Of a stretch of DNA of 54,960 bases, positions 1 through 54,960 are shown piece by piece. Source of the stretch: an uncultured Oscillospiraceae bacterium (GTDB lineage: Bacteria > Bacillota > Clostridia > Oscillospirales > Oscillospiraceae); contig CANQBC010000014.1 in the NCBI GenBank assembly GCA_947589225.1, positions 1 through 54,960 of the forward strand, written 5' to 3'. Every line of letters begins with the position of its first letter. Within the stretch, counting starts at the first letter, position 1. Both the position numbers and the translations under genes were made by a program. The notes beneath the pieces are model-generated. The model was given only the letters and a program-made list of their open reading frames with translations, did not search any database and was not told where the DNA came from.

Positions 1-21
1 TGTCAAGTGATTTTATTAAAA

Positions 22-67
22 AAACATACCCCCACCTTCGCTTTTTAGCTCGGTGGGGGGTATGTTT
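22..67 (-). terminator. Strong intrinsic terminator, read on the minus strand
   Basis: A 15-bp stem (22-36 with 52-67, one bulged G) closes a 15-nt loop. On the minus strand it is followed by a run of seven T. It could end transcripts coming from spoVAC through the repeat element at 77-272. Confidence 0.75.
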
Positions 68-76
68 GTGACATTG

Positions 77-272
77 CCCGGTAACCCGGGGGGCTCTCAG
101 TTTGTCAAAAAACTCAAGTCGAGCATTTTTTCCGGCGGCATGTACGTCGAAATTTGCCCCTTTTAGGTTCCCGGAGTGTACGAAGTGCATGGAGGGGACC
201 GGCAAATTTCTTCCGTTGGCAAAGGCATAGCCTTTGTCAACGGGTTGAGCCCCCCGGTAACCCGGGGGGCTC
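77..272 (-). repeat. Dispersed palindromic element, copy 1, bracketed by a duplicated hairpin
   Basis: A 20-bp sequence at 77-96 recurs exactly at 253-272, where it is the 3' half of a GC-rich hairpin (247-272). Between the copies lies about 150 bp containing an A/T hairpin near 116-155 and a second hairpin at about 214-243. The first 52 bp of the interior (from 101) nearly match the interior edge of copy 3 at 41585-41640. Together with the terminators at 22-67 and 296-324, it accounts for the first 348 bases, in which I see no gene. Confidence 0.7.
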
Positions 273-295
273 CTATTTAATGTCTACTGAACAAT

Positions 296-324
296 CCCCA
301 TTTTTCTCCCACGGAAAAATGGGG
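296..324. terminator. Terminator-like hairpin downstream of spoVAC
   Basis: A 10-bp stem (296-305 with 315-324) has a 9-nt loop. It is T-rich on the plus side. It lies 25 bp past the spoVAC stop, so it is the likely end of that transcript. Confidence 0.55.
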
Positions 325-348
325 GTTTCCGTTTTGCCGTTCCCTTAT

Positions 349-792
349 TTATATGAGCTTAAAGAGCACCAGCGCGATCCCGTAGACAATAGAGCTGGCC
401 ACCCCAAACACGATGACCGGCCCGGCGATAATGAACATTTTGGCGGCGGTGCCGGTGATATAGCCCTCGGTTTTAAACTCCAGGGCCGGAGAGACGATGG
501 AGTTGGCAAAGCCGGTGATGGGCACCAGCGTTCCGGCGCCGGCGAATTTGGCGATGTCGTCGTAGATCCCCGCTCCTGTGAGCAGCGCGCCGGCCAGAAC
601 CAGTATGATGCTTGTGGCCGTGGCCGCGTTGTCCTTGGAGAGCCCCGCCGCGTCAAGCCCGTCCATGAGACCCTGTCCAATGCAGCAGATGATCCCGCCC
701 ACCAGAAACGCCTTTAACATGTTGGGTATGAGCTTTGAATTGGGCGTTTTCTTTTTTACGTACGCGGCGTATTCCTTGTTTGTCATTTTCAT
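349..792 (-). CDS. spoVAC: Stage V sporulation protein AC (SpoVAC)
   Basis: This is a small integral membrane protein of the SpoVA channel, which moves Ca-dipicolinate across the inner forespore/spore membrane. The 147 residues begin with a polar, lysine-rich segment (KKTPNSKLIPN) followed by about four hydrophobic segments. They include the family-typical stretch KAFLVGGIICCIGQ and the PITGFANSI region, and the length matches the family. I chose the ATG at 792 because GAGGTG lies 6 nt upstream; the GTG at 801 overlaps that ribosome binding site. SpoVAC is normally followed by spoVAD and spoVAE, but here the stop is followed by a terminator hairpin, so the gene stands alone within this window. 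Forespore (sigma-G) control is expected from the family, but I could not find a convincing sigma-G promoter. Confidence 0.9.
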   Translation of the reverse strand: MKMTNKEYAAYVKKKTPNSKLIPNMLKAFLVGGIICCIGQGLMDGLDAAGLSKDNAATATSIILVLAGALLTGAGIYDDIAKFAGAGTLVPITGFANSIVSPALEFKTEGYITGTAAKMFIIAGPVIVFGVASSIVYGIALVLFKLI

Positions 793-894
793 ATCGATCA
801 CCTCGTGTGATTTTTTGTGAGATTAGCTTTTCCCGCCACGGAGCCTGTATTCACGTATTTTTTTCCAAAAGTTTACCCACGGGACAATAACATA

Positions 895-923
895 TTGAAT
901 TTGCGTGTAAAATCTGATAGAAT
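895..923 (+). promoter_or_regulatory. Promoter for the L,D-transpeptidase pair
   Basis: TTGAAT, a 17-nt spacer and TAGAAT form a good sigma-A-type promoter about 50 bp upstream of the gene at 976. An AAGGAG ribosome binding site precedes that ATG by 10 nt. Confidence 0.6.
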
Positions 924-975
924 TATTTTGGTTAGTTGTTTTTCCCACCGTTTGATCAGAAGGAGATGAGCTACC

Positions 976-2721
976 ATGTTTTGTCCCAATTGCGGACGGC
1001 AGCTTCCCGACACTGCCAAATTTTGTCCCAGGTGCGGCGCACAGGTGAGCAACCGGCAGCCTGTGAAGCAGTCCGCGGCTCCTCAGCCCGTCGCGACTGT
1101 TCAGGGCGCCACGCAGCCGGTTCAACCTGTCGCTCACGCCGCGGCGGGGACGACCGCCGGGAAGAAAAAATCCGGGATCTCCAGTACCGCGCTGGGCATT
1201 ATTGTGGGTATCGCCACGGCGGTGGTGATCCTTCTGGGCGTTCTCATATTCATGTATACCCAGGATCTTCTGCCCTTTGGCGGCGGGCCTGACCGCCAGC
1301 AGTCCGGGGATAAAGCCGGAGAGGACGACGGCCGGCCCTCGGGTAAGGACGACCACTCGCAGGAGGGCTCCGGCGGGCAGGAGTCCGGAGGCGGCCTTCC
1401 TTCACAGCCGGACGCGCCTTACCCCGACAGCGTCGATCTGGCGGCGCTTGTCGCCGATCCGGCCTCCTATGTGGGCCGGCATATCTGCGTCAACGCCGCC
1501 GTCTCCGGCGTCTGCCTCCAGAACGTCCAGGCCGACATTGTCTCCGGCGACGGCGATGTGCTCCCGGTCAATCTGGCCTTTGAAAGCGACGCCGTCCACG
1601 GCTCACCCAACCGGGACGACACCCTGTACATAGACGGCGATCTTGCGGTTCAGGGCGAGGACTTCTACTACTTCACGGGCGCGTCCGTCACCTTCACCGG
1701 CGGCGTGTTCGAGGGCCTGATGTGCGAATCCTCCGGCTCTATCCCGTGGGGCGTCCCCCTGCCCGTCACGGACTACGGGAAATTTGCCGGAACCTTCGCC
1801 ACGGCGGGCGACGCCGACGCCTTCCTCGCCACCGGCGGGCCTCTGGCGGTCCTGAACGTCACGCCCACCGAGATCGCGTACACCGTCACAAACTACAACG
1901 CCGCCACCGGCGACGCCGCGCAGATCTCCGGGGCCGCCCCCGCCGACGGCTCCCCCGCCATCACCTACTACGGCGACGACGGCTGGGGCAACACCGTAGA
2001 GTGCCAACTTTCCCTTCTGTCCTCCGGCACTCTCCTCTTCTCCGCCTCCGGCACCGCCGACAGCGCGTATGTCTGGGATCTGGATCAGGGCTTTGCCCGC
2101 CTCATCCCCTGCTCCGGCTATGTCCCCCAGCTCTATGAGCCGCGCACCGACCACACCCAGGAGCTGATCGTCTCCAGCCGCGGCTCCTCCGCCACGCTGA
2201 CTCTGCGCAACTGGGATCGGGGCGCGTGGGCGGATCTGTTCACCGCCTCCGCGTACCTCGGCTCCAACGGCATCAGCTACAACAAGACGGAGGGCGACAA
2301 GTGTACCCCCGCCGGCACCTTTGACATCCTTTTCGCCTTTGGCACCGTGTCCCGGACGCTGAATATCGACTACTACAGGATCAAGGCCGGGGACGTGTGG
2401 GTGGACGACGTGAATTCCTACTACTACAACACCATGCAGACCACCTCCACGCCCGGAAAGGACTGGAAGAGCGCGGAGGATCTGTACGCCAAATTCACCA
2501 ATAACCGCTCCACGGCCTGCATTTACTTCAACTACAACGGCGACGGGCTTTCCGGCGGTTCGGCCTACTACAAGGGCGGCTCCGACCTGTTTATCGACGG
2601 TCTCGGCTCCGCCTCCACTATGGGCCCGGGATACGGCGACATTCGGATCTCCTCCGCCGACATGGAAACGCTTCTGTCCCTGCTGGATTCCGACCGGAAC
2701 CCAAAGCTGATCATTTCCTGA
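976..2721 (+). CDS. Zinc-ribbon membrane protein with a degenerate L,D-transpeptidase-like domain
   Basis: The N-terminus is a zinc ribbon with C3, C6, C17 and C20. A Gln/Ala/Pro-rich linker follows, then one membrane helix (about 72-93) and an acidic Gly/Ser-rich linker, placing the remainder outside the cell. A beta-rich region (about 150-390) precedes a C-terminal domain (about 394-581) that aligns with the YkuD/COG3786 L,D-transpeptidase core of the next gene. It shares SNGISYNKTEGDKCTPAGTF, WVDD..S..YN, DWKSAE and the final NPKLIIS. The catalytic HxG...SGC segment is not conserved: the His position reads Asp (LFIDG) and the Cys position falls in GPGYG. It therefore looks like a pseudoenzyme, perhaps a sensor or scaffold for cell-wall crosslinking. 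The next ATG lies one base beyond its stop, so the two genes are probably translationally coupled. Confidence 0.75.
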   Translation: MFCPNCGRQLPDTAKFCPRCGAQVSNRQPVKQSAAPQPVATVQGATQPVQPVAHAAAGTTAGKKKSGISSTALGIIVGIATAVVILLGVLIFMYTQDLLPFGGGPDRQQSGDKAGEDDGRPSGKDDHSQEGSGGQESGGGLPSQPDAPYPDSVDLAALVADPASYVGRHICVNAAVSGVCLQNVQADIVSGDGDVLPVNLAFESDAVHGSPNRDDTLYIDGDLAVQGEDFYYFTGASVTFTGGVFEGLMCESSGSIPWGVPLPVTDYGKFAGTFATAGDADAFLATGGPLAVLNVTPTEIAYTVTNYNAATGDAAQISGAAPADGSPAITYYGDDGWGNTVECQLSLLSSGTLLFSASGTADSAYVWDLDQGFARLIPCSGYVPQLYEPRTDHTQELIVSSRGSSATLTLRNWDRGAWADLFTASAYLGSNGISYNKTEGDKCTPAGTFDILFAFGTVSRTLNIDYYRIKAGDVWVDDVNSYYYNTMQTTSTPGKDWKSAEDLYAKFTNNRSTACIYFNYNGDGLSGGSAYYKGGSDLFIDGLGSASTMGPGYGDIRISSADMETLLSLLDSDRNPKLIIS

Positions 2722-2722
2722 T

Positions 2723-3652
2723 ATGAGAAAAATTATTCCTTTTATCGTCTGTATGGTGGCCGCCGCCTCCGCGCTTCTGCTTGCTCCCGCTGTGGGTGAG
2801 TTAACGGCTCCGGCATCTGACGGCGGCGCCCCTCCGCCGTCGGAGGAGGTCGATCTGACATCCTCTCCCGACGACCCACTTCCCGGCGGGCCGGTTTCCA
2901 ACGCCGCCGTTCCCGACGGCGCGGGCTCCGGCAATGCGGACAATGGATCCGGCGGCATCGCCGGGGCGGGCGAGCAGGCCGCTGCCCGTCCCGGTGACAC
3001 GGATGGCGCCGGCGAGGCGGGTGAGGTCGATGACGCGCCCGAGGCGCCGGTCGTTCCCGAGCTTATGTCACGGCGCCTGGACGAGTCCGGATTCGAAGCG
3101 GAGGATATTGAAGGCTCTCAGCTTATTATCGTCAAATCCGCCGGCAATACGGCGCGGGTAAGCGCCTTTGAATACACCGAGGACGGCGCGTGGAGCGTCA
3201 TTTTGGAGGAATGTCCCGGCCATGTGGGCAGGAACGGCGTCTCCGCGGCCAAGGTAGAGGGCGACGGCATGACGCCGATGGGACTTTTCGCTATTCCCAG
3301 CGCCTTTGGCAACGAGCCGGATCCCGGTTGTCTGCTCCCATATCGTCAGGCCACGGAAAAGAGCTATTGGGTAGACGATCCAGACTCGGCAAGCTACAAT
3401 ATGTGGGTGGAGGACGACGGAGAGCGGGACTGGAAGAGCGCCGAACACATATCCGACTATTCCTCCGCTTACGCCTACGCCGCGGTCATCGCCTACAATA
3501 CCGACCCCGTAACCCCCGGCGCCGGATCCGCTATTTTTCTGCATGTTGGCTCCAACCCCACCTCGGGGTGCGTATCCGTGTCAAAGGACAATATGCTCCT
3601 GTTCCTCCGATGGCTTGACCCCGGCAAAGGCCCGAAAATACTGATATTCTGA
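2723..3652 (+). CDS. Secreted L,D-transpeptidase family protein (COG3786 type)
   Basis: The product is predicted to form or remodel 3-3 peptidoglycan crosslinks outside the membrane. A signal peptide (about 1-26) is followed by a long acidic, Pro/Gly-rich disordered region to about residue 110. The catalytic domain carries GRNGVSAAKVEGDGMTPMG, then WVDDPDSASYNMW and HISDYSSAYAYAAVIAYN. It ends in SAIFLHVG...TSGCV, with His274 and the nucleophile Cys283 intact. The start lies one base after the stop of the upstream pseudoenzyme and has no strong ribosome binding site, which suggests coupling. A perfect terminator follows immediately. The match to COG3786 is clear, but whether the enzyme acts as a transpeptidase or a carboxypeptidase cannot be read from sequence. 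Confidence 0.8.
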   Translation: MRKIIPFIVCMVAAASALLLAPAVGELTAPASDGGAPPPSEEVDLTSSPDDPLPGGPVSNAAVPDGAGSGNADNGSGGIAGAGEQAAARPGDTDGAGEAGEVDDAPEAPVVPELMSRRLDESGFEAEDIEGSQLIIVKSAGNTARVSAFEYTEDGAWSVILEECPGHVGRNGVSAAKVEGDGMTPMGLFAIPSAFGNEPDPGCLLPYRQATEKSYWVDDPDSASYNMWVEDDGERDWKSAEHISDYSSAYAYAAVIAYNTDPVTPGAGSAIFLHVGSNPTSGCVSVSKDNMLLFLRWLDPGKGPKILIF

Positions 3653-3653
3653 A

Positions 3654-3681
3654 AAAACGTCCGCCGTTCGGCGGACGTTTT
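3654..3681 (+). terminator. Intrinsic terminator of the L,D-transpeptidase pair
   Basis: A 12-bp perfect stem with a GTTC loop is flanked by A-run and T-run arms. It starts two bases after the stop codon and can act in both directions. Confidence 0.85.
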
Positions 3682-3713
3682 ATACTAATCCCCAATTAAT
3701 AGCTTTAATTCGC

Positions 3714-3792
3714 GACGGTCTTTTTCACGTCATGCATCGTCAGCCGTCTTGGCAATACGCAAGTATTCCCCGCGGCGGCTTCCTCGCCTGAC
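3714..3792. other. Unexplained structured intergenic segment
   Basis: Within the 312-bp gap 3653-3964, 3754-3767 forms a 5-bp stem closed by a GCAA (GNRA-type) tetraloop. It is nested in weaker pairings (AGCCG at 3742 with CGGCT at 3776; GTCAG at 3739 with CTGAC at 3788; GACGG at 3714 with CCGTC at 3744). No reading frame of note covers it. It could be a small RNA or a decayed element, and I recognise no family. Confidence 0.3.
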
Positions 3793-3864
3793 ACGAAAAA
3801 ACCTCGCCGCTCGGTAAAAGCTTTTAAATGGTGATTCGTATTAGATCGCGGGCAAACCGTAAAA

Positions 3865-3937
3865 TGAAATTATCCAGGACATGTGCCCGGATAATTTCAC
3901 CTTTTATTTGCAAGGGCGGGGCCGAAGCCCCGCCCTT
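3865..3937 (-). terminator. Two hairpins ending the glucosidase-HAD transcript
   Basis: A perfect 11-bp stem with a 4-nt loop (3912-3937) and an 11-bp stem (3865-3875 with 3889-3899) lie just past the HAD stop at 3965. Neither has a long T run on the minus strand, so termination strength is uncertain. Confidence 0.55.
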
Positions 3938-3964
3938 CGCTTATGTTCGCCCGACCGGAGGCTC

Positions 3965-4699
3965 TCAGTCCAGGAGAAAGTCCCGCACCCTTGAAAGATC
4001 CATTTCCGGGAGTACCAGATCCGCCTCCGGCGCCGGCTCATCGGGGGATATATTGGAGTGGATGTACACGGCCGCCAACCCCAGGGCGCGGGCGGGCCGG
4101 ATGTCGCACTCGCCGTCGTTGCCGACCATGACGGCGGTAGCGGGATCTATGCCTCGCTGGGCGAGGAGCGTCATAAAGAAGCGGGGATCGGGCTTTTTTA
4201 TTCCGTAGTCGGAGGACAGGTATATGCCGTCGAACAGCTTATCGATACCCGTCTTTCTCAACTCAAGCCGTGTAAAGATGGCCTGGGCGTTGGAGAGGAG
4301 CCATACCTTTTTGCCCTTTTCCCGAAGCTCCGAAAGCAGCTTCCGAGCACCGGGGTAGAGGCGTATGTATTCCATGGACGCGTCACGGAAAAGCTCGCCG
4401 GTGCTGACGGCCAGCTCCATACCGGCATCCACCCCTCTGTCCAGATACAGCCGTTGAAAGACGTATTGAAGCTCTATCTCCGGGTGGGCCTCGTGGTCGT
4501 CGCCGCGCAGCCGGGGCGAACCCCGCTCAAACTCGGCGACGGTGGCAAAATACCCTGTTTTCAGTTCCTCCGGACTGTATTTCGCGCCGTTTTCGGCATA
4601 CACGCGGGCCATCTCCGCCCAGAGCCCGGGGCTTTGCTCGTCGGTACGGATGTCGATCAGCGTACCGTAGAGGTCAAAGATCACGTTTTGAAAGCTCAT
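3965..4699 (-). CDS. HAD-superfamily hydrolase (subfamily IA)
   Basis: This is a 244-residue cytoplasmic phosphatase-type HAD protein. Motif I is FDLYGTL with nucleophile Asp9; the usual second Asp is Tyr11, as seen in haloacid-dehalogenase-like and YjjG-like members. Motif II is LLSNA, the motif III region is KKPDPRFF, and motif IV is VGNDGECDI. A helical cap lies between about residues 16 and 100. The ATG overlaps the stop of the upstream alpha-glucosidase by 4 bp (ATGA), so the two are translated from one mRNA. This links it to maltodextrin catabolism, where a sugar-phosphate or nucleotide phosphatase would be plausible. Substrate cannot be predicted. Confidence 0.8.
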   Translation of the reverse strand: MSFQNVIFDLYGTLIDIRTDEQSPGLWAEMARVYAENGAKYSPEELKTGYFATVAEFERGSPRLRGDDHEAHPEIELQYVFQRLYLDRGVDAGMELAVSTGELFRDASMEYIRLYPGARKLLSELREKGKKVWLLSNAQAIFTRLELRKTGIDKLFDGIYLSSDYGIKKPDPRFFMTLLAQRGIDPATAVMVGNDGECDIRPARALGLAAVYIHSNISPDEPAPEADLVLPEMDLSRVRDFLLD

Positions 4700-6321
4700 C
4701 TTGTCCCTCCCTCATACATCATCCGCGCCTCCCAGGGGCGCAGGACGTCCGAGACGCCTTTGTAATTTCCGATCAGGATTTCCGCGTTCTCGAAGCCGGC
4801 CGGGACGGTGTATTTGCGCGCGTCGCCGGACATGTTGCAGATGACCAGGAGGCGTTCCGCGTCCGTACACCGGGTATACACGAAAAGCGCCTCATCCTCC
4901 GGCTCCAAAAGGGTGAACTCGCCGTCCCGGAATACCGGGTGCTTCTTGCGAAGGGCGATAAGCTTTTGGTAGAAGTAAAAGACGGAATCGGGGTCAGCGA
5001 GGGCGGATCTCACGTTGATCCCCCGGTAATTTTCGTTTACCGCGAACCAGGGCCTCCCCGTGGTGAACCCGGCGTTTTCCGAGGCGTCCCACTGCATGGG
5101 CGTCCTGGCGTTGTCTCGGCTGCGGGCACGGGCGGAGGCGAGGATCTCGCCATCCGGATATCCCCTCGCCCGCCGCTCGGCGATCATGTTCACCGTCTCC
5201 ACGTCCTCGTAATCGGACAGCCCCAGAGGCACGTTGGTCATACCGATCTCCTCGCCCTGGTATATGTACGGCGTTCCCTCCATCCCGTAGAGCATGGCGG
5301 CCAGGCACTTGGCCGACTCCACCCGGAAAGCCGTATCGTCGCCCCACCGGGAGACGACGCGGGGGAGGTCGTGATTCTCAAGGAACAGGCTGTTCCAGCC
5401 CTCCCCGTGAAGCTCCCGCTGCCAGCGCTCAAAGCACCGCTTGAGCTTGGGCAGCGGCAGGGGGACGGCGTCCCACTTCTCAAAGGACTGATCGAGGCAT
5501 ATATGCTCAAACTGAAACACCATGGAGAGCTCCGACCCGTCGGGAGCGCTCCATTTTTTCGCCTCCCCGGTATCCGCGCTCCACGCTTCGCCCACCGTGA
5601 CGATGCCGGGCTCGATAAAGGCGTTTGCCGAGAGCTCCCGGACGTACTCGTGGAGCTTCGGCCCGCGGGCGGTGATCTTTTTGTCCGGCTCCTTGGCTAT
5701 GGAATCAATGACATCCAGCCGGAACCCCTCCACGCCCTTGTTCACCCAAAAGCGGATCATATCGTAAAGCTCCCGCCGCACCCTGGGGTTATCCCAGTTG
5801 AGATCCGGCTGTTGAACGGCGTATTGGTGAAAGTAGTACTGCCCCAGCTCCGGCACGTACTCCCAGGCAGAGCCGCCGAAGCATGCCCGCATATCGTTTG
5901 GCGGCGTTCCCGGCTCGCCCTCACGCCACACGTAGTAGTCGTGATACGGGTTGTCCCGGCCCTTCAGCGCCTCCCGGAACCAGGGGTGCCTGTCGGAGGT
6001 GTGGTTTAAGACCAGATCCATAATGATCGATATACCCCGCTTTTTGGCCTCCGAAATGAGCCGTTCCATATCCCTCATGGCACCATAGGGCGGCCAGATG
6101 GCGCGGTAGTCGGATATGTCGTAGCCGTTGTCGACCTGGGGCGAGTCCAGCACCGGCGACAGCCAGATCCCATCCACGCCCAGCTTTTCAAGGTAGTCGA
6201 GGCGGCTTATGATGCCGGGGATGTCCCCCAGGCCGTCTCCGTCGGAGTCCTGAAAGCTCTTGGGGTAGATCTGATAGAATACGGCGGACTTCCACCAGCC
6301 ATATTTTGTCTTGTCAAGCAT
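4696..6321 (-). CDS. GH13 alpha-glucosidase, oligo-1,6-glucosidase/dextran glucosidase type
   Basis: This 541-residue cytoplasmic enzyme releases glucose from the non-reducing ends of isomalto- or maltodextrins. The GH13 barrel shows a calcium site DSDGDGLGD (from residue 25), LVLNH, the nucleophile Asp203 in GFRLDVID, the acid Glu245 in VGEAW, and Asp318 in ENHD. Val204, directly after the nucleophile, is the residue associated with alpha-1,6 specificity in this subfamily (established for isomaltases), so 1,6 linkages are favoured. A trehalose-6-phosphate hydrolase is the main alternative. The start follows the debranching enzyme stop by one base and overlaps the HAD gene by 4 bp, so the three form an operon. 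No signal peptide is present. Confidence 0.85.
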   Translation of the reverse strand: MLDKTKYGWWKSAVFYQIYPKSFQDSDGDGLGDIPGIISRLDYLEKLGVDGIWLSPVLDSPQVDNGYDISDYRAIWPPYGAMRDMERLISEAKKRGISIIMDLVLNHTSDRHPWFREALKGRDNPYHDYYVWREGEPGTPPNDMRACFGGSAWEYVPELGQYYFHQYAVQQPDLNWDNPRVRRELYDMIRFWVNKGVEGFRLDVIDSIAKEPDKKITARGPKLHEYVRELSANAFIEPGIVTVGEAWSADTGEAKKWSAPDGSELSMVFQFEHICLDQSFEKWDAVPLPLPKLKRCFERWQRELHGEGWNSLFLENHDLPRVVSRWGDDTAFRVESAKCLAAMLYGMEGTPYIYQGEEIGMTNVPLGLSDYEDVETVNMIAERRARGYPDGEILASARARSRDNARTPMQWDASENAGFTTGRPWFAVNENYRGINVRSALADPDSVFYFYQKLIALRKKHPVFRDGEFTLLEPEDEALFVYTRCTDAERLLVICNMSGDARKYTVPAGFENAEILIGNYKGVSDVLRPWEARMMYEGGTR

Positions 6322-6322
6322 T

Positions 6323-8272
6323 TCACTCCGCCTCCCGCTCGATTTCTTCCAATTTCTCGTAAACCCGGAGCAGCTCCCCCACGCTCCACGCCTGGGCGAA
6401 GCAGCCCTTGGACGGCCCCGGCGCGCCGCCGTCGTAGATCTCCGGCAGCTGGCCCACGCAGCCCTCCCGAAGTATATCGGGCATGGACGCCAGAAGCCCT
6501 CGAACCGTTTTCGCGGCGTCCGGCGTATCGCCGTTTACCTTCAAATGCGCCAGGTAATACGCCCCCGCCGGGAAGGGCCAGACGGTGCCCTGGTGGTAAG
6601 CCAGATCCCGTTCCAGCTGCGGGCCTCCGTAGAAGGGGTGGAACTCCGGATCCTCCGGCGAAAGCGTCCGAAGGCCGCGGGGCGTGTAGAGGTACTCCCC
6701 CACCTTCTCCACCACGCGCCGTTCCTTTTCCGGCGGGAGAGGCGTGAAGGGCATGGATACAGCCCAGATCTGATTGCACCGAAGCTGCGTGTCGGCCCTT
6801 GTGCCGGAGAGGACGTCCCGCAGGAAACCCCTATCCTCCATCCAGAACTTTTCATTGAAGGAGCTTTTCACCTTTTCGGCCAGGGCCTCAAATTCTTCTC
6901 CGCTCTCCCCCGCTATGGGGGCAAGCCGCGCCATGGCGCAGAGGTCTGAGTACCAGTAGGCGTTTATCTCCACGGGCTTTCCGTGACGAGGGGTAGGCAG
7001 GATATCGCCAACGCGTACGTCCATCCAGGTCACCTGGTCAAAGCCGGCCCCGGCGGAGATAAGTCCGTCTGTGTCCATCTTTATGGCGTACCGGGTGCCG
7101 GACCGATAGGCGTCCACAATGTGTTTCATGGCGGGCCACGCCTCACGGACGAACTCCTGATCCCCGGTCTTTTCAAAATAGAGCCACACGCCGTTTATGA
7201 AGAGGAGCGGCGCGTCGGCGGAGTTATACTGCGGCTCCTCCTGCCCCTCGGGAAAATAGTTGGGCAGGAGACCGTCTTTTTCGTAATGTATAAAGGTTCG
7301 CAGGATACTTTTGGCGTCCTCGAACCGGCCGGTCGCCAGGGCGCAGCCCGGCAGGGCTATCATGGTGTCCCGGCCCCAGTCGCCGAAGAAGGGATAACCG
7401 GCGATCACGGTCTTGCCTCCGGTGGAGGCGCGGTAGGCGATATACGCATCCGCGGCCCGGGCAAGCTCACGGGCCTCGGGGGACACAAAGCCGGCGTTTT
7501 CCGCAAGCTTCCGCTGCCTTTCGCGGCACTCCGCCAGGATTGAGCCGCCGGATCGGCGCGTCTCCTCAGTGGAAAAGACGATCTCCAGTGTCCCCCTTTC
7601 CCCGGCGGGGACGGCGACGGACGCGGCGCAGCAGAAAAACCCCCTGCCCGAAGGACGTTTGCCGTCCTTCTCCTCGTCGGCGTAATACAGGCTCTCCGAT
7701 CCTTCCGGTATCTTTTCGACCGGGCGGCTCGCGTGTACAAAGACCCGAAGTCCTCCCGCCTCCACCCCGCCCCGGTCGTATTCCGCCTCCGGGGGCGTCT
7801 GCGGCGGCTCCCCCTTCTGAGCCATCTGGAAAACGGGCGTCAGGGTCAGCGTACACGGCGCGGGGGAGGCGTTTTCGATCTCGTAGACCACCGCCGAGGT
7901 GTTCTCGTTTCGCGCCATGCCAAATCCGCGGGTGACCTTGACGCCGCGCGCCTCATATACCCACTCCGGGACGCCGTCAAAGGTGAAGGCGGCCAGGCTC
8001 TCGATCCCGTTCTCCGTCTGCGTCCCGTCCGCAAAGCTCTGGGTGGAGAGGAAGATGGTCTCCCCGCCCACGGTAAGCTCCTCCTTCATCCGGTGGACGA
8101 GGGTGTAACGGCGGCTCGGAGATCTCGCGGCAACAAGGAGCCCCTGATCGCAGCGTGTGACCGAGAAAGCCGCGGAGGTGGAGGCAAAGCCGCCCAGGCC
8201 ATTTGTCAGGAGCCAGCAGGTGTCCTCCCCCCCGCCTGTTTTAAGGTCATTTTTGTCAAAGGAAAATTTCAC
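6323..8272 (-). CDS. Glycogen debranching enzyme, amylo-alpha-1,6-glucosidase (GH133 type)
   Basis: The protein has 649 residues and no signal peptide. The N-terminal beta domain is typical of bacterial GDE proteins (DTCWLLTNGLGGFASTS near the start, R.Y..L). A C-terminal (alpha/alpha)6 barrel from about residue 270 carries GYPFFGDWGRDTMIALPG, DGLLPNYFPE, YNSADAPL, GAGFDQVTWMDVRV and the late YHQGTVWPF motif. It removes alpha-1,6-linked glucose from branched dextrins in the cytoplasm, complementing the adjacent glucosidase. The start is GTG with GGAGGG 7 nt upstream. A strong hairpin at 8312-8345 separates it from the pullulanase, so it may have its own promoter in a short gap where I could not identify one. 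Confidence 0.88.
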   Translation of the reverse strand: MKFSFDKNDLKTGGGEDTCWLLTNGLGGFASTSAAFSVTRCDQGLLVAARSPSRRYTLVHRMKEELTVGGETIFLSTQSFADGTQTENGIESLAAFTFDGVPEWVYEARGVKVTRGFGMARNENTSAVVYEIENASPAPCTLTLTPVFQMAQKGEPPQTPPEAEYDRGGVEAGGLRVFVHASRPVEKIPEGSESLYYADEEKDGKRPSGRGFFCCAASVAVPAGERGTLEIVFSTEETRRSGGSILAECRERQRKLAENAGFVSPEARELARAADAYIAYRASTGGKTVIAGYPFFGDWGRDTMIALPGCALATGRFEDAKSILRTFIHYEKDGLLPNYFPEGQEEPQYNSADAPLLFINGVWLYFEKTGDQEFVREAWPAMKHIVDAYRSGTRYAIKMDTDGLISAGAGFDQVTWMDVRVGDILPTPRHGKPVEINAYWYSDLCAMARLAPIAGESGEEFEALAEKVKSSFNEKFWMEDRGFLRDVLSGTRADTQLRCNQIWAVSMPFTPLPPEKERRVVEKVGEYLYTPRGLRTLSPEDPEFHPFYGGPQLERDLAYHQGTVWPFPAGAYYLAHLKVNGDTPDAAKTVRGLLASMPDILREGCVGQLPEIYDGGAPGPSKGCFAQAWSVGELLRVYEKLEEIEREAE

Positions 8273-8295
8273 TTTAATCCCTCCGTTGGTTGATC

Positions 8296-8372
8296 GGCCG
8301 GCAATTACGCAGGGCGGCCCCCGGCTTTATAGTCGGGGGCCGCCCATTGCCCCTTGCGGGGCCGGTAATTAC
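8296..8372 (-). terminator. Pullulanase terminator hairpin flanked by a 13-bp direct repeat
   Basis: A 12-bp GC-rich stem (8312-8323 with 8334-8345) lies downstream of the pullulanase stop. It is bracketed by GGCCGGYAATTAC at 8296-8308 and 8360-8372. The latter copy contains the pullulanase stop codon. There is no T run on the minus strand. Confidence 0.6.
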
Positions 8373-11161
8373 TTGCCGCGTTTCTTGTCGCGGATGTTAA
8401 GGACAATGCCCACCACCGCGGCCAAAGCCACAGCGGCGACGGCGGCAATGGCGGCGATCATGCCCACATTGGAGCTTTCGCCGGGAGTTTGGGCGCCGGT
8501 GTCGCCGGGAGTGGGCTCGGGCTCGATCTCGCCGGGGACGGGCTCCACGGCCTTGCCCCTTATGAGCACCAGGGCGGAGATGGGGTCAATAGATGCCTTT
8601 CCGGAGAAAGTATCCACCGGCTCGGTGCCGGCGGTCTCGCCGTTGATGTACACATCCCACTCATAGCCCTCCGGGAGCTGGATTTCCTGTGTCTCGGCGG
8701 TGCCATTGAAGGCAACGTACATGCCCTCGGCGGTCTCGCCCTCCACGCCGCCGGCCAGTTCAAAGGCGGCCACGCCCTTGGGAAGGCCGCTCAGCATGGT
8801 GATGGTATCCTGCACCTGTCCGGCGTCGGTCATTCTGAGGACCGGATGCGCCTTGCGGAAGGCGATGAGGCCCTTGTAATAGGCAAAGACATCGGCGTAC
8901 TCCGCCTCGTCAAGGTCGCTCCACTTAATGGCGTTGACCTCGTCGGTGGCGTTGTAGCTGTTCTCGTTGAAGGTGCCGTCGGGATTTACCTTGGTCCTCA
9001 GCATCTCCTCGCCGGCCTGCATAAAGGGTATGCCCTGGCTGGTCATGTAAATGGCCGCGGCGAGGTTGTTCATGCGGATGAGGTTTTCCCGGCTCTCATT
9101 GGGTCTGGAGAGGGTGATGCGGTCAATGAGGGTATTGTTATCGTGGCAGGAGGCGTAGTTGACGGTCTGGGCGGGCGATTTGCACCAGACGGGCTTGCCC
9201 ATAAAGCACTGACTAATGGTCGCGACCTTGCCGGTGTCGCCGGAGACAAAGCCGATGCCCTTGTCAAACACGCTGCCCTTGAGCGCGTCGCGGATGGTGT
9301 CGCTGAAATAGGCAAAGCCGGGGGTCTTGGTGGAGTTGGGCTGGGTCGCCATGTCGACGCCGTCCTTGGTGACGGCGGTAGTCATCGTCCAGCCCTCGCC
9401 GTAGAAGATAACGTCGGGCCTCTCGGCGTGGACGGCCTCCACCAGCTCGTTTATGGTCTGGGTATCCAGAAGTCCCACCAAATCGAAGCGGAAGCCGTCG
9501 ATGTGGTATTCGTCCGTCCAGTATTTGACGGAGTCCACGATGTACTTGCGCACCATGCTCCTCTCGGAGGCGGTGTCGTTGCCGCAGCCGGAGCCGTTGG
9601 AGTAGGCGCCGTTTTCACCGATGCGGGAGAAGTAGCCGGGAACCAACTGGTTGACACAGAAGTCCGAGGCGCTTTGCACGTGGTTGTATACCACGTCCAT
9701 GATAACGGAGAGGCCCTCGTCGTGCATGGCCTTGACCATCCGCTTCATCTCGCTGACCCTGACCGCCCCGTTATAGGGATCGGTAGAATAGCTTCCCTCC
9801 GGCACGTTATAATTGACCGGGTCGTAGCCCCAGTTGAACTGCGGCTGGTCGAGCCTCGTCTCGTCCACGGAGCCATAGTCGTAGATGGGCAGCAGATGGA
9901 CGTGGGTGGCGCCCAGCTCCTTGATGTGGTCGATGCCGGTGGCCATGCCGCCGGCGGTCTTTGTGCCGGTCTCGGTGAGCCCCAGGAACTTGCCTGTGTT
10001 CTTGATGCCGGAGCTTGCGTCGGCGGAGAGATCCCGGACATGGAGCTCGTAGATCACGGCATCGGTGTAGCCCAGGGCGGCGTTGGGGTTTTTGTCCTCC
10101 GCCCAGCCCTCGGGGTCGGTGGAGTCAAGGTCGATTATCATGCCGCGCTTACCGTTGACGCCGGTGGTGCGGGCGTAGGGATCCACAGTCTCGTGTACCT
10201 CGTCGCCGAGCTTGGCCTCGAAGGTGTAGTAGGTGCCGTTCAGATCCCCCTCCTTTTCCGCGACCCAGGTGCCGTTGACGTCGGCGGCCATGGGGATTGT
10301 CTCGATCAAATCGTCGGCGCCATCGGTGCCGCTTTTATAGAGGTTCACGGACACGCCGTCCGCCGTAGGCGCCCATACGCGGAAAGCGGTCTTCTCCGCC
10401 GTCCAGGTCGCGCCCAGGTCGTCGCCTGTGTAGGTATATTGGGACTCAAAACTCTCAGTGGAGTAAATATTGGGCATTGTTATCTTGTACTCCGTTCCGT
10501 CGAAAATAAGTTTGTAGCTCTGATTGAGGTCCATGGCGGGGACGGTCAGCGCGTACTGTCCCGCGCCCGTCTCGGCCGCCTCGGCGATCTCCACCTTGCC
10601 CTTAGGTCCCTGGATGGTGAACGCCTCCTTGGGCTCTCCCTTGACGGCGCCGGTGGTGGTGACGGAGACCGTGCCCGTCTTGTCGTCCGCCGCGGGGGTG
10701 TACTTGGCCCCGGAAACAAGAACGCCGCTGACCACGTCGTCGCCGTCGACGCGTGTGTAGCCCTCCACGCCGGACTCCACGTAGATGTGTACCGTGCCGC
10801 GAACCACGTCGGGCAGCTCGATGAACTGATCCATGTCCACATCCTTGGCCGCCCAGCCGCTGCCGCCCTGGCGGACGATAAAGCCGACCCTCGTGACGCC
10901 GGGATTTACCGGGATCACGGCGACCTGCTCGCCGTCAACCTCGGTAAATGAATATCCGGCCCCGTCCTGCCCGTCGGCCCATGCCCACACGTCCCAGTCG
11001 TCATAGGCCCCGTCGGGCCTGTTGTAGTGGAGCGCGATGGTGACCCCGCCGGATGAGGCGAGAACCGGCACGGCGCATGCGGCCGTCATGGCGACGACCA
11101 TACACAGCGCCAGAATACCGCTCAGGGCGCGTTTTTTTGTGCTGATATTCGTCTTTTTCAA
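8369..11161 (-). CDS. pulA: Cell-surface type I pullulanase (CBM41-CBM48-GH13_14)
   Basis: This extracellular enzyme cleaves alpha-1,6 branches of pullulan and starch. A signal peptide (about 1-36) is followed by a CBM41-like starch-binding domain (about 38-135), a linker/Ig-like region (to about 232) and a CBM48 (about 240-345). The GH13 catalytic domain carries the type I signature FNWGYDP (442-448), the nucleophile Asp560 in GFRFDLVG, the acid Glu589 in YGEGW, and Asp674 in SCHDNNT. A Pro/Glu-rich stalk leads to a C-terminal membrane helix (about 893-918) with a basic tail (RDKKRGK), so it is anchored by a helix rather than an LPxTG motif. The start codon is TTG, supported by GGAGGG 7 nt upstream. 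It lies directly behind the amylase gene on the same strand. Confidence 0.93.
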   Translation of the reverse strand: MKKTNISTKKRALSGILALCMVVAMTAACAVPVLASSGGVTIALHYNRPDGAYDDWDVWAWADGQDGAGYSFTEVDGEQVAVIPVNPGVTRVGFIVRQGGSGWAAKDVDMDQFIELPDVVRGTVHIYVESGVEGYTRVDGDDVVSGVLVSGAKYTPAADDKTGTVSVTTTGAVKGEPKEAFTIQGPKGKVEIAEAAETGAGQYALTVPAMDLNQSYKLIFDGTEYKITMPNIYSTESFESQYTYTGDDLGATWTAEKTAFRVWAPTADGVSVNLYKSGTDGADDLIETIPMAADVNGTWVAEKEGDLNGTYYTFEAKLGDEVHETVDPYARTTGVNGKRGMIIDLDSTDPEGWAEDKNPNAALGYTDAVIYELHVRDLSADASSGIKNTGKFLGLTETGTKTAGGMATGIDHIKELGATHVHLLPIYDYGSVDETRLDQPQFNWGYDPVNYNVPEGSYSTDPYNGAVRVSEMKRMVKAMHDEGLSVIMDVVYNHVQSASDFCVNQLVPGYFSRIGENGAYSNGSGCGNDTASERSMVRKYIVDSVKYWTDEYHIDGFRFDLVGLLDTQTINELVEAVHAERPDVIFYGEGWTMTTAVTKDGVDMATQPNSTKTPGFAYFSDTIRDALKGSVFDKGIGFVSGDTGKVATISQCFMGKPVWCKSPAQTVNYASCHDNNTLIDRITLSRPNESRENLIRMNNLAAAIYMTSQGIPFMQAGEEMLRTKVNPDGTFNENSYNATDEVNAIKWSDLDEAEYADVFAYYKGLIAFRKAHPVLRMTDAGQVQDTITMLSGLPKGVAAFELAGGVEGETAEGMYVAFNGTAETQEIQLPEGYEWDVYINGETAGTEPVDTFSGKASIDPISALVLIRGKAVEPVPGEIEPEPTPGDTGAQTPGESSNVGMIAAIAAVAAVALAAVVGIVLNIRDKKRGK

Positions 11162-11247
11162 ATCGATCCCTCCGTTTTTCTCCCTTGCGGGAGTATTGTC
11201 CCCTTTCGTTTTTCCTCCCGAATGACGCGTTTTGCCCGCGAGTCTGC

Positions 11248-12969
11248 TCAGCCGACTTTCAGCACCACGCTGGTCTGTCCGGACAGGGTCAGCGCAGTCC
11301 CCTCAAGGCTCGCCGTGCCGACGCCGATGTAGGAGGAGAGTTCCGCCGCGTTTATCCCCACCGTCGACAGATCCACGGTGGTTTCGTTTTGGGTGGTATT
11401 GTGAATGACGGCCGTGGTCTCGCCTTCCCAGGTGGAGGTGAAGCCTCCAACGTTGGTATCCGCGAAGCTCAGGGCGGTGTAATCGCCCCGCGCTATGGCG
11501 GGATTTGCCTTCCTTATCATGATGAGCTTCTTATAATAGCTGAACAGACTGGCGCCGTCGCCCAGCTGTTCCGCCGCGGTGGCGCTGACGCGGGTGGAGC
11601 CGTAAGTGCTGCCCTCCGGATCACGGATAGTGTCCCCGTCGCCCCACTCCATCTTGAGCCTGCGGTTGGCGTCGGTATTGGCCCCGCCCCGGGAGCCGAG
11701 GGCGCCCAGCTCCTCGCCGTAGTAGATGAACGGCGAGCCGGAGGACAGAAGGTAAAGATTTGCCGCGATCTTCATCTGGCCGCTGGCCTCGGTCAAATAT
11801 CCCGCGGCGCGGTCGGTATCGTGGTTCGCGATGAAGGGGACGATCATGGCGTCCTCGTTCATGGCGGTGACCCGCTCCACATAGGCATCCACGTAGCTGA
11901 CGAACTTGTTTACGTCCCCGGCCCGGGCCGTCCGGGCGATCATACCGTCCGTCTGGGCCATGGTGAAGTCAAAGCAGTTGAGGGCCGGGAAGTACCGATC
12001 CGTCACCCCGTCAGAGTCCCAGACCTCGGCCACGGTGTAAATATCGGGCTTGACCTTGCGAAGCTCGTCCGTATACCACTTCCAGAATTCGGCGCTTTTG
12101 TCGTTGTCCCCGAAGTAGATGTACTTGGCCGCGTCGAACCGGAACCCGTCGACACCCAGGTCGAGGTAGTATTTCGCCACATCGAGCATCGTCTGACGGA
12201 CTTCCGCGTTGTCATAGTTGAGCTCGGGCATGGAGCCCGAGAAGTTGCACTCGTAGTAGTCGGAGCTTCCCGGTATCTTTGAAAACGTCCTGCCCGCAGG
12301 AGCCGTCTCCCCGGAGGCGTAATAGCTGTAAAAATCATAGTACGGGTCGGAGGTATCCCCGTTTTTGTGGGCGTTCTTAAAAGCGGTAAACCACTGGTTG
12401 TTTGGGCCGGTGTGGTTGATGACAAGGTCTAGAATGACCTTCACATTGCGCTCATGGCACAGCTCCAGCAGCTCCTTCAGATCCTCCTCGGTGCCGAAGT
12501 CCGGGTCGATCTGGTAGTAGTCGTCCACGTCGTACTTGTGGTAGGTGGGGGATTTGAAGATGGGCGAGAGCCACAGCCCCTCCACCCCTAGGCTGAGGCC
12601 CGAATCGTCGTCGCCGTCGTTCAGGTAATCCATGCGGTTTATGATGCCCCGCAGGTCGCCGGTCCCGTCCCCGTCGGAGTCGGAGAAGGAGCCCACGAAG
12701 ATCTCGTAGAACACCCGGAAGTTGTCCTCCGTGGCCGAGATAGCCTCACCAGACAGCTCCGGCATACTGATACACGCCTCGCCGGAGGCGCTGAGCGTGT
12801 ACTGGCCGGTCTTGTCTTTTGGAGATCCGTCCGCCGTGGAGCCGCCGGCGTCGCCGTTTTCTCCCGTATTGTTTTTTTCGCCGTCGTCCTTATTTGTCCC
12901 GCCGTTTCCGGCGCAGCCGGAGAGCAGGAGAAGCAGCGCCAGCGTCAGGGCCAAAAATCGTCTTTTCAT
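11248..12969 (-). CDS. Extracellular alpha-amylase lipoprotein (GH13, subfamily 36-like)
   Basis: The 573-residue product has a lipoprotein signal with lipobox LSGC (Cys19), then a Gly/Asp/Asn-rich linker to about residue 60 and a GH13 barrel. Catalytic residues are Asp279 (GFRFDAAKY), Glu315 (TVAEVWD) and Asp384 (ANHDTDR). DSDGDGTGD near residue 97 is the calcium-type loop. HDTDR and this domain layout recall GH13_36 enzymes. It would hydrolyse starch or maltodextrins at the outer membrane face and feed the binding protein encoded 4 kb away. Upstream is a TTGAAA-N17-TAATAA promoter overlapped by a cre-like operator, and GAGGGGG serves as ribosome binding site. The gap to the pullulanase (86 bp) holds no clear terminator, so co-transcription is likely. 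Confidence 0.9.
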   Translation of the reverse strand: MKRRFLALTLALLLLLSGCAGNGGTNKDDGEKNNTGENGDAGGSTADGSPKDKTGQYTLSASGEACISMPELSGEAISATEDNFRVFYEIFVGSFSDSDGDGTGDLRGIINRMDYLNDGDDDSGLSLGVEGLWLSPIFKSPTYHKYDVDDYYQIDPDFGTEEDLKELLELCHERNVKVILDLVINHTGPNNQWFTAFKNAHKNGDTSDPYYDFYSYYASGETAPAGRTFSKIPGSSDYYECNFSGSMPELNYDNAEVRQTMLDVAKYYLDLGVDGFRFDAAKYIYFGDNDKSAEFWKWYTDELRKVKPDIYTVAEVWDSDGVTDRYFPALNCFDFTMAQTDGMIARTARAGDVNKFVSYVDAYVERVTAMNEDAMIVPFIANHDTDRAAGYLTEASGQMKIAANLYLLSSGSPFIYYGEELGALGSRGGANTDANRRLKMEWGDGDTIRDPEGSTYGSTRVSATAAEQLGDGASLFSYYKKLIMIRKANPAIARGDYTALSFADTNVGGFTSTWEGETTAVIHNTTQNETTVDLSTVGINAAELSSYIGVGTASLEGTALTLSGQTSVVLKVG

Positions 12970-13004
12970 TTTATTCCCCCTCGTCAGTCAGGAGTCAAAA
13001 GTAT

Positions 13005-13033
13005 TTATTACAGTGAAATGGTAACGTTTTCAA
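13005..13033 (-). promoter_or_regulatory. Amylase promoter
   Basis: On the minus strand TTGAAA (13028-13033), a 17-nt spacer and TAATAA (13005-13010) precede the amylase ATG by about 35 bp. Confidence 0.65.
13019..13032. promoter_or_regulatory. cre/LacI-family operator over the amylase promoter
   Basis: TGAAAACGTTACCA (minus strand) matches the cre consensus TGWAANCGNTNWCA at all but one position. It overlaps the -35 box and spacer, a repressing position. CcpA or a MalR-type regulator would bind; neither gene is in this window. Confidence 0.7.
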
Positions 13034-13046
13034 CAGGAATTTTAAA

Positions 13047-13078
13047 GGGGGCTGTGACCGTGAACGGTCACAGCCCCC
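13047..13078 (-). terminator. Terminator of the mal transport operon
   Basis: A perfect 15-bp inverted repeat (13047-13061 with 13064-13078) lies 40 bp past the malK stop and is followed on the minus strand by TTTAAAATT. Confidence 0.75.
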
Positions 13079-13118
13079 TCAAATGCGTCATAATGCTTTG
13101 GGAAAGGTTTTTCTGTAA

Positions 13119-14240
<1,122 letters not shown>

Positions 14241-14261
14241 ATCCTGTGTTCTCCTTTCAAA

Positions 14262-15134
14262 TTAGCCTTTGACGGCGCCGCCGGTAACGCCTTCGACGTA
14301 ATACTTCTGCAGGCAGAGGAAGAGGATGGTCACGGGGACCGCGACAATGACGCCGCCGGCGCAGAAGGTGGTGTACATTCTGGCGATCTGGTCATTGGTC
14401 AGCCAGCTGTACATACCGACGGCCACGTTGTAGCCGGCGGAGGTACCGAAGGCCACGTACCGGGCAAAGACGTAGTCGCCCCAGGGACCCATGAAAGCCG
14501 TCAGGATGGTGTAGATGACGATGGGCTTGGCAAGGGGCAGGATGATCTTATAGAGCACCTGTAACCTTGTGGCGCCGTCCACACGAGCCGCCTCGTCCAG
14601 GGACTTGGGGATGGTGTCAAAGAAGCCCTTGGAGACGTAGTAGCCCATGCCGGAGGAGGCGCAGCCCACCAGGATCAGGCCGGGCACCGCGTTGGCCTGG
14701 GTCAGGCCCAGATCCGCCAGAACCCTGTACAGGATGATCATGGTGAGCATCCCGGGGAACATGCCCAGGATCAGCATGAACCGCATCAGGGGTCCGCGCA
14801 GCTTAAAGCGGAAGCGTGAAAGGGTATAGCTCATGCAAAGCTGGATGACGGTCACCAACACCGCCGAAGCCAAAGCGATGATAAAGGTATTCAGATACCA
14901 GCGCTTGAAGTCGGAGTTCCAGAGGTTTATGTAGTTCTGAAGTCCCCACTGGTGAGGTATGACGTAGCCTACCTGATAGGTGCTCTCAACGCGGAAGGAC
15001 TGGAGAACAATAAATACGAAGGGGATGAGCCAGATGATGCTGATGATGATGAGCAGGATATAGATGGCGGTGTTGCTGGCGCGGTTGAGCGCTCGGAGGC
15101 CCATGTGCCGCTTGGCGGTTTCATTCTTTTTCAT
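14262..15134 (-). CDS. malG: Maltodextrin ABC permease, MalG-like
   Basis: The 290-residue inner-membrane subunit has about six helices and the EAA loop that docks the ATPase (EAARVDGATRLQVLYKIILP). The C-terminus VTGGAVKG is typical of MalG. It forms the translocation pore with the upstream MalF. The ATG at 15134 overlaps the malF stop (ATGA); a GTG at 15137 is also possible, with AGGAGG 7-10 nt upstream. Placement after malF and before malK fits a complete importer. Confidence 0.9.
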   Translation of the reverse strand: MKKNETAKRHMGLRALNRASNTAIYILLIIISIIWLIPFVFIVLQSFRVESTYQVGYVIPHQWGLQNYINLWNSDFKRWYLNTFIIALASAVLVTVIQLCMSYTLSRFRFKLRGPLMRFMLILGMFPGMLTMIILYRVLADLGLTQANAVPGLILVGCASSGMGYYVSKGFFDTIPKSLDEAARVDGATRLQVLYKIILPLAKPIVIYTILTAFMGPWGDYVFARYVAFGTSAGYNVAVGMYSWLTNDQIARMYTTFCAGGVIVAVPVTILFLCLQKYYVEGVTGGAVKG

Positions 15135-16669
15135 CACTGGAAGTCCTCCTCATTCTTGATAGAGGGCAGCACGTTGTACACGACCAGGGAGATGAGCGCC
15201 ACCACCACAAAGACCATGATGCCGACCACGGAGGCCAGATAGTACTGGGACTCGGCGCCTGTGGTGATCTTGAACAGCCACGTGATCAGCAAGTCGGTGT
15301 ACCCTACCGAACCCGCGGCGCCCGAGGCGGCCGGATTCGTGGGCGCGCCTCCGGTCAGAAGGTAGATGACGTTGAAGTTGTTCATGTTGCCCGTAAAGCT
15401 GGTGAGCAGATAGGGGCCGGTGATGAACAGCATATACGGAAGGGTGATCTTGGTGTACTGCTGCCATGCGTTGGCGCCGTCGATGCGCGCCGATTCATAG
15501 AGATCCGCCGGGATATTCATAAGAATACCGGTGGTGATCAGCATAAGGTAGGGGATACCGATCCAGACGTTGATAAGGATAACGGAGATCCTCGCCCAGG
15601 TGGCATCCTCCCAGAAGGGAAGCGGCTGTTTTATCCAGCCCCAGTCAAGGAGCGTGAGGTTTATAAGTCCGTTCCTCGCGAACATCTTGGAGACGTACAG
15701 CAGGGAGATGAACTGGGGGATGGCCACGGTCATAACAAGGATGGTACGCCACATCTTTTTCAGGTGTATGCCCTTCTTATTGATCATCATGGCCACAAAC
15801 ATACCCAGGAAGTAGTTGGTGAAGGTGGCCAGGAACGCCCAGATCAGCGTCCAGGCCAGGATCTCGCCGAAGGTGGCGGAGTAGGACTGCCCGCCGCCGG
15901 CGCTCTTCCAGGAGAACAGGGTATTGAAGTTATCAAGGCCAACCCATGTAAAGAGGTTGTTTGAGAAGCCGTTGTGCGCGCCGTCATAGTTGGTAAAGGC
16001 CACGAGGATCATGAACACAATCGGCAGTACCGTGAATACCAGAATACCGGTGAGAGGCAGAGCCAAAAGGGTCTTGTAGAACTGCTCATCCACCATGGAG
16101 CGAAGATCGTCCTTGTCGCTCTTGAGTTTCTTGCCGCTCTTGAGGAACTGCTCGGCAAGCTTGTTCTGCTTGACATTGAGCCGCCAGGTGTAGATGAAGG
16201 CTACGATGAAGAAGATGGTCAGCACGCCGTAGAGCAGGATCTTGAAGGAGTTGTCGTTGTAAACCGTGGTATAGGTATCAAGTATGGCGTCATACTCCTG
16301 GGTCGGGCCAACCTTACCAAGGGAGGGAAGCATACTCATCCAATGACCGCCGGCGGTTATCATGTAGAAGATAAAGACGACTTCAAAGATGAGGAAGAGA
16401 AGTCCCCTCAGCACCTGTCCGCGGGCCATATTGCCGAAGCCCATGACGACATACGATACCTTCGTTTTCCAGTCACCGTGGACAAAGGTCACGCCGATAT
16501 CCCGTAACTCGTTCACCACCGCTAAAGCCGCTTTCTTTATGTAACCCCCAATGTTCTTGAAGAAACGGCCAATGGCGCGGGGGATGGAGCAGAAGAACGA
16601 TACCAGCCTGTAAACGAACTTTTGCCACTTGGAAAGGCGCAGGAATTCCAGGTCACTGTATTGTTTCAT
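15134..16669 (-). CDS. malF: Maltodextrin ABC permease, MalF-like, with long N-terminal region
   Basis: The 511-residue permease has a long N-terminal extension (about 1-90, basic and aromatic), two to three extra helices (about 90-175) and a periplasmic-type loop. The transport core follows, with EAA motif ESARIDGANAWQQYTKITLP. The extra N-terminal helices resemble those of enteric MalF. The ATG at 16669 is chosen because AGGGGTG lies 5 nt upstream; the TTG at 16672 is too close. It overlaps malG and is separated from malE by 123 bp containing a hairpin. Confidence 0.9.
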   Translation of the reverse strand: MKQYSDLEFLRLSKWQKFVYRLVSFFCSIPRAIGRFFKNIGGYIKKAALAVVNELRDIGVTFVHGDWKTKVSYVVMGFGNMARGQVLRGLLFLIFEVVFIFYMITAGGHWMSMLPSLGKVGPTQEYDAILDTYTTVYNDNSFKILLYGVLTIFFIVAFIYTWRLNVKQNKLAEQFLKSGKKLKSDKDDLRSMVDEQFYKTLLALPLTGILVFTVLPIVFMILVAFTNYDGAHNGFSNNLFTWVGLDNFNTLFSWKSAGGGQSYSATFGEILAWTLIWAFLATFTNYFLGMFVAMMINKKGIHLKKMWRTILVMTVAIPQFISLLYVSKMFARNGLINLTLLDWGWIKQPLPFWEDATWARISVILINVWIGIPYLMLITTGILMNIPADLYESARIDGANAWQQYTKITLPYMLFITGPYLLTSFTGNMNNFNVIYLLTGGAPTNPAASGAAGSVGYTDLLITWLFKITTGAESQYYLASVVGIMVFVVVALISLVVYNVLPSIKNEEDFQ

Positions 16670-16688
16670 CAAATCACCCCTTTAATAA

Positions 16689-16724
16689 AATTGGTCGGAG
16701 CCAGTTTGCCGGCCCCGACCAATT
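16689..16724 (-). terminator. Hairpin between malE and malF
   Basis: A 10-bp stem (16689-16698 with 16715-16724) contains a further GCC/GGC pairing. It could act as a partial terminator or 3' stabiliser, letting the binding protein be made in excess over the permease. Confidence 0.55.
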
Positions 16725-16792
16725 ATTGCTATGTCAGGCTAAGCCAAAGCTATGTATATTATTCTTTGGTCTTTTTATGCTATTGATTGATT

Positions 16793-18373
16793 TTACGCGG
16801 CGACAAGGCTCACTTCGCCGGTGGCGGCGTTGAGCTGGACGTAATAGGTGCCGTCAGCCTCAACAACGTAGTTCTCGGCGGGATAAGCCACATCCCAGCT
16901 CTTGCCCTGGCGGCACTTGAGCTCGGTGCCCGCGTTCATCTCGAAAGCCTCGTCGGAGGTCCAGATGTCACCGTCGGCGGTCATGGGGAAGTCAACGTCC
17001 CAGCTGGAGCCGTTGACAGCGCCGATGACGGTGAAGGCGTTGCGCACCTCGTCGGTCATCTCGAACACGGCGGCGATGGAGTCAGCATACTTCTGCAGGG
17101 CGGCCTTCAGAGCCTCGTCGGAGCCGTCAGAGGCCTTGATGTCGGTGGTGATGACCTTGGCGATATCCCACCAGGAGCCGTGGATGTTGGGCTGGGGGAT
17201 AGCGTAGTTGCCCTGCTCAGCAAGAGCGGTCAGAGCCGGGTTGCTGGTGACGGACTCGTCCTGAAGGGCTTCCTTGTTGGAGGGGCCCCAGCCGAATTCC
17301 TGGGTGCGCTGGATCTGGCAATCCTTGCCGGTGAGGTACTGGGCCAGCTGGTTCAGGGCGGCGCCCTTCACGGCGTCCTCCTGAGGCTTCACGCCCAGCA
17401 GCTTGCAGCCGCTGTAGGAGCCCAGGTGGTAGCTCTGGCCGTCCACCTCGAAGGAGGGCAGATCGGCCACGCCGAAGTTGTCGCCAAGCTGCTCAAGAAT
17501 GGTGGCGTAGTTCCAGGTGCCGGTGACCACAACGGCGGAGCCGCTGGCGAAGTCGGCGGTGGCAGAGCTCACATAGATGGGGGAGGACACCAGCTTGTAG
17601 ATGCCCTTGGCGGCGATCAGGCCCTTGTCGGAGTTGAAGTCGTCGTCAATGCCGGTGAAGTTGCCGTCGTTGTCGGTGATCCAGTCGGAGTGGCAGCCGG
17701 TGCCGAAGAACACGCCGGCGAGGTACCAGGCGTTCTCCAGCTCATAGGAGAAGTTCTTGCCGGCGGCCTCGCAGTCGGCAATGATGGCCTCCAGGCTGTC
17801 AATATCCTCTTCGGGGACGACGGACTTGTCATAGTACATGAAGTAGCCGTTGTCGGCGGTGAGAGGATAGGCGTAGTAGTCCGTGCCGGACTGGGCGGCC
17901 AGAATGGAACCGGCGCTGTTGTTGTCCTTCACGAAGGTGGCGGCGCCGGTGCCCAGCTTGGTCAGCGCGCCCGCCTGGATGAGGCGGCTCAGCTGATCCT
18001 GGGCGAAGAAGAACAGATCTCCGCCCGCAGACACGTCGGTGATCATGTTGGTGGCGGCGTCGGCCTCGGACACGGGCTCAACGGTGGCGTTGATGACGAT
18101 GCCCATAGTGTTGGAGCTGTTGAAAGCCTCGATCTGCTGCTTGGTCAGATCGACGGCGGCATCGGGCGCCCAGACCTTCACTTCATAGGTGCCGGCCAGC
18201 TCGGTTCCGGTGTCGCCCTGCTGCTGGTCGTTGCCGCCCTGCTGCTGGTCGTTACCGCCCTGCTGCTGGTCATTGCCGCCCTGCTGCTGGTCGTTGCCGC
18301 CGCTCTTGTCGCCGCAGGCGACAAGGGAGAGCGCCAGGACAAGCGCCAGGATAATTGCTAAGATTTTTTTCAT
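16793..18373 (-). CDS. malE: Maltose/maltodextrin-binding lipoprotein
   Basis: This 526-residue solute-binding protein captures maltodextrins for MalFGK. The true start is the ATG at 18373, with AGGAGG 7 nt upstream. The signal MKKILAIILALVLALSLVACG has a lipobox ending in Cys. A linker of four GGNDQQQ-type repeats follows, encoded by four 21-bp DNA repeats (18214-18297). The mature domain shows the extracellular solute-binding family 1 fold (YEVKVWAPDAAVDLTKQQIEAF..., EFGWGPSNKEA). It is longer than usual by an internal region (about 300-350) and a C-terminal segment (from about 445). A strong promoter, upstream operator and structured leader indicate regulated high expression. Confidence 0.88.
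   Translation of the reverse strand: MKKILAIILALVLALSLVACGDKSGGNDQQQGGNDQQQGGNDQQQGGNDQQQGDTGTELAGTYEVKVWAPDAAVDLTKQQIEAFNSSNTMGIVINATVEPVSEADAATNMITDVSAGGDLFFFAQDQLSRLIQAGALTKLGTGAATFVKDNNSAGSILAAQSGTDYYAYPLTADNGYFMYYDKSVVPEEDIDSLEAIIADCEAAGKNFSYELENAWYLAGVFFGTGCHSDWITDNDGNFTGIDDDFNSDKGLIAAKGIYKLVSSPIYVSSATADFASGSAVVVTGTWNYATILEQLGDNFGVADLPSFEVDGQSYHLGSYSGCKLLGVKPQEDAVKGAALNQLAQYLTGKDCQIQRTQEFGWGPSNKEALQDESVTSNPALTALAEQGNYAIPQPNIHGSWWDIAKVITTDIKASDGSDEALKAALQKYADSIAAVFEMTDEVRNAFTVIGAVNGSSWDVDFPMTADGDIWTSDEAFEMNAGTELKCRQGKSWDVAYPAENYVVEADGTYYVQLNAATGEVSLVAA
18214..18297. repeat. Four 21-bp tandem repeats encoding the MalE linker
   Basis: Units start at 18214, 18235, 18256 and 18277, and differ by single bases. 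Each encodes one GGNDQQQ block, so unit gain or loss would keep the frame and only change linker length. Confidence 0.9.
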
Positions 18374-18398
18374 TTTTATTCCTCCTGATTTTTGTTTA

Positions 18399-18459
18399 TA
18401 ACAGTCTTTCATCCCCGCAACGCGGGGATGGCGAACAGGGGCCCCTGTTCGGACTGTTA
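18399..18459 (-). ncRNA. Three-way-junction RNA structure at the 5' end of malE mRNA
   Basis: An 8-bp outer stem (18452-18459 with 18399-18406) encloses two perfect hairpins: a 20-bp palindrome (18432-18451) and a 9-bp stem with 3-nt loop (18410-18430). Linkers are only 0, 1 and 3 nt. The outer stem begins about 3 nt after the predicted start of transcription and ends 20 nt before the ribosome binding site. It may stabilise the mRNA or respond to a signal; no known riboswitch class is recognised. Confidence 0.5.
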
Positions 18460-18468
18460 CCTTTTAAC

Positions 18469-18497
18469 ATTATAACAAAGGCTACCTCCAAATTCAA
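18469..18497 (-). promoter_or_regulatory. malE promoter
   Basis: TTGAAT (18492-18497), a 17-nt spacer and a perfect TATAAT (18469-18474) lie on the minus strand. Predicted transcription start is near 18462. Confidence 0.75.
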
Positions 18498-18517
18498 CAT
18501 GAAATTGGTCAAAAATG

Positions 18518-18531
18518 TGAAAACGATTTCA
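18518..18531. promoter_or_regulatory. Perfect cre/LacI-family operator upstream of malE
   Basis: TGAAAACGATTTCA fits TGWAANCGNTNWCA at every position. It is centred about 62 bp upstream of the predicted start, beyond the -35 box. That position is compatible with activation, unlike the operator at the amylase promoter. The rest of 18374-18671 holds the promoter and leader, with no gene seen. Confidence 0.75.
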
Positions 18532-18671
18532 ACAAAATTTCCCGGCAAATTTTGTGCAAAACGCGCAACAGCCCATGGACGTTTTATCAATTTGCCGTCA
18601 TATTATGCCGAATCACCCCGCCGTATTATCCGATTTTCCGCCGTTTCGTCCCCGTCCGCCGGACGGGCCCG

Positions 18672-19157
18672 TCATGTGTCAAGAAGGCGTTTGGCCACGG
18701 CCTCCGCCTTCCCGTCCTCCAGGTGGACGGACTTCGCCCCCAGGAAAAGATAGTAATCCTCGTCCGTGTAGCCTATGTAGTCGTCCGCCCCGCCGGAGCC
18801 GGCGCCCGCGTCATAGATCTTCACGCCCTCCCCGCCGGGGAGAAGGAGCTCCTCATACTCCGCTATCTGGGACTCGGGCAGGATGAATATGTCGCCGTAT
18901 TCGATAAATCCCGTGTCGAACATCACGTATTCGAAGTTATGCACCTGTATCATCCTGATCCCCTCGGGCTTCTCCTCCTCAAGGGAGACGGCCAGCTCCG
19001 TGTCGCGTATCTCGGGGACGTAGCAGTAAACGGTGATCTTTTTTTCCATCGGCGCGTCGGTGACGATGGTGAATATCCAGCCCCAGAATATGGCCGACAT
19101 CAGCGCCCAGAGCACAAAGGAATGGAGTTGTGAGAATACATTTTTAAAAAATCTCAT
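18672..19157 (-). CDS. Conserved-looking membrane-anchored protein of unknown function
   Basis: I do not recognise a named family. The 161 residues have one N-terminal membrane helix (about 10-33, FVLWALMSAIFWGWIFTIV). An extracytoplasmic-looking domain follows with ITVYCYVPEIRDTELAVSLEE, EGIRMIQVHNFEYVMFD and GDIFILPESQIAEYEELLLPG; this pattern hints at a solute-binding-like alpha/beta fold. The ATG overlaps the stop of the upstream two-helix protein by 4 bp, so they are co-translated and probably work together. It is unrelated by sequence to the adjacent malE. Confidence 0.65.
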   Translation of the reverse strand: MRFFKNVFSQLHSFVLWALMSAIFWGWIFTIVTDAPMEKKITVYCYVPEIRDTELAVSLEEEKPEGIRMIQVHNFEYVMFDTGFIEYGDIFILPESQIAEYEELLLPGGEGVKIYDAGAGSGGADDYIGYTDEDYYLFLGAKSVHLEDGKAEAVAKRLLDT

Positions 19158-19645
19158 TTCATCACCTCATACGCGGCCACATAGCCGTGGGAGGTGTAAA
19201 GGGCCGTGGCGTTCGCCCTCGCAAGCTGTCCGGCGCGGCTTTCCGCCACCCAGAAGCGGCTGACGCCCTCCGGCGTCTCCACCTCCACCTCCCGGGCGGT
19301 AATGCTCTTTTTTATTCTGAGCCACCGGCGCGTCACGGTGACTCTGCCCTCCACGCGTTCCCTCTCGTCACTCCGAAGGGTGCCGGCGTGGCCCAGCTCC
19401 CGGCGGGCGTTGCCTATCACATATGTGGCACAGTAGATGATCACCCATCCCGCCAGGGTGCTTATGACGACGGCGTAAAGCTCCATTCTTTCGGCGTTTC
19501 CGGTATTCGTGATCGCGGCCACGGTAATGCAGGCGGCCAGCGCCGCCGCAGCGACGGCGCAGAGGGCGATCATCCAGCATTTTATCTTTCTTTTCAGCCC
19601 CGCCATATCCTCATCGGTATAAAGCTCCACGGTATCAACGGGCAT
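19154..19645 (-). CDS. Two-helix membrane protein of unknown function
   Basis: The 163-residue product has an acidic N-terminus and two hydrophobic helices (about 24-46 and 55-77). A cytoplasmic-type basic beta-rich domain (ERVEGRVTVTRRWLRIKKSITAREVEVETPEG) follows and ends in YTSHGYVAAYEV. AAAGGTGG lies 8 nt before the ATG at 19645; an upstream GTG at 19663 would overlap this site. It has its own extended -10 promoter (19700-19728) and a 4-bp overlap with the next gene. The C-terminal part resembles small PH-like beta domains, but that is a guess. Confidence 0.65.
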   Translation of the reverse strand: MPVDTVELYTDEDMAGLKRKIKCWMIALCAVAAAALAACITVAAITNTGNAERMELYAVVISTLAGWVIIYCATYVIGNARRELGHAGTLRSDERERVEGRVTVTRRWLRIKKSITAREVEVETPEGVSRFWVAESRAGQLARANATALYTSHGYVAAYEVMK

Positions 19646-19699
19646 CTTTTTCCCACCTTTCACAACTTCGCGGTCAATTCAGCGTCCTGTTTTGTGAAA

Positions 19700-19728
19700 A
19701 TTATAGCATACCAGGGCAGCGAATACAA
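19700..19728 (-). promoter_or_regulatory. Promoter of the unknown membrane-protein pair
   Basis: TTGTAT, a 17-nt spacer and TATAAT preceded by TGC (extended -10) lie about 55 bp upstream of the ATG at 19645. Confidence 0.7.
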
Positions 19729-19835
19729 GGCAAAATTCTCGCGTCCTTCCCGTTTGACGCGCGGGGGATCCCTCTTTAAGGCGGCGTCCGGCCGCGGATA
19801 AGCGGGTTTTCCGACAGTCTCAAGCGGATCCCCGC

Positions 19836-21218
19836 TCAGACGATAATGGTCTGCATCCACGCGCGCTTTTTTATAAACACGAAGCCCACGACGCACTTGA
19901 CCGCCTCGGTGGCCTGGACGACGGCGAACATGGGTACCACGGGGATGGCGGTAAAGCGGCTGAGGACGTAGGCCAGCGGCACGTTGACGCCCCACACGAA
20001 CACCGAGTCAAAGAGGAAGGTGATGACCGTCTTTCCCCCTGAACGCAGGGCGAAGTAGCAGCAGTTGGTGAAGGCGTAGAGCGGCATGATCGCCGCCTGA
20101 ACCAGAATAAACCGGGTGGCGAGGGCGCGGATCTCGTCCGTGGTGGCGTAGAAAAGCGGGAAGAAGGGTGAAACGGCGGCCAGGATCAGCGCCGTCGCCA
20201 CGTTCATCCCCACGGAGAAAACCGTCAGCTTGCGAAAATCGTCCATCACCCGGTCGTGATCCATGCCCTGTCCCAGCTTCTGGCCCATGAGGATGCCCAC
20301 GGCGTTGCCGGTGGCCATATAAGCCACGCTCAGGGCGTTCCAGATGGTGGACTCGATGTTGATGGCGGACACCACATCCAGGGAACGCACGGAATAGCAC
20401 TGGTTGAGTACGGCCATTCCCGCCGCCCACATAGTCTCGTTCAGGAGCAGCGGCATGCCCTTGCGGATCACCTCTTTTACCAGCGCGGCGGGAACCCGGA
20501 GGGTGGAGTAAAGCCCCTTCGCAAAGGGCATCCTGCCGGGGTTCAAATGCGTCCATCCCGCCGCCAGGAAAAGCTCCACGTATCTGGAAATGACCGTTGC
20601 CAGCGCGGCGCCGCGGACGCCCATCGCCGGCGCGCCGAAATGCCCGAAGATCAGCACGTAGTTCAGCGCCAGGTTCACCAGAACGGCAATGACGCCGGAG
20701 GCCATGGGCACTACCGTCTCCCCGTTTTCGCGCAGGGTGGAGCAGTAGACGTTGGACATGGCAAACGGCACGATCCCCCAGAGCATCACGGCCAGATACT
20801 CCTTACCATAGCTCAAAAAGCGTCCGGCTTCCCGGGGACTGCCCTCCCCCCGGAGCCACAGGCTGATGAGCCCGTCTCCGAAGCCCAGGAGCACGCCGGC
20901 GCCAATAAGCGCGATGGCAAGGTTCGTTATGAGCTTGAACCTGAACGTGGCCCGCACGCCCTCGTGGTCGCCGCTCCCGGCGTACTGGGCCGTGAAGATC
21001 CCCGCGCCGGAGACGGCGCCGAAGATGCACAGGTTGACCACGAACAGCACCTGGTTTACGATGGCCACGCCGCTCATCTGCGCCGTGCCGACCCTCCCCA
21101 CCATCAGGTTGTCCAGGAGGGAGACAAAGTTGGTTATGAAATTTTGTATCATGATGGGCACCGCCACCGCCATGGCCTCGCGGTAAAATTTGCGGTCGCC
21201 TAAAGGTCCGGATCTCAT
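19836..21218 (-). CDS. MATE family multidrug/metabolite exporter
   Basis: This 460-residue inner-membrane antiporter has about 12 helices. Family features are the N-terminal MAVAVPIMIQNFITNFVSLLDNLMVGRVG and the repeated half at PLLLNETMWAAGMAVLNQCYS. It would export drugs or other organic cations using Na+ or H+ gradients; the substrate is unknown. The ATG at 21218 is chosen because GGAGAG lies 6 nt upstream; a TTG at 21248 lies near the preceding terminator. It follows the orphan binding lipoprotein on the same strand but is separated from it by a terminator. Confidence 0.88.
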   Translation of the reverse strand: MRSGPLGDRKFYREAMAVAVPIMIQNFITNFVSLLDNLMVGRVGTAQMSGVAIVNQVLFVVNLCIFGAVSGAGIFTAQYAGSGDHEGVRATFRFKLITNLAIALIGAGVLLGFGDGLISLWLRGEGSPREAGRFLSYGKEYLAVMLWGIVPFAMSNVYCSTLRENGETVVPMASGVIAVLVNLALNYVLIFGHFGAPAMGVRGAALATVISRYVELFLAAGWTHLNPGRMPFAKGLYSTLRVPAALVKEVIRKGMPLLLNETMWAAGMAVLNQCYSVRSLDVVSAINIESTIWNALSVAYMATGNAVGILMGQKLGQGMDHDRVMDDFRKLTVFSVGMNVATALILAAVSPFFPLFYATTDEIRALATRFILVQAAIMPLYAFTNCCYFALRSGGKTVITFLFDSVFVWGVNVPLAYVLSRFTAIPVVPMFAVVQATEAVKCVVGFVFIKKRAWMQTIIV

Positions 21219-21251
21219 TTTTAACTCTCCACACTGTTTCAATGTCAAAAC

Positions 21252-21276
21252 TTCGGGCCGCCAACGGCGGCCCGAA
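21252..21276 (-). terminator. Terminator after the binding lipoprotein
   Basis: An 11-bp perfect stem with a 3-nt loop is followed on the minus strand by GTTTTG, 30 bp past the lipoprotein stop. Confidence 0.75.
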
Positions 21277-21305
21277 ACACATACCGGCCTCTCCCTTATT
21301 CTTTT

Positions 21306-22262
21306 TTATTTGTAAAACCCGTCGTCCGGGATGCTCCCTCCGATGACGGAGCTGTCCACACCGTAAAGAAGCTCGAGATAGTCCTCCAGCGTATTTCTCA
21401 GCTCACCGGCGCCGGTAACGAAGATATATTTTGTGGCATCCGTATCTGAAGCGGCCGAAACGGCGTTTTTAACGGCCTCCAGCAGCGCGTCAAATACGTC
21501 CGTCTCCATATCCGAGCGCACGACCAGGCACAGCCCCGGAAGGAGCTCCCGCCCCGTGGCGTACTCCCACTCGGCCAGCAGATTCAGCGCGGCGCGCTGC
21601 CCCTCGCCCACACCGTCCTCCGGCAGAAGGGCCACGTCACGAGAGGCCGCGTCGGAGGCGGCCTCTATTTTAATGGTGTCGCCCACCTCAAAGCCGTACT
21701 CGCCGGCTATGTATCCCAGTACAGCCATAGCGTCTCCGGCGCCCTCGGGCGCGTAGACGGTCTTTCCGCCAAGCCCCAGGATCCCGTCTATCATCTCGCC
21801 CTTCTCGGCGACCACCCAGCCGCCGGAGGTAAGGAGCGCCGCCACATTCACGGCGCCGCCGCTTTCGCGGTAGAGCCTGGCGGCGTCGGCCACGGCGATC
21901 ACCGCCGCGTCATAGTCCCCGGCCTTCACGCCCTCGGCCGCGGCGGCGTCGGTGACGACCTCACGTCCCTGGGCGGCAACGGAGGCAAACGCGCCGGCGG
22001 CGGAGCCGGAGGTAAGGGCAACGGTCACGCTCCCCTCGTCAGGGGGATCCTGCCGGTCGTCCCCGTTGTCGGATGTGTCGTTGTCGTCGGTCTTGCCGTC
22101 GTCCGTCGTATTGTCCTCAGACGGATCCTGCCCGTCGCCGGCGGACTGTCCGCCCTCGGGGGGCTCCTGACCCCCGCCGTTCTCCGTATCCCCGGTTTTT
22201 TTGCACCCGGCCAGCGCCAGGAGAAGCGCAAGAGCCAGAACGATCGCAATAAGCTTTTTCAT
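21306..22262 (-). CDS. Orphan NMT1/SsuA-like substrate-binding lipoprotein
   Basis: The 318-residue protein has a lipoprotein signal (lipobox LAGC) and a very acidic Gly/Asp/Asn linker to about residue 75. An alpha/beta binding domain follows, with the NMT1-type ending SVIGGSIPDDGFY. Proteins of this type bind sulfonates, nitrate or pyrimidine precursors for ABC import. No permease or ATPase lies beside it, so it either uses a distant transporter or has another role. The ATG at 22262 is supported by GGGAGGG 10 nt upstream and by a TTGACA promoter. Substrate is unknown. Confidence 0.7.
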   Translation of the reverse strand: MKKLIAIVLALALLLALAGCKKTGDTENGGGQEPPEGGQSAGDGQDPSEDNTTDDGKTDDNDTSDNGDDRQDPPDEGSVTVALTSGSAAGAFASVAAQGREVVTDAAAAEGVKAGDYDAAVIAVADAARLYRESGGAVNVAALLTSGGWVVAEKGEMIDGILGLGGKTVYAPEGAGDAMAVLGYIAGEYGFEVGDTIKIEAASDAASRDVALLPEDGVGEGQRAALNLLAEWEYATGRELLPGLCLVVRSDMETDVFDALLEAVKNAVSAASDTDATKYIFVTGAGELRNTLEDYLELLYGVDSSVIGGSIPDDGFYK

Positions 22263-22302
22263 ATTTTCTGTCCCTCCCGATAAAAGGTTTTTCCACGTTC
22301 TA

Positions 22303-22331
22303 AGTTTATGGCAGCCCGCCCGATTTGTCAA
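22303..22331 (-). promoter_or_regulatory. Promoter of the binding lipoprotein
   Basis: A perfect TTGACA, a 17-nt spacer and TAAACT lie about 40 bp upstream of the ATG. Confidence 0.65.
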
Positions 22332-22388
22332 GAGGGCGCGATCCGATTCCGCCCTGCGGGATAAATGGCCCCAAATTTAAAAAAGCAC

Positions 22389-22417
22389 TTGCAATTTCAA
22401 GATTTATGTGCTATAAT
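22389..22417 (+). promoter_or_regulatory. Promoter of the rimP-nusA-infB operon
   Basis: TTGCAA, a 17-nt spacer and a perfect TATAAT lie 100 bp upstream of rimP. Confidence 0.8.
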
Positions 22418-22443
22418 TACCATGTTGGTATGTGGATTTGCTT

Positions 22444-22469
22444 GAGTGGGTATGTTCCCACTCTTTTTT
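22444..22469 (+). terminator. Attenuator-like terminator in the rimP leader
   Basis: A 7-bp stem (GAGTGGG with CCCACTC), a 6-nt loop and six T lie between the promoter and rimP. This is a complete intrinsic terminator inside the leader. Because nusA is in the operon, feedback by NusA-dependent termination is plausible. Confidence 0.65.
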
Positions 22470-22516
22470 GCGCAAATTTTACATGGGTCAAAATCGTTTC
22501 ATTTGGGAGTGATCGG

Positions 22517-22972
22517 ATGAGCAAGGTCACGGATATGGTCGCCGAAATGGCCCGCCCCATCGTGGAGGCGCAAGGGTGCGAGCTGTGGGACGTGGAGTAC
22601 GTCCGGGAGGCCGGCGAGTGGTTTCTGCGGGTGTACATCGACAAGGAGGGCGGCGTCAATATTGACGACTGTGAGGCCGTCTCCCGCGCCCTGGATCCGC
22701 TGCTGGACGAGGCGGATCCCATTGAAACGAGCTACAATTTTGAGGTCTCCTCCGCCGGACTTGAGCGCGCCTTGAAACGCCCCTCCGACTTTGAGCGCTT
22801 CATGGGCGCCTACGCGGCTGTGAAGCTTTACAAGGCCGTGGACGGCCGGAAGGAGTACCTGGGATATCTCCGAGGCTACGACGGCGGGACTGTGACCATC
22901 GAGACGAAGGACGGCGAAACCAGGATCTTCGAGCCCGCTCAGGTCGCCTCGGTCCACCTGAGACTTGAATAA
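22517..22972 (+). CDS. rimP: Ribosome maturation factor RimP
   Basis: The 151-residue protein assists assembly of the small ribosomal subunit. It shows the RimP N-domain (GCELWDVEYVREAGEWFLRVYID, then DDCEAVSRALDPLLDE, then YNFEVSSAGLERALKRPSDF) and a C-terminal SH3-like part. The ATG at 22517 has GGGAGTGA upstream. It is the first gene of the conserved order rimP-nusA-ylxR-ylxQ-infB and lies behind the leader attenuator. Confidence 0.93.
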   Translation: MSKVTDMVAEMARPIVEAQGCELWDVEYVREAGEWFLRVYIDKEGGVNIDDCEAVSRALDPLLDEADPIETSYNFEVSSAGLERALKRPSDFERFMGAYAAVKLYKAVDGRKEYLGYLRGYDGGTVTIETKDGETRIFEPAQVASVHLRLE

Positions 22973-23023
22973 GCGCCCTTTCGGCCCTTCGGGGAGACAA
23001 AGCGGTAGAAAGGATTTAATAAT

Positions 23024-24103
23024 ATGATGAATAACAACACGAACGCAATAAACGCAGATTTTTTTGACGCCCTTGCGGATATCGAAAAGGAGAAGGGCAT
23101 CCCCAAGGAGGACATGCTGGAGAAGATCCGTCAGGCCCTCCTGGCCGCCCTCCGCAAGGACAACCCGGACGCCGAGGAGCGCATGGTGGTGGACGTGGAC
23201 GAGGAGAAGAAGCGCATCGCCATGTACATCCGCAAGGACGTGGTGGAGGAGGTGGAGAACCCCGCCATTCAGCTCCTGCCCGAGGAGGCCCGCCGCTGGT
23301 CAAAGCACGCCGAGGCCGGCGACACGGTGAACGTGCCGGTGGACACCAAAAAATTCGGGCGCATCGCCGCCCAGGCCGCCAAGCAGGTGATCATCCAGGG
23401 CATCCGGGAAGCCGAGCGCAACCAGGTCTATCAGGAGTTTTCCACCAAGGGCCACGAGATCCTCACCGGCACCGTCAGCCGCATCGACCCGGTCCGCGGC
23501 TCCGTCACCCTGCATCTTGCCGCCGGCAGCGAGTACACCGAGGCCGTCATGCCCGCCGACGAACGGGTGCCCGGCGAAACGCTCAGCGAGGGCGATATGA
23601 TAAAGGTTTACGTCATTGACGTGCGCAAGATCGGCGTGGGCCCCCAGGTGCGCGTATCCCGCACCCATCCCGGCCTGGTCAAGCGCCTTTTCGAGCTTGA
23701 GGTGCCCGAGATCATGGACGGCACCGTGGAGATCAAGTCCATCGCCCGCGAACCGGGCAGCCGCACCAAGATCGCCGTCTGGTCCTCAGACCCGGAGGTG
23801 GAGCCCATCGGCTCCTGCGTCGGCCCCCGGGGCGGCCGCGTGGGCGCCGTGGTGAAGGAGCTTCACGACGAGAAGATCGACATCGTAAAATATTCCGAGG
23901 ATCCCCGGGAGTATGTGGCGGCGGCCCTTTCCCCGTCCGAGGTCATCCGGGTCGACTTTCTTGACGACTCAAAGGTCTGCCGCGTCATCGTGCCGGACAG
24001 CCAGTTGAGCCTCGCCATCGGCAAGGAGGGCCAGAACGTCCGCCTCGCCGCACGGCTCACCGGCTTTAAAATAGACATAAAGCCCGAAAGTTTTGAAGGT
24101 TAA
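23024..24103 (+). CDS. nusA: Transcription termination/antitermination factor NusA
   Basis: The 359-residue protein binds RNA polymerase and nascent RNA to control pausing, termination and antitermination. It has an N-terminal polymerase-binding domain (about 1-125), an S1 domain (about 135-200, ILTGTVSRID), and two KH domains (about 205-345, with GSCVGPRGGRV and LAIGKEGQNVRLAARLTG). The C-terminal acidic repeats of proteobacterial NusA are absent, as is usual in Firmicutes. AAAGGA precedes the ATG. Confidence 0.96.
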   Translation: MMNNNTNAINADFFDALADIEKEKGIPKEDMLEKIRQALLAALRKDNPDAEERMVVDVDEEKKRIAMYIRKDVVEEVENPAIQLLPEEARRWSKHAEAGDTVNVPVDTKKFGRIAAQAAKQVIIQGIREAERNQVYQEFSTKGHEILTGTVSRIDPVRGSVTLHLAAGSEYTEAVMPADERVPGETLSEGDMIKVYVIDVRKIGVGPQVRVSRTHPGLVKRLFELEVPEIMDGTVEIKSIAREPGSRTKIAVWSSDPEVEPIGSCVGPRGGRVGAVVKELHDEKIDIVKYSEDPREYVAAALSPSEVIRVDFLDDSKVCRVIVPDSQLSLAIGKEGQNVRLAARLTGFKIDIKPESFEG

Positions 24104-24236
24104 ATGACTGTCGCGGAGGCCGCGACGGATCCTCCCCTCCCGATAAGGAACCGCCTTGCCGGGGCGGCGGAGAAATCGGGGTTCCCGTTGGCCTGTTTAC
24201 CGCGCCCCATTTCGACGCAGAAAGGATTTGACTGTT

Positions 24237-24506
24237 TTGACCCAAAAGAAGATCCCCGTGCGCCAGTGCGTGGGGTGCCGGGAACAGAAGCCCAAGCGCG
24301 AGCTTATCCGGGTGGTTCGCTCGCCGGAGGGCCAGGTATCCATTGACTCCAGGGGCAAAAAGCCCGGCCGCGGCGCGTACATCTGCCCGGAGCCCGAATG
24401 TCTCAAAAAGGCTGTAAAATCCCGCGCGCTGGGCAGGGCCCTGGGCGTGGAGATACCGGAGGACGTCTTTGAGACGCTCAAGAGCCAGATGGAGGCGGGG
24501 GAATGA
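24237..24506 (+). CDS. ylxR: YlxR family RNA-binding protein
   Basis: The 89-residue protein carries the family motifs RQCVGCR near the start and GRGAYICPEPECL around residue 47, then a basic helix. It is a nucleoid/RNA-binding protein implicated in gene regulation in Firmicutes. The start is taken as TTG at 24237, 10 nt after AAAGGA, because no in-frame ATG exists here. It overlaps the next gene by 4 bp. Confidence 0.85.
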   Translation: MTQKKIPVRQCVGCREQKPKRELIRVVRSPEGQVSIDSRGKKPGRGAYICPEPECLKKAVKSRALGRALGVEIPEDVFETLKSQMEAGE

Positions 24507-24922
24507 GCGCGCTGTCGTTCCTCGGCCTCGCCATGAAAGCCGGAAAGGTGGAGCTGGGCGAGGAGTACATCGCCATGGCCGCCCGCGCCGGCAAGGCGAA
24601 GGTCATCCTGACGGCCTCCGACGCCGGACGGAACGCCGCCGTACGGGCCGAAAACGCCTCCCGCGCCGGCCGCTGCCCCGTCGCCGCCCTCCCCTGTACA
24701 AAGGCGGAGCTGGGCGCGGCCCTGGGGAAAGGCGAAGTGAGCGCGGCGGCGATAACCGACATCTCCTTTGCCAGCGCCTTTATGGAAAAGCTCTCCGCCG
24801 AACGCGAGGGCTTTGGATCCGTAAAAGCCGAGCTTGCGGAAGAGAACAGAAAAGCTCAGGAGCGGGCAAAAGAGGCCCGGCGTCATCTCCGGAATTTAAA
24901 GCGCGGCAAAAAGAAAAAATAA
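24503..24922 (+). CDS. ylxQ: L7Ae/L30e family ribosomal-type protein (YlxQ)
   Basis: The 139 residues comprise an L7Ae-like alpha/beta core (LSFLGLAMKAGKVELGEE, KAKVILTASDAGRNA, PVAALPCTKAELGAALGK) and a long basic, charged C-terminal helix ending in KRGKKKK that extends beyond usual YlxQ length. L7Ae proteins bind kink-turn RNA. The ATG overlaps ylxR by 4 bp, and infB follows. Confidence 0.85.
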   Translation: MSALSFLGLAMKAGKVELGEEYIAMAARAGKAKVILTASDAGRNAAVRAENASRAGRCPVAALPCTKAELGAALGKGEVSAAAITDISFASAFMEKLSAEREGFGSVKAELAEENRKAQERAKEARRHLRNLKRGKKKK

Positions 24923-25011
24923 CGCTTTTCCATTCGGCAAACCCTCCTTGTTTTTAAAGGCGGGACGCCTTTAAAAGCAGCATAAGCATTATGAAAGGGA
25001 GATTTTCACGT

Positions 25012-27393
25012 ATGGCAGTTATGGTAAAATACAGGGTACATGAGGTGGCGAAGGATTTCAAGGTCGCCACGAAGGTCGTTACGGAGATACTGACGAAGTA
25101 TGCCACTACGCCCAAAAATCATATGCAGGTGCTGGAGGATCAGGAGCTTGACTATATCTTTGAGTATCTGACTCAGCATCACCAGATGGCCTCCATCGCG
25201 GACGTCTTTGCCGACGCGCCGAAGCCTGCGGCCAAATCAGGAACGCCGAAGGCGGCGCAGGAGGAGTCCGCCAAGTCCGCCGGACAGTCACAGCCCCGGC
25301 AGGACGCGGCAAAACCCGCCGTGAAGCCGGAGAACTCCGCTCAGCAATCCGCTTCGCAGTCCGCGGGATCCGCGCAGCAGGCGCAAAAGCCCGCGAAAGC
25401 CTTTAAGCCCCGCCCGGAGAAGCAAAAGCGCGTCATCGACACCTCCGGCGTCACCATCAACATTGAAAAATACGACGAACGCTTTGACCAAATGGCCGGC
25501 GAGCGCGCTCAGAACATGAAGCGCGGCAAGGAGCAGATACGGAAAAAGGGCGGCCAGCAGCGGGTAAACCCCGCCCAGGACAAGTCCGCCAAACGCCGCC
25601 AGGAGGAGCGCGACCGTCTCCGCCGCCTCCAGTTTGAGGTGGCGAAAAAGGCCCCGGTGAAGGTGCAGATCCCCGACGAGATCGCCGTGGGAGAGCTGGC
25701 CTCCCGCATGAAGAAAACCGGCGCCGAGGTGGTCAAGTCCCTCATTAAAATGGGCGTCATGGCCTCCGTCAGCGACACGATCGATTACGACACCGCCGCG
25801 CTTGTCGCCATGGAGCTGGGCTGCAAGGTGGAGCGCGAGGTGGTGGTCACCATTGAGGAGCGGCTGATCAGCGACCATGAGGACACCCCCGAGGAGCTTC
25901 AGCCCCGCGCGCCCGTGGTGGTGGTCATGGGCCACGTGGACCACGGCAAGACCTCCCTTCTTGACAAGATCCGCTCCACCAACGTGGCCTCCGGCGAGGC
26001 CGGTGGCATCACCCAGCACATCGGCGCGTACCGCGTCCAGGTGAACGGGAATCCCGTCACCTTCCTGGACACGCCGGGGCATGAAGCCTTCACCTCCATG
26101 CGCGCCCGCGGCGCCATGGCCACGGACATCGCCATTTTGGTGGTGGCCGCCGACGACGGCATCATGCCCCAGACCGTCGAGTCCATCAATCACGCCAAGG
26201 CCGCCAAGATCCCCATTGTGGTGGCGATCAATAAAATGGACGTCCACGGGGCTAATCCCGAACGCATCAAGCAGCAGCTCACCGAGTACGACATCGTGCC
26301 CGAGGAATGGGGCGGCGACACCATCGTGTGCCCCATCTCCGCCAAAACGGGCGAGGGCGTCCAGGAGCTTCTGGAGAACCTTGTGGTGCTGGCCGAGGTT
26401 CAGGAGCTCCGCGCCAACCCCAACCGTGAGGCCAGGGGCGTGGTCATCGAGGCGCGCCTTGACAAGGGCCGCGGCCCCATTATGACCGTCCTTGTCCAGA
26501 ACGGCACCCTCCATCAGGGCGACATCATCATCGCCGGCACCGCCGTGGGGCGTGTCCGCACCATGATGAACGACAAGGGCGAGCGGGTCACCGAGGCCGG
26601 CCCCTCCGTCCCCGTGGAGATCGCGGGTATGAGCGAGGTTCCCGCCGCCGGAGACAGCTTCAACGCCGTGGCCGACGAACGCATGGCTCGGGAGCTGGCC
26701 GAGGAGCGCAAGGCCGGACGCAACGCGCCGGACGCCGGGGCAAAGAAGGTATCTCTGGAAGATCTTTTCGCCCAGATCAAGGAGGGCGAGCTGAAGGAAC
26801 TGCCCATAATAGTAAAGGCCGACGTCCAGGGCTCCGCCGAGGCCATCAAGGCCAGCCTTGAGAAACTCTCCAACGAGGAAGTCAGGGTGCGCGTCATTCA
26901 CTCCGCCGTTGGCGCGATAAGCGAATCGGACGTGATGCTTGCCGCAACCTCTGGCGCCATCGTGGTGGGCTTCAACGTCCGGCCGGACAACGCCGCCAAG
27001 GACTACGCGGCACGCAGCCATGTGGATATCAGACTGTACAGCATCATCTACGACTGCATAAACGAGATCGAGGCCGCCATGAAGGGTATGCTGGCTCCGA
27101 AATTCCGGGAGGTCCAGCTGGGCCACGCCGAGGTGCGCGAGACCTACAAGGTCTCCAAGGTGGGCACCGTCTGCGGCTGCTATGTCCAGGACGGCAAGAT
27201 CCAGCGCGGCTGCAAGGTCCGCGTCCTCCGGGACAACGTTATCATCTTCGACGGGGAGCTGGCGTCTCTGCGCCGCTTCAAGGACGACGTGCGGGAGGTC
27301 GCCTCCGGCTACGAGTGCGGCATGCAGGTCGACAAGTTTAACGACGTCAAGGTGGGCGACATCATCGAGTGCTTCGTGATGGAGCAGATATAA
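25012..27393 (+). CDS. infB: Translation initiation factor IF-2
   Basis: This 793-residue GTPase places fMet-tRNA on the 30S subunit. An N-terminal IF2_N domain ([14 protein letters not shown]) is followed by a long Ala/Pro/Lys-rich linker (about 70-190), a second IF2_N (near 215-265), and the G domain with [13 protein letters not shown] and NKMD. Domains II-IV end at CFVMEQI. The start is the ATG at 25012, since AAGGGAG lies 10 nt upstream; the ATG at 24991 would include that site. A hairpin follows 10 bp after the stop, separating infB from rbfA. Confidence 0.96.
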
Positions 27394-27403
27394 CTTTACT
27401 GGC

Positions 27404-27430
27404 TTTGAAGCCCGCAAAGCGGGCTTCAAA
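27404..27430 (+). terminator. Hairpin at the end of infB
   Basis: A perfect 12-bp stem with an AAA loop has no T run after it. Instead the dispersed element begins here, as if the element had displaced the T tract. Confidence 0.6.
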
Positions 27431-27745
27431 TGCCAAAGGGATGCGTTCGGGATCCCCGGCGTGAATTCTGCGGAATCCACGCCGGGAATCCCTGCTGTCG
27501 CCCTGCGCGCGCCGCCGGGATCCCCGCGCAATCATGATTGCGTGGGGAAAGGACGAGCCAAGCCTGCGCCTGAACCCTGCCCTTGCGGCGGGGCGAGGTT
27601 AAGCGGCTTGCGCGAGGACGCGGGCACACTTGGGCGACAAGAGGGATTTTTTGCGAGGCGCAGCCCCGCAAAAAATATTTAATTTGGGGTTTTCTAAAAG
27701 GATTTTTTCCAAGGCGCGTGTCCTTGGAAAAAATATTTTATAGGG
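27431..27745 (+). repeat. Dispersed palindromic element, copy 2
   Basis: Palindromes lie at about 27456-27485 and 27523-27548, with a core from about 27524 to 27648 that is roughly 96% identical to the complement of 41642-41765. Two A/T-rich hairpins follow (about 27645-27677 and 27701-27735). It fills most of the 444-bp gap between infB and rbfA. A small frame (27461-27682) spans it but has only a weak ribosome binding site. Confidence 0.8.
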
Positions 27746-27837
27746 CGTTGGGGAAAAAGCGGCCAAAGGGAGATACTCTCTGTGGGGACGGTCTCTCCGG
27801 CCGGCCCGACGACACCCTGTTGAAAGGAAACGATACT

Positions 27838-28212
27838 ATGCCATCCAACCATATAAACCGCGTCAACGAGGACATTCGCCTGTGCATGGACAAGCTTCTC
27901 CGGGAGGTCAAGGATCCCCGGATCCACCAGGGGCTTCTGTCCGTCACCGCCGTGGAGACAAGCGGCGACTTGAAGTATTCCAAAATCTACCTGAGCGTTT
28001 TGGGCCTTGAGGACGAAAAGGCCCTGAAGCAGGGGCTGAAGTCCGCCTCCGGGTGGCTGCGGCGGGAGCTGGGACAGCGTCTCAGGCTTCGCAACACGCC
28101 GGAGCTGAGCTTTATCATCGACCATTCCATCGAGGAGGGAGCGCACATCAATTCGCTCCTCGCCTCCCTGGACATAAAGCCGGAGGAGGAGACGGAAGAT
28201 GACGGTGAGTGA
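27838..28212 (+). CDS. rbfA: Ribosome-binding factor A
   Basis: The 124-residue KH-type protein needed for 16S rRNA 5'-end maturation shows NRVNEDIRLCMDKLLREVKDPRIHQGLLSVTAVETSGDLKYSKIYLSVLG and the HINSLL ending of the family. The ATG at 27838 has GAAAGG upstream. It begins a second cluster (rbfA-nrnA-truB-ribF) now separated from infB by the repeat element. It overlaps nrnA by 14 bp. Confidence 0.93.
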   Translation: MPSNHINRVNEDIRLCMDKLLREVKDPRIHQGLLSVTAVETSGDLKYSKIYLSVLGLEDEKALKQGLKSASGWLRRELGQRLRLRNTPELSFIIDHSIEEGAHINSLLASLDIKPEEETEDDGE

Positions 28213-29140
28213 CGCCGCCCGCTGGCTTTCGGAGCGCGACAACTACCTTATCCTGACCCACACCCGCCCGGACGGGGACACCCTGGGCTCCGCCGGGGCG
28301 CTGTGCCACGCCCTCCGGAGGGCGGGAAAAAGGGCGTATTTGTATCCGAACCCGGAGGTGACGGAGAAATTTGCCCCCTTTGTGGAGCCGCTTTTTGCGG
28401 AAGCGGGCTTTCGGCCCGCGCACATTATCAGCGTGGACATCGCCTCCCCCAACCTCTTTCCCACGGGCTTTGAGGGGCGGGTCGAGCTGGCCTTCGACCA
28501 CCACCCCTCCAACTCCGGCTTTGCGGAGAACACGGTCCTGGACGCCTCCCGCGCCGCCTGCGGGGAGATCATTTTAGACCTCATCGGCCTTCTCCACGGC
28601 GGGCCTTCCAAGGAGGAGGCGGACCTTCTCTACATCGCCGTCAGCACCGACACCGGCTGCTTCCAGTACGCCAACGTGACGGAGAATACATTTCTGGCCG
28701 CCGCGGCCCTGGCGAAAGCCGGGGCGGACACCGCGGGGCTTTCACGCCTGTTCTTCCGAACCTTCTCCCGGGCCCGTCTTGCCTTAGAGGGGGCGGTGTA
28801 TTCCGGCCTTCGCACCTTCCACAACGGCGAGATCGTCGCCAATGTGGTCACCCAGGACATGGTGCGGAAAGCCGGCGTCACGGAGAACGACATGGACGAT
28901 CTGGCGGCCCTGGCCGGCAAGCTGGAGGGCCATCAGGTCAGCGTCACCATCCGGGAAAACGAAAACGATTCCTGCCGGGTTTCCCTGCGCTCCGGCAAGC
29001 GGGTCAACGTCTCTGAAATAGCCAAGCTCTTCGGCGGCGGCGGGCACGCCATGGCCGCCGGCTGCACGATCAAGGCCGACCCGGAGACGGCCCTTTTCAG
29101 GCTCCTGCCGCCCATTGAGGCGGCATTGGAGTCCCGTTGA
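28199..29140 (+). CDS. nrnA: DHH-family phosphoesterase (NrnA-like nanoRNase/pAp phosphatase)
   Basis: The 313-residue cytoplasmic enzyme degrades very short RNA and/or pAp. It has the metal-binding motif THTRPDGDTLGSAG near residue 20, DIASPN, the DHH signature FDHHPSN (about residue 100), STDTGCFQ, and a C-terminal DHHA1 domain with GGGGHAMAAG. The start lies inside rbfA behind GGAGGAG. Its place between rbfA and truB is standard for Firmicutes. Confidence 0.9.
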   Translation: MTVSDAARWLSERDNYLILTHTRPDGDTLGSAGALCHALRRAGKRAYLYPNPEVTEKFAPFVEPLFAEAGFRPAHIISVDIASPNLFPTGFEGRVELAFDHHPSNSGFAENTVLDASRAACGEIILDLIGLLHGGPSKEEADLLYIAVSTDTGCFQYANVTENTFLAAAALAKAGADTAGLSRLFFRTFSRARLALEGAVYSGLRTFHNGEIVANVVTQDMVRKAGVTENDMDDLAALAGKLEGHQVSVTIRENENDSCRVSLRSGKRVNVSEIAKLFGGGGHAMAAGCTIKADPETALFRLLPPIEAALESR

Positions 29141-29153
29141 CAAACGGCATGGC

Positions 29154-29195
29154 GTCCGCCCAGTGGGCGGACACCCCCCGCCGCCTGGGCGGCGG
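29154..29195 (+). other. Two GC-rich hairpins before truB
   Basis: An 8-bp stem (29154-29161 with 29165-29172) and an 8-bp stem (29178-29185 with 29188-29195) lie directly upstream of the truB ribosome binding site. They could insulate or gate truB translation. Confidence 0.5.
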
Positions 29196-29209
29196 CACCA
29201 CCCGCGGAG

Positions 29210-30088
29210 GTGAAAAAAACGAACGGTATCCTCATTGTTGACAAGTCCTCCGGCTGGACCAGCCAGGACGTTTGCTCCAAGCTCCGGGGCGTCCTCCACG
29301 AAAAACGCGTGGGCCACTCCGGCACTCTTGACCCCATGGCCACGGGCGTACTGCCCGTTTTCGTGGGCCGCGCCACTCGGGCCGTGGAGTTTGCGGAGAA
29401 CGACCGCAAGCGCTACACCGCCGCCCTGCGCCTCGGCATCACTACCGACACCCAGGACACAACCGGAACTGTCCTTGAGACAAGCCCCGTGGGTGTCACG
29501 GAAGCCGCTTTTCTCGAGATCCTTCCGGAGTTTACGGGCCGGCTTTCGCAGACCCCGCCCATGTACTCCGCCGTGAAGATCGGCGGCAAAAAGCTCTATG
29601 AGCTGGCCCGCCGGGGCGAAACTGTGGAACGCCCGGCCCGGGAGATCGCCGTGTACAGGCTCGACCTTATGGGACGGGACGGGGAAGATTTTCTTTTGGA
29701 CATTGAGTGCTCCAAGGGCACCTATGTGCGCACACTCTGCCACGATATAGGGCAGAGGCTCGGCTGCGGAGGGTGTATGGCCTCCCTCCGGCGCACCCGC
29801 GCGGGAGCCTTCGGCATTGAGGACGCCCGCACCCTTGACGAGATCCTCGAAAAGGCCGGCTCCGGCGCCCTTGAGGGGCTGCTCCTGCCGGTGGACAGTC
29901 TCTTTAAATCCCGCCCCGCGCTCACCATATCCCCATCGGACGAGGGGAAATGCCGCTGCGGCGCGGCGTTTCCCGCAGACGTCCCGGACGGGGACTACCG
30001 GGTCTACGCCCGGTCAGGCGAATTTCTCATGCTTGGCAGGGCGCGGGGCGGCGTGATGGGGACAGTAAAAAGCTTTTTTGCCGTGTGA
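29210..30088 (+). CDS. truB: tRNA pseudouridine(55) synthase TruB
   Basis: The enzyme makes the universal pseudouridine-55 in the tRNA T-loop. It shows NGILIVDKSSGWTSQDVC, the catalytic GHSGTLDPMATGVLP motif, RYTAALRLG, QTPPMYSAVKI, CSKGTYVRTLCHDIG, and a C-terminal PUA-like domain. The start is problematic. The only in-frame conventional start is GTG 29210, which overlaps the GGAGG ribosome binding site (29206-29210). The ideally spaced codon is ACG at 29219, and no in-frame ATG exists upstream. Coordinates use the GTG. Confidence 0.9.
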   Translation: MKKTNGILIVDKSSGWTSQDVCSKLRGVLHEKRVGHSGTLDPMATGVLPVFVGRATRAVEFAENDRKRYTAALRLGITTDTQDTTGTVLETSPVGVTEAAFLEILPEFTGRLSQTPPMYSAVKIGGKKLYELARRGETVERPAREIAVYRLDLMGRDGEDFLLDIECSKGTYVRTLCHDIGQRLGCGGCMASLRRTRAGAFGIEDARTLDEILEKAGSGALEGLLLPVDSLFKSRPALTISPSDEGKCRCGAAFPADVPDGDYRVYARSGEFLMLGRARGGVMGTVKSFFAV

Positions 30089-30098
30089 GGTGGTAGGA

Positions 30099-31034
30099 TT
30101 GGAAATTGGACACAGAGTCATCGCCCTGGGCTTCTTTGACGGGGTGCATCTGGGCCACGCCGCCCTGCTGCGCGCCGCCCGGGAGCTTGCCGGACAGTAT
30201 AAGGTGACGCCGGCTGTCATATCCTTTGATACGCCTCCCGGAAAAACCATCGACGGCCAGCCCGTCCCCATGATAAACTCCCCTCTGGACCGGGCGGACA
30301 TCATGCGCCGCCTTTTTGGCATCGACGACCTCATTTTCCTCCACTTTGACGACGAGCTCAGGCATATGCCCTGGGATCGCTTCGTGGAGTGGCTGAAAAC
30401 CGACTTTGGCGCCGTGTGCCTGGTGGCGGGCTACGACTTCCGCTTCGGCTACGGCGGCTTGGGAAATGCCCGGCTCCTGAGCGAAAAGTGCGCGGAGCTC
30501 GGCCTGGGCTGTCATATCGTCCCCCCTGTGCTTTACGACGGGGAGCCCATAAGCTCCACGCGCATCCGCGCCCTTTTGCTGGAGGGCCGGTGCCAAAAGG
30601 CCGTGGAGCTTCTGGGCCATCGGCATCTGCTCAACGACACGGTGCGCAGCGGCTACCGCTTCGGGCGCACCCTGGGCACGCCGACCATCAATATGCGCTT
30701 CGAGGAGGGCGTTCTTGTGCCCCGCCACGGGGTGTACATAGCCGAGGCACACATATTGCAGTCGAATCAGTGCTTTCCCGCCGTCACCAACATCGGCGTG
30801 CGTCCCACCGTGGGCGGCGAGACGGCGGTCAGCGTGGAGAGCCATCTTCTGGGCTTCGAGGGCAACCTCTACGGCCGGCCCATCCGGGTGGAGCTTTATA
30901 AGTTCCTCCGGGACGAGATCAAATTTGACAGGATCGAGGAGCTGCGGGCCCAGATCCGCTCCGACGCCGCCGAGACGCTGGCGTTCTTTGACCGCAACCC
31001 CATCGACCCCTTTGACTACCCCCAATGGCGGTGA
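30099..31034 (+). CDS. ribF: Bifunctional riboflavin kinase/FAD synthetase
   Basis: The 311-residue enzyme makes FMN and FAD from riboflavin. The N-terminal adenylyltransferase shows ALGFFDGVHLGHAAL and ISSTRIRALLLEG. The C-terminal kinase shows RFGRTLGTPTINM, PRHGVYIAE and NIGVRPTV. The start is TTG at 30099, just after GAGGTGGTAGGA, 10 bp past truB. An FMN riboswitch is neither expected nor seen here, because the gene is within the ribosome-maturation cluster. Confidence 0.93.
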   Translation: MEIGHRVIALGFFDGVHLGHAALLRAARELAGQYKVTPAVISFDTPPGKTIDGQPVPMINSPLDRADIMRRLFGIDDLIFLHFDDELRHMPWDRFVEWLKTDFGAVCLVAGYDFRFGYGGLGNARLLSEKCAELGLGCHIVPPVLYDGEPISSTRIRALLLEGRCQKAVELLGHRHLLNDTVRSGYRFGRTLGTPTINMRFEEGVLVPRHGVYIAEAHILQSNQCFPAVTNIGVRPTVGGETAVSVESHLLGFEGNLYGRPIRVELYKFLRDEIKFDRIEELRAQIRSDAAETLAFFDRNPIDPFDYPQWR

Positions 31035-31071
31035 GCACCCGCCGCAAACCCTTTGGAAAGGAGGCTGCCCC

Positions 31072-31863
31072 GTGTCCAACGAAATAACCCTGAAGGAATG
31101 GAGCGTCATCTATGTGCCCGGCTGCGACTACATGCTTGCCGGTACCGCCGATAACCACCCAAAGCTGGGCATAAACGCCCGGATATCCCACACCTCCTCC
31201 GTCAAGTCCTTTGAGATTGTGGAGGATGTGGCGCGGGTGGAGACGCAGTCCAACACATATCTGTGCCCGCTCAAGTATCTTGACCTGTGGACGTGCCTTG
31301 ACGAGCCCATGGGCGAAGAGGGCAATGCTATCGGCGACATGGAGTGCGTTTTCAACTACGTGCGCTACAAGTTGCGCCCCAGCTCCATGACCGACCTCTT
31401 TACCCCGGATCTCAAGGAGTTTGAACATATCGATGAGCTGCGGCGCGCCGGCGCAAGAGAGCTTGCCGCTCAAAAGTCGGAGAACGTCAAGCGGATGATG
31501 GACTACGCCGCCAAATTTGACAAGAGCCTGTACATAGAATTGAGCTCCGTCTCCATCGGAAGCACCGGCGTTTACAATATGGACGGAAAGACCGGGGTCA
31601 TTGAACCCGAGTTCCGCACCGGTCTTGTGTATGACAGCGTCTGCTACACGAAGGCCGGCCTTCTGGACTTCCGCTACTGGCCCTACCGGGGGCCCCGGCA
31701 GGATTCCAGGGTATACGCGTGGTCGGACGGTCTTAACCATGTGCTGATAAGGAATTTGAAGGCGATGGACATAACCTTCAACGGCCAGCGCCTCCGCTCC
31801 GGCATCGTCACAGAGCTGACCCGTCCCCCCGAGTTTCCGGCCCCGGGGCCCGACGCGCCGTAA
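31072..31863 (+). CDS. Protein of unknown function at the end of the ribF cluster
   Basis: I do not recognise a family. The 263 residues are mixed alpha/beta without membrane segments or signal peptide. It opens EWSVIYVPGCDYMLAGTADN, has LGINARISHTSSVKSFEI and a central GDMECVFNYVRYKLRPSSMTDLF, and ends in a proline-rich tail (PPEFPAPGPDAP). GTG 31072 is preceded by AAGGAGG at 8 nt, a strong site, so it is well translated. It follows ribF by 37 bp and ends at a terminator, so it belongs to the same transcript. A link to translation or flavin metabolism is only positional. Confidence 0.7.
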   Translation: MSNEITLKEWSVIYVPGCDYMLAGTADNHPKLGINARISHTSSVKSFEIVEDVARVETQSNTYLCPLKYLDLWTCLDEPMGEEGNAIGDMECVFNYVRYKLRPSSMTDLFTPDLKEFEHIDELRRAGARELAAQKSENVKRMMDYAAKFDKSLYIELSSVSIGSTGVYNMDGKTGVIEPEFRTGLVYDSVCYTKAGLLDFRYWPYRGPRQDSRVYAWSDGLNHVLIRNLKAMDITFNGQRLRSGIVTELTRPPEFPAPGPDAP

Positions 31864-31897
31864 GGAAACGGAACACTGAAACGCGCTCCGTTTCCTT
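31862..31897 (+). terminator. Terminator of the rbfA-ribF cluster
   Basis: An 11-bp stem (31862-31872 with 31887-31897) is followed by T residues and overlaps the stop codon of the upstream gene. Confidence 0.7.
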
Positions 31898-31977
31898 TTT
31901 CCGAAAAGGGCGGCCCTCTTCGGGCGGGGAGGGCTCTGCCGGCCCAGTTCGCGCGCTCCTCCGCCCGGAAAAAGCGA

Positions 31978-32013
31978 AAAATGGTTCGGATCTGCCGATC
32001 CGAACCATTTTTT
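31978..32013. terminator. Bidirectional terminator between convergent operons
   Basis: A perfect 15-bp stem with a TGCC loop, A-run on one side and T-run on the other, lies between the plus-strand cluster and the minus-strand gene ending at 32048. Confidence 0.85.
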
Positions 32014-32047
32014 CGTATATTCCTCTCGTCTGACAAGGCCGCCGGTG

Positions 32048-33652
32048 TCAGCTGTTCTCCACCTGCCAGCGGTAGAGGAAGGTGATCATCTGCCCCCTCT
32101 CCACCGGGGCATAGGGGGAAAAGGTGGTGGTGGAGGTTCCGGAGGTGATGGGCGTCTTCTGGCTGACGGCCCACAGGATGGCATGGGTATACGCGCCCGC
32201 CGGCGGCACGTCCGTAAAGGGATTGTCCACCCCGGCGGCGGTCTCTCCCTCCGCCCGGTGGATGAAGGTCATGGCCGCTCCGCGCTCCACGGCGCTCTCC
32301 GGGGAGAATACCGTATCCGAGACGCCCCTGGCGATGCCCTTCTCAAAGGCCCACAGCACCGCGTCATAGTAGGGCGCGGACGCGGGAACGTCGGTGAAGG
32401 GCATCTGCGTGGAGGTGGGCTTGGGCGAGCCGCAGGCGTTCCAGAGCATGGCGACGACCTCCCAGCGTGGGCAGGCGGAGTATGCCCCGAACGCGGTGTC
32501 GCTCACGGGCTCCACATAGCCGTTTTTCACGCCCCACAAAATGGCCGGGGTGTAGCTGCCGCCCGCCGGTGCGTCGGTGAATTGCGGGTTGAGCCTCTTT
32601 ATGGCGCTTTGCAGATTGAAAAACTCCACGCTGTAGGAAAAATCCGCGTTGGCGCCGGACAATGTCTTAAGGCCGGTAAGGGTGACGGTATACCTGCCGT
32701 CATAGTTGTCTATCCCGGCGGGCCGGAAGATGACGCAGTTGTCAACGCCGTAGTTCGACCCCTCCACAGTGAAGTAATCCCCTGAGGCGGAGGGCGTATA
32801 GCCGGAGCCGGAGAATTCCCACGTCCTGCCGTCGCTTTCACGCCTCAGCGTGACCTTCACCTCATTAATGGAGGACTTGGAAAATTTGTCCGGGCTCAGC
32901 GTTACGCTCCAGGCGGTGTTGTTTTCAAAGAAATCCTCCCCTGCGGGGAAATAGCCCGACGCCGGCCACGATATGAAGTCATAGGTCTGTTTGGGGCCGG
33001 ACCGGCTGAAGGAATACATGGCCGTGAAGGTACCCAGATTCTCCGAAAAGCAGTGTCCGAAGCCGGTTTTGTCCATCGTGGGATTCAGCGCCCAGCGGCG
33101 GTGGCCGAGCTTACTTATGTTGACGATATCGGTATCGCTCATCCACATATCGACGGAAAACACAAGATCCGTTTTCCAGCTTGACCAGGCAATGTTGGAC
33201 TCCGACGCGCCCTTGGCGCCGAGGGAGTAGATGGTATTGCCAAGCCCCTCCGCCTGACCGGGGTAGTGGCTCAGCTCCCCGTACAGGGCGTCCACATACG
33301 CCCCCGCCTGGGCCAGCTCCCCGTACCGGGCGTCCACCGTCACGGCGGGAAGTCCCGCGATTTTCCGAAGATCGTTCAGGCGCGTCAGCGCCGCGTCGTT
33401 GTGGGCCGCCGCGATTTTGCCCGCGTCCTCATAGGGGGCGTCCATGTCCGGCTTGCGCTCGTATAGGGCCTCCGGGTCCGCCTCCGGCTCGGCGGCGAAC
33501 AGCGCCGCGATCTTTTCCCGCGTGAGCTTCTCCTGCCCGTAAACGCCGCTCTCAAGGGCGGGGAGGCCGTCGGCCCTGGCGGGAGCGGGGATCAGCGCGG
33601 CCAACAGCGCAAGGGCAAGGGCAAACGCCGCCGCTCTTCCACGTTTCCTCAT
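32048..33652 (-). CDS. Secreted CAP-domain protein with three SLH repeats
   Basis: The 534-residue product has a signal peptide (about 1-27) and an N-terminal CAP/SCP-like domain (about 80-250; AALTRLNDLRKIAGLP, ...HRRWALNPTMDKTGFGHC). A beta-rich middle region (about 250-350) follows, then three S-layer homology repeats (from about 358, 420 and 485, each with FTDVP/FTDAP and AILWAVxxG elements). SLH domains bind secondary cell-wall polymers, so this is surface-attached. The function of bacterial CAP domains is mostly unknown. AGGAGG lies 7 nt before the ATG, and the gene follows rluD by 12 bp, the last of the ileS-lspA-rluD operon. Confidence 0.85.
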   Translation of the reverse strand: MRKRGRAAAFALALALLAALIPAPARADGLPALESGVYGQEKLTREKIAALFAAEPEADPEALYERKPDMDAPYEDAGKIAAAHNDAALTRLNDLRKIAGLPAVTVDARYGELAQAGAYVDALYGELSHYPGQAEGLGNTIYSLGAKGASESNIAWSSWKTDLVFSVDMWMSDTDIVNISKLGHRRWALNPTMDKTGFGHCFSENLGTFTAMYSFSRSGPKQTYDFISWPASGYFPAGEDFFENNTAWSVTLSPDKFSKSSINEVKVTLRRESDGRTWEFSGSGYTPSASGDYFTVEGSNYGVDNCVIFRPAGIDNYDGRYTVTLTGLKTLSGANADFSYSVEFFNLQSAIKRLNPQFTDAPAGGSYTPAILWGVKNGYVEPVSDTAFGAYSACPRWEVVAMLWNACGSPKPTSTQMPFTDVPASAPYYDAVLWAFEKGIARGVSDTVFSPESAVERGAAMTFIHRAEGETAAGVDNPFTDVPPAGAYTHAILWAVSQKTPITSGTSTTTFSPYAPVERGQMITFLYRWQVENS

Positions 33653-33664
33653 CTTTCATCCTCC

Positions 33665-34576
33665 TTATCCGTTCTTTTTTCTCAGCTTCTCAAGGGTCTT
33701 TTCAAAATAGGCCGGCATGGGACACTCCAGCTCCACGCTCTCCTTTGTCGTGGGGTGGATAAACCGCAGCTTTTTGGCGTGCAGGCACTGTCCCTCCAGC
33801 CCAGGCACCGGCTTTTTCGCGCCGTACACCGTGTCCCCCAGGATCGGGTGGCCGATATACGCCATATGGACGCGGATCTGGTGGGTTCGGCCCGTTTCCA
33901 GCCGGCACTCCACCAGCGTAAACCCGTCAAACCTCTCAAGCACCCGCCAGTGGGTGACGGCCGGCTTGGAGTTCTTTTCCGTGACGCACATCTTCTTCCG
34001 GTCGGTGGGATGGCGTCCGATGGGCGCGTTCACGGTGCCGGCGTCGTCGCGGAGAGTGCCCACGACAATACACTCATACGTTCTTGAAAGCGTGTGGTCG
34101 GCAAGCTGCGCCGCCAAACATTTGTGGGCGGCGTCGTTTTTCGCCGCGATAATAAGCCCCGACGTATCTTTGTCGATACGGTGGACGATGCCCGGACGCA
34201 AAACGCCGTTGATCCCCGAAAGCTCGTCCCCGCAGTGGGCGATGAGGGCGTTGACAAGCGTGCCGTCCGGGTGTCCCGGCGCGGGGTGGACCACCAGCCC
34301 CTTGGGCTTGTTGACCACGATCACGTCCCTATCCTCAAAGACCACATCCAGCGGTATGTCCTCCGCCGTGACTTCAAGTGCTTCCGGTTCCGGAATGTCA
34401 ATAAGGAGCACGTCGCCGGGCTCGGGCCGGAAGCTCTTCTTCACCGGCTTTCCCCGGCAGGTGACACGCCCGTCCTCCAGCAGCTTCTGGACGAACGCGC
34501 GGCTCAGCTCCGGCATGGCCCGGGCGATAAGGGCGTCGACCCGGCCGGCCTCACTTACCGTCAGTGTCGCCGTCAC
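33665..34576 (-). CDS. rluD: RluA/RluD-family 23S rRNA pseudouridine synthase
   Basis: The 303-residue RNA-modification enzyme has an N-terminal S4 RNA-binding domain (about 10-65). The catalytic domain carries HRIDKDTSGL (Asp135), NKPKGLVVHPAPGH and the late RTHQIRVHMAYIGHPILGD. The start is GTG 34576 inside lspA (26-bp overlap), preceded by GGGGGAGAAGG. The usual lspA-rluD order supports the call; the target uridines cannot be assigned. Confidence 0.9.
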   Translation of the reverse strand: MTATLTVSEAGRVDALIARAMPELSRAFVQKLLEDGRVTCRGKPVKKSFRPEPGDVLLIDIPEPEALEVTAEDIPLDVVFEDRDVIVVNKPKGLVVHPAPGHPDGTLVNALIAHCGDELSGINGVLRPGIVHRIDKDTSGLIIAAKNDAAHKCLAAQLADHTLSRTYECIVVGTLRDDAGTVNAPIGRHPTDRKKMCVTEKNSKPAVTHWRVLERFDGFTLVECRLETGRTHQIRVHMAYIGHPILGDTVYGAKKPVPGLEGQCLHAKKLRFIHPTTKESVELECPMPAYFEKTLEKLRKKNG

Positions 34577-35054
34577 CCTTCTCCCCCTCTTTCCGTCTTT
34601 TCTTCTCCCGCTCCTCCCGCGTCGTGCGGACTATGTACAGGACGCAGAAAAGCACAGCCCCCACGTCGATAAACGTGTCGGCCAGATTAAAAACGGCAAA
34701 GCGTACAAACTCCGGGTTGATCATGTCCACCACATACCCCAGGCACGCCCGGTCGATAAGATTTCCGACAGCGCCGCCCAGCACCAGGGCCAGACTTGCC
34801 TTCTCCCATCCGGATAATTTGCCCCGGAGGATCAGCGCGGTCAACGACAGCGCCACGGCGCCGGAGACCGCCGCCAATATCCAGGTGTGCTCCGACAGCA
34901 TGGAGAAGGCCATCCCGGTATTTCTTATGTGGGTTAGGCCAACAAAGCCGGGGATCAGCTCCAGATACCCGTCCAGGGGGATGGTCTGAACGACCCAGTA
35001 TTTAAACAACTGATCAACGCCGCACAGAGCCGCGGCGAGAAGGAGATAGAGCAT
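34551..35054 (-). CDS. lspA: Lipoprotein signal peptidase (SPase II)
   Basis: The 167-residue four-helix membrane protease cleaves lipoprotein signals and would process the three lipoproteins encoded in this window. Catalytic aspartates are Asp101 (GNLIDRA) and Asp126 (FNLADTFIDVG). The C-terminus is a long charged tail (REEREKKRRKEGEKGDGDTDGK). AGGAG lies 8 nt before the ATG. It sits between ileS and rluD. Confidence 0.93.
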   Translation of the reverse strand: MLYLLLAAALCGVDQLFKYWVVQTIPLDGYLELIPGFVGLTHIRNTGMAFSMLSEHTWILAAVSGAVALSLTALILRGKLSGWEKASLALVLGGAVGNLIDRACLGYVVDMINPEFVRFAVFNLADTFIDVGAVLFCVLYIVRTTREEREKKRRKEGEKGDGDTDGK

Positions 35055-35073
35055 AATATCTCTCCTTACGGAT

Positions 35074-35097
35074 CGAGGGCAGCGTCCGCTGCCCTCG
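35074..35097 (-). other. Hairpin between ileS and lspA
   Basis: A perfect 11-bp inverted repeat with a 2-nt centre has no T run. It is a likely processing or stabilising hairpin inside the operon. Confidence 0.45.
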
Positions 35098-35118
35098 GTT
35101 TGATCGGATCACGATCCC

Positions 35119-37929
35119 TTACAGGCTCTTGACGACCCCGGCGCACCTTTCGCAAAGCTCCGTGTGATCGGGATCCGCGCCCACACTCCCGGCGCGCGTC
35201 CAGCAGCGGGCGCACCTGGCCTCCCCGCAGGGCTGAACGTCCACCGTCACGCCGGGGAAGCTCTCGCCGGCAAGGCCCTGACCTTCGCCCCAAATCACGC
35301 TTACGCGGGAGACGATAAACATCTGAGCAAGATCCATACCGGAAAGCTTATCTAAATCGTCCCTGGCGGCGTGGTCGACGTACAGGGTGACAGCGGCGTC
35401 CAGGGGCTTGCCGATGGACTTGTCCGCGCGGGCAAGCTCCAGCGCCTTGAGAACATCGGCGCGCAGAGCGATGAGCTTGTTCCACCGCTCCGTCTCCGCC
35501 TCGTCAAAGACGTACTCCGGGTGGACCTTCGGCATATCGTTGAGCATCACATGGAGGGGGTTGGCCGTCTTGTCGTGGGGCATGGCCTGCCAGATCTCGT
35601 CGCTGGTGAAAGCAAGGATCGGAGCAAGCAGCCGCACCACGGCGTCCAGGATGGCGTAGATGGCGCTCTGGGCGCTGCGGCGGGAGAGGGAATCCGGCGC
35701 GTCGCAGTAGAGGCGGTCTTTTATAATGTCAAGGTAGAAGCTGGACATCTCCACCACGCAGAAGTTGTGAATGGCGTAGGTGACGCCGTGGAATTCAAAC
35801 CGTTCATAGGCCGCAAGGCACTTTTCCACAAGGGCGTCCAGCTGGACGAGCGCCCACTTGTCAAGGGGTAACATATCCTTGAAATCCACGGGCGCGTCCG
35901 GGTCGAAGCCGTTGAGGTTCCCCAGGATATATCGGGCCGTGTTGCGGATCTTCAGGTACTTGTCGCTGAGCTGCTTGAAGATATTCTCGGAGCAGCGCAT
36001 ATCGTTGCGGTAGTCGGCGGAGGCGGCCCAGAGCCTGACCAGATCCGCGCCGTACTTCTTGACGATGTCCTCCGGGGAGATGCCGTTGCCCAGGGACTTG
36101 TGCATGACGCGGCCCTCGCCGTCCACGGTCCAGCCGTGGGTGAGGACGGTCTTATAGGGCGCCGCGCCCTTCACCGCCACGGCGGTGAGAAGGCTCGACT
36201 GGAACCACCCGCGGTACTGGTCGTTGCCCTCCATGTACATGTCGGAGGGCCAGCAGCCGGGGGCGTCCTGCTCCATGGAGGCGATATGGGTGGAGCCGGA
36301 GTCGAACCAGCCGTCCAGCGTGTCCGTCTCCTTCTCAAAGTGACGGCAGCCGCACTCCGGGCAGGCAAAGCCCTCGGGGGCCAGCTCGTCGGCACTGAGC
36401 TCGAACCAGGCGTTGGAGCCGCGTTCCCGGAAGAGCCGGGAGATCTTTTCGATGGTCTCGGGCGTGCAGATGGGCTTGCCGCACTCGCGGCAATAGAGCA
36501 CCGGGATGGGCAGGCCCCAGTGGCGCTGACGGGAGATGCACCAGTCGGCGCGCTCGCGGATCATGGAGCTGATGCGGTCGCGGCCCCAGTCGGGAAGCCA
36601 GGTGACCGACTCGGCGGCCTTTACCGCCTCCTCCTTAAAGGCGTCCACGGAGCAGAACCACTGGTCGGTGGCGCGGAAGATGATGGGGTTCTTGCAGCGC
36701 CAGCAGTGGGGGTAGGAGTGGGTGATGTTCTCGGAGGCCAGGATGGCCCCGCAGGCCGTAAGGTCGTTGAAAATCGGCTCGTGGGCCTTGAGGACGCTGA
36801 GGCCCTCGTACTTCCCGGCGTCGGCGGTGAACCGGCCCGCATCGTCCACGTTGACCACAAGGTCGCGCCCGGAGGGGATCTGGGGGTACTTCTGGCAGAC
36901 GAAGAAGTCGTCCGCGCCGTAGGCCGGGGCGGTGTGGACGCAGCCGGTACCGGCGTCCAGCGTCACGTGGTCGCCCAGGATGACAAGGCTCGTCTGGTCG
37001 AAAAGGGGGTGCTGGGCGGTCATCAGCTCCAGCTCGGAGCCCTTGAACGTGGCCAGAACCTCTTTTACCTCAAGTCCAGCCTTCTTGAGAACGGTCTCGG
37101 CAAGCTCCTTTGCCATGATATAGACCTCGCCGTTGGAAGCGCGGGTCAGGGTGTAGTCGTAGCCGGGATTCAGGCAGATGGCCAGATTCCCCGGGATCGT
37201 CCAGGTGGTGGTAGTCCAGATGACGAAGTAGATGTTGTCAAGGGGGGCGATCCCGGCGAACTTGCCCAGGTCGTCCTTGACGCGGAACTTCACGAAAATC
37301 GTGGTGACGGGATCCTCGCTGTACTCGATCTCCGCCTCGGCCAGGGCCGTCTCGTCGTGGGGGCACCAGTAGACGGGCTTCTTGCCCTTGTAGATGTAGC
37401 CCTTCTCGTACATCTTCCCAAAGACGCGGACCTCCTCGGCCTCAAACTTCGGATCCATGGTGAGATACGGGCGATCCCAGTCGGCCAGATACCCAAGCCG
37501 CTTGAATTCGTCCCGCTGGATGTTCACGAAATTCTGCGCGAACTCCTGGCAGGCGGAGCGGAACTCGGGGACGGACATTGCCTTGCGGTTCAGCTTCTGC
37601 TGCTTGATGATGGCCGACTCGATAGGCATGCCGTGGTTGTCCCAGCCGGGTGTAAAGGGCGTCCGATACCCGGTCATGGATTTGTAGCGGACGATGAAGT
37701 CCTTGATGGCCTTGTTGAGGGCGTGGCCCATATGCAGATGGCCGTTGGAGAACGGAGGGCCGTCGTGGAGCACAAAGAGGGGCTTGCCCTCGTTGCGCTT
37801 GAGCATTTCATGGTAGAGGTCGATCTCATTCCAGCGCTCCAGCATCCCCGGCTCACGCGTCGGAAGGGACGCGCGCATGGGAAAATCAGTCCTGGGAAGG
37901 TTGACTGTGGCGTTATAGTCCTGTGGCAT
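35119..37929 (-). CDS. ileS: Isoleucyl-tRNA synthetase
   Basis: This 936-residue class I synthetase shows the HIGH element as HMGH (66-69) in DGPPFSNGHLHMGHA, the editing (CP1) domain with WTTTTWTIPGN, and CISRQRHWGLPIPV. The KMSKS loop reads VMHKS in GRVMHKSLGN, a deviation from the consensus. The C-terminal zinc knuckle has two CxxC pairs (CARC, CERC). GAGG lies 9 nt before the ATG. It follows divIVA by 29 bp. No T-box leader is present in that short gap, so its regulation is probably through the operon promoter. Confidence 0.96.
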   Translation of the reverse strand: MPQDYNATVNLPRTDFPMRASLPTREPGMLERWNEIDLYHEMLKRNEGKPLFVLHDGPPFSNGHLHMGHALNKAIKDFIVRYKSMTGYRTPFTPGWDNHGMPIESAIIKQQKLNRKAMSVPEFRSACQEFAQNFVNIQRDEFKRLGYLADWDRPYLTMDPKFEAEEVRVFGKMYEKGYIYKGKKPVYWCPHDETALAEAEIEYSEDPVTTIFVKFRVKDDLGKFAGIAPLDNIYFVIWTTTTWTIPGNLAICLNPGYDYTLTRASNGEVYIMAKELAETVLKKAGLEVKEVLATFKGSELELMTAQHPLFDQTSLVILGDHVTLDAGTGCVHTAPAYGADDFFVCQKYPQIPSGRDLVVNVDDAGRFTADAGKYEGLSVLKAHEPIFNDLTACGAILASENITHSYPHCWRCKNPIIFRATDQWFCSVDAFKEEAVKAAESVTWLPDWGRDRISSMIRERADWCISRQRHWGLPIPVLYCRECGKPICTPETIEKISRLFRERGSNAWFELSADELAPEGFACPECGCRHFEKETDTLDGWFDSGSTHIASMEQDAPGCWPSDMYMEGNDQYRGWFQSSLLTAVAVKGAAPYKTVLTHGWTVDGEGRVMHKSLGNGISPEDIVKKYGADLVRLWAASADYRNDMRCSENIFKQLSDKYLKIRNTARYILGNLNGFDPDAPVDFKDMLPLDKWALVQLDALVEKCLAAYERFEFHGVTYAIHNFCVVEMSSFYLDIIKDRLYCDAPDSLSRRSAQSAIYAILDAVVRLLAPILAFTSDEIWQAMPHDKTANPLHVMLNDMPKVHPEYVFDEAETERWNKLIALRADVLKALELARADKSIGKPLDAAVTLYVDHAARDDLDKLSGMDLAQMFIVSRVSVIWGEGQGLAGESFPGVTVDVQPCGEARCARCWTRAGSVGADPDHTELCERCAGVVKSL

Positions 37930-37958
37930 TTCGGATTTCCTCGCTTAAACTTTCTTAC

Positions 37959-38915
37959 TTATTTGTCTTTCTTTCCGGCTTTTTTCCTGGGCTCCTCGGG
38001 CTCCTCGTCCCCGTAATTGGCGCCGAATCGAAGGTCGGAGAAATCAAACTTGGGCCGGGGCGTGGTCATCTCGTCCTCCTCGTCCCAGGCGATGCGCTTT
38101 GTCTCGCCGCTGCTGGAGTAGAAGCGGCGCACGGCCTCAATGTCGATACGGCGGGTAGCTCCCCCGTTCTCGCCGTCGTCGGCGGAGACGGGCGCGGGCC
38201 CGATATCCCCTCCCAGATCCACACCCTCGGGGGGCGCGGGTTCAACCTCCAGCTCGGGCTCCGGTTCCGGCTGGGGGGCGGGTATGTACGTGGGCCCACC
38301 CTCCGGCTCCCCGGCGGGTTTCTCCGCGGAAGCGGGGGCGGGCTTCACGGCGGCCTTCACCGGGGCGGCGGCCGCGGGAGCGGCGCGCTCGGGCTCCGGG
38401 GAGATCACCGGCTCGCGGCCCGGCTCCGGGGCGGCCTCCGTTTTTTTGGCCCCGCCGAACTGGGCGTTCACACCGTCAAGCTTTGTCAGAAACGCCTCAT
38501 ACTGCTCCAATATCTGGCGGGACGCGGCCACGAAAGCGGCTGTCTTGACCTTGGCGGCCTCCAGCTTCATGTCCTCATGGGAGATGTCCTCCGCCACCTT
38601 CGCCCGGGACTCGTCGGAATCCCTGGCCGCGGCGGCCACCATCTCGTCGCATTTGGCCTTCGTCTCGGCCATCATGTCGTCGCTCATCTTCTGAGCGGTC
38701 AGAAGCGCCATGCGCATGGCGTCCTCGGTGGATCGGTACTCCTCCACCTTCTCCACCAACACCTTGAGCTTGCCCTTAAGAACCATGTTGTCCTTATAAA
38801 GGGCGGCGTAGTCCGCGGCGAGCTGCTCCAGAAACTCGTCCACCGACGTCATATCATACCCGCCGAATACCGCCTTGGGAAGCTCCTTGCTCTCAATGTC
38901 CTGAGGTGTCAACAT
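37959..38915 (-). CDS. divIVA: DivIVA-domain division/polarity protein
   Basis: The 318-residue protein has an N-terminal DivIVA lipid-binding motif (LTPQDIESKELPKAVFGGYD) and a long coiled coil (about 25-170). The C-terminal half is Pro/Glu/Ala-rich and disordered, and ends in basic residues. DivIVA proteins bind curved membranes at septa and poles and recruit division or sporulation factors. The long acidic tail exceeds Bacillus DivIVA by about 150 residues. Its place between sepF and ileS is standard, though ylmG and ylmH are missing. Confidence 0.9.
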   Translation of the reverse strand: MLTPQDIESKELPKAVFGGYDMTSVDEFLEQLAADYAALYKDNMVLKGKLKVLVEKVEEYRSTEDAMRMALLTAQKMSDDMMAETKAKCDEMVAAAARDSDESRAKVAEDISHEDMKLEAAKVKTAAFVAASRQILEQYEAFLTKLDGVNAQFGGAKKTEAAPEPGREPVISPEPERAAPAAAAPVKAAVKPAPASAEKPAGEPEGGPTYIPAPQPEPEPELEVEPAPPEGVDLGGDIGPAPVSADDGENGGATRRIDIEAVRRFYSSSGETKRIAWDEEDEMTTPRPKFDFSDLRFGANYGDEEPEEPRKKAGKKDK

Positions 38916-39057
38916 TCCAATCCCATCCTTTCATCGTCTCGGAGGCCGCTTTGCCCCGCCCTCTCTTCAACCGGGCCAGGGCGCCGCGTTCATTCCTCCT
39001 CTCCAAACGCGCTCCGGCCCATCCGGCCGGCGTTTGAAGCTCTCTTTTTATATTAAA

Positions 39058-39528
39058 TCAGAAGTAAAGGCCGTTGTTCTCAAGCTCGTCTATCAGATCG
39101 CCCATGAGGTTTACGTTGTAGGGCGTGATAAGGTAGGTACCCTGAGCCACCTTCTTTATCTTGCCGTCCTGGGCGAAAGCCACGCCGGAGAGGAAATCCA
39201 GAAGTCTTCTGGAAATGTCCTTGTTGGTGGACTCGAGATTCAGCACCACCGTGTGCTTGTCCCGAAGGTGCTCGGCGATGTTGGCCGCGTCCTCAAACTT
39301 GTCGGGCTTTACAAGCACCACCTGCAGCTGGGTGGTGGCGTGGATGTTCACCACCCTGTTGGACTCCCTGCGATCCTCGGCGGAGTTCCCGGTGGGGACG
39401 CGGGTGGGCGCGGCGGTGCGGGGCGTCACGGGGATCTTCTCCGGCGCCCGAGGGGTAAAGTCCTCAAATTCGTCGTCCTCGTCGTCGTAGGGCCGTGTCA
39501 GTTTCTTAAGCTCGCTCAAAAATCCCAT
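39058..39528 (-). CDS. sepF: Cell division protein SepF
   Basis: The 156-residue protein bundles and tethers FtsZ to the membrane. It has an N-terminal amphipathic helix (MGFLSELKKL), an acidic/proline linker, and the SepF core (VVNIHATTQLQVVLVKPDKFEDAANIAEHLRDKHTVVLNLESTNKDISRRLLDFLSG...YLITPYNV). The ATG at 39528 has GGAGG 8 nt upstream; the upstream TTG at 39543 overlaps this site. It follows yggS by 33 bp. Confidence 0.93.
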   Translation of the reverse strand: MGFLSELKKLTRPYDDEDDEFEDFTPRAPEKIPVTPRTAAPTRVPTGNSAEDRRESNRVVNIHATTQLQVVLVKPDKFEDAANIAEHLRDKHTVVLNLESTNKDISRRLLDFLSGVAFAQDGKIKKVAQGTYLITPYNVNLMGDLIDELENNGLYF

Positions 39529-39561
39529 TAGTGTAGCCTCCAAAAATAAAATAAGGGGTTT

Positions 39562-40269
39562 TTACCTGTCGTAGTGTCTCTCACCGAAAATGGCCGAGCC
39601 TACTCTCACCATATTTGCGCCGCAGGCGATGGCCAGTTCAAAATCGGCGCTCATTCCCATGGACAAAATACTCATAGTAACATTATCGTATTTTTTCGCG
39701 CTCATGTCAATAAAAAGCTTGCGCATTTGCTCAAAATATCTTTCGGTTTTTTCCTTTTTTGTCTCCACCGGGGGTATTGCCATCAACCCCCGGACAAAAA
39801 TCCCGTCGATTTGGGCGGCTTCCTCCACAAGCCCGGGAAGTCCCTCCGGCGCCACGCCGGACTTTGCCTCCTCGCGGCCGATATTGACCTCCAGAAGCAC
39901 GTCCTGGGACGTCCCAAGCTCAACGGCCTTTTTCCCGATCAGCCTCAAAAGCTCCGCCGAGTCGGCGGATTCGATCAGATCCACCCGTCCCACGACGTTT
40001 TTCACCTTGTTCTTCTGAAGGCGTCCGATAAAGTGCAGCGACGCGCCCGCGTAGGCGTTCTCAGACAGCTTACCCTCCAGCTCCTGCACCCGGTTCTCGC
40101 CAAAAAAGCGGATCCCGGCGTCATAGGCGGCCCGGACGGCCCAGGTGTCGTTCATCTTTGACGCGGCCACAACGGTGACCTCGTGTCCGGCCCTTTCGGC
40201 GGCGATCGCCGCCCGCTCAAGCACCCGCCGGGCGTTGTCCCGGATTTGGCTCAGGCTCAGCTCTCCCAT
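39562..40269 (-). CDS. yggS: PLP homeostasis protein YggS/YlmE
   Basis: The 235-residue single-domain PLP-barrel protein controls the free pyridoxal-phosphate and amino-acid balance. The PLP lysine is Lys38 in VVAASKMN. Other family motifs are FGENRVQE, HFIGRLQKNK, GLMAIPP and the near-C-terminal LSMGMSADFELAI...VRVGSAIFG. The ATG at 40269 has GGAGG 7 nt upstream; the GTG at 40275 is too close. Linkage to sepF is a conserved Gram-positive arrangement. Confidence 0.92.
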   Translation of the reverse strand: MGELSLSQIRDNARRVLERAAIAAERAGHEVTVVAASKMNDTWAVRAAYDAGIRFFGENRVQELEGKLSENAYAGASLHFIGRLQKNKVKNVVGRVDLIESADSAELLRLIGKKAVELGTSQDVLLEVNIGREEAKSGVAPEGLPGLVEEAAQIDGIFVRGLMAIPPVETKKEKTERYFEQMRKLFIDMSAKKYDNVTMSILSMGMSADFELAIACGANMVRVGSAIFGERHYDR

Positions 40270-40271
40270 AC

Positions 40272-41453
40272 TCACTCCTCCACCACGGCGTTGTCGTAAA
40301 GATTCGCGGCGCGGACGATAATGATATCGCCCTCCCGGAGGCCGTCATGCGTCGCCTCCACCATATAGTAATCCCCGCTCTCGGCAATGATATTGATAGC
40401 CGTCTCATGGGCTGTGATGCCGCGGAGCACGTAGCAGATCGTTACCCCGTCCTCATTGAGGTGTACCGCCTCCTTAGGCACACCCACGCCGGACATCGTT
40501 TCAAAAACGATCTCCGCCGCGGCCTCCCTGAGGGCCGCCACGTCCTGCATGTATTTGTCTGTGGAGAACACCACGGCGCACCTGCCGCCCTCGGGGAGGC
40601 TTACGTTCTCCACCCTCATGGACAGCTCGGCGGAGTATGTCCTTGAAAAGGCCAGCTTCACATTTTGCCCCGGCGTCAGCTTCCGGGCGCTGATTTCATC
40701 CATCTCCGTGACGTAATACCACCTGATGCCGCGCACCAGCTTGCCCACCACGTTGGCCCCCACGGTCTTGGGAGAGGAGAAGAGGCTCCTGTACTGAGTG
40801 GGGCTCAGATCGTCCATATCCGAGGGCTTGACGCTCTCAAATCCGTCCGCCGCAAAGGAGAAGGTGCCGGAAAATGGCGCGGTGACCCGCCCGGTGTCGG
40901 AGGAGGCGCTTTGGGCAAGGTCGTGAAGCTGCCCCTCAAGGGCGGCGATCTCCTCCGCCTCGCTGCCCGTTGCCAGGGCCGTGCCCGAAATGATATAGGC
41001 GTCCACGTCCTGCTCTATCTCGTACAGCTGCGAGAGATCCCCGGAGGACACCGCTTTTGAAAGGGAGATGATCGTCTCCTTTGAAAGCTGATCCTCGCTC
41101 TTGCCGTTTTTGATGGCGGTGAGCTGCCGTATCTTGAGTTGTATCTCGCTTATCTGCTGCGCCCGCTCCATGGCCTTGGCGCCGGAGTACCGCACGGCGA
41201 TGGTCTCGCCGGCGGCCAGCTTCGCCCCCTCCGTCACCGTGACGGCGATGTCGGAGCCGGAGGCCGTCAGCAGCTCCTCGTCCCGGACGATGTATCCCGA
41301 TGTCTCAAGCCCGTCCCGAAGCTCCATGCCGGAGGCGTTGACGGTACGCAGGGGATCGCGGTAGCTTGTCACAAAGGAGATGCCCAGATATGCCATGACC
41401 GCCGCGAACACCAGGACCGCCACAAATTTAATTATGGAATCGCTCCGCTCCAT
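40272..41453 (-). CDS. HlyD-like membrane-anchored adaptor in the division operon
   Basis: The 393-residue protein has a single N-terminal helix (about 9-30, IIKFVAVLVFAAVMAYLGIS). An extracytoplasmic region follows with a lipoyl-like beta domain split by a helical hairpin (about 100-165; ISEIQLKIRQL) and beta-barrel segments (VTAPFSGTFSF, PGQNVKLAFS). The layout is that of periplasmic adaptor (HlyD) proteins, but no exporter lies nearby. As first gene of yggS-sepF-divIVA it may act in division or envelope assembly. AAGGAGG is 13 nt before the ATG at 41453, and the more upstream ATG at 41480 lacks a site, so the start is uncertain. Confidence 0.75.
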   Translation of the reverse strand: MERSDSIIKFVAVLVFAAVMAYLGISFVTSYRDPLRTVNASGMELRDGLETSGYIVRDEELLTASGSDIAVTVTEGAKLAAGETIAVRYSGAKAMERAQQISEIQLKIRQLTAIKNGKSEDQLSKETIISLSKAVSSGDLSQLYEIEQDVDAYIISGTALATGSEAEEIAALEGQLHDLAQSASSDTGRVTAPFSGTFSFAADGFESVKPSDMDDLSPTQYRSLFSSPKTVGANVVGKLVRGIRWYYVTEMDEISARKLTPGQNVKLAFSRTYSAELSMRVENVSLPEGGRCAVVFSTDKYMQDVAALREAAAEIVFETMSGVGVPKEAVHLNEDGVTICYVLRGITAHETAINIIAESGDYYMVEATHDGLREGDIIIVRAANLYDNAVVEE

Positions 41454-41494
41454 ACCTATGTCCGCGCCTCCTTCCGGCATACGTTAACCAATAA

Positions 41495-41523
41495 ATTATA
41501 TCACGCTTTTCATCATTTGTCCA
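41495..41523 (-). promoter_or_regulatory. Promoter of the division/ileS operon
   Basis: TGGACA, a 17-nt spacer and a perfect TATAAT lie 40 bp upstream of the HlyD-like start. It abuts the repeat element. Confidence 0.75.
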
Positions 41524-41552
41524 TTTAATATTCACATTTGGCAAAAAATAAA

Positions 41553-41914
41553 AATCAGAGCGGGTTTCCCCGCTCTAATTTCAGATTGTCAAAAAACTCA
41601 AATTGAGTATTTTTTCCGGCGGCATGTACGTCGGAAAAAATACCTTTTGTCGCCCAAGTGTGCCGGCGTCCTCGCGCAAGCCGCTTAACCTCGCCCCGCC
41701 GCAAGGGCAGGGCTCAGGCGCAGGCTTGGCTCGTCCTTTCCCCACGCAATCATGATTGCGCGGGGACCCCGGCGCGCGCAGGGCGACGGCAGGGAAATTC
41801 CGCGTGAATTTCGCAAAATTCACGCGGAGTTTCCCGCACGTTCCCCTTTGTCGGAAAAGGCCAAAGGCCTTTTTCGACAGGTTGGAATCAGGGCGGGTTT
41901 CCCCGCTCTGATTT
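41553..41914 (-). repeat. Dispersed palindromic element, copy 3, bracketed by the hfq terminator
   Basis: A 29-bp sequence containing a full hairpin occurs at 41553-41581 and again at 41886-41914 with two mismatches. Only the distal copy keeps the T tract. Inside lie the hairpins 41600-41640, 41735-41766, about 41793-41834 and 41850-41878, plus the core shared with copy 2. Apart from the promoter at 41495-41523, this fills the 433-bp gap between hfq and the HlyD-like gene. Confidence 0.8.
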
Positions 41915-42184
41915 TTATCGAAGCGCCGGTTCCCTCTCCGGCAGTATTTCCGGTTCCTCCTCAAGCTCGGGGATCGAAAGGCTCCTGGCCGGGGCGATGG
42001 TGGAGATGGCGTGCTTGTACACCATCTGCTGCTTCCCCTCGCTTTCCAGCATCACGGTAAAGTTGTCGAAGCCCAGCACCGCGCCGCGCATCTGAAAACC
42101 GTTGACCAGAAACACAGTCAGCGGCGCCCTTTTTTTCCGCGCCTCGTTCAAAAACGAATCCTGAATGTTAAGTGTCTTTATCAT
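41915..42184 (-). CDS. hfq: RNA chaperone Hfq
   Basis: The 89-residue Sm-fold protein forms hexamers and mediates small RNA-mRNA pairing. Sm1 is [42 protein letters not shown] in outline, and Sm2 is [15 protein letters not shown], with the Y/F-K-H signature. The C-terminal tail is short and acidic. AAAGGCGG precedes the ATG. It follows miaA as in most bacteria and may use a -10 TATAAT at 42275-42280. Confidence 0.95.
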
Positions 42185-42274
42185 ATGTAAGCCGCCTTTC
42201 CGCGCGATCGCGCGCGCTGTATATATTTGGGGCGCGCTCCGGGTCTCCCCGCCGTCCCCTCCGGCGTCTTACAT

Positions 42275-42280
42275 ATTATA
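42275..42280 (-). promoter_or_regulatory. Possible hfq promoter -10 box
   Basis: A perfect TATAAT lies 90 bp upstream of hfq, just past the miaA stop. The best -35 candidate (TCGACA) is 19 nt away, so the promoter is only moderately supported. Confidence 0.4.
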
Positions 42281-42284
42281 CCAG

Positions 42285-43208
42285 TCATTTTAAGAAATTT
42301 GTCGAAAGAAACACGGCTTTTTCAAAATCCGGTTCTTTTTCAAAATTCAAATGAAGCGCGCTATCATACCGCTTGCACCAGCTGATCTGGCGTTTGGCGT
42401 ACCGGCGGGACTCGCGCTTGACGGTCTCCACGGCCTCGTCAAGCGGGCTTTCTCCGGTAAGGGCGGCGCATATCTCCTTATACCCGATGGCCTGCATGGC
42501 GGTGTGCCGCGGCGTCAGGCCCATCCGGAGGAGCCGTTCCACCTCCTCCGCCAGCCCCCGCTCCATCATCCTGTCCACCCGCCGGTCGATGCGGTCATAG
42601 AGGTCCGCCCGGTCGGCGAACCCCAGGACGATGGTTTTTGCGTCGTACCTCGGCGGCCTTTTTTTCGTCTCAAGGTCGTGTTCCGAAATGCTCCCGCCGC
42701 ATTTGGCGATCTCCAGCGCCCGGACAATGCGCTTTTTGTCGTTGGGATGGAGCTTTTTTGCCCGCTCCGGATCGGCGGCGGCAAGCTCCTCGAGCAGCTT
42801 TTCCCCGCCAAGCTCGTCGTACCGCGCCGCCAGCTCCTCCCGCAGCCGCCCGTCCTCCGGCCTTCCCTCAAAGTCCCGGCCGGAGATCAGCGATTCGATA
42901 TAAAGCCCCGTGCCGCCCACGATAAACGGCGTCCGCCCCCGCCGGAGAATGTCGTCGCACGCCGCGGCGGCCTCCTCCACATAGCGGGAGACGGAGTAGC
43001 TTTCAAAGGGGCTGACCACGTCGATCATGTAATGGGGTACCCCGCCCATTTCGGCCTTTGTGGGCTTCGCCGTCCCCACGTCCATGTATCTGTACACCTG
43101 CATGGAATCGGCGGAGACCACCTCGCCGCCCAAGAGCTTCGCCAGACGCACGCCCAGCTCCGTCTTGCCCGTGGCGGTAGGCCCCGTGATGACCACGACT
43201 TTTCTCAT
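42285..43208 (-). CDS. miaA: tRNA dimethylallyltransferase MiaA
   Basis: The 307-residue enzyme adds the isopentenyl group to A37 of tRNAs reading UNN codons. It carries the P-loop GPTATGKTELG (about 9-19), SADSMQVYRYMDVGTAKP, GGTGLYIESLISG, and the C-terminal RRYAKRQISWCKR. The product is the substrate of MiaB, encoded 3 kb away on the other strand. The ATG overlaps the mutL stop by 4 bp. Confidence 0.95.
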   Translation of the reverse strand: MRKVVVITGPTATGKTELGVRLAKLLGGEVVSADSMQVYRYMDVGTAKPTKAEMGGVPHYMIDVVSPFESYSVSRYVEEAAAACDDILRRGRTPFIVGGTGLYIESLISGRDFEGRPEDGRLREELAARYDELGGEKLLEELAAADPERAKKLHPNDKKRIVRALEIAKCGGSISEHDLETKKRPPRYDAKTIVLGFADRADLYDRIDRRVDRMMERGLAEEVERLLRMGLTPRHTAMQAIGYKEICAALTGESPLDEAVETVKRESRRYAKRQISWCKRYDSALHLNFEKEPDFEKAVFLSTNFLK

Positions 43209-45160
43209 GTCCTCTTAAAGCTCCTGTCAAGCTGGTTTTTTGTGAGCTCCAGGCTCACCGGCCGCCCGTGGGGACAGTAGCGCACCTGGCCGGACAGCAC
43301 CTTCCCGATCAGCCCCTCAAGCTCCGCCGGCTCCGTCCGTTTCCCCGCCTTGATGGCCGCCTTGCAGGCCACCGTGTGCAGAACCTCGTCCCGCATGGCC
43401 TCCACGTCGCGTTTCCCGCCGGTTTTCAGCTTCTCCGCGATCTCCTCGAGCGTGCCCTCCGGGTCGGTGAGGTCCATGTCGATGGGCGTCTCGTTCAGCG
43501 CCAGGGTACCGCCGCCATAGTCGGAGATCTCAAAGCCCAGCTCCGACAGAACGCCCTCGTTCTCTGTGAGCACCCCGGCCGTTTCGGCGTCCAGCTCACA
43601 CACCACGGGCGTCATAAGCATCTGGCCCGTGACCTGGTGCTTCTGGCTTTTCAGCTTGTCGAAGAGGATCCTCTCGTGAGCCGCGTGCTTGTCGATGAGA
43701 AAGAGGCTGTCGCCCCGCTCCACGAGGATATACGTCCCCAGCGCCTCGCCCACGTACCGCCAGTCCCGGCCCGCGGGCGCTTTCGGCGGCGCATCCGGCA
43801 CGCGCCCCGCCGGCTCCGGGATCTCCATAAAGGTCTGGGCCTCGGCGACGGAATCCCGGAGGGTAAAGGCGTCCTCCAGCACCGTCTCGGTCTTTTTCGG
43901 CGTCTCCTCGCTGCCCACCTGGGCGGGGCGTATGGCGGTCTTAAAGCCCGTCCCTCCGGCGTATTCCGTTCGGAACGTGTCGGCGGTGACCCTCCTGTAA
44001 AACTCGTCCCCGCTTTTCACATTTGCCCTGCCCATAACAAACCCGCCGGACACAGGCGCCTTTTTCCCCTCCTCGGGCGCGAAAACCCGGTACCCGGGGA
44101 TGTCCCGGGCCTGCGTCCCGCCCCGCAGGGCGGTCTCGGTGCTTCGGGAAAGCTCCAGCTCCTTGGGCTTTTCCTCCCGTTCCAGCGCCCCGCGCACGGC
44201 CCAGTAGACCGCGTCAAAGGCGGCCCGCTCGTCGGCGAAGCGCACCTCCATCTTCGTGGGATGGACGTTCACGTCCACGGCGGCAAGGCCCATGTCCAGC
44301 TCGATGAGGCACACGGGGAAGCGCCCGGTGAACAGGGAATTTTTGTACGCCTGCTCCACCGCCGCCTGTAAGAGCTTCGATTTTATGAACCGGCCGTTGA
44401 TAAAGAAAAACTGCCAGGCCCGGTTGCCTCTCGCGGCGGCGGGCGTGGAAACAAAGCCCGTGACCGTCACGCCGTTCACCCGGTTCTCCACCGCCAAAAG
44501 CCCCCTGGCGAATTCCCGGCCCAGAGTGCAGTAAGCGGCGGACTGGAGATTCCCGTCGCCCGGGGTGTGATACTCCTCTTTTCCCTCCCGGATGTATTTT
44601 ATGGACACCTCCGGGTGGGAGAGGGCCAGCCGCACCACGGCGGTGGTCACCGCCGAGCCCTCGGCCCTGTCGTTTTTCATGAATTTCTGGCGGGCCGGGG
44701 TGTTGAAGAAAAGATCCCGCACATAGATGGTGGTTCCCGCCGGGTGTCCCGCCGGGGTCTTTGACTTCCTGACGCCGCCCTCAAGCACAAGGCGCGTGCC
44801 CTCGCCCGCGCCTTTCTCGCAGGTGACAAGCTCGACGCGGGAGACGCTGGCGATGGCGGCCAGGGCCTCGCCCCGGAATCCCAGGGTGCCTATTGCCTCC
44901 AGATCCCGCTCGGTGCGCAGCTTCGACGTGGCGTGGCGCAAGAAGGCCGTCTCCACGTCCTCCCGCGCGATCCCGCAGCCGTCGTCCGTGACCCTTATTT
45001 CCGCCATCCCGCCGGAGCGTATCTCCACGGTGACGGCCCTCGCCCCCGCGTCGATGGAGTTTTCCACCAACTCCTTGACCACGGAGGCCGGCCGCTCCAC
45101 CACCTCGCCGGCGGCGATGAGGTCGGCAAGATGCGGGGGCATCTCATAAATCTTTGGCAT
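43205..45160 (-). CDS. mutL: DNA mismatch repair protein MutL
   Basis: The 651-residue mismatch-repair ATPase has ENSIDAGA, DDGCGI and GFRGEAL in the N-terminal GHKL domain. The C-terminal endonuclease-type region has DKHAAHERILFDK, ACKAAIKAG and CPHGRP, so it probably nicks DNA itself, as MutL does where MutH is absent. The last acidic residue of the DQHAxxExxxxE motif is Asp. GAGAGG lies 7 nt before the ATG. The partner mutS is 2.7 kb away, on the opposite strand. Confidence 0.95.
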   Translation of the reverse strand: MPKIYEMPPHLADLIAAGEVVERPASVVKELVENSIDAGARAVTVEIRSGGMAEIRVTDDGCGIAREDVETAFLRHATSKLRTERDLEAIGTLGFRGEALAAIASVSRVELVTCEKGAGEGTRLVLEGGVRKSKTPAGHPAGTTIYVRDLFFNTPARQKFMKNDRAEGSAVTTAVVRLALSHPEVSIKYIREGKEEYHTPGDGNLQSAAYCTLGREFARGLLAVENRVNGVTVTGFVSTPAAARGNRAWQFFFINGRFIKSKLLQAAVEQAYKNSLFTGRFPVCLIELDMGLAAVDVNVHPTKMEVRFADERAAFDAVYWAVRGALEREEKPKELELSRSTETALRGGTQARDIPGYRVFAPEEGKKAPVSGGFVMGRANVKSGDEFYRRVTADTFRTEYAGGTGFKTAIRPAQVGSEETPKKTETVLEDAFTLRDSVAEAQTFMEIPEPAGRVPDAPPKAPAGRDWRYVGEALGTYILVERGDSLFLIDKHAAHERILFDKLKSQKHQVTGQMLMTPVVCELDAETAGVLTENEGVLSELGFEISDYGGGTLALNETPIDMDLTDPEGTLEEIAEKLKTGGKRDVEAMRDEVLHTVACKAAIKAGKRTEPAELEGLIGKVLSGQVRYCPHGRPVSLELTKNQLDRSFKRT

Positions 45161-45217
45161 ACTGTACCTCTCTTATTTCTTAAAGCGCGCCGGCGCGGGC
45201 GGCGGCCCGTCCCGGGG

Positions 45218-46273
45218 TCACCGGTAGATCCTCGTAAGACCCTTCACATTCACCGGATCCACATCCATGGTCACCATATCCCCGACGCGGCACTGGACGT
45301 CCGTCACGTCCAGGACGGTGTGCATCATCCCCACCTCGCCCACGATCTTCAGCCTTGTGCCGTTCAGCTTCACACTGGGCCGCTTCCTCCAGGAGCGTAT
45401 CATATCCCAGACGCTCTGCCCCTGCTCGTGGCGGACGATATTGAACCCGTGATAATACCCCACGGACACCACGGCAAGCCTGGCGGGTTTCTTCAGCACC
45501 CGGTCGCCGACGCGGTGGCCCTTGGGAAACCACCCCACCTCCTCGACGCCCGCCTCTATGTATCCCACCCTGGCGAGCCCCTGGGCGGCGTTTCCGGCAA
45601 CCCGTCCGGAGAAGGCCGTGCCGACGCGCACCGCGTCCATAAGGTCGAAGTCGTAGGCGAACAGCGCCGCCGAATCGCAGATGTGGGCGAGCCCCGTCTC
45701 AAACCCCTGGGCATGGAGGGCGGAAAGCACCGACTTGAACGTCTCAAGCTGCTGCAGGGTCTCCTTCCGGCTCTTCCAGGACTGGGCGTAGCTGGAGAAC
45801 ACGCCCACCACCGCCAGATTCGACATAAAGCGGTATATGGAGGCGATCTTGTCGATCTCCGTGGGGATAAACCCGTACCGCCCAAGGCCGGTGTCGACCT
45901 TGATCTGAACCTCCACCACCGTCTTTTTCCGTTCGGCGATGCCGTTTATGGCCACGGCGGCCTCGTAGGAGCCGACGGTACACACCACATTGAGGTCGAT
46001 AAGCTCCTCCAGCTCCTTCTCGTCGGCGGTGGAGCGGAGCATCATCAGCGTCTCCTCGGTAAAGCCCGCCTCCCGCAGGATCTCCGCGTCCCTGGGGTCG
46101 GACACGGCAAAGCACCGGATCCCCTCCTGGCGCAGCACCCGCGCCGTGGCGAGTATCCCCAGCCCGAAGGCGTCGCCTGTGAGATCCGCCCATATCTGCG
46201 CCCCTCTGGCTCTGGCCTTCACCGCGTCGAGGTTTGATTTTATGGCCTTTTTATCTATGACCAGATTCTTCAT
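45218..46273 (-). CDS. Alanine-racemase-like protein lacking the PLP lysine
   Basis: The 351-residue protein has the fold-type III barrel plus beta domain of alanine racemases (RCFAVSDPRDAEILREAG, EVQIKVDTGLGRYGF, AHICDSAALF, DAVRVGTAFSGR, RLAVVSVGYYHGF). The PLP-binding segment usually reads VKAxAYGHG but here is LTGDAFGLG, so Thr32 replaces the lysine. The CMDQ loop is MMHT. A standard racemase reaction is therefore doubtful. The ATG at 46273 has GGGAGG 8 nt upstream and a promoter further up. It leads the mutL-miaA-hfq operon, 57 bp before mutL. Confidence 0.8.
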   Translation of the reverse strand: MKNLVIDKKAIKSNLDAVKARARGAQIWADLTGDAFGLGILATARVLRQEGIRCFAVSDPRDAEILREAGFTEETLMMLRSTADEKELEELIDLNVVCTVGSYEAAVAINGIAERKKTVVEVQIKVDTGLGRYGFIPTEIDKIASIYRFMSNLAVVGVFSSYAQSWKSRKETLQQLETFKSVLSALHAQGFETGLAHICDSAALFAYDFDLMDAVRVGTAFSGRVAGNAAQGLARVGYIEAGVEEVGWFPKGHRVGDRVLKKPARLAVVSVGYYHGFNIVRHEQGQSVWDMIRSWRKRPSVKLNGTRLKIVGEVGMMHTVLDVTDVQCRVGDMVTMDVDPVNVKGLTRIYR

Positions 46274-46325
46274 ATGCAATACCTCCCGACAGATCGGAAT
46301 AGCACATATTCCCACTTTAAAAGAA

Positions 46326-46331
46326 TTATAC
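46326..46331 (-). promoter_or_regulatory. -10 box of the racemase-like/mutL operon
   Basis: A perfect TATAAT on the minus strand lies about 55 bp from the ATG. The -35 candidate TGGATT at 17 nt is weak. It is divergent from the miaB promoter. Confidence 0.5.
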
Positions 46332-46342
46332 ACTATATGACT

Positions 46343-46371
46343 TGTAAAATCCACTGGATTTTGTTAAAATA
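46343..46371 (+). promoter_or_regulatory. miaB promoter
   Basis: TTGTAA, a 17-nt spacer and TAAAAT lie 36 bp upstream of the miaB GTG. Confidence 0.6.
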
Positions 46372-46406
46372 CGATTACAAATAAAAACAGGCCGAGGGAT
46401 TTTACC

Positions 46407-47810
46407 GTGAGCTACAAGAGAATCGAGATCACAGATGAACAGCTTGCCCGCCAGCGGGATCTTATGGAGCGCGTGGCGGACATCAACGCCCGTCAAGCCG
46501 CGCGTCCCCTCGCTTTGGTGGACACCTACGGCTGCCAGCAGAACGAGGCCGACAGCGAAAAGATCCGCGGGATGCTGAATACCATGGGCTACGACATGAC
46601 CTCGGACGAATACGCCGCCGACGTCATCGTCATCAACACCTGCGCCGTCCGCGAACACGCCGAGCAGCGCGTTCTGGGCAACGTGGGCGCCCTTTCCCAC
46701 ACCAAAAGGGCCAAGCCCTCCCAGATCATCTGCCTTTGCGGCTGCATGATGCAGGAGGAGGGCATGGCGGACAGGATAAAAAATTCCTACCGCCACGTCC
46801 GCGTGGTCTTTGGCCCCCACGAGCTGTGGCGCTTCCCGGAGTTCCTTCTGCGCCAGCTGGAGGGGGGCAAGCGCATATTCGAGACCTCCCCCTCGGACGG
46901 CTGCGTCACCGAGGGGCTGCCCTCCCAGCGCGACAGCGCCGTCAAGGCGTGGCTTCCCGTGATGTACGGCTGCAACAACTTCTGCTCCTACTGCATCGTC
47001 CCCTATGTCCGGGGCCGCGAGCGCTCACGACGCGCCGAGGACGTGCTCGCGGAGGCCCGCGAGCTTGCGCGGGCGGGGTACAGGGACATCACCCTCCTGG
47101 GGCAGAACGTCAACTCCTACGGCAAGGATCTGCCCGACGGCGTCGATTTCTCCGACCTCATAGCCCGGATCAACGACATCCCCGGCGACTTTCTCATCCG
47201 CTTTATGACCAGCCACCCCAAGGACGCCGGCGAGAAGCTCTTCTCCACCATGGCAAAATGCGAAAAATGCGCCCGCCACATCCACCTGCCCTTCCAGTCC
47301 GGCTCCAACCGGGTGCTCTCCGCCATGAACCGGCGGTACACGCGGGAGGATTACCTGGAGCTTGTAAAAAAAGCCCGCTCATACATGCCCGACGTCGTTA
47401 TCACCTCGGACGTGATCGTGGGCTTCCCCGGCGAGACGGAGGAGGAATTTGAGGAGACCCTGTCGCTGGTGGAGGAGGTGCGCTTCGACGCCCTTTTCAC
47501 CTTTATTTTCTCCCCCCGCGCCGGAACCCCCGCCGCCTCCATGCCCGACCCCTACACAAGGGAGCAGAAGCAGCGCCGCTTTGACCGGTTGGTGGAGCTT
47601 CAAAACCGCGTCTCGGAGGAGAAGCACCGCGCCTACATCGGTTCCACAGCCAGAGTCCTGGTGGACGGCGAGGAGGGCGAAGTCCTCACCGCCCGCACCT
47701 CCGGCGGAAGGCTCGTCCGCCTCAAGGGGGATCGGAGCCTCATCGGCACGTTCCAAAACGTCAGGATCACCGATTCCAACACCTGGGCGCTGTACGGCGA
47801 GCTGATTTGA
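46407..47810 (+). CDS. miaB: tRNA-2-methylthio-N6-dimethylallyladenosine synthase MiaB
   Basis: The 467-residue radical-SAM methylthiotransferase acts on the A37 isopentenyl product of MiaA. The N-terminal cluster uses Cys43, Cys79 and Cys113 (YGCQQNEAD, INTCAVR, CGC). The radical SAM cluster uses Cys189, Cys193 and Cys196 (GCNNFCSYC). A C-terminal TRAM domain follows. The start is GTG with GAGGG 9 nt upstream. It is followed by a hairpin and then mutS, a frequent pairing in Clostridia. Confidence 0.95.
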   Translation: MSYKRIEITDEQLARQRDLMERVADINARQAARPLALVDTYGCQQNEADSEKIRGMLNTMGYDMTSDEYAADVIVINTCAVREHAEQRVLGNVGALSHTKRAKPSQIICLCGCMMQEEGMADRIKNSYRHVRVVFGPHELWRFPEFLLRQLEGGKRIFETSPSDGCVTEGLPSQRDSAVKAWLPVMYGCNNFCSYCIVPYVRGRERSRRAEDVLAEARELARAGYRDITLLGQNVNSYGKDLPDGVDFSDLIARINDIPGDFLIRFMTSHPKDAGEKLFSTMAKCEKCARHIHLPFQSGSNRVLSAMNRRYTREDYLELVKKARSYMPDVVITSDVIVGFPGETEEEFEETLSLVEEVRFDALFTFIFSPRAGTPAASMPDPYTREQKQRRFDRLVELQNRVSEEKHRAYIGSTARVLVDGEEGEVLTARTSGGRLVRLKGDRSLIGTFQNVRITDSNTWALYGELI

Positions 47811-47835
47811 GTGTCCGGCAGGAGCTGCCGGACAC
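47811..47835 (+). other. Hairpin between miaB and mutS
   Basis: A perfect 10-bp stem with a 5-nt loop starts on the base after the miaB stop. It has no T run, so it is more likely a stabiliser or weak terminator than a full stop. Confidence 0.5.
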
Positions 47836-47857
47836 AGAAAAAGGAGTTTTTTCGACA

Positions 47858-50458
47858 ATGCCATCCGAACTGACCCCCATGAAAAAACAATACAACGCCA
47901 TCAAGGCCGAGCACAGCGACTGTATCCTTTTCTTCCGTCTCGGCGACTTCTACGAGATGTTCGACGAGGACGCCCTTCTTGCCGCCCGCGAGCTGGATCT
48001 GACCCTGACCACCCGCGACCGGGGCAAGGACAAAGAGGATCAGACCCCCATGTGCGGCGTGCCCTACCACTCCTCCGAGGCGTACATCGGCCGCCTCATA
48101 GCCCGCGGCTACAAGGTAGCCATCTGTGAGCAGATGGAGGATCCGGCCCTGGCAAAGGGCCTTGTGGACCGGGACGTCATCCGCATCATCACCCCCGGCA
48201 CGGCCACGGACGCCTCGATGCTCAAGGAGGGCGCGGCCAACTACATCGGCTCCATCTTCATCGATGACGCCGGCGCGGCGGTGTGCTTCTGCGACGTGTC
48301 CACCGGCGAGATATGCGCCCGCTCCTTCGACGCCGGCTCCTCCGTGCGCATCATCAACGAGCTGGGCCGCTTCTCCCCATCGGAGCTGGTGCTGAACACC
48401 GGCGCGGCGGCCAGCCGGGATCTGACCTCGATCCTCAAGTCCTGGTTCCACGCCCTGACTCAGACGGCGGAGGAGCGGTTTGAGTATTCCTCCTGCGAAA
48501 ACACGGTCTGCGCCCAGTTCAATGTGGACTCCCTGGACGAGCTGGGCCTTGGGCGCGAGACGCAGGCCGTCCGCGCCGTCGGCGCGCTTTTGAGCTACGT
48601 GGCCGAGACTCAGAAGGCGGATCTTTCCTACATAAACAAGCTCGATTTTTACTCCGACGGCCGCTTTATGGAGCTGGATCTGCAGACCCTCCGCAACATG
48701 GAGCTTCTCTACAACATGCGCACCCGCGAAAAGCGGGGAAGCCTCCTGTGGGTCATGGACAAGACAAAGACCCCCATGGGCTCCCGCCTCATCCGCTCCT
48801 GGGTGGCCCGTCCCCTCCTGTCCCTGACGCCCATCACCCGCCGGCTGGCCGCCGTCAACGAGCTTTTTTCCGACAGTGTCGCCCGGGGCGAGCTCATAAA
48901 CGGCCTCCGGGGCATCGGCGATATGGAGCGCATCATCGGCAAGACCGTCTACGGCACCGTCAACTGCAAGGATCTTGTATATCTGTCCGCCTCCATAGGC
49001 CGCATTCCCGACATCCTCTCCCACCTCGAGGACATGTCGTCCCCCCTCATCCGGGAGATCCGGGCCGCCGACCGGCTGGAGGATATAAAGAAGCAGATAG
49101 ACGAGACCATTTGCGACGATCCCCCCGTGTCCGTCCGGGAGGGCGGCATGATTCGCCCCGGCTTCGACCCGGAGGTGGACCGTCTCCGCTCCCTTCTCAA
49201 GGGCAGTAAGGGCGCCCTGGCCGACATCGAGGCCCGCGAGAAGGCCCGCACCGGCAAGAAGCTGCGGGTAAGCTACAACAAGGTATTCGGCTACTACATC
49301 GAGATCCCCCGGTCGCAGTCCGAGGACGTTCCGGAGGATTACATTCGCAAGCAGACTTTGGTGAACTGCGAGCGCTTCGTCACCGAGGAGCTTAAAAATC
49401 TGGAGGAGGAGCTGCTCACCGCCAACGACCGGCTCACGGAGCTTGAGTTCAACATCTTCTCAAAGCTGCGCCGCTCCATCGCCGGCAAGACGCTCCGCGT
49501 CCAGTCCACGGCCCAGGAGATCGCCGCCCTCGACGTGCTGTGCTCCTTCGCCCAGTGCGCCTCGGATTACAACTGGTGCAGGCCCGAGATGACCACACAG
49601 ACCGGCATCGACATCGTGGACGGCCGCCATCCCGTGGTGGAGCTGACGCAGAAGGACACCCTTTTTGTGCCCAACGACACCCACCTGTCCCCGTCCGGCG
49701 CACGGACCGCCATCATCACCGGCCCCAACATGGCCGGCAAATCCACTTACATGCGCCAGACGGCCCTCATATGCCTCATGGCCCAGATCGGCTCCTTCGT
49801 CCCCGCCCGCTCAGCCACGCTGGGCATTGTGGATCGGGTGTTCACCCGTATCGGGGCCTCGGACGACCTCTCCTCCGGCATGTCCACCTTCATGGTGGAG
49901 ATGAGCGAGGTGGCCTCCATCCTGAAAAACGCCACCTCCCGCTCCCTCATCCTTCTTGACGAGATAGGCCGCGGCACCTCCACCTACGACGGCATGGCCA
50001 TCGCCCGCGCCGTTCTGGAGCACTGCGCCGACAAGAAGCGCCTTGGCGCCATGACCATGTTCGCCACTCACTACCACGAGCTCACCGCCCTGGAGGGGCA
50101 GATTCCCGGCGTAAAGAATTACAACATCTGCGCCAAAAAGCGGGGAGACGACATCATATTTCTCCGAAAGATCGTCCCCGGCGGTGCCGACGACAGCTAC
50201 GGCGTGGAAGTGGCGAAGCTCGCCGGAGTGCCGGATCCCGTGATAAAGCGGGCCAAGTCCGTCCTCGCCGAGCTGACCTCCGGCGCTCCGGTTCACGCCC
50301 CCTCCTCCGCGCCCGCCGCGCTCTCCGATCAGATCACCCTCGGCTCCATGGCCTCGGACGAGGTCTCCGGGATCCTCCGGGGTCTTGACCTCAACACCAT
50401 CACCGGTCTTGAGGCTCTGAACTTACTGAACGATTTAAAAAAGAAGGTGACTCTATGA
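47858..50458 (+). CDS. mutS: DNA mismatch repair protein MutS
   Basis: The 866-residue mismatch sensor has the N-terminal mismatch-binding FYEMFDEDA motif (F-x-E), connector and lever domains, Walker A GPNMAGKSTYMRQ, Walker B LILLDEIGRGTSTYDG, and ATHYHEL. The C-terminal segment ends in LNLLNDLKKKV. The ATG at 47858 has AAGGAG upstream; the ATG at 47807 overlaps the miaB end and lacks a site. It overlaps the CPBP gene by 4 bp. Confidence 0.96.
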   Translation: MPSELTPMKKQYNAIKAEHSDCILFFRLGDFYEMFDEDALLAARELDLTLTTRDRGKDKEDQTPMCGVPYHSSEAYIGRLIARGYKVAICEQMEDPALAKGLVDRDVIRIITPGTATDASMLKEGAANYIGSIFIDDAGAAVCFCDVSTGEICARSFDAGSSVRIINELGRFSPSELVLNTGAAASRDLTSILKSWFHALTQTAEERFEYSSCENTVCAQFNVDSLDELGLGRETQAVRAVGALLSYVAETQKADLSYINKLDFYSDGRFMELDLQTLRNMELLYNMRTREKRGSLLWVMDKTKTPMGSRLIRSWVARPLLSLTPITRRLAAVNELFSDSVARGELINGLRGIGDMERIIGKTVYGTVNCKDLVYLSASIGRIPDILSHLEDMSSPLIREIRAADRLEDIKKQIDETICDDPPVSVREGGMIRPGFDPEVDRLRSLLKGSKGALADIEAREKARTGKKLRVSYNKVFGYYIEIPRSQSEDVPEDYIRKQTLVNCERFVTEELKNLEEELLTANDRLTELEFNIFSKLRRSIAGKTLRVQSTAQEIAALDVLCSFAQCASDYNWCRPEMTTQTGIDIVDGRHPVVELTQKDTLFVPNDTHLSPSGARTAIITGPNMAGKSTYMRQTALICLMAQIGSFVPARSATLGIVDRVFTRIGASDDLSSGMSTFMVEMSEVASILKNATSRSLILLDEIGRGTSTYDGMAIARAVLEHCADKKRLGAMTMFATHYHELTALEGQIPGVKNYNICAKKRGDDIIFLRKIVPGGADDSYGVEVAKLAGVPDPVIKRAKSVLAELTSGAPVHAPSSAPAALSDQITLGSMASDEVSGILRGLDLNTITGLEALNLLNDLKKKVTL

Positions 50459-51180
50459 CCGCCAAACGGCACGCCGGAAGCGGCTTCCCCTACCCCATGA
50501 CCCAGGTGGAGCAGGTTCTGGGCTGGGTCTATGTGTTTGTACATATGTTCGCTATGAGCTACATCCTTTCCGCGCTGAACGCCCATGTGTTTCCGCTGAT
50601 GGGCTTCCAGCTGTCCACGATCTGGCTCAATTTCCTCTACTACGCCGTGGGCTTTTGCTACCTCCTGGGCTTCCTCTTCCACTACCTCAGGGAATCCTTC
50701 GCGGATATGTGCGGCAATTTTCTCAACACCGTCATAGCGGTCCTGGTGGGCTTCATCGCCTATGTATTTCTGTACAACATCGTAAGATACGGCCTGCACT
50801 TTTTTCTTGAAAACCTCACGAACCCCAACTCCGCCGCCGTCAACGCCACCGCCAAATTGAACCCCAACAAGATGCTTGTCATCGGCGTGCTGCTGGCGCC
50901 GGTGGTGGAGGAGACCCTTTTTCGCGGCGTGGTCTTTGGCTCCCTCCGCCGCAAAAACGCCCTTCTGGGCTACTTCGTCTCCACCGTCCTCTTTGCGGTC
51001 TACCACCTGTGGAGCTACCTCATCCACGACTTTCACCCCTCGCTCTTTCTCTACCTTCTCCAGTACCTCCCCGCCGGCCTTGCCCTGGGCTGGGCCTACG
51101 ACTATTCCAAAACCCTCTACGCCCCCATATTTCTCCACATGATGATCAATTACGTGGTCATAACAGTGCAGATCGGGTAA
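50455..51180 (+). CDS. CPBP family intramembrane glutamic protease
   Basis: The 241-residue membrane protein has about seven helices and the CPBP/Abi motifs: EETLFRG (Glu152, Glu153, Arg157), FAVYH, and HMMIN near the C-terminus. Family members cleave prenylated or other membrane substrates, or act in immunity to self-made peptides; the substrate here is unknown. The ATG overlaps the mutS stop by 4 bp, so it is translated from the mutS mRNA. A 16-bp terminator follows. Confidence 0.87.
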   Translation: MTAKRHAGSGFPYPMTQVEQVLGWVYVFVHMFAMSYILSALNAHVFPLMGFQLSTIWLNFLYYAVGFCYLLGFLFHYLRESFADMCGNFLNTVIAVLVGFIAYVFLYNIVRYGLHFFLENLTNPNSAAVNATAKLNPNKMLVIGVLLAPVVEETLFRGVVFGSLRRKNALLGYFVSTVLFAVYHLWSYLIHDFHPSLFLYLLQYLPAGLALGWAYDYSKTLYAPIFLHMMINYVVITVQIG

Positions 51181-51197
51181 GAAGAGCAATCGATCAT

Positions 51198-51249
51198 AAA
51201 AGAACGCCCGGGGATGCTCCGCAAGGAAGCGGCCCCCGGGCGTTCTTTT
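51198..51249 (+). terminator. Terminator of the miaB-mutS-CPBP transcript
   Basis: A 16-bp perfect stem with a 20-nt loop has A-run and T-run arms, 18 bp past the CPBP stop. Confidence 0.85.
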
Positions 51250-51256
51250 GCCGCGC

Positions 51257-51332
51257 CGCCAAAGGACGCGTCATTTTTTGGCGGCTATAATATTACTCCG
51301 GCGGTCGTTTGATCGCCGGAGTAATATCAGCC
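51257..51332. terminator. Two further hairpins between convergent genes
   Basis: GCCGCCAAA near 51257 pairs with TTTGGCGGC ending near 51285. A perfect 14-bp stem (51290-51303 with 51314-51327) follows. One or both probably end the M23 peptidase transcript on the minus strand. Confidence 0.5.
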
Positions 51333-51384
51333 ATGTTTCGCTTCTGCCGCACAACGGCGGGCAAAAATGGATCGAATCCTCGTA

Positions 51385-52236
51385 TTACCTTTTGGGCAGA
51401 TACTCCGTGGGATCCGCCGTCTCGCCGTTCACCGTCACGGACAGGTGCAGATGCGCCTCGTCCGCGCTCTCATAGGCGGCGGTCGCGCCCACCGAGCCGA
51501 TGACGGATCCGGCGGTGACGCTGTCGCCCACATTGACCGTGGGGACGCCGGCCAGATTTGCGTAGACCGTCATCACGCCCGCGCCGTGGTCAATGGTCAC
51601 CACGGTGCCGTACCCGTCGCCGGCGTCCTCCACCTTCGTCACCGTCCCATTGGCGCAGCTGAGAACGCGGGTCCCCTGCCGCGCGGCGATGTCGATCCCG
51701 TCGTGGACGCGCCAATCGCCCAGTGTCTCGCTGTAAACAAGCCTGTCAGGGGCGTAGCCCTTGATGATCTCGCCGCTGACAGGCCAGAGGAAGTTTATAT
51801 CCTCAGCGCTCGCCGGCTTGTTCTCCGGCTTTTGCTCTTCCCCGCCGGAATCCTCGTCCCCCGGCTTGTCCGCGACCGTCAGCGCGCCGGCGGAATCCTC
51901 GTCGGGACGGTTGAGCTCCTGGGTCTGTCCCCCCGGGGGGAGCGTGTGCTCAGGCTGCGTGTCCGTGCCCGCGGGGGCGGAACCGCCGTCGGTTTTGGCG
52001 GGATCTCCGCCTGTCTTTGCGCCGTCATCGTCCGGCTGGGGGAGCGTTGTGCCCACTTCCCCCATCACATCAAGATAGTCCTCCTCATCGCCACCAGTGA
52101 GCGGCGACCACCGCGAGAAAAGCAGCAGCCACGCCGAAACTCCGATGATGGCGATGCACGCGAAAAGGACTATGTAAAAGCCCTTACCGCTGAGGAACTC
52201 ATCCGCGAAACGCGAAAAGCTCTTCCTCTCGTGCAT
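51385..52236 (-). CDS. Membrane-anchored M23 metallopeptidase, SpoIIQ-like in layout
   Basis: The 283-residue protein has a short cytoplasmic start, one helix (about 20-42, YIVLFACIAIIGVSAWLLL) and an acidic, Pro/Gly-rich linker. A C-terminal LytM domain (about 165-283) has both zinc motifs intact, HDGID and HLH, so peptidoglycan endopeptidase activity is expected. The size and anchoring resemble SpoIIQ, the forespore membrane half of the engulfment channel, which suits this spore former, but a vegetative wall hydrolase is equally possible. GGAGG lies 7 nt before the ATG at 52236 (52239 is an alternative). A TATAAT at 52306-52311 is a likely -10 box. Confidence 0.8.
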   Translation of the reverse strand: MHERKSFSRFADEFLSGKGFYIVLFACIAIIGVSAWLLLFSRWSPLTGGDEEDYLDVMGEVGTTLPQPDDDGAKTGGDPAKTDGGSAPAGTDTQPEHTLPPGGQTQELNRPDEDSAGALTVADKPGDEDSGGEEQKPENKPASAEDINFLWPVSGEIIKGYAPDRLVYSETLGDWRVHDGIDIAARQGTRVLSCANGTVTKVEDAGDGYGTVVTIDHGAGVMTVYANLAGVPTVNVGDSVTAGSVIGSVGATAAYESADEAHLHLSVTVNGETADPTEYLPKR

Positions 52237-52305
52237 CATTTTACCTCCGTACAGCGGAAAAACCGCTTTTTTATTGCAGAGGTAGTATTGACGAGGAAAG
52301 GGAGA

Positions 52306-52311
52306 ATTATA
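52306..52311 (-). promoter_or_regulatory. Possible -10 box of the M23 gene
   Basis: A perfect TATAAT lies 70 bp upstream of the start. The -35 is weak (GGGACA at 19 nt). An AAAGCGG/CCGCT hairpin lies in the leader. Confidence 0.4.
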
Positions 52312-52379
52312 CAGCGCCCGAAAAGTTTTTTGTCCCGGGCCGTCCTCCCCGGCCCTGTCGGGCGGGACGGCGGACGCGA

Positions 52380-52411
52380 AAACGGGAGAGGGCCGCGGCC
52401 CTCTCCCGTTT
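52380..52411 (-). terminator. Terminator of the purine permease gene
   Basis: A perfect 15-bp inverted repeat with a 2-nt centre, followed on the minus strand by TTTTCG, starts 17 bp past the stop. Confidence 0.8.
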
Positions 52412-52427
52412 ATATTTTTTGGAAGTC

Positions 52428-53861
52428 TCAGATGGCCAGGAAGAACTTCACCAGGAACAGCGCCGAGATGACGTAGGTCAAAATCGAGACGTCCTTGGCC
52501 TTGCCGGTGAACACCTTGATGACGGTATAGGTGATGAGGCCGAGGCCGATGCCGTGGCCGATGGAACCGGAGATGGGCATGGCCAGGAGCATGATGAACA
52601 CGGGGGCGGCGATGGCCATATCGGAGAAGTCGATGTTTTTGATGCCGCTGAGCATCAGGATGCCCACATAGATGAGGGCGGCGGAGGTGGCGGCGGGGGG
52701 AATGATGGCGGCGATGGGGCTGATGAAGATGCACGCCAGGAACAGGATGCCGGTGGTCAGGGAGGTAAGGCCCGTGCGGCCGCCGGCCTCAACGCCGGAG
52801 GCGGACTCCACGAAGGTGGTGACGGTGGAGGTGCCGGTGCAGGCGCCCACCACGGTGCCCACGGCGTCGGACAGGAGCGTCTCGCGCATCTTGGGCATGT
52901 TGCCGTTCTTGTCGGTCATGCCCGCGCGGTTGGCGGTGGCAAGGACGGTACCGATGGTGTCGAACATATCAATGATGCAGAAGGTGACTATCAGCAGAAC
53001 GACAGTGCCCCAGCCGATGGAGAACAGTGTTCCGAAGTCGAACTTAAAGAGCGTTGTTTTCGCCATGTCGCCGAAAGGAGGCAGCCAGCTGGCGGTTTTC
53101 AGATTCTCAAAGGGGTTCTGCTTCAGGAAGATGGCCTGGCCGGCCCAGTTGAGGACGGAGGCGCCAAGCATGCCCACAAGCACAGCGCCCTTCATCTTGT
53201 AATGTGCCAGGATGATGATGAGGAAGAGGCCGATGAACATGGTGACCACGGCCAGGACCATGGCGGGCCAGTACTCGCCCATGGCCTGCTTGACGGTGCT
53301 GGCGGAGAGAGCGCCGAAGAAGTCACGCATGACGTAGTTCTCGTTGGAAGCGCCCTGGCCGGCGTTGGAGCCAAAGCCGATGTTCATGAGCATGAGGCCG
53401 ATGCCGGGGCCGATGCCCAGGCGCACGCCGAGAGGAATGGCCTCCACGATCTTCTGACGGATATTGAAGATGGAAAGGAGAACGAACACGATACCCTCAA
53501 TGAGGATGATGCACAGGCCCGCCTGAAGTCCCGCGAGCATGGAGCATCCAGCGGCGCCGGCGATCTGGGCGATAACTACGGCAAAGTAGCTGTTCAGGCC
53601 CATGCCGGGAGCCAGGGCGAAAGGCTTGTTGGCCAGGAACGCCATGCAGAACATGGCCACGGCGGAAGCAAGGCACGTCGCCATGAAGACGCCGTTCCAC
53701 GCGGCCTGCGTGTCTGCCCCAAAGCTGGTGTTGTTGAACAGGACGATCAGGTTCGGGTTCAGGGCGATGATGTAGGCCATGGTCATGAAGGTGGTAAGAC
53801 CGGCTACGATCTCGGTGCGGACGGTGGTGCCGTTTTGCTTGAGCTTAAAGATTTTCTCCAT
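52428..53861 (-). CDS. NCS2 family purine permease (AzgA/PbuG-like)
   Basis: The 477-residue transporter has 12-14 helices and imports hypoxanthine, guanine or adenine. AzgA-type features are TEIVAGLTTFMTMAYIIALNP near the N-terminus, NSYFAVVIAQIAG, LGIGPGIGLMLMNIGFG, and the substrate region CIIDMFDTIGTV with TSTVTTFVESASGVEAGGRTGL. The ATG at 53861 has AGGAGGG 6 nt upstream. It is preceded by a structured leader and lies divergent from a phosphoribosyltransferase, which fits purine salvage. Confidence 0.9.
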   Translation of the reverse strand: MEKIFKLKQNGTTVRTEIVAGLTTFMTMAYIIALNPNLIVLFNNTSFGADTQAAWNGVFMATCLASAVAMFCMAFLANKPFALAPGMGLNSYFAVVIAQIAGAAGCSMLAGLQAGLCIILIEGIVFVLLSIFNIRQKIVEAIPLGVRLGIGPGIGLMLMNIGFGSNAGQGASNENYVMRDFFGALSASTVKQAMGEYWPAMVLAVVTMFIGLFLIIILAHYKMKGAVLVGMLGASVLNWAGQAIFLKQNPFENLKTASWLPPFGDMAKTTLFKFDFGTLFSIGWGTVVLLIVTFCIIDMFDTIGTVLATANRAGMTDKNGNMPKMRETLLSDAVGTVVGACTGTSTVTTFVESASGVEAGGRTGLTSLTTGILFLACIFISPIAAIIPPAATSAALIYVGILMLSGIKNIDFSDMAIAAPVFIMLLAMPISGSIGHGIGLGLITYTVIKVFTGKAKDVSILTYVISALFLVKFFLAI

Positions 53862-53888
53862 ATGTACCCTCCTAAAGTATTTCTCTTT

Positions 53889-53959
53889 AACCGGCAAAAA
53901 CAAAATCGGCGTGAAAACATTCGCTTCCTGTCCTCACGCCTTCCCGGTCTCCGCCGGTT
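53889..53959 (-). ncRNA. Structured leader of the purine permease, class unknown
   Basis: On the transcript, AACCGGC (53953-53959) pairs with GCCGGTT (53889-53895). It encloses GGCGTGA/TCACGCC (53934-53940 with 53908-53914). CCGG near the 5' arm can alternatively pair with a second CCGG 10 nt on, giving a possible switch. The conserved core of known purine riboswitches is not present. The rest of 53862-54185 is A/T-rich with the promoter at 54114. Confidence 0.4.
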
Positions 53960-54113
53960 TTAAGATGGTCTGAATATACCACGTTTTTTTGTAAAATTCC
54001 ACTTTTTATTCTAAATTTGTAAAATTTTTTTGAATATTTGGAGATATGTACAATTTCTCCCCGTTTGTGCCTTTCCGCTTGTGCAATTTATCGCCGCGGA
54101 CCCATAAAAGCCT

Positions 54114-54142
54114 TTGACCATGGCGGAAAATCGTGCTATAAT
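54114..54142 (+). promoter_or_regulatory. Promoter of the phosphoribosyltransferase gene
   Basis: TTGACC, a 17-nt spacer and a perfect TATAAT lie 44 bp upstream of the ATG. Confidence 0.8.
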
Positions 54143-54185
54143 ATCTTTTGTGGGCTACCACGAAATCATGAATGGAGTGACAGAC

Positions 54186-54740
54186 ATGACATACGAGCTC
54201 AAGGTAGCGGGCCTGACCCGCACCCTCCCCCTTTGTAAACTCAACGACGACCTGTCCATCGCGGCCTTTGTCATCTTCGGCGACGTGGAGCTGACCTGCG
54301 AATGTGCCAGAGCCCTGCTGGAGAAGGCCCCGGAGTACGACTACATGGTGGCCCCGGAGGCCAAAGCCATCCCCCTCATTCACGAGATGGCAAAGCAGTC
54401 GGGACGCAACGACTACTTCCTGGTGCGAAAAAAGGCCAAGGCGTACATGCACGACGTTTTCAAGGTGGAGGATCACTCCATCACCACCGAGGGCACCCAG
54501 TACCTGTACATGGACGGGGAGGACGCCCGGAAGATGCGGGGCAAGCGCGTCCTCATCATCGACGACGTGATCTCCACGGGCGGATCCATCGCCGCGGTGG
54601 AGGAGCTTGTGCGGGAAGCCGGCGGCATTGTCACCGCCAAAATGGCCGTCCTCGCGGAGGGCGACGCCGCCAGGCGCGACGACATCATCTTTCTTGAGCA
54701 TTTGCCGCTCTTTGACGGGAACGGCAGCCCCATAGCGTAA
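54186..54740 (+). CDS. Purine-type phosphoribosyltransferase
   Basis: This 184-residue type I phosphoribosyltransferase has the PRPP-binding loop VLIIDDVISTGGS (122-134), the YMVAPEAKAIPLIHEMA segment that binds pyrophosphate, and a flexible hood. It salvages a purine base (adenine or xanthine-like) with PRPP. The ATG at 54186 has GGAGTGA upstream. Being divergent from an NCS2 permease, it probably acts on the imported base. Length and motifs fit APRT/XPRT relatives, but the base is not decided by sequence. Confidence 0.8.
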   Translation: MTYELKVAGLTRTLPLCKLNDDLSIAAFVIFGDVELTCECARALLEKAPEYDYMVAPEAKAIPLIHEMAKQSGRNDYFLVRKKAKAYMHDVFKVEDHSITTEGTQYLYMDGEDARKMRGKRVLIIDDVISTGGSIAAVEELVREAGGIVTAKMAVLAEGDAARRDDIIFLEHLPLFDGNGSPIA

Positions 54741-54774
54741 ACGCGGCACGAAGAGGCCAGGGCGGCCGGTAAAG

Positions 54775-54811
54775 CAGGGACATGACACGCCGATGGGCGG
54801 TCATGTCCCTG
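54775..54811 (+). terminator. Terminator of the phosphoribosyltransferase gene
   Basis: A 12-bp perfect stem (54775-54786 with 54800-54811) lies 35 bp past the stop. The remaining 150 bp to the window edge show no gene. Confidence 0.7.
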
Positions 54812-54960
54812 TTGTACATTCTGGCTTTCGGGAAATTATTGCATACGTTTGAAAAATCGCGGGCAATGCCGATCGTTTTATACTAGGGCGTATCTGAAAA
54901 CGGCAAAAAATATACAGCTTGCACAAGAAGGGAAGGAATGGTAGAATAAGAGAAAAAGTG

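Follow-up and report, generated by a model that had tools for sequence, protein, structure and literature searches.

The stretch of DNA analysed here (the window) comprises 54,960 nucleotides of an uncultured Oscillospiraceae bacterium (GenBank assembly GCA_947589225.1, contig CANQBC010000014.1, positions 1 to 54,960 of the forward strand). A minus-strand gene, which we take to be hfq from a reading of its protein, is separated from the next downstream gene by a 305 bp element (Table 1). The element has the termini TCAGATTGTCAAAAAA... and ...TTTTTCGACAGGTTGG, ORFs of more than 100 aa run across it in the ORF list of the window, and a copy of one hairpin borders it on either side. The two copies are identical at 26 of 28 positions, and the right one begins one base past the hfq stop codon. 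The duplication is confirmed; the original prediction had described it as 29 bp long with two mismatches, the additional position being one more flanking base. A terminator scan of 41400–42300 returned four sites on both strands (1.6 expected). Both minus-strand sites (41582–41551 and, nested, 41572–41556) are located in the hfq-distal hairpin and none in the proximal one, so the further claim that only the hairpin away from hfq keeps a T tract also holds. On the minus strand, the T-tract hairpin still follows hfq. Folding of that strand in the hfq region gave a z score of −10.9 relative to shuffles.

Table 1. Features of the hfq locus, further copies of the repeat in the window, and full-length insertion sequences (ISs) found in related genomes.
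Feature	Position	Strand	Basis or remark
Copy 1, 152 bp, bordered by a GC-rich hairpin, partial on one side and full on the other	97..248	+	flanks match at 20/24 bases, score 8
Copy 2, degenerate, interior present	27434..27693	-	sequence and R1 model matches
HlyD-like secretion protein gene, next downstream of hfq	40272..41480	-	PF12700
Distal hairpin copy (putative left target site duplication, TSD), T tract after hairpin on minus strand	41553..41580		28 bp; flank comparison, terminator scan
Putative MITE, 305 bp, IS1182-type terminal inverted repeats (TIRs), no transposase	41581..41885	+	own-genome search; 5' end 17/17 vs right end of IS L091
Predicted inner hairpin A of the element	41607..41643	+	same hairpin covaries in 14 copies of alignment A1; window copy outside A1
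Predicted inner hairpin C (long stem) of the element, approximate limits	41792..41835	+	strongly covarying among A1 copies; R1 match 41734–41845, 75 bits
Hairpin copy adjoining hfq stop codon (putative right TSD), hfq side without T tract	41886..41913		28 bp
hfq (RNA chaperone Hfq, presumed), upstream of the insertion	41915..42184	-	80 aa query, 100% match at 41945–42184; C terminus and stop read from sequence
Full-length ISs L091, L093, L094, L095, L103			1498–1513 bp
Full-length ISs L090, L102			1650 bp, ends slightly different

Copy 1 scored below the threshold of 10 applied to flank duplications and lies outside the 64-copy set described below; copy 2 has no recognisable TIR and no duplicated hairpin. 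A 21 bp tandem repeat of about five units (window 18190–18294) was also observed within a 539 aa ORF (16793–18412, minus strand). Searching the own genome (G000) with the 305 bp element gave 102 matching pieces, many ending at the same two points, and the element is dispersed there in multiple copies: 19 of the 64 copies with both ends come from this genome. Both-ended copies range from 85 to 408 bp and have the end hairpins in common, with central modules that differ. Matches to the element's central module (query positions ca. 148–251) also occur away from the element ends (G000:C1:60158–60263, C45:13309–13415, C15:40973–41079 and others), so this module may be a separate nested repeat. By eye, the hairpin that holds copy L002 resembles another copy's central module and the hairpin that holds L247 resembles inner hairpin C, which suggests nested insertion.

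Of the 64 both-ended copies whose flanks were compared, 19 belong to the own genome and 45 to sister genomes or MAG loci. The set is conditioned on which loci the preceding searches had yielded and on recognisable ends, with two mismatches allowed per end pattern; direct duplication was counted at a score of at least 10. By this measure one hairpin region is directly duplicated at the flanks of 29 of the 64 copies, and none of 4032 mismatched flank pairs used as a control matched. The duplications are 15–36 bp long (median 27), with a median palindrome identity of 0.82 (lowest 0.11). A hairpin lies within two bases of both ends in 32 of the 64 copies, of one end in 19 and of neither in 13; random positions in the same loci fell at a hairpin in 30 of 1280 cases. 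By a simple count, the outer flank is A-rich on the left or T-rich on the right in 16 of the 29 duplications, and the other 13 are not demonstrable terminators. Because of these 13, and because some targets resemble hairpins of other copies, it seems to be the palindrome itself that is targeted. Duplications at L012, L013 and L016 are fully identical, which suggests that movement was recent.

No direct duplication was scored for the other 35 copies, some of which have only a one-sided hairpin. At L007 and L163 one flanking hairpin is the exact reverse complement of the other; the flanks of L010, whose two stems differ by a compensated change, also score higher as reverse complements. In the corresponding control, again none of 4032 mismatched pairs matched in this way. 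Such flanks might reflect an inversion of the loop following insertion. Two different hairpins abut the ends of L009 and L011 in the own genome. Recombination between copies possibly produced these flanks, as well as those of L096 (see below); at L009 and L011, deletion could also have done so. A separate flank survey, in which L001, L007, L008 and L033 appear on both strands, was not used for the MITE counts.

Possible autonomous partners were sought through the transposase domain PF13751, which is present in 18 of 60 relatives; 30 PF13751 matches were scanned for the end motif. Both ends were found at IS spacing (about 1500–1650 bp) at seven loci. An eighth locus, L096, from another family of the order, carries both IS-type ends 753 bp apart and is flanked by two different hairpins; no such end pair was found at the remaining 22. 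Each of the seven full-length ISs lies between perfect direct copies of a whole palindrome (19–29 bp). Direct repeats of IS1182 elements are given as 0–60 bp. The four transposases tested all match NF033551 (IS1182) at 371–440 bits (cut-off 270) and all carry PF05598 together with PF13751; NF033551 is above cut-off in eight of the 34 genomes of the genus. The 5' end of the window element is identical to the right end of IS L091 at 17 of 17 positions. Compared with the IS consensus TCAGNNTGTCAAAAAA, the IS ends have 0–3 mismatches, the 5' ends of the 64 short copies 0–4 (21 with none) and their 3' ends 1–5, so that the 3' ends fit the IS less well than the 5' ends. In the 15 of 590 BLAST rows examined, alignments between short elements and ISs were at most 17 bp long. 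A full-length relative with the same ends and a transposase, which the original prediction had proposed to look for, is thus present in sister species, with closely similar ends and a transposase of the IS1182 family. The own genome, which is 97% complete, gave no PF13751 match and thus no intact partner, and its NF033551 matches are three fragments of at most 26 bits; the transposase has perhaps been lost from this genome or lies in the missing 3%. A MITE does not strictly need an intact partner in its own genome. The outermost IS base was observed to vary among copies (T, A or C) and to be equal at both ends in six of the seven ISs (L091, L093, L095, L103, L090 and L102; L094 differs); it might be derived from the target.

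From these sequence comparisons, the 305 bp element is very probably a MITE with the ends of an IS1182-family insertion sequence, for which an IS1182-type transposase acting in trans would duplicate the whole target hairpin. This DDE transposase would join the element ends to the opposite feet of a palindromic hairpin; the stagger would be the whole hairpin, and gap repair would give its direct duplication. Duplication length would then track hairpin length (15–36 bp around the MITEs, 19–29 bp around the ISs). Since terminators are frequent targets, each side would be left with a full hairpin, with the outer sides keeping the pre-existing A or T tract, and at hfq the T-tract terminator would have ended up on the far side of the element. 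Mobilisation in trans, the cleavage geometry, the identity of the transposase that moved the hfq-side copy and the effect on hfq transcripts are what we infer; the duplication, the element-free alleles (see below), the common ends and the transposase family are shown by sequence comparison.

One of the closest described systems suggests a different outcome. IS1272/TnSha1, an IS1182-family element of staphylococci, selects hairpins, frequently those of terminators, whose primary sequence is little conserved, and replaces or partly deletes the target hairpin with no target duplication, according to the accessible text of PMC4923244 and PMC5678879. Transposase family and hairpin targeting are thus alike, but here the hairpin is duplicated. 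Were the transposase to excise its target in the manner reported for IS1272, the hairpins now present would be leftovers, a reading with which the 32 of 64 copies having a hairpin at one end or neither would agree. The perfect whole-hairpin direct repeats at all seven full-length ISs and the scored duplications at 29 of the 64 MITEs make such a stem-loop replacement very unlikely.

Alleles without the element support duplication upon insertion of a MITE. The hfq gene was matched in 32 of the 34 genus genomes, and the 130 bases downstream were compared at 30 loci, the own locus included. In G009, a sister species whose Hfq match is 96% identical, hfq is followed by a single homologous hairpin (stem AATCAGGGC/GCCCTGATT) between A and T tracts and no element; the loop and inner stem differ from those in the window, and the sequence past this hairpin aligns with the part of the window that follows the distal hairpin. 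At the other 28 loci no homologous hairpin was seen by eye in these 130 bases, some having an unrelated single hairpin and others none; a related element lies near hfq in G011. The rplL gene was matched in 31 of the 34 genomes; the C-terminal motif resolved 20 of the 30 loci analysed but not the other 10. In the own genome the element at rplL lies between hairpins with matching stems, in G018 between two identical 28-mers (a 28 bp hairpin), and in G001 and G011 the same 28-mer occurs exactly once, with the element absent at that hairpin.

Two independent terminators with the element merely inserted between them would also give a hairpin on each side, and the unlike pairs at L009 and L011 would fit this. 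However, none of the 4032 mismatched flank pairs match as the 29 true ones do, and at rplL the element-free alleles have one hairpin where the occupied allele has two exact copies, which leaves this explanation extremely improbable. The comparison downstream of hfq proposed with the original prediction thus yielded a single-hairpin, element-free allele, though in another species. Duplicated terminators that never occur beside a single-terminator allele had been named as the pattern opposing insertion; so far, single hairpins are found at hfq in G009 and at rplL in G001 and G011, all of them other species. Together with the IS1182 relatives with similar ends, these alleles support the earlier proposal of terminator-targeted insertion by a transposase-less MITE moved in trans.

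The interior of the element was analysed in two alignments. A1 contains 14 of 15 copies of about 200 bp from the own genome and sister species, with L015 left out owing to its degenerate 5' end and the window copy absent; A2 contains 21 of 30 rows, eight chance matches and L015 being left out. A1 gives six predicted helices; 24 of the 65 pairs have both partners changed, 98.7% of cells are paired, and on each of the five measures 0 of 500 shuffles reached this. Slid structures had at most seven pairs with both partners changed; this comparison favours the A1 structure, which was itself derived from A1, and counts of this kind are inflated when the copies are related. On one strand, A1 has some nearly invariant G-U pairs (two of them in 13 of 14 copies). 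This is a hint in favour of RNA over a DNA cruciform, and by these models the interior is possibly a structured-RNA cargo. A known structured RNA was rejected as an identification: Rfam gave no match in the window, and the five matches in four loci (E up to 1) all fell short of the gathering score.

Matches to the core model occur in 23 of the 34 genus genomes and in none of 26 others; the RNA-model figure of at least 63 for the own genome (up to 65 candidates were scored per genome) is not a copy count, as the element can match on both strands. However, weak DNA matches to a long copy were also obtained outside the genus, in G042 (11 matches, best 3e-8), G050 and G058, all three of which belong to other families. 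In a pattern scan of named genomes, uncultured Oscillospiraceae (many isolates Lapin...) and Intestinimonas were among the matches listed. The orientation relative to genes, obtained by using a longest-ORF strand caller that mis-called rplL, was 30 gene ends and 28 gene starts on the right, and 28 ends and 31 starts on the left, counts to which we attach no conclusion. A motif scan of the collected loci found 56 core copies, 20 of them without the strict 3'-end motif; at least L064, L200 and L247 are among these 20 yet bear the end, so that at most 17 have another 3' hairpin. Two of these, L319 and L321, whose 3' hairpin does not resemble the IS ends, were observed directly after the rplL stop codon.

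The strong covariation of the interior, and the other 3' hairpins of some core-bearing copies, would suit a stationary structured RNA gene or 3'-end module that was spread by recombination and has IS-like ends by coincidence. The 5' end, which matches an autonomous IS at 17 of 17 positions, and the hairpin duplications are marks of transposition, and they render this origin exceedingly unlikely. A group IIC intron at a terminator was dropped as a candidate, the ends being inverted repeats common to DDE ISs and the flanks being duplicated. Within the MITE interpretation, a bolder extension seems to us doubtful but worth stating: the interior might be a conserved structured RNA (or folded single strand) that is itself under selection and is spread to gene ends by IS1182-type transposases. 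The duplication would make arrivals nearly harmless to termination, and some copies might then shed the IS ends and be retained as fixed structures at the 3' ends of host genes, rplL for example.

Palindrome targeting by IS1182 members is mentioned by Siguier et al. according to the accessible text of PMC5678879, where the model in the legend of Fig. 13 has a branch in which the entire stem-loop is duplicated. The IS1182-linked MITEs of Methanosarcina acetivorans (partner ISMac2) are, like the present copies, short and transposase-less, with only the ends in common with an IS1182-family IS; their direct repeats are given as 4 or 0 in the available part of PMC3852290, whereas those found here are palindromic and 15–36 bp long. 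ISCaa15 of Amoebophilus asiaticus (1434 bp), from the same IS family, has 4 bp direct repeats in two copies rather than a whole hairpin in the part of PMC3196728 available, so whole-hairpin duplication is not general in the family. BOX, RUP and SPRITE of Streptococcus pneumoniae are also small and intergenic and insert into one another, and SPRITE is terminator-like (accessible text of PMC10969869 and PMC3049150); that of PMC10969869 describes no duplication of whole terminators. IS1182 is among the families listed as over-represented between converging genes in the available part of PMC9208149. A literature search of titles and abstract openings returned nothing on this repeat or on whole-hairpin duplication by an IS1182 MITE; nor did it bring up a covarying interior combined with hairpins that both the IS and the MITE duplicate.

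Most transposases generate short duplications of fixed length. Here, the duplication is the palindrome itself, of any length, which supports structure-recognising DDE transposition, so far one branch of a model in the accessible text of PMC5678879. Such transposition would explain how the repeat settles at gene ends such as those of hfq and rplL without destroying their terminators, and both occupied and unoccupied alleles are available for testing. The covarying interior, in turn, raises the question of a mobile structured RNA.
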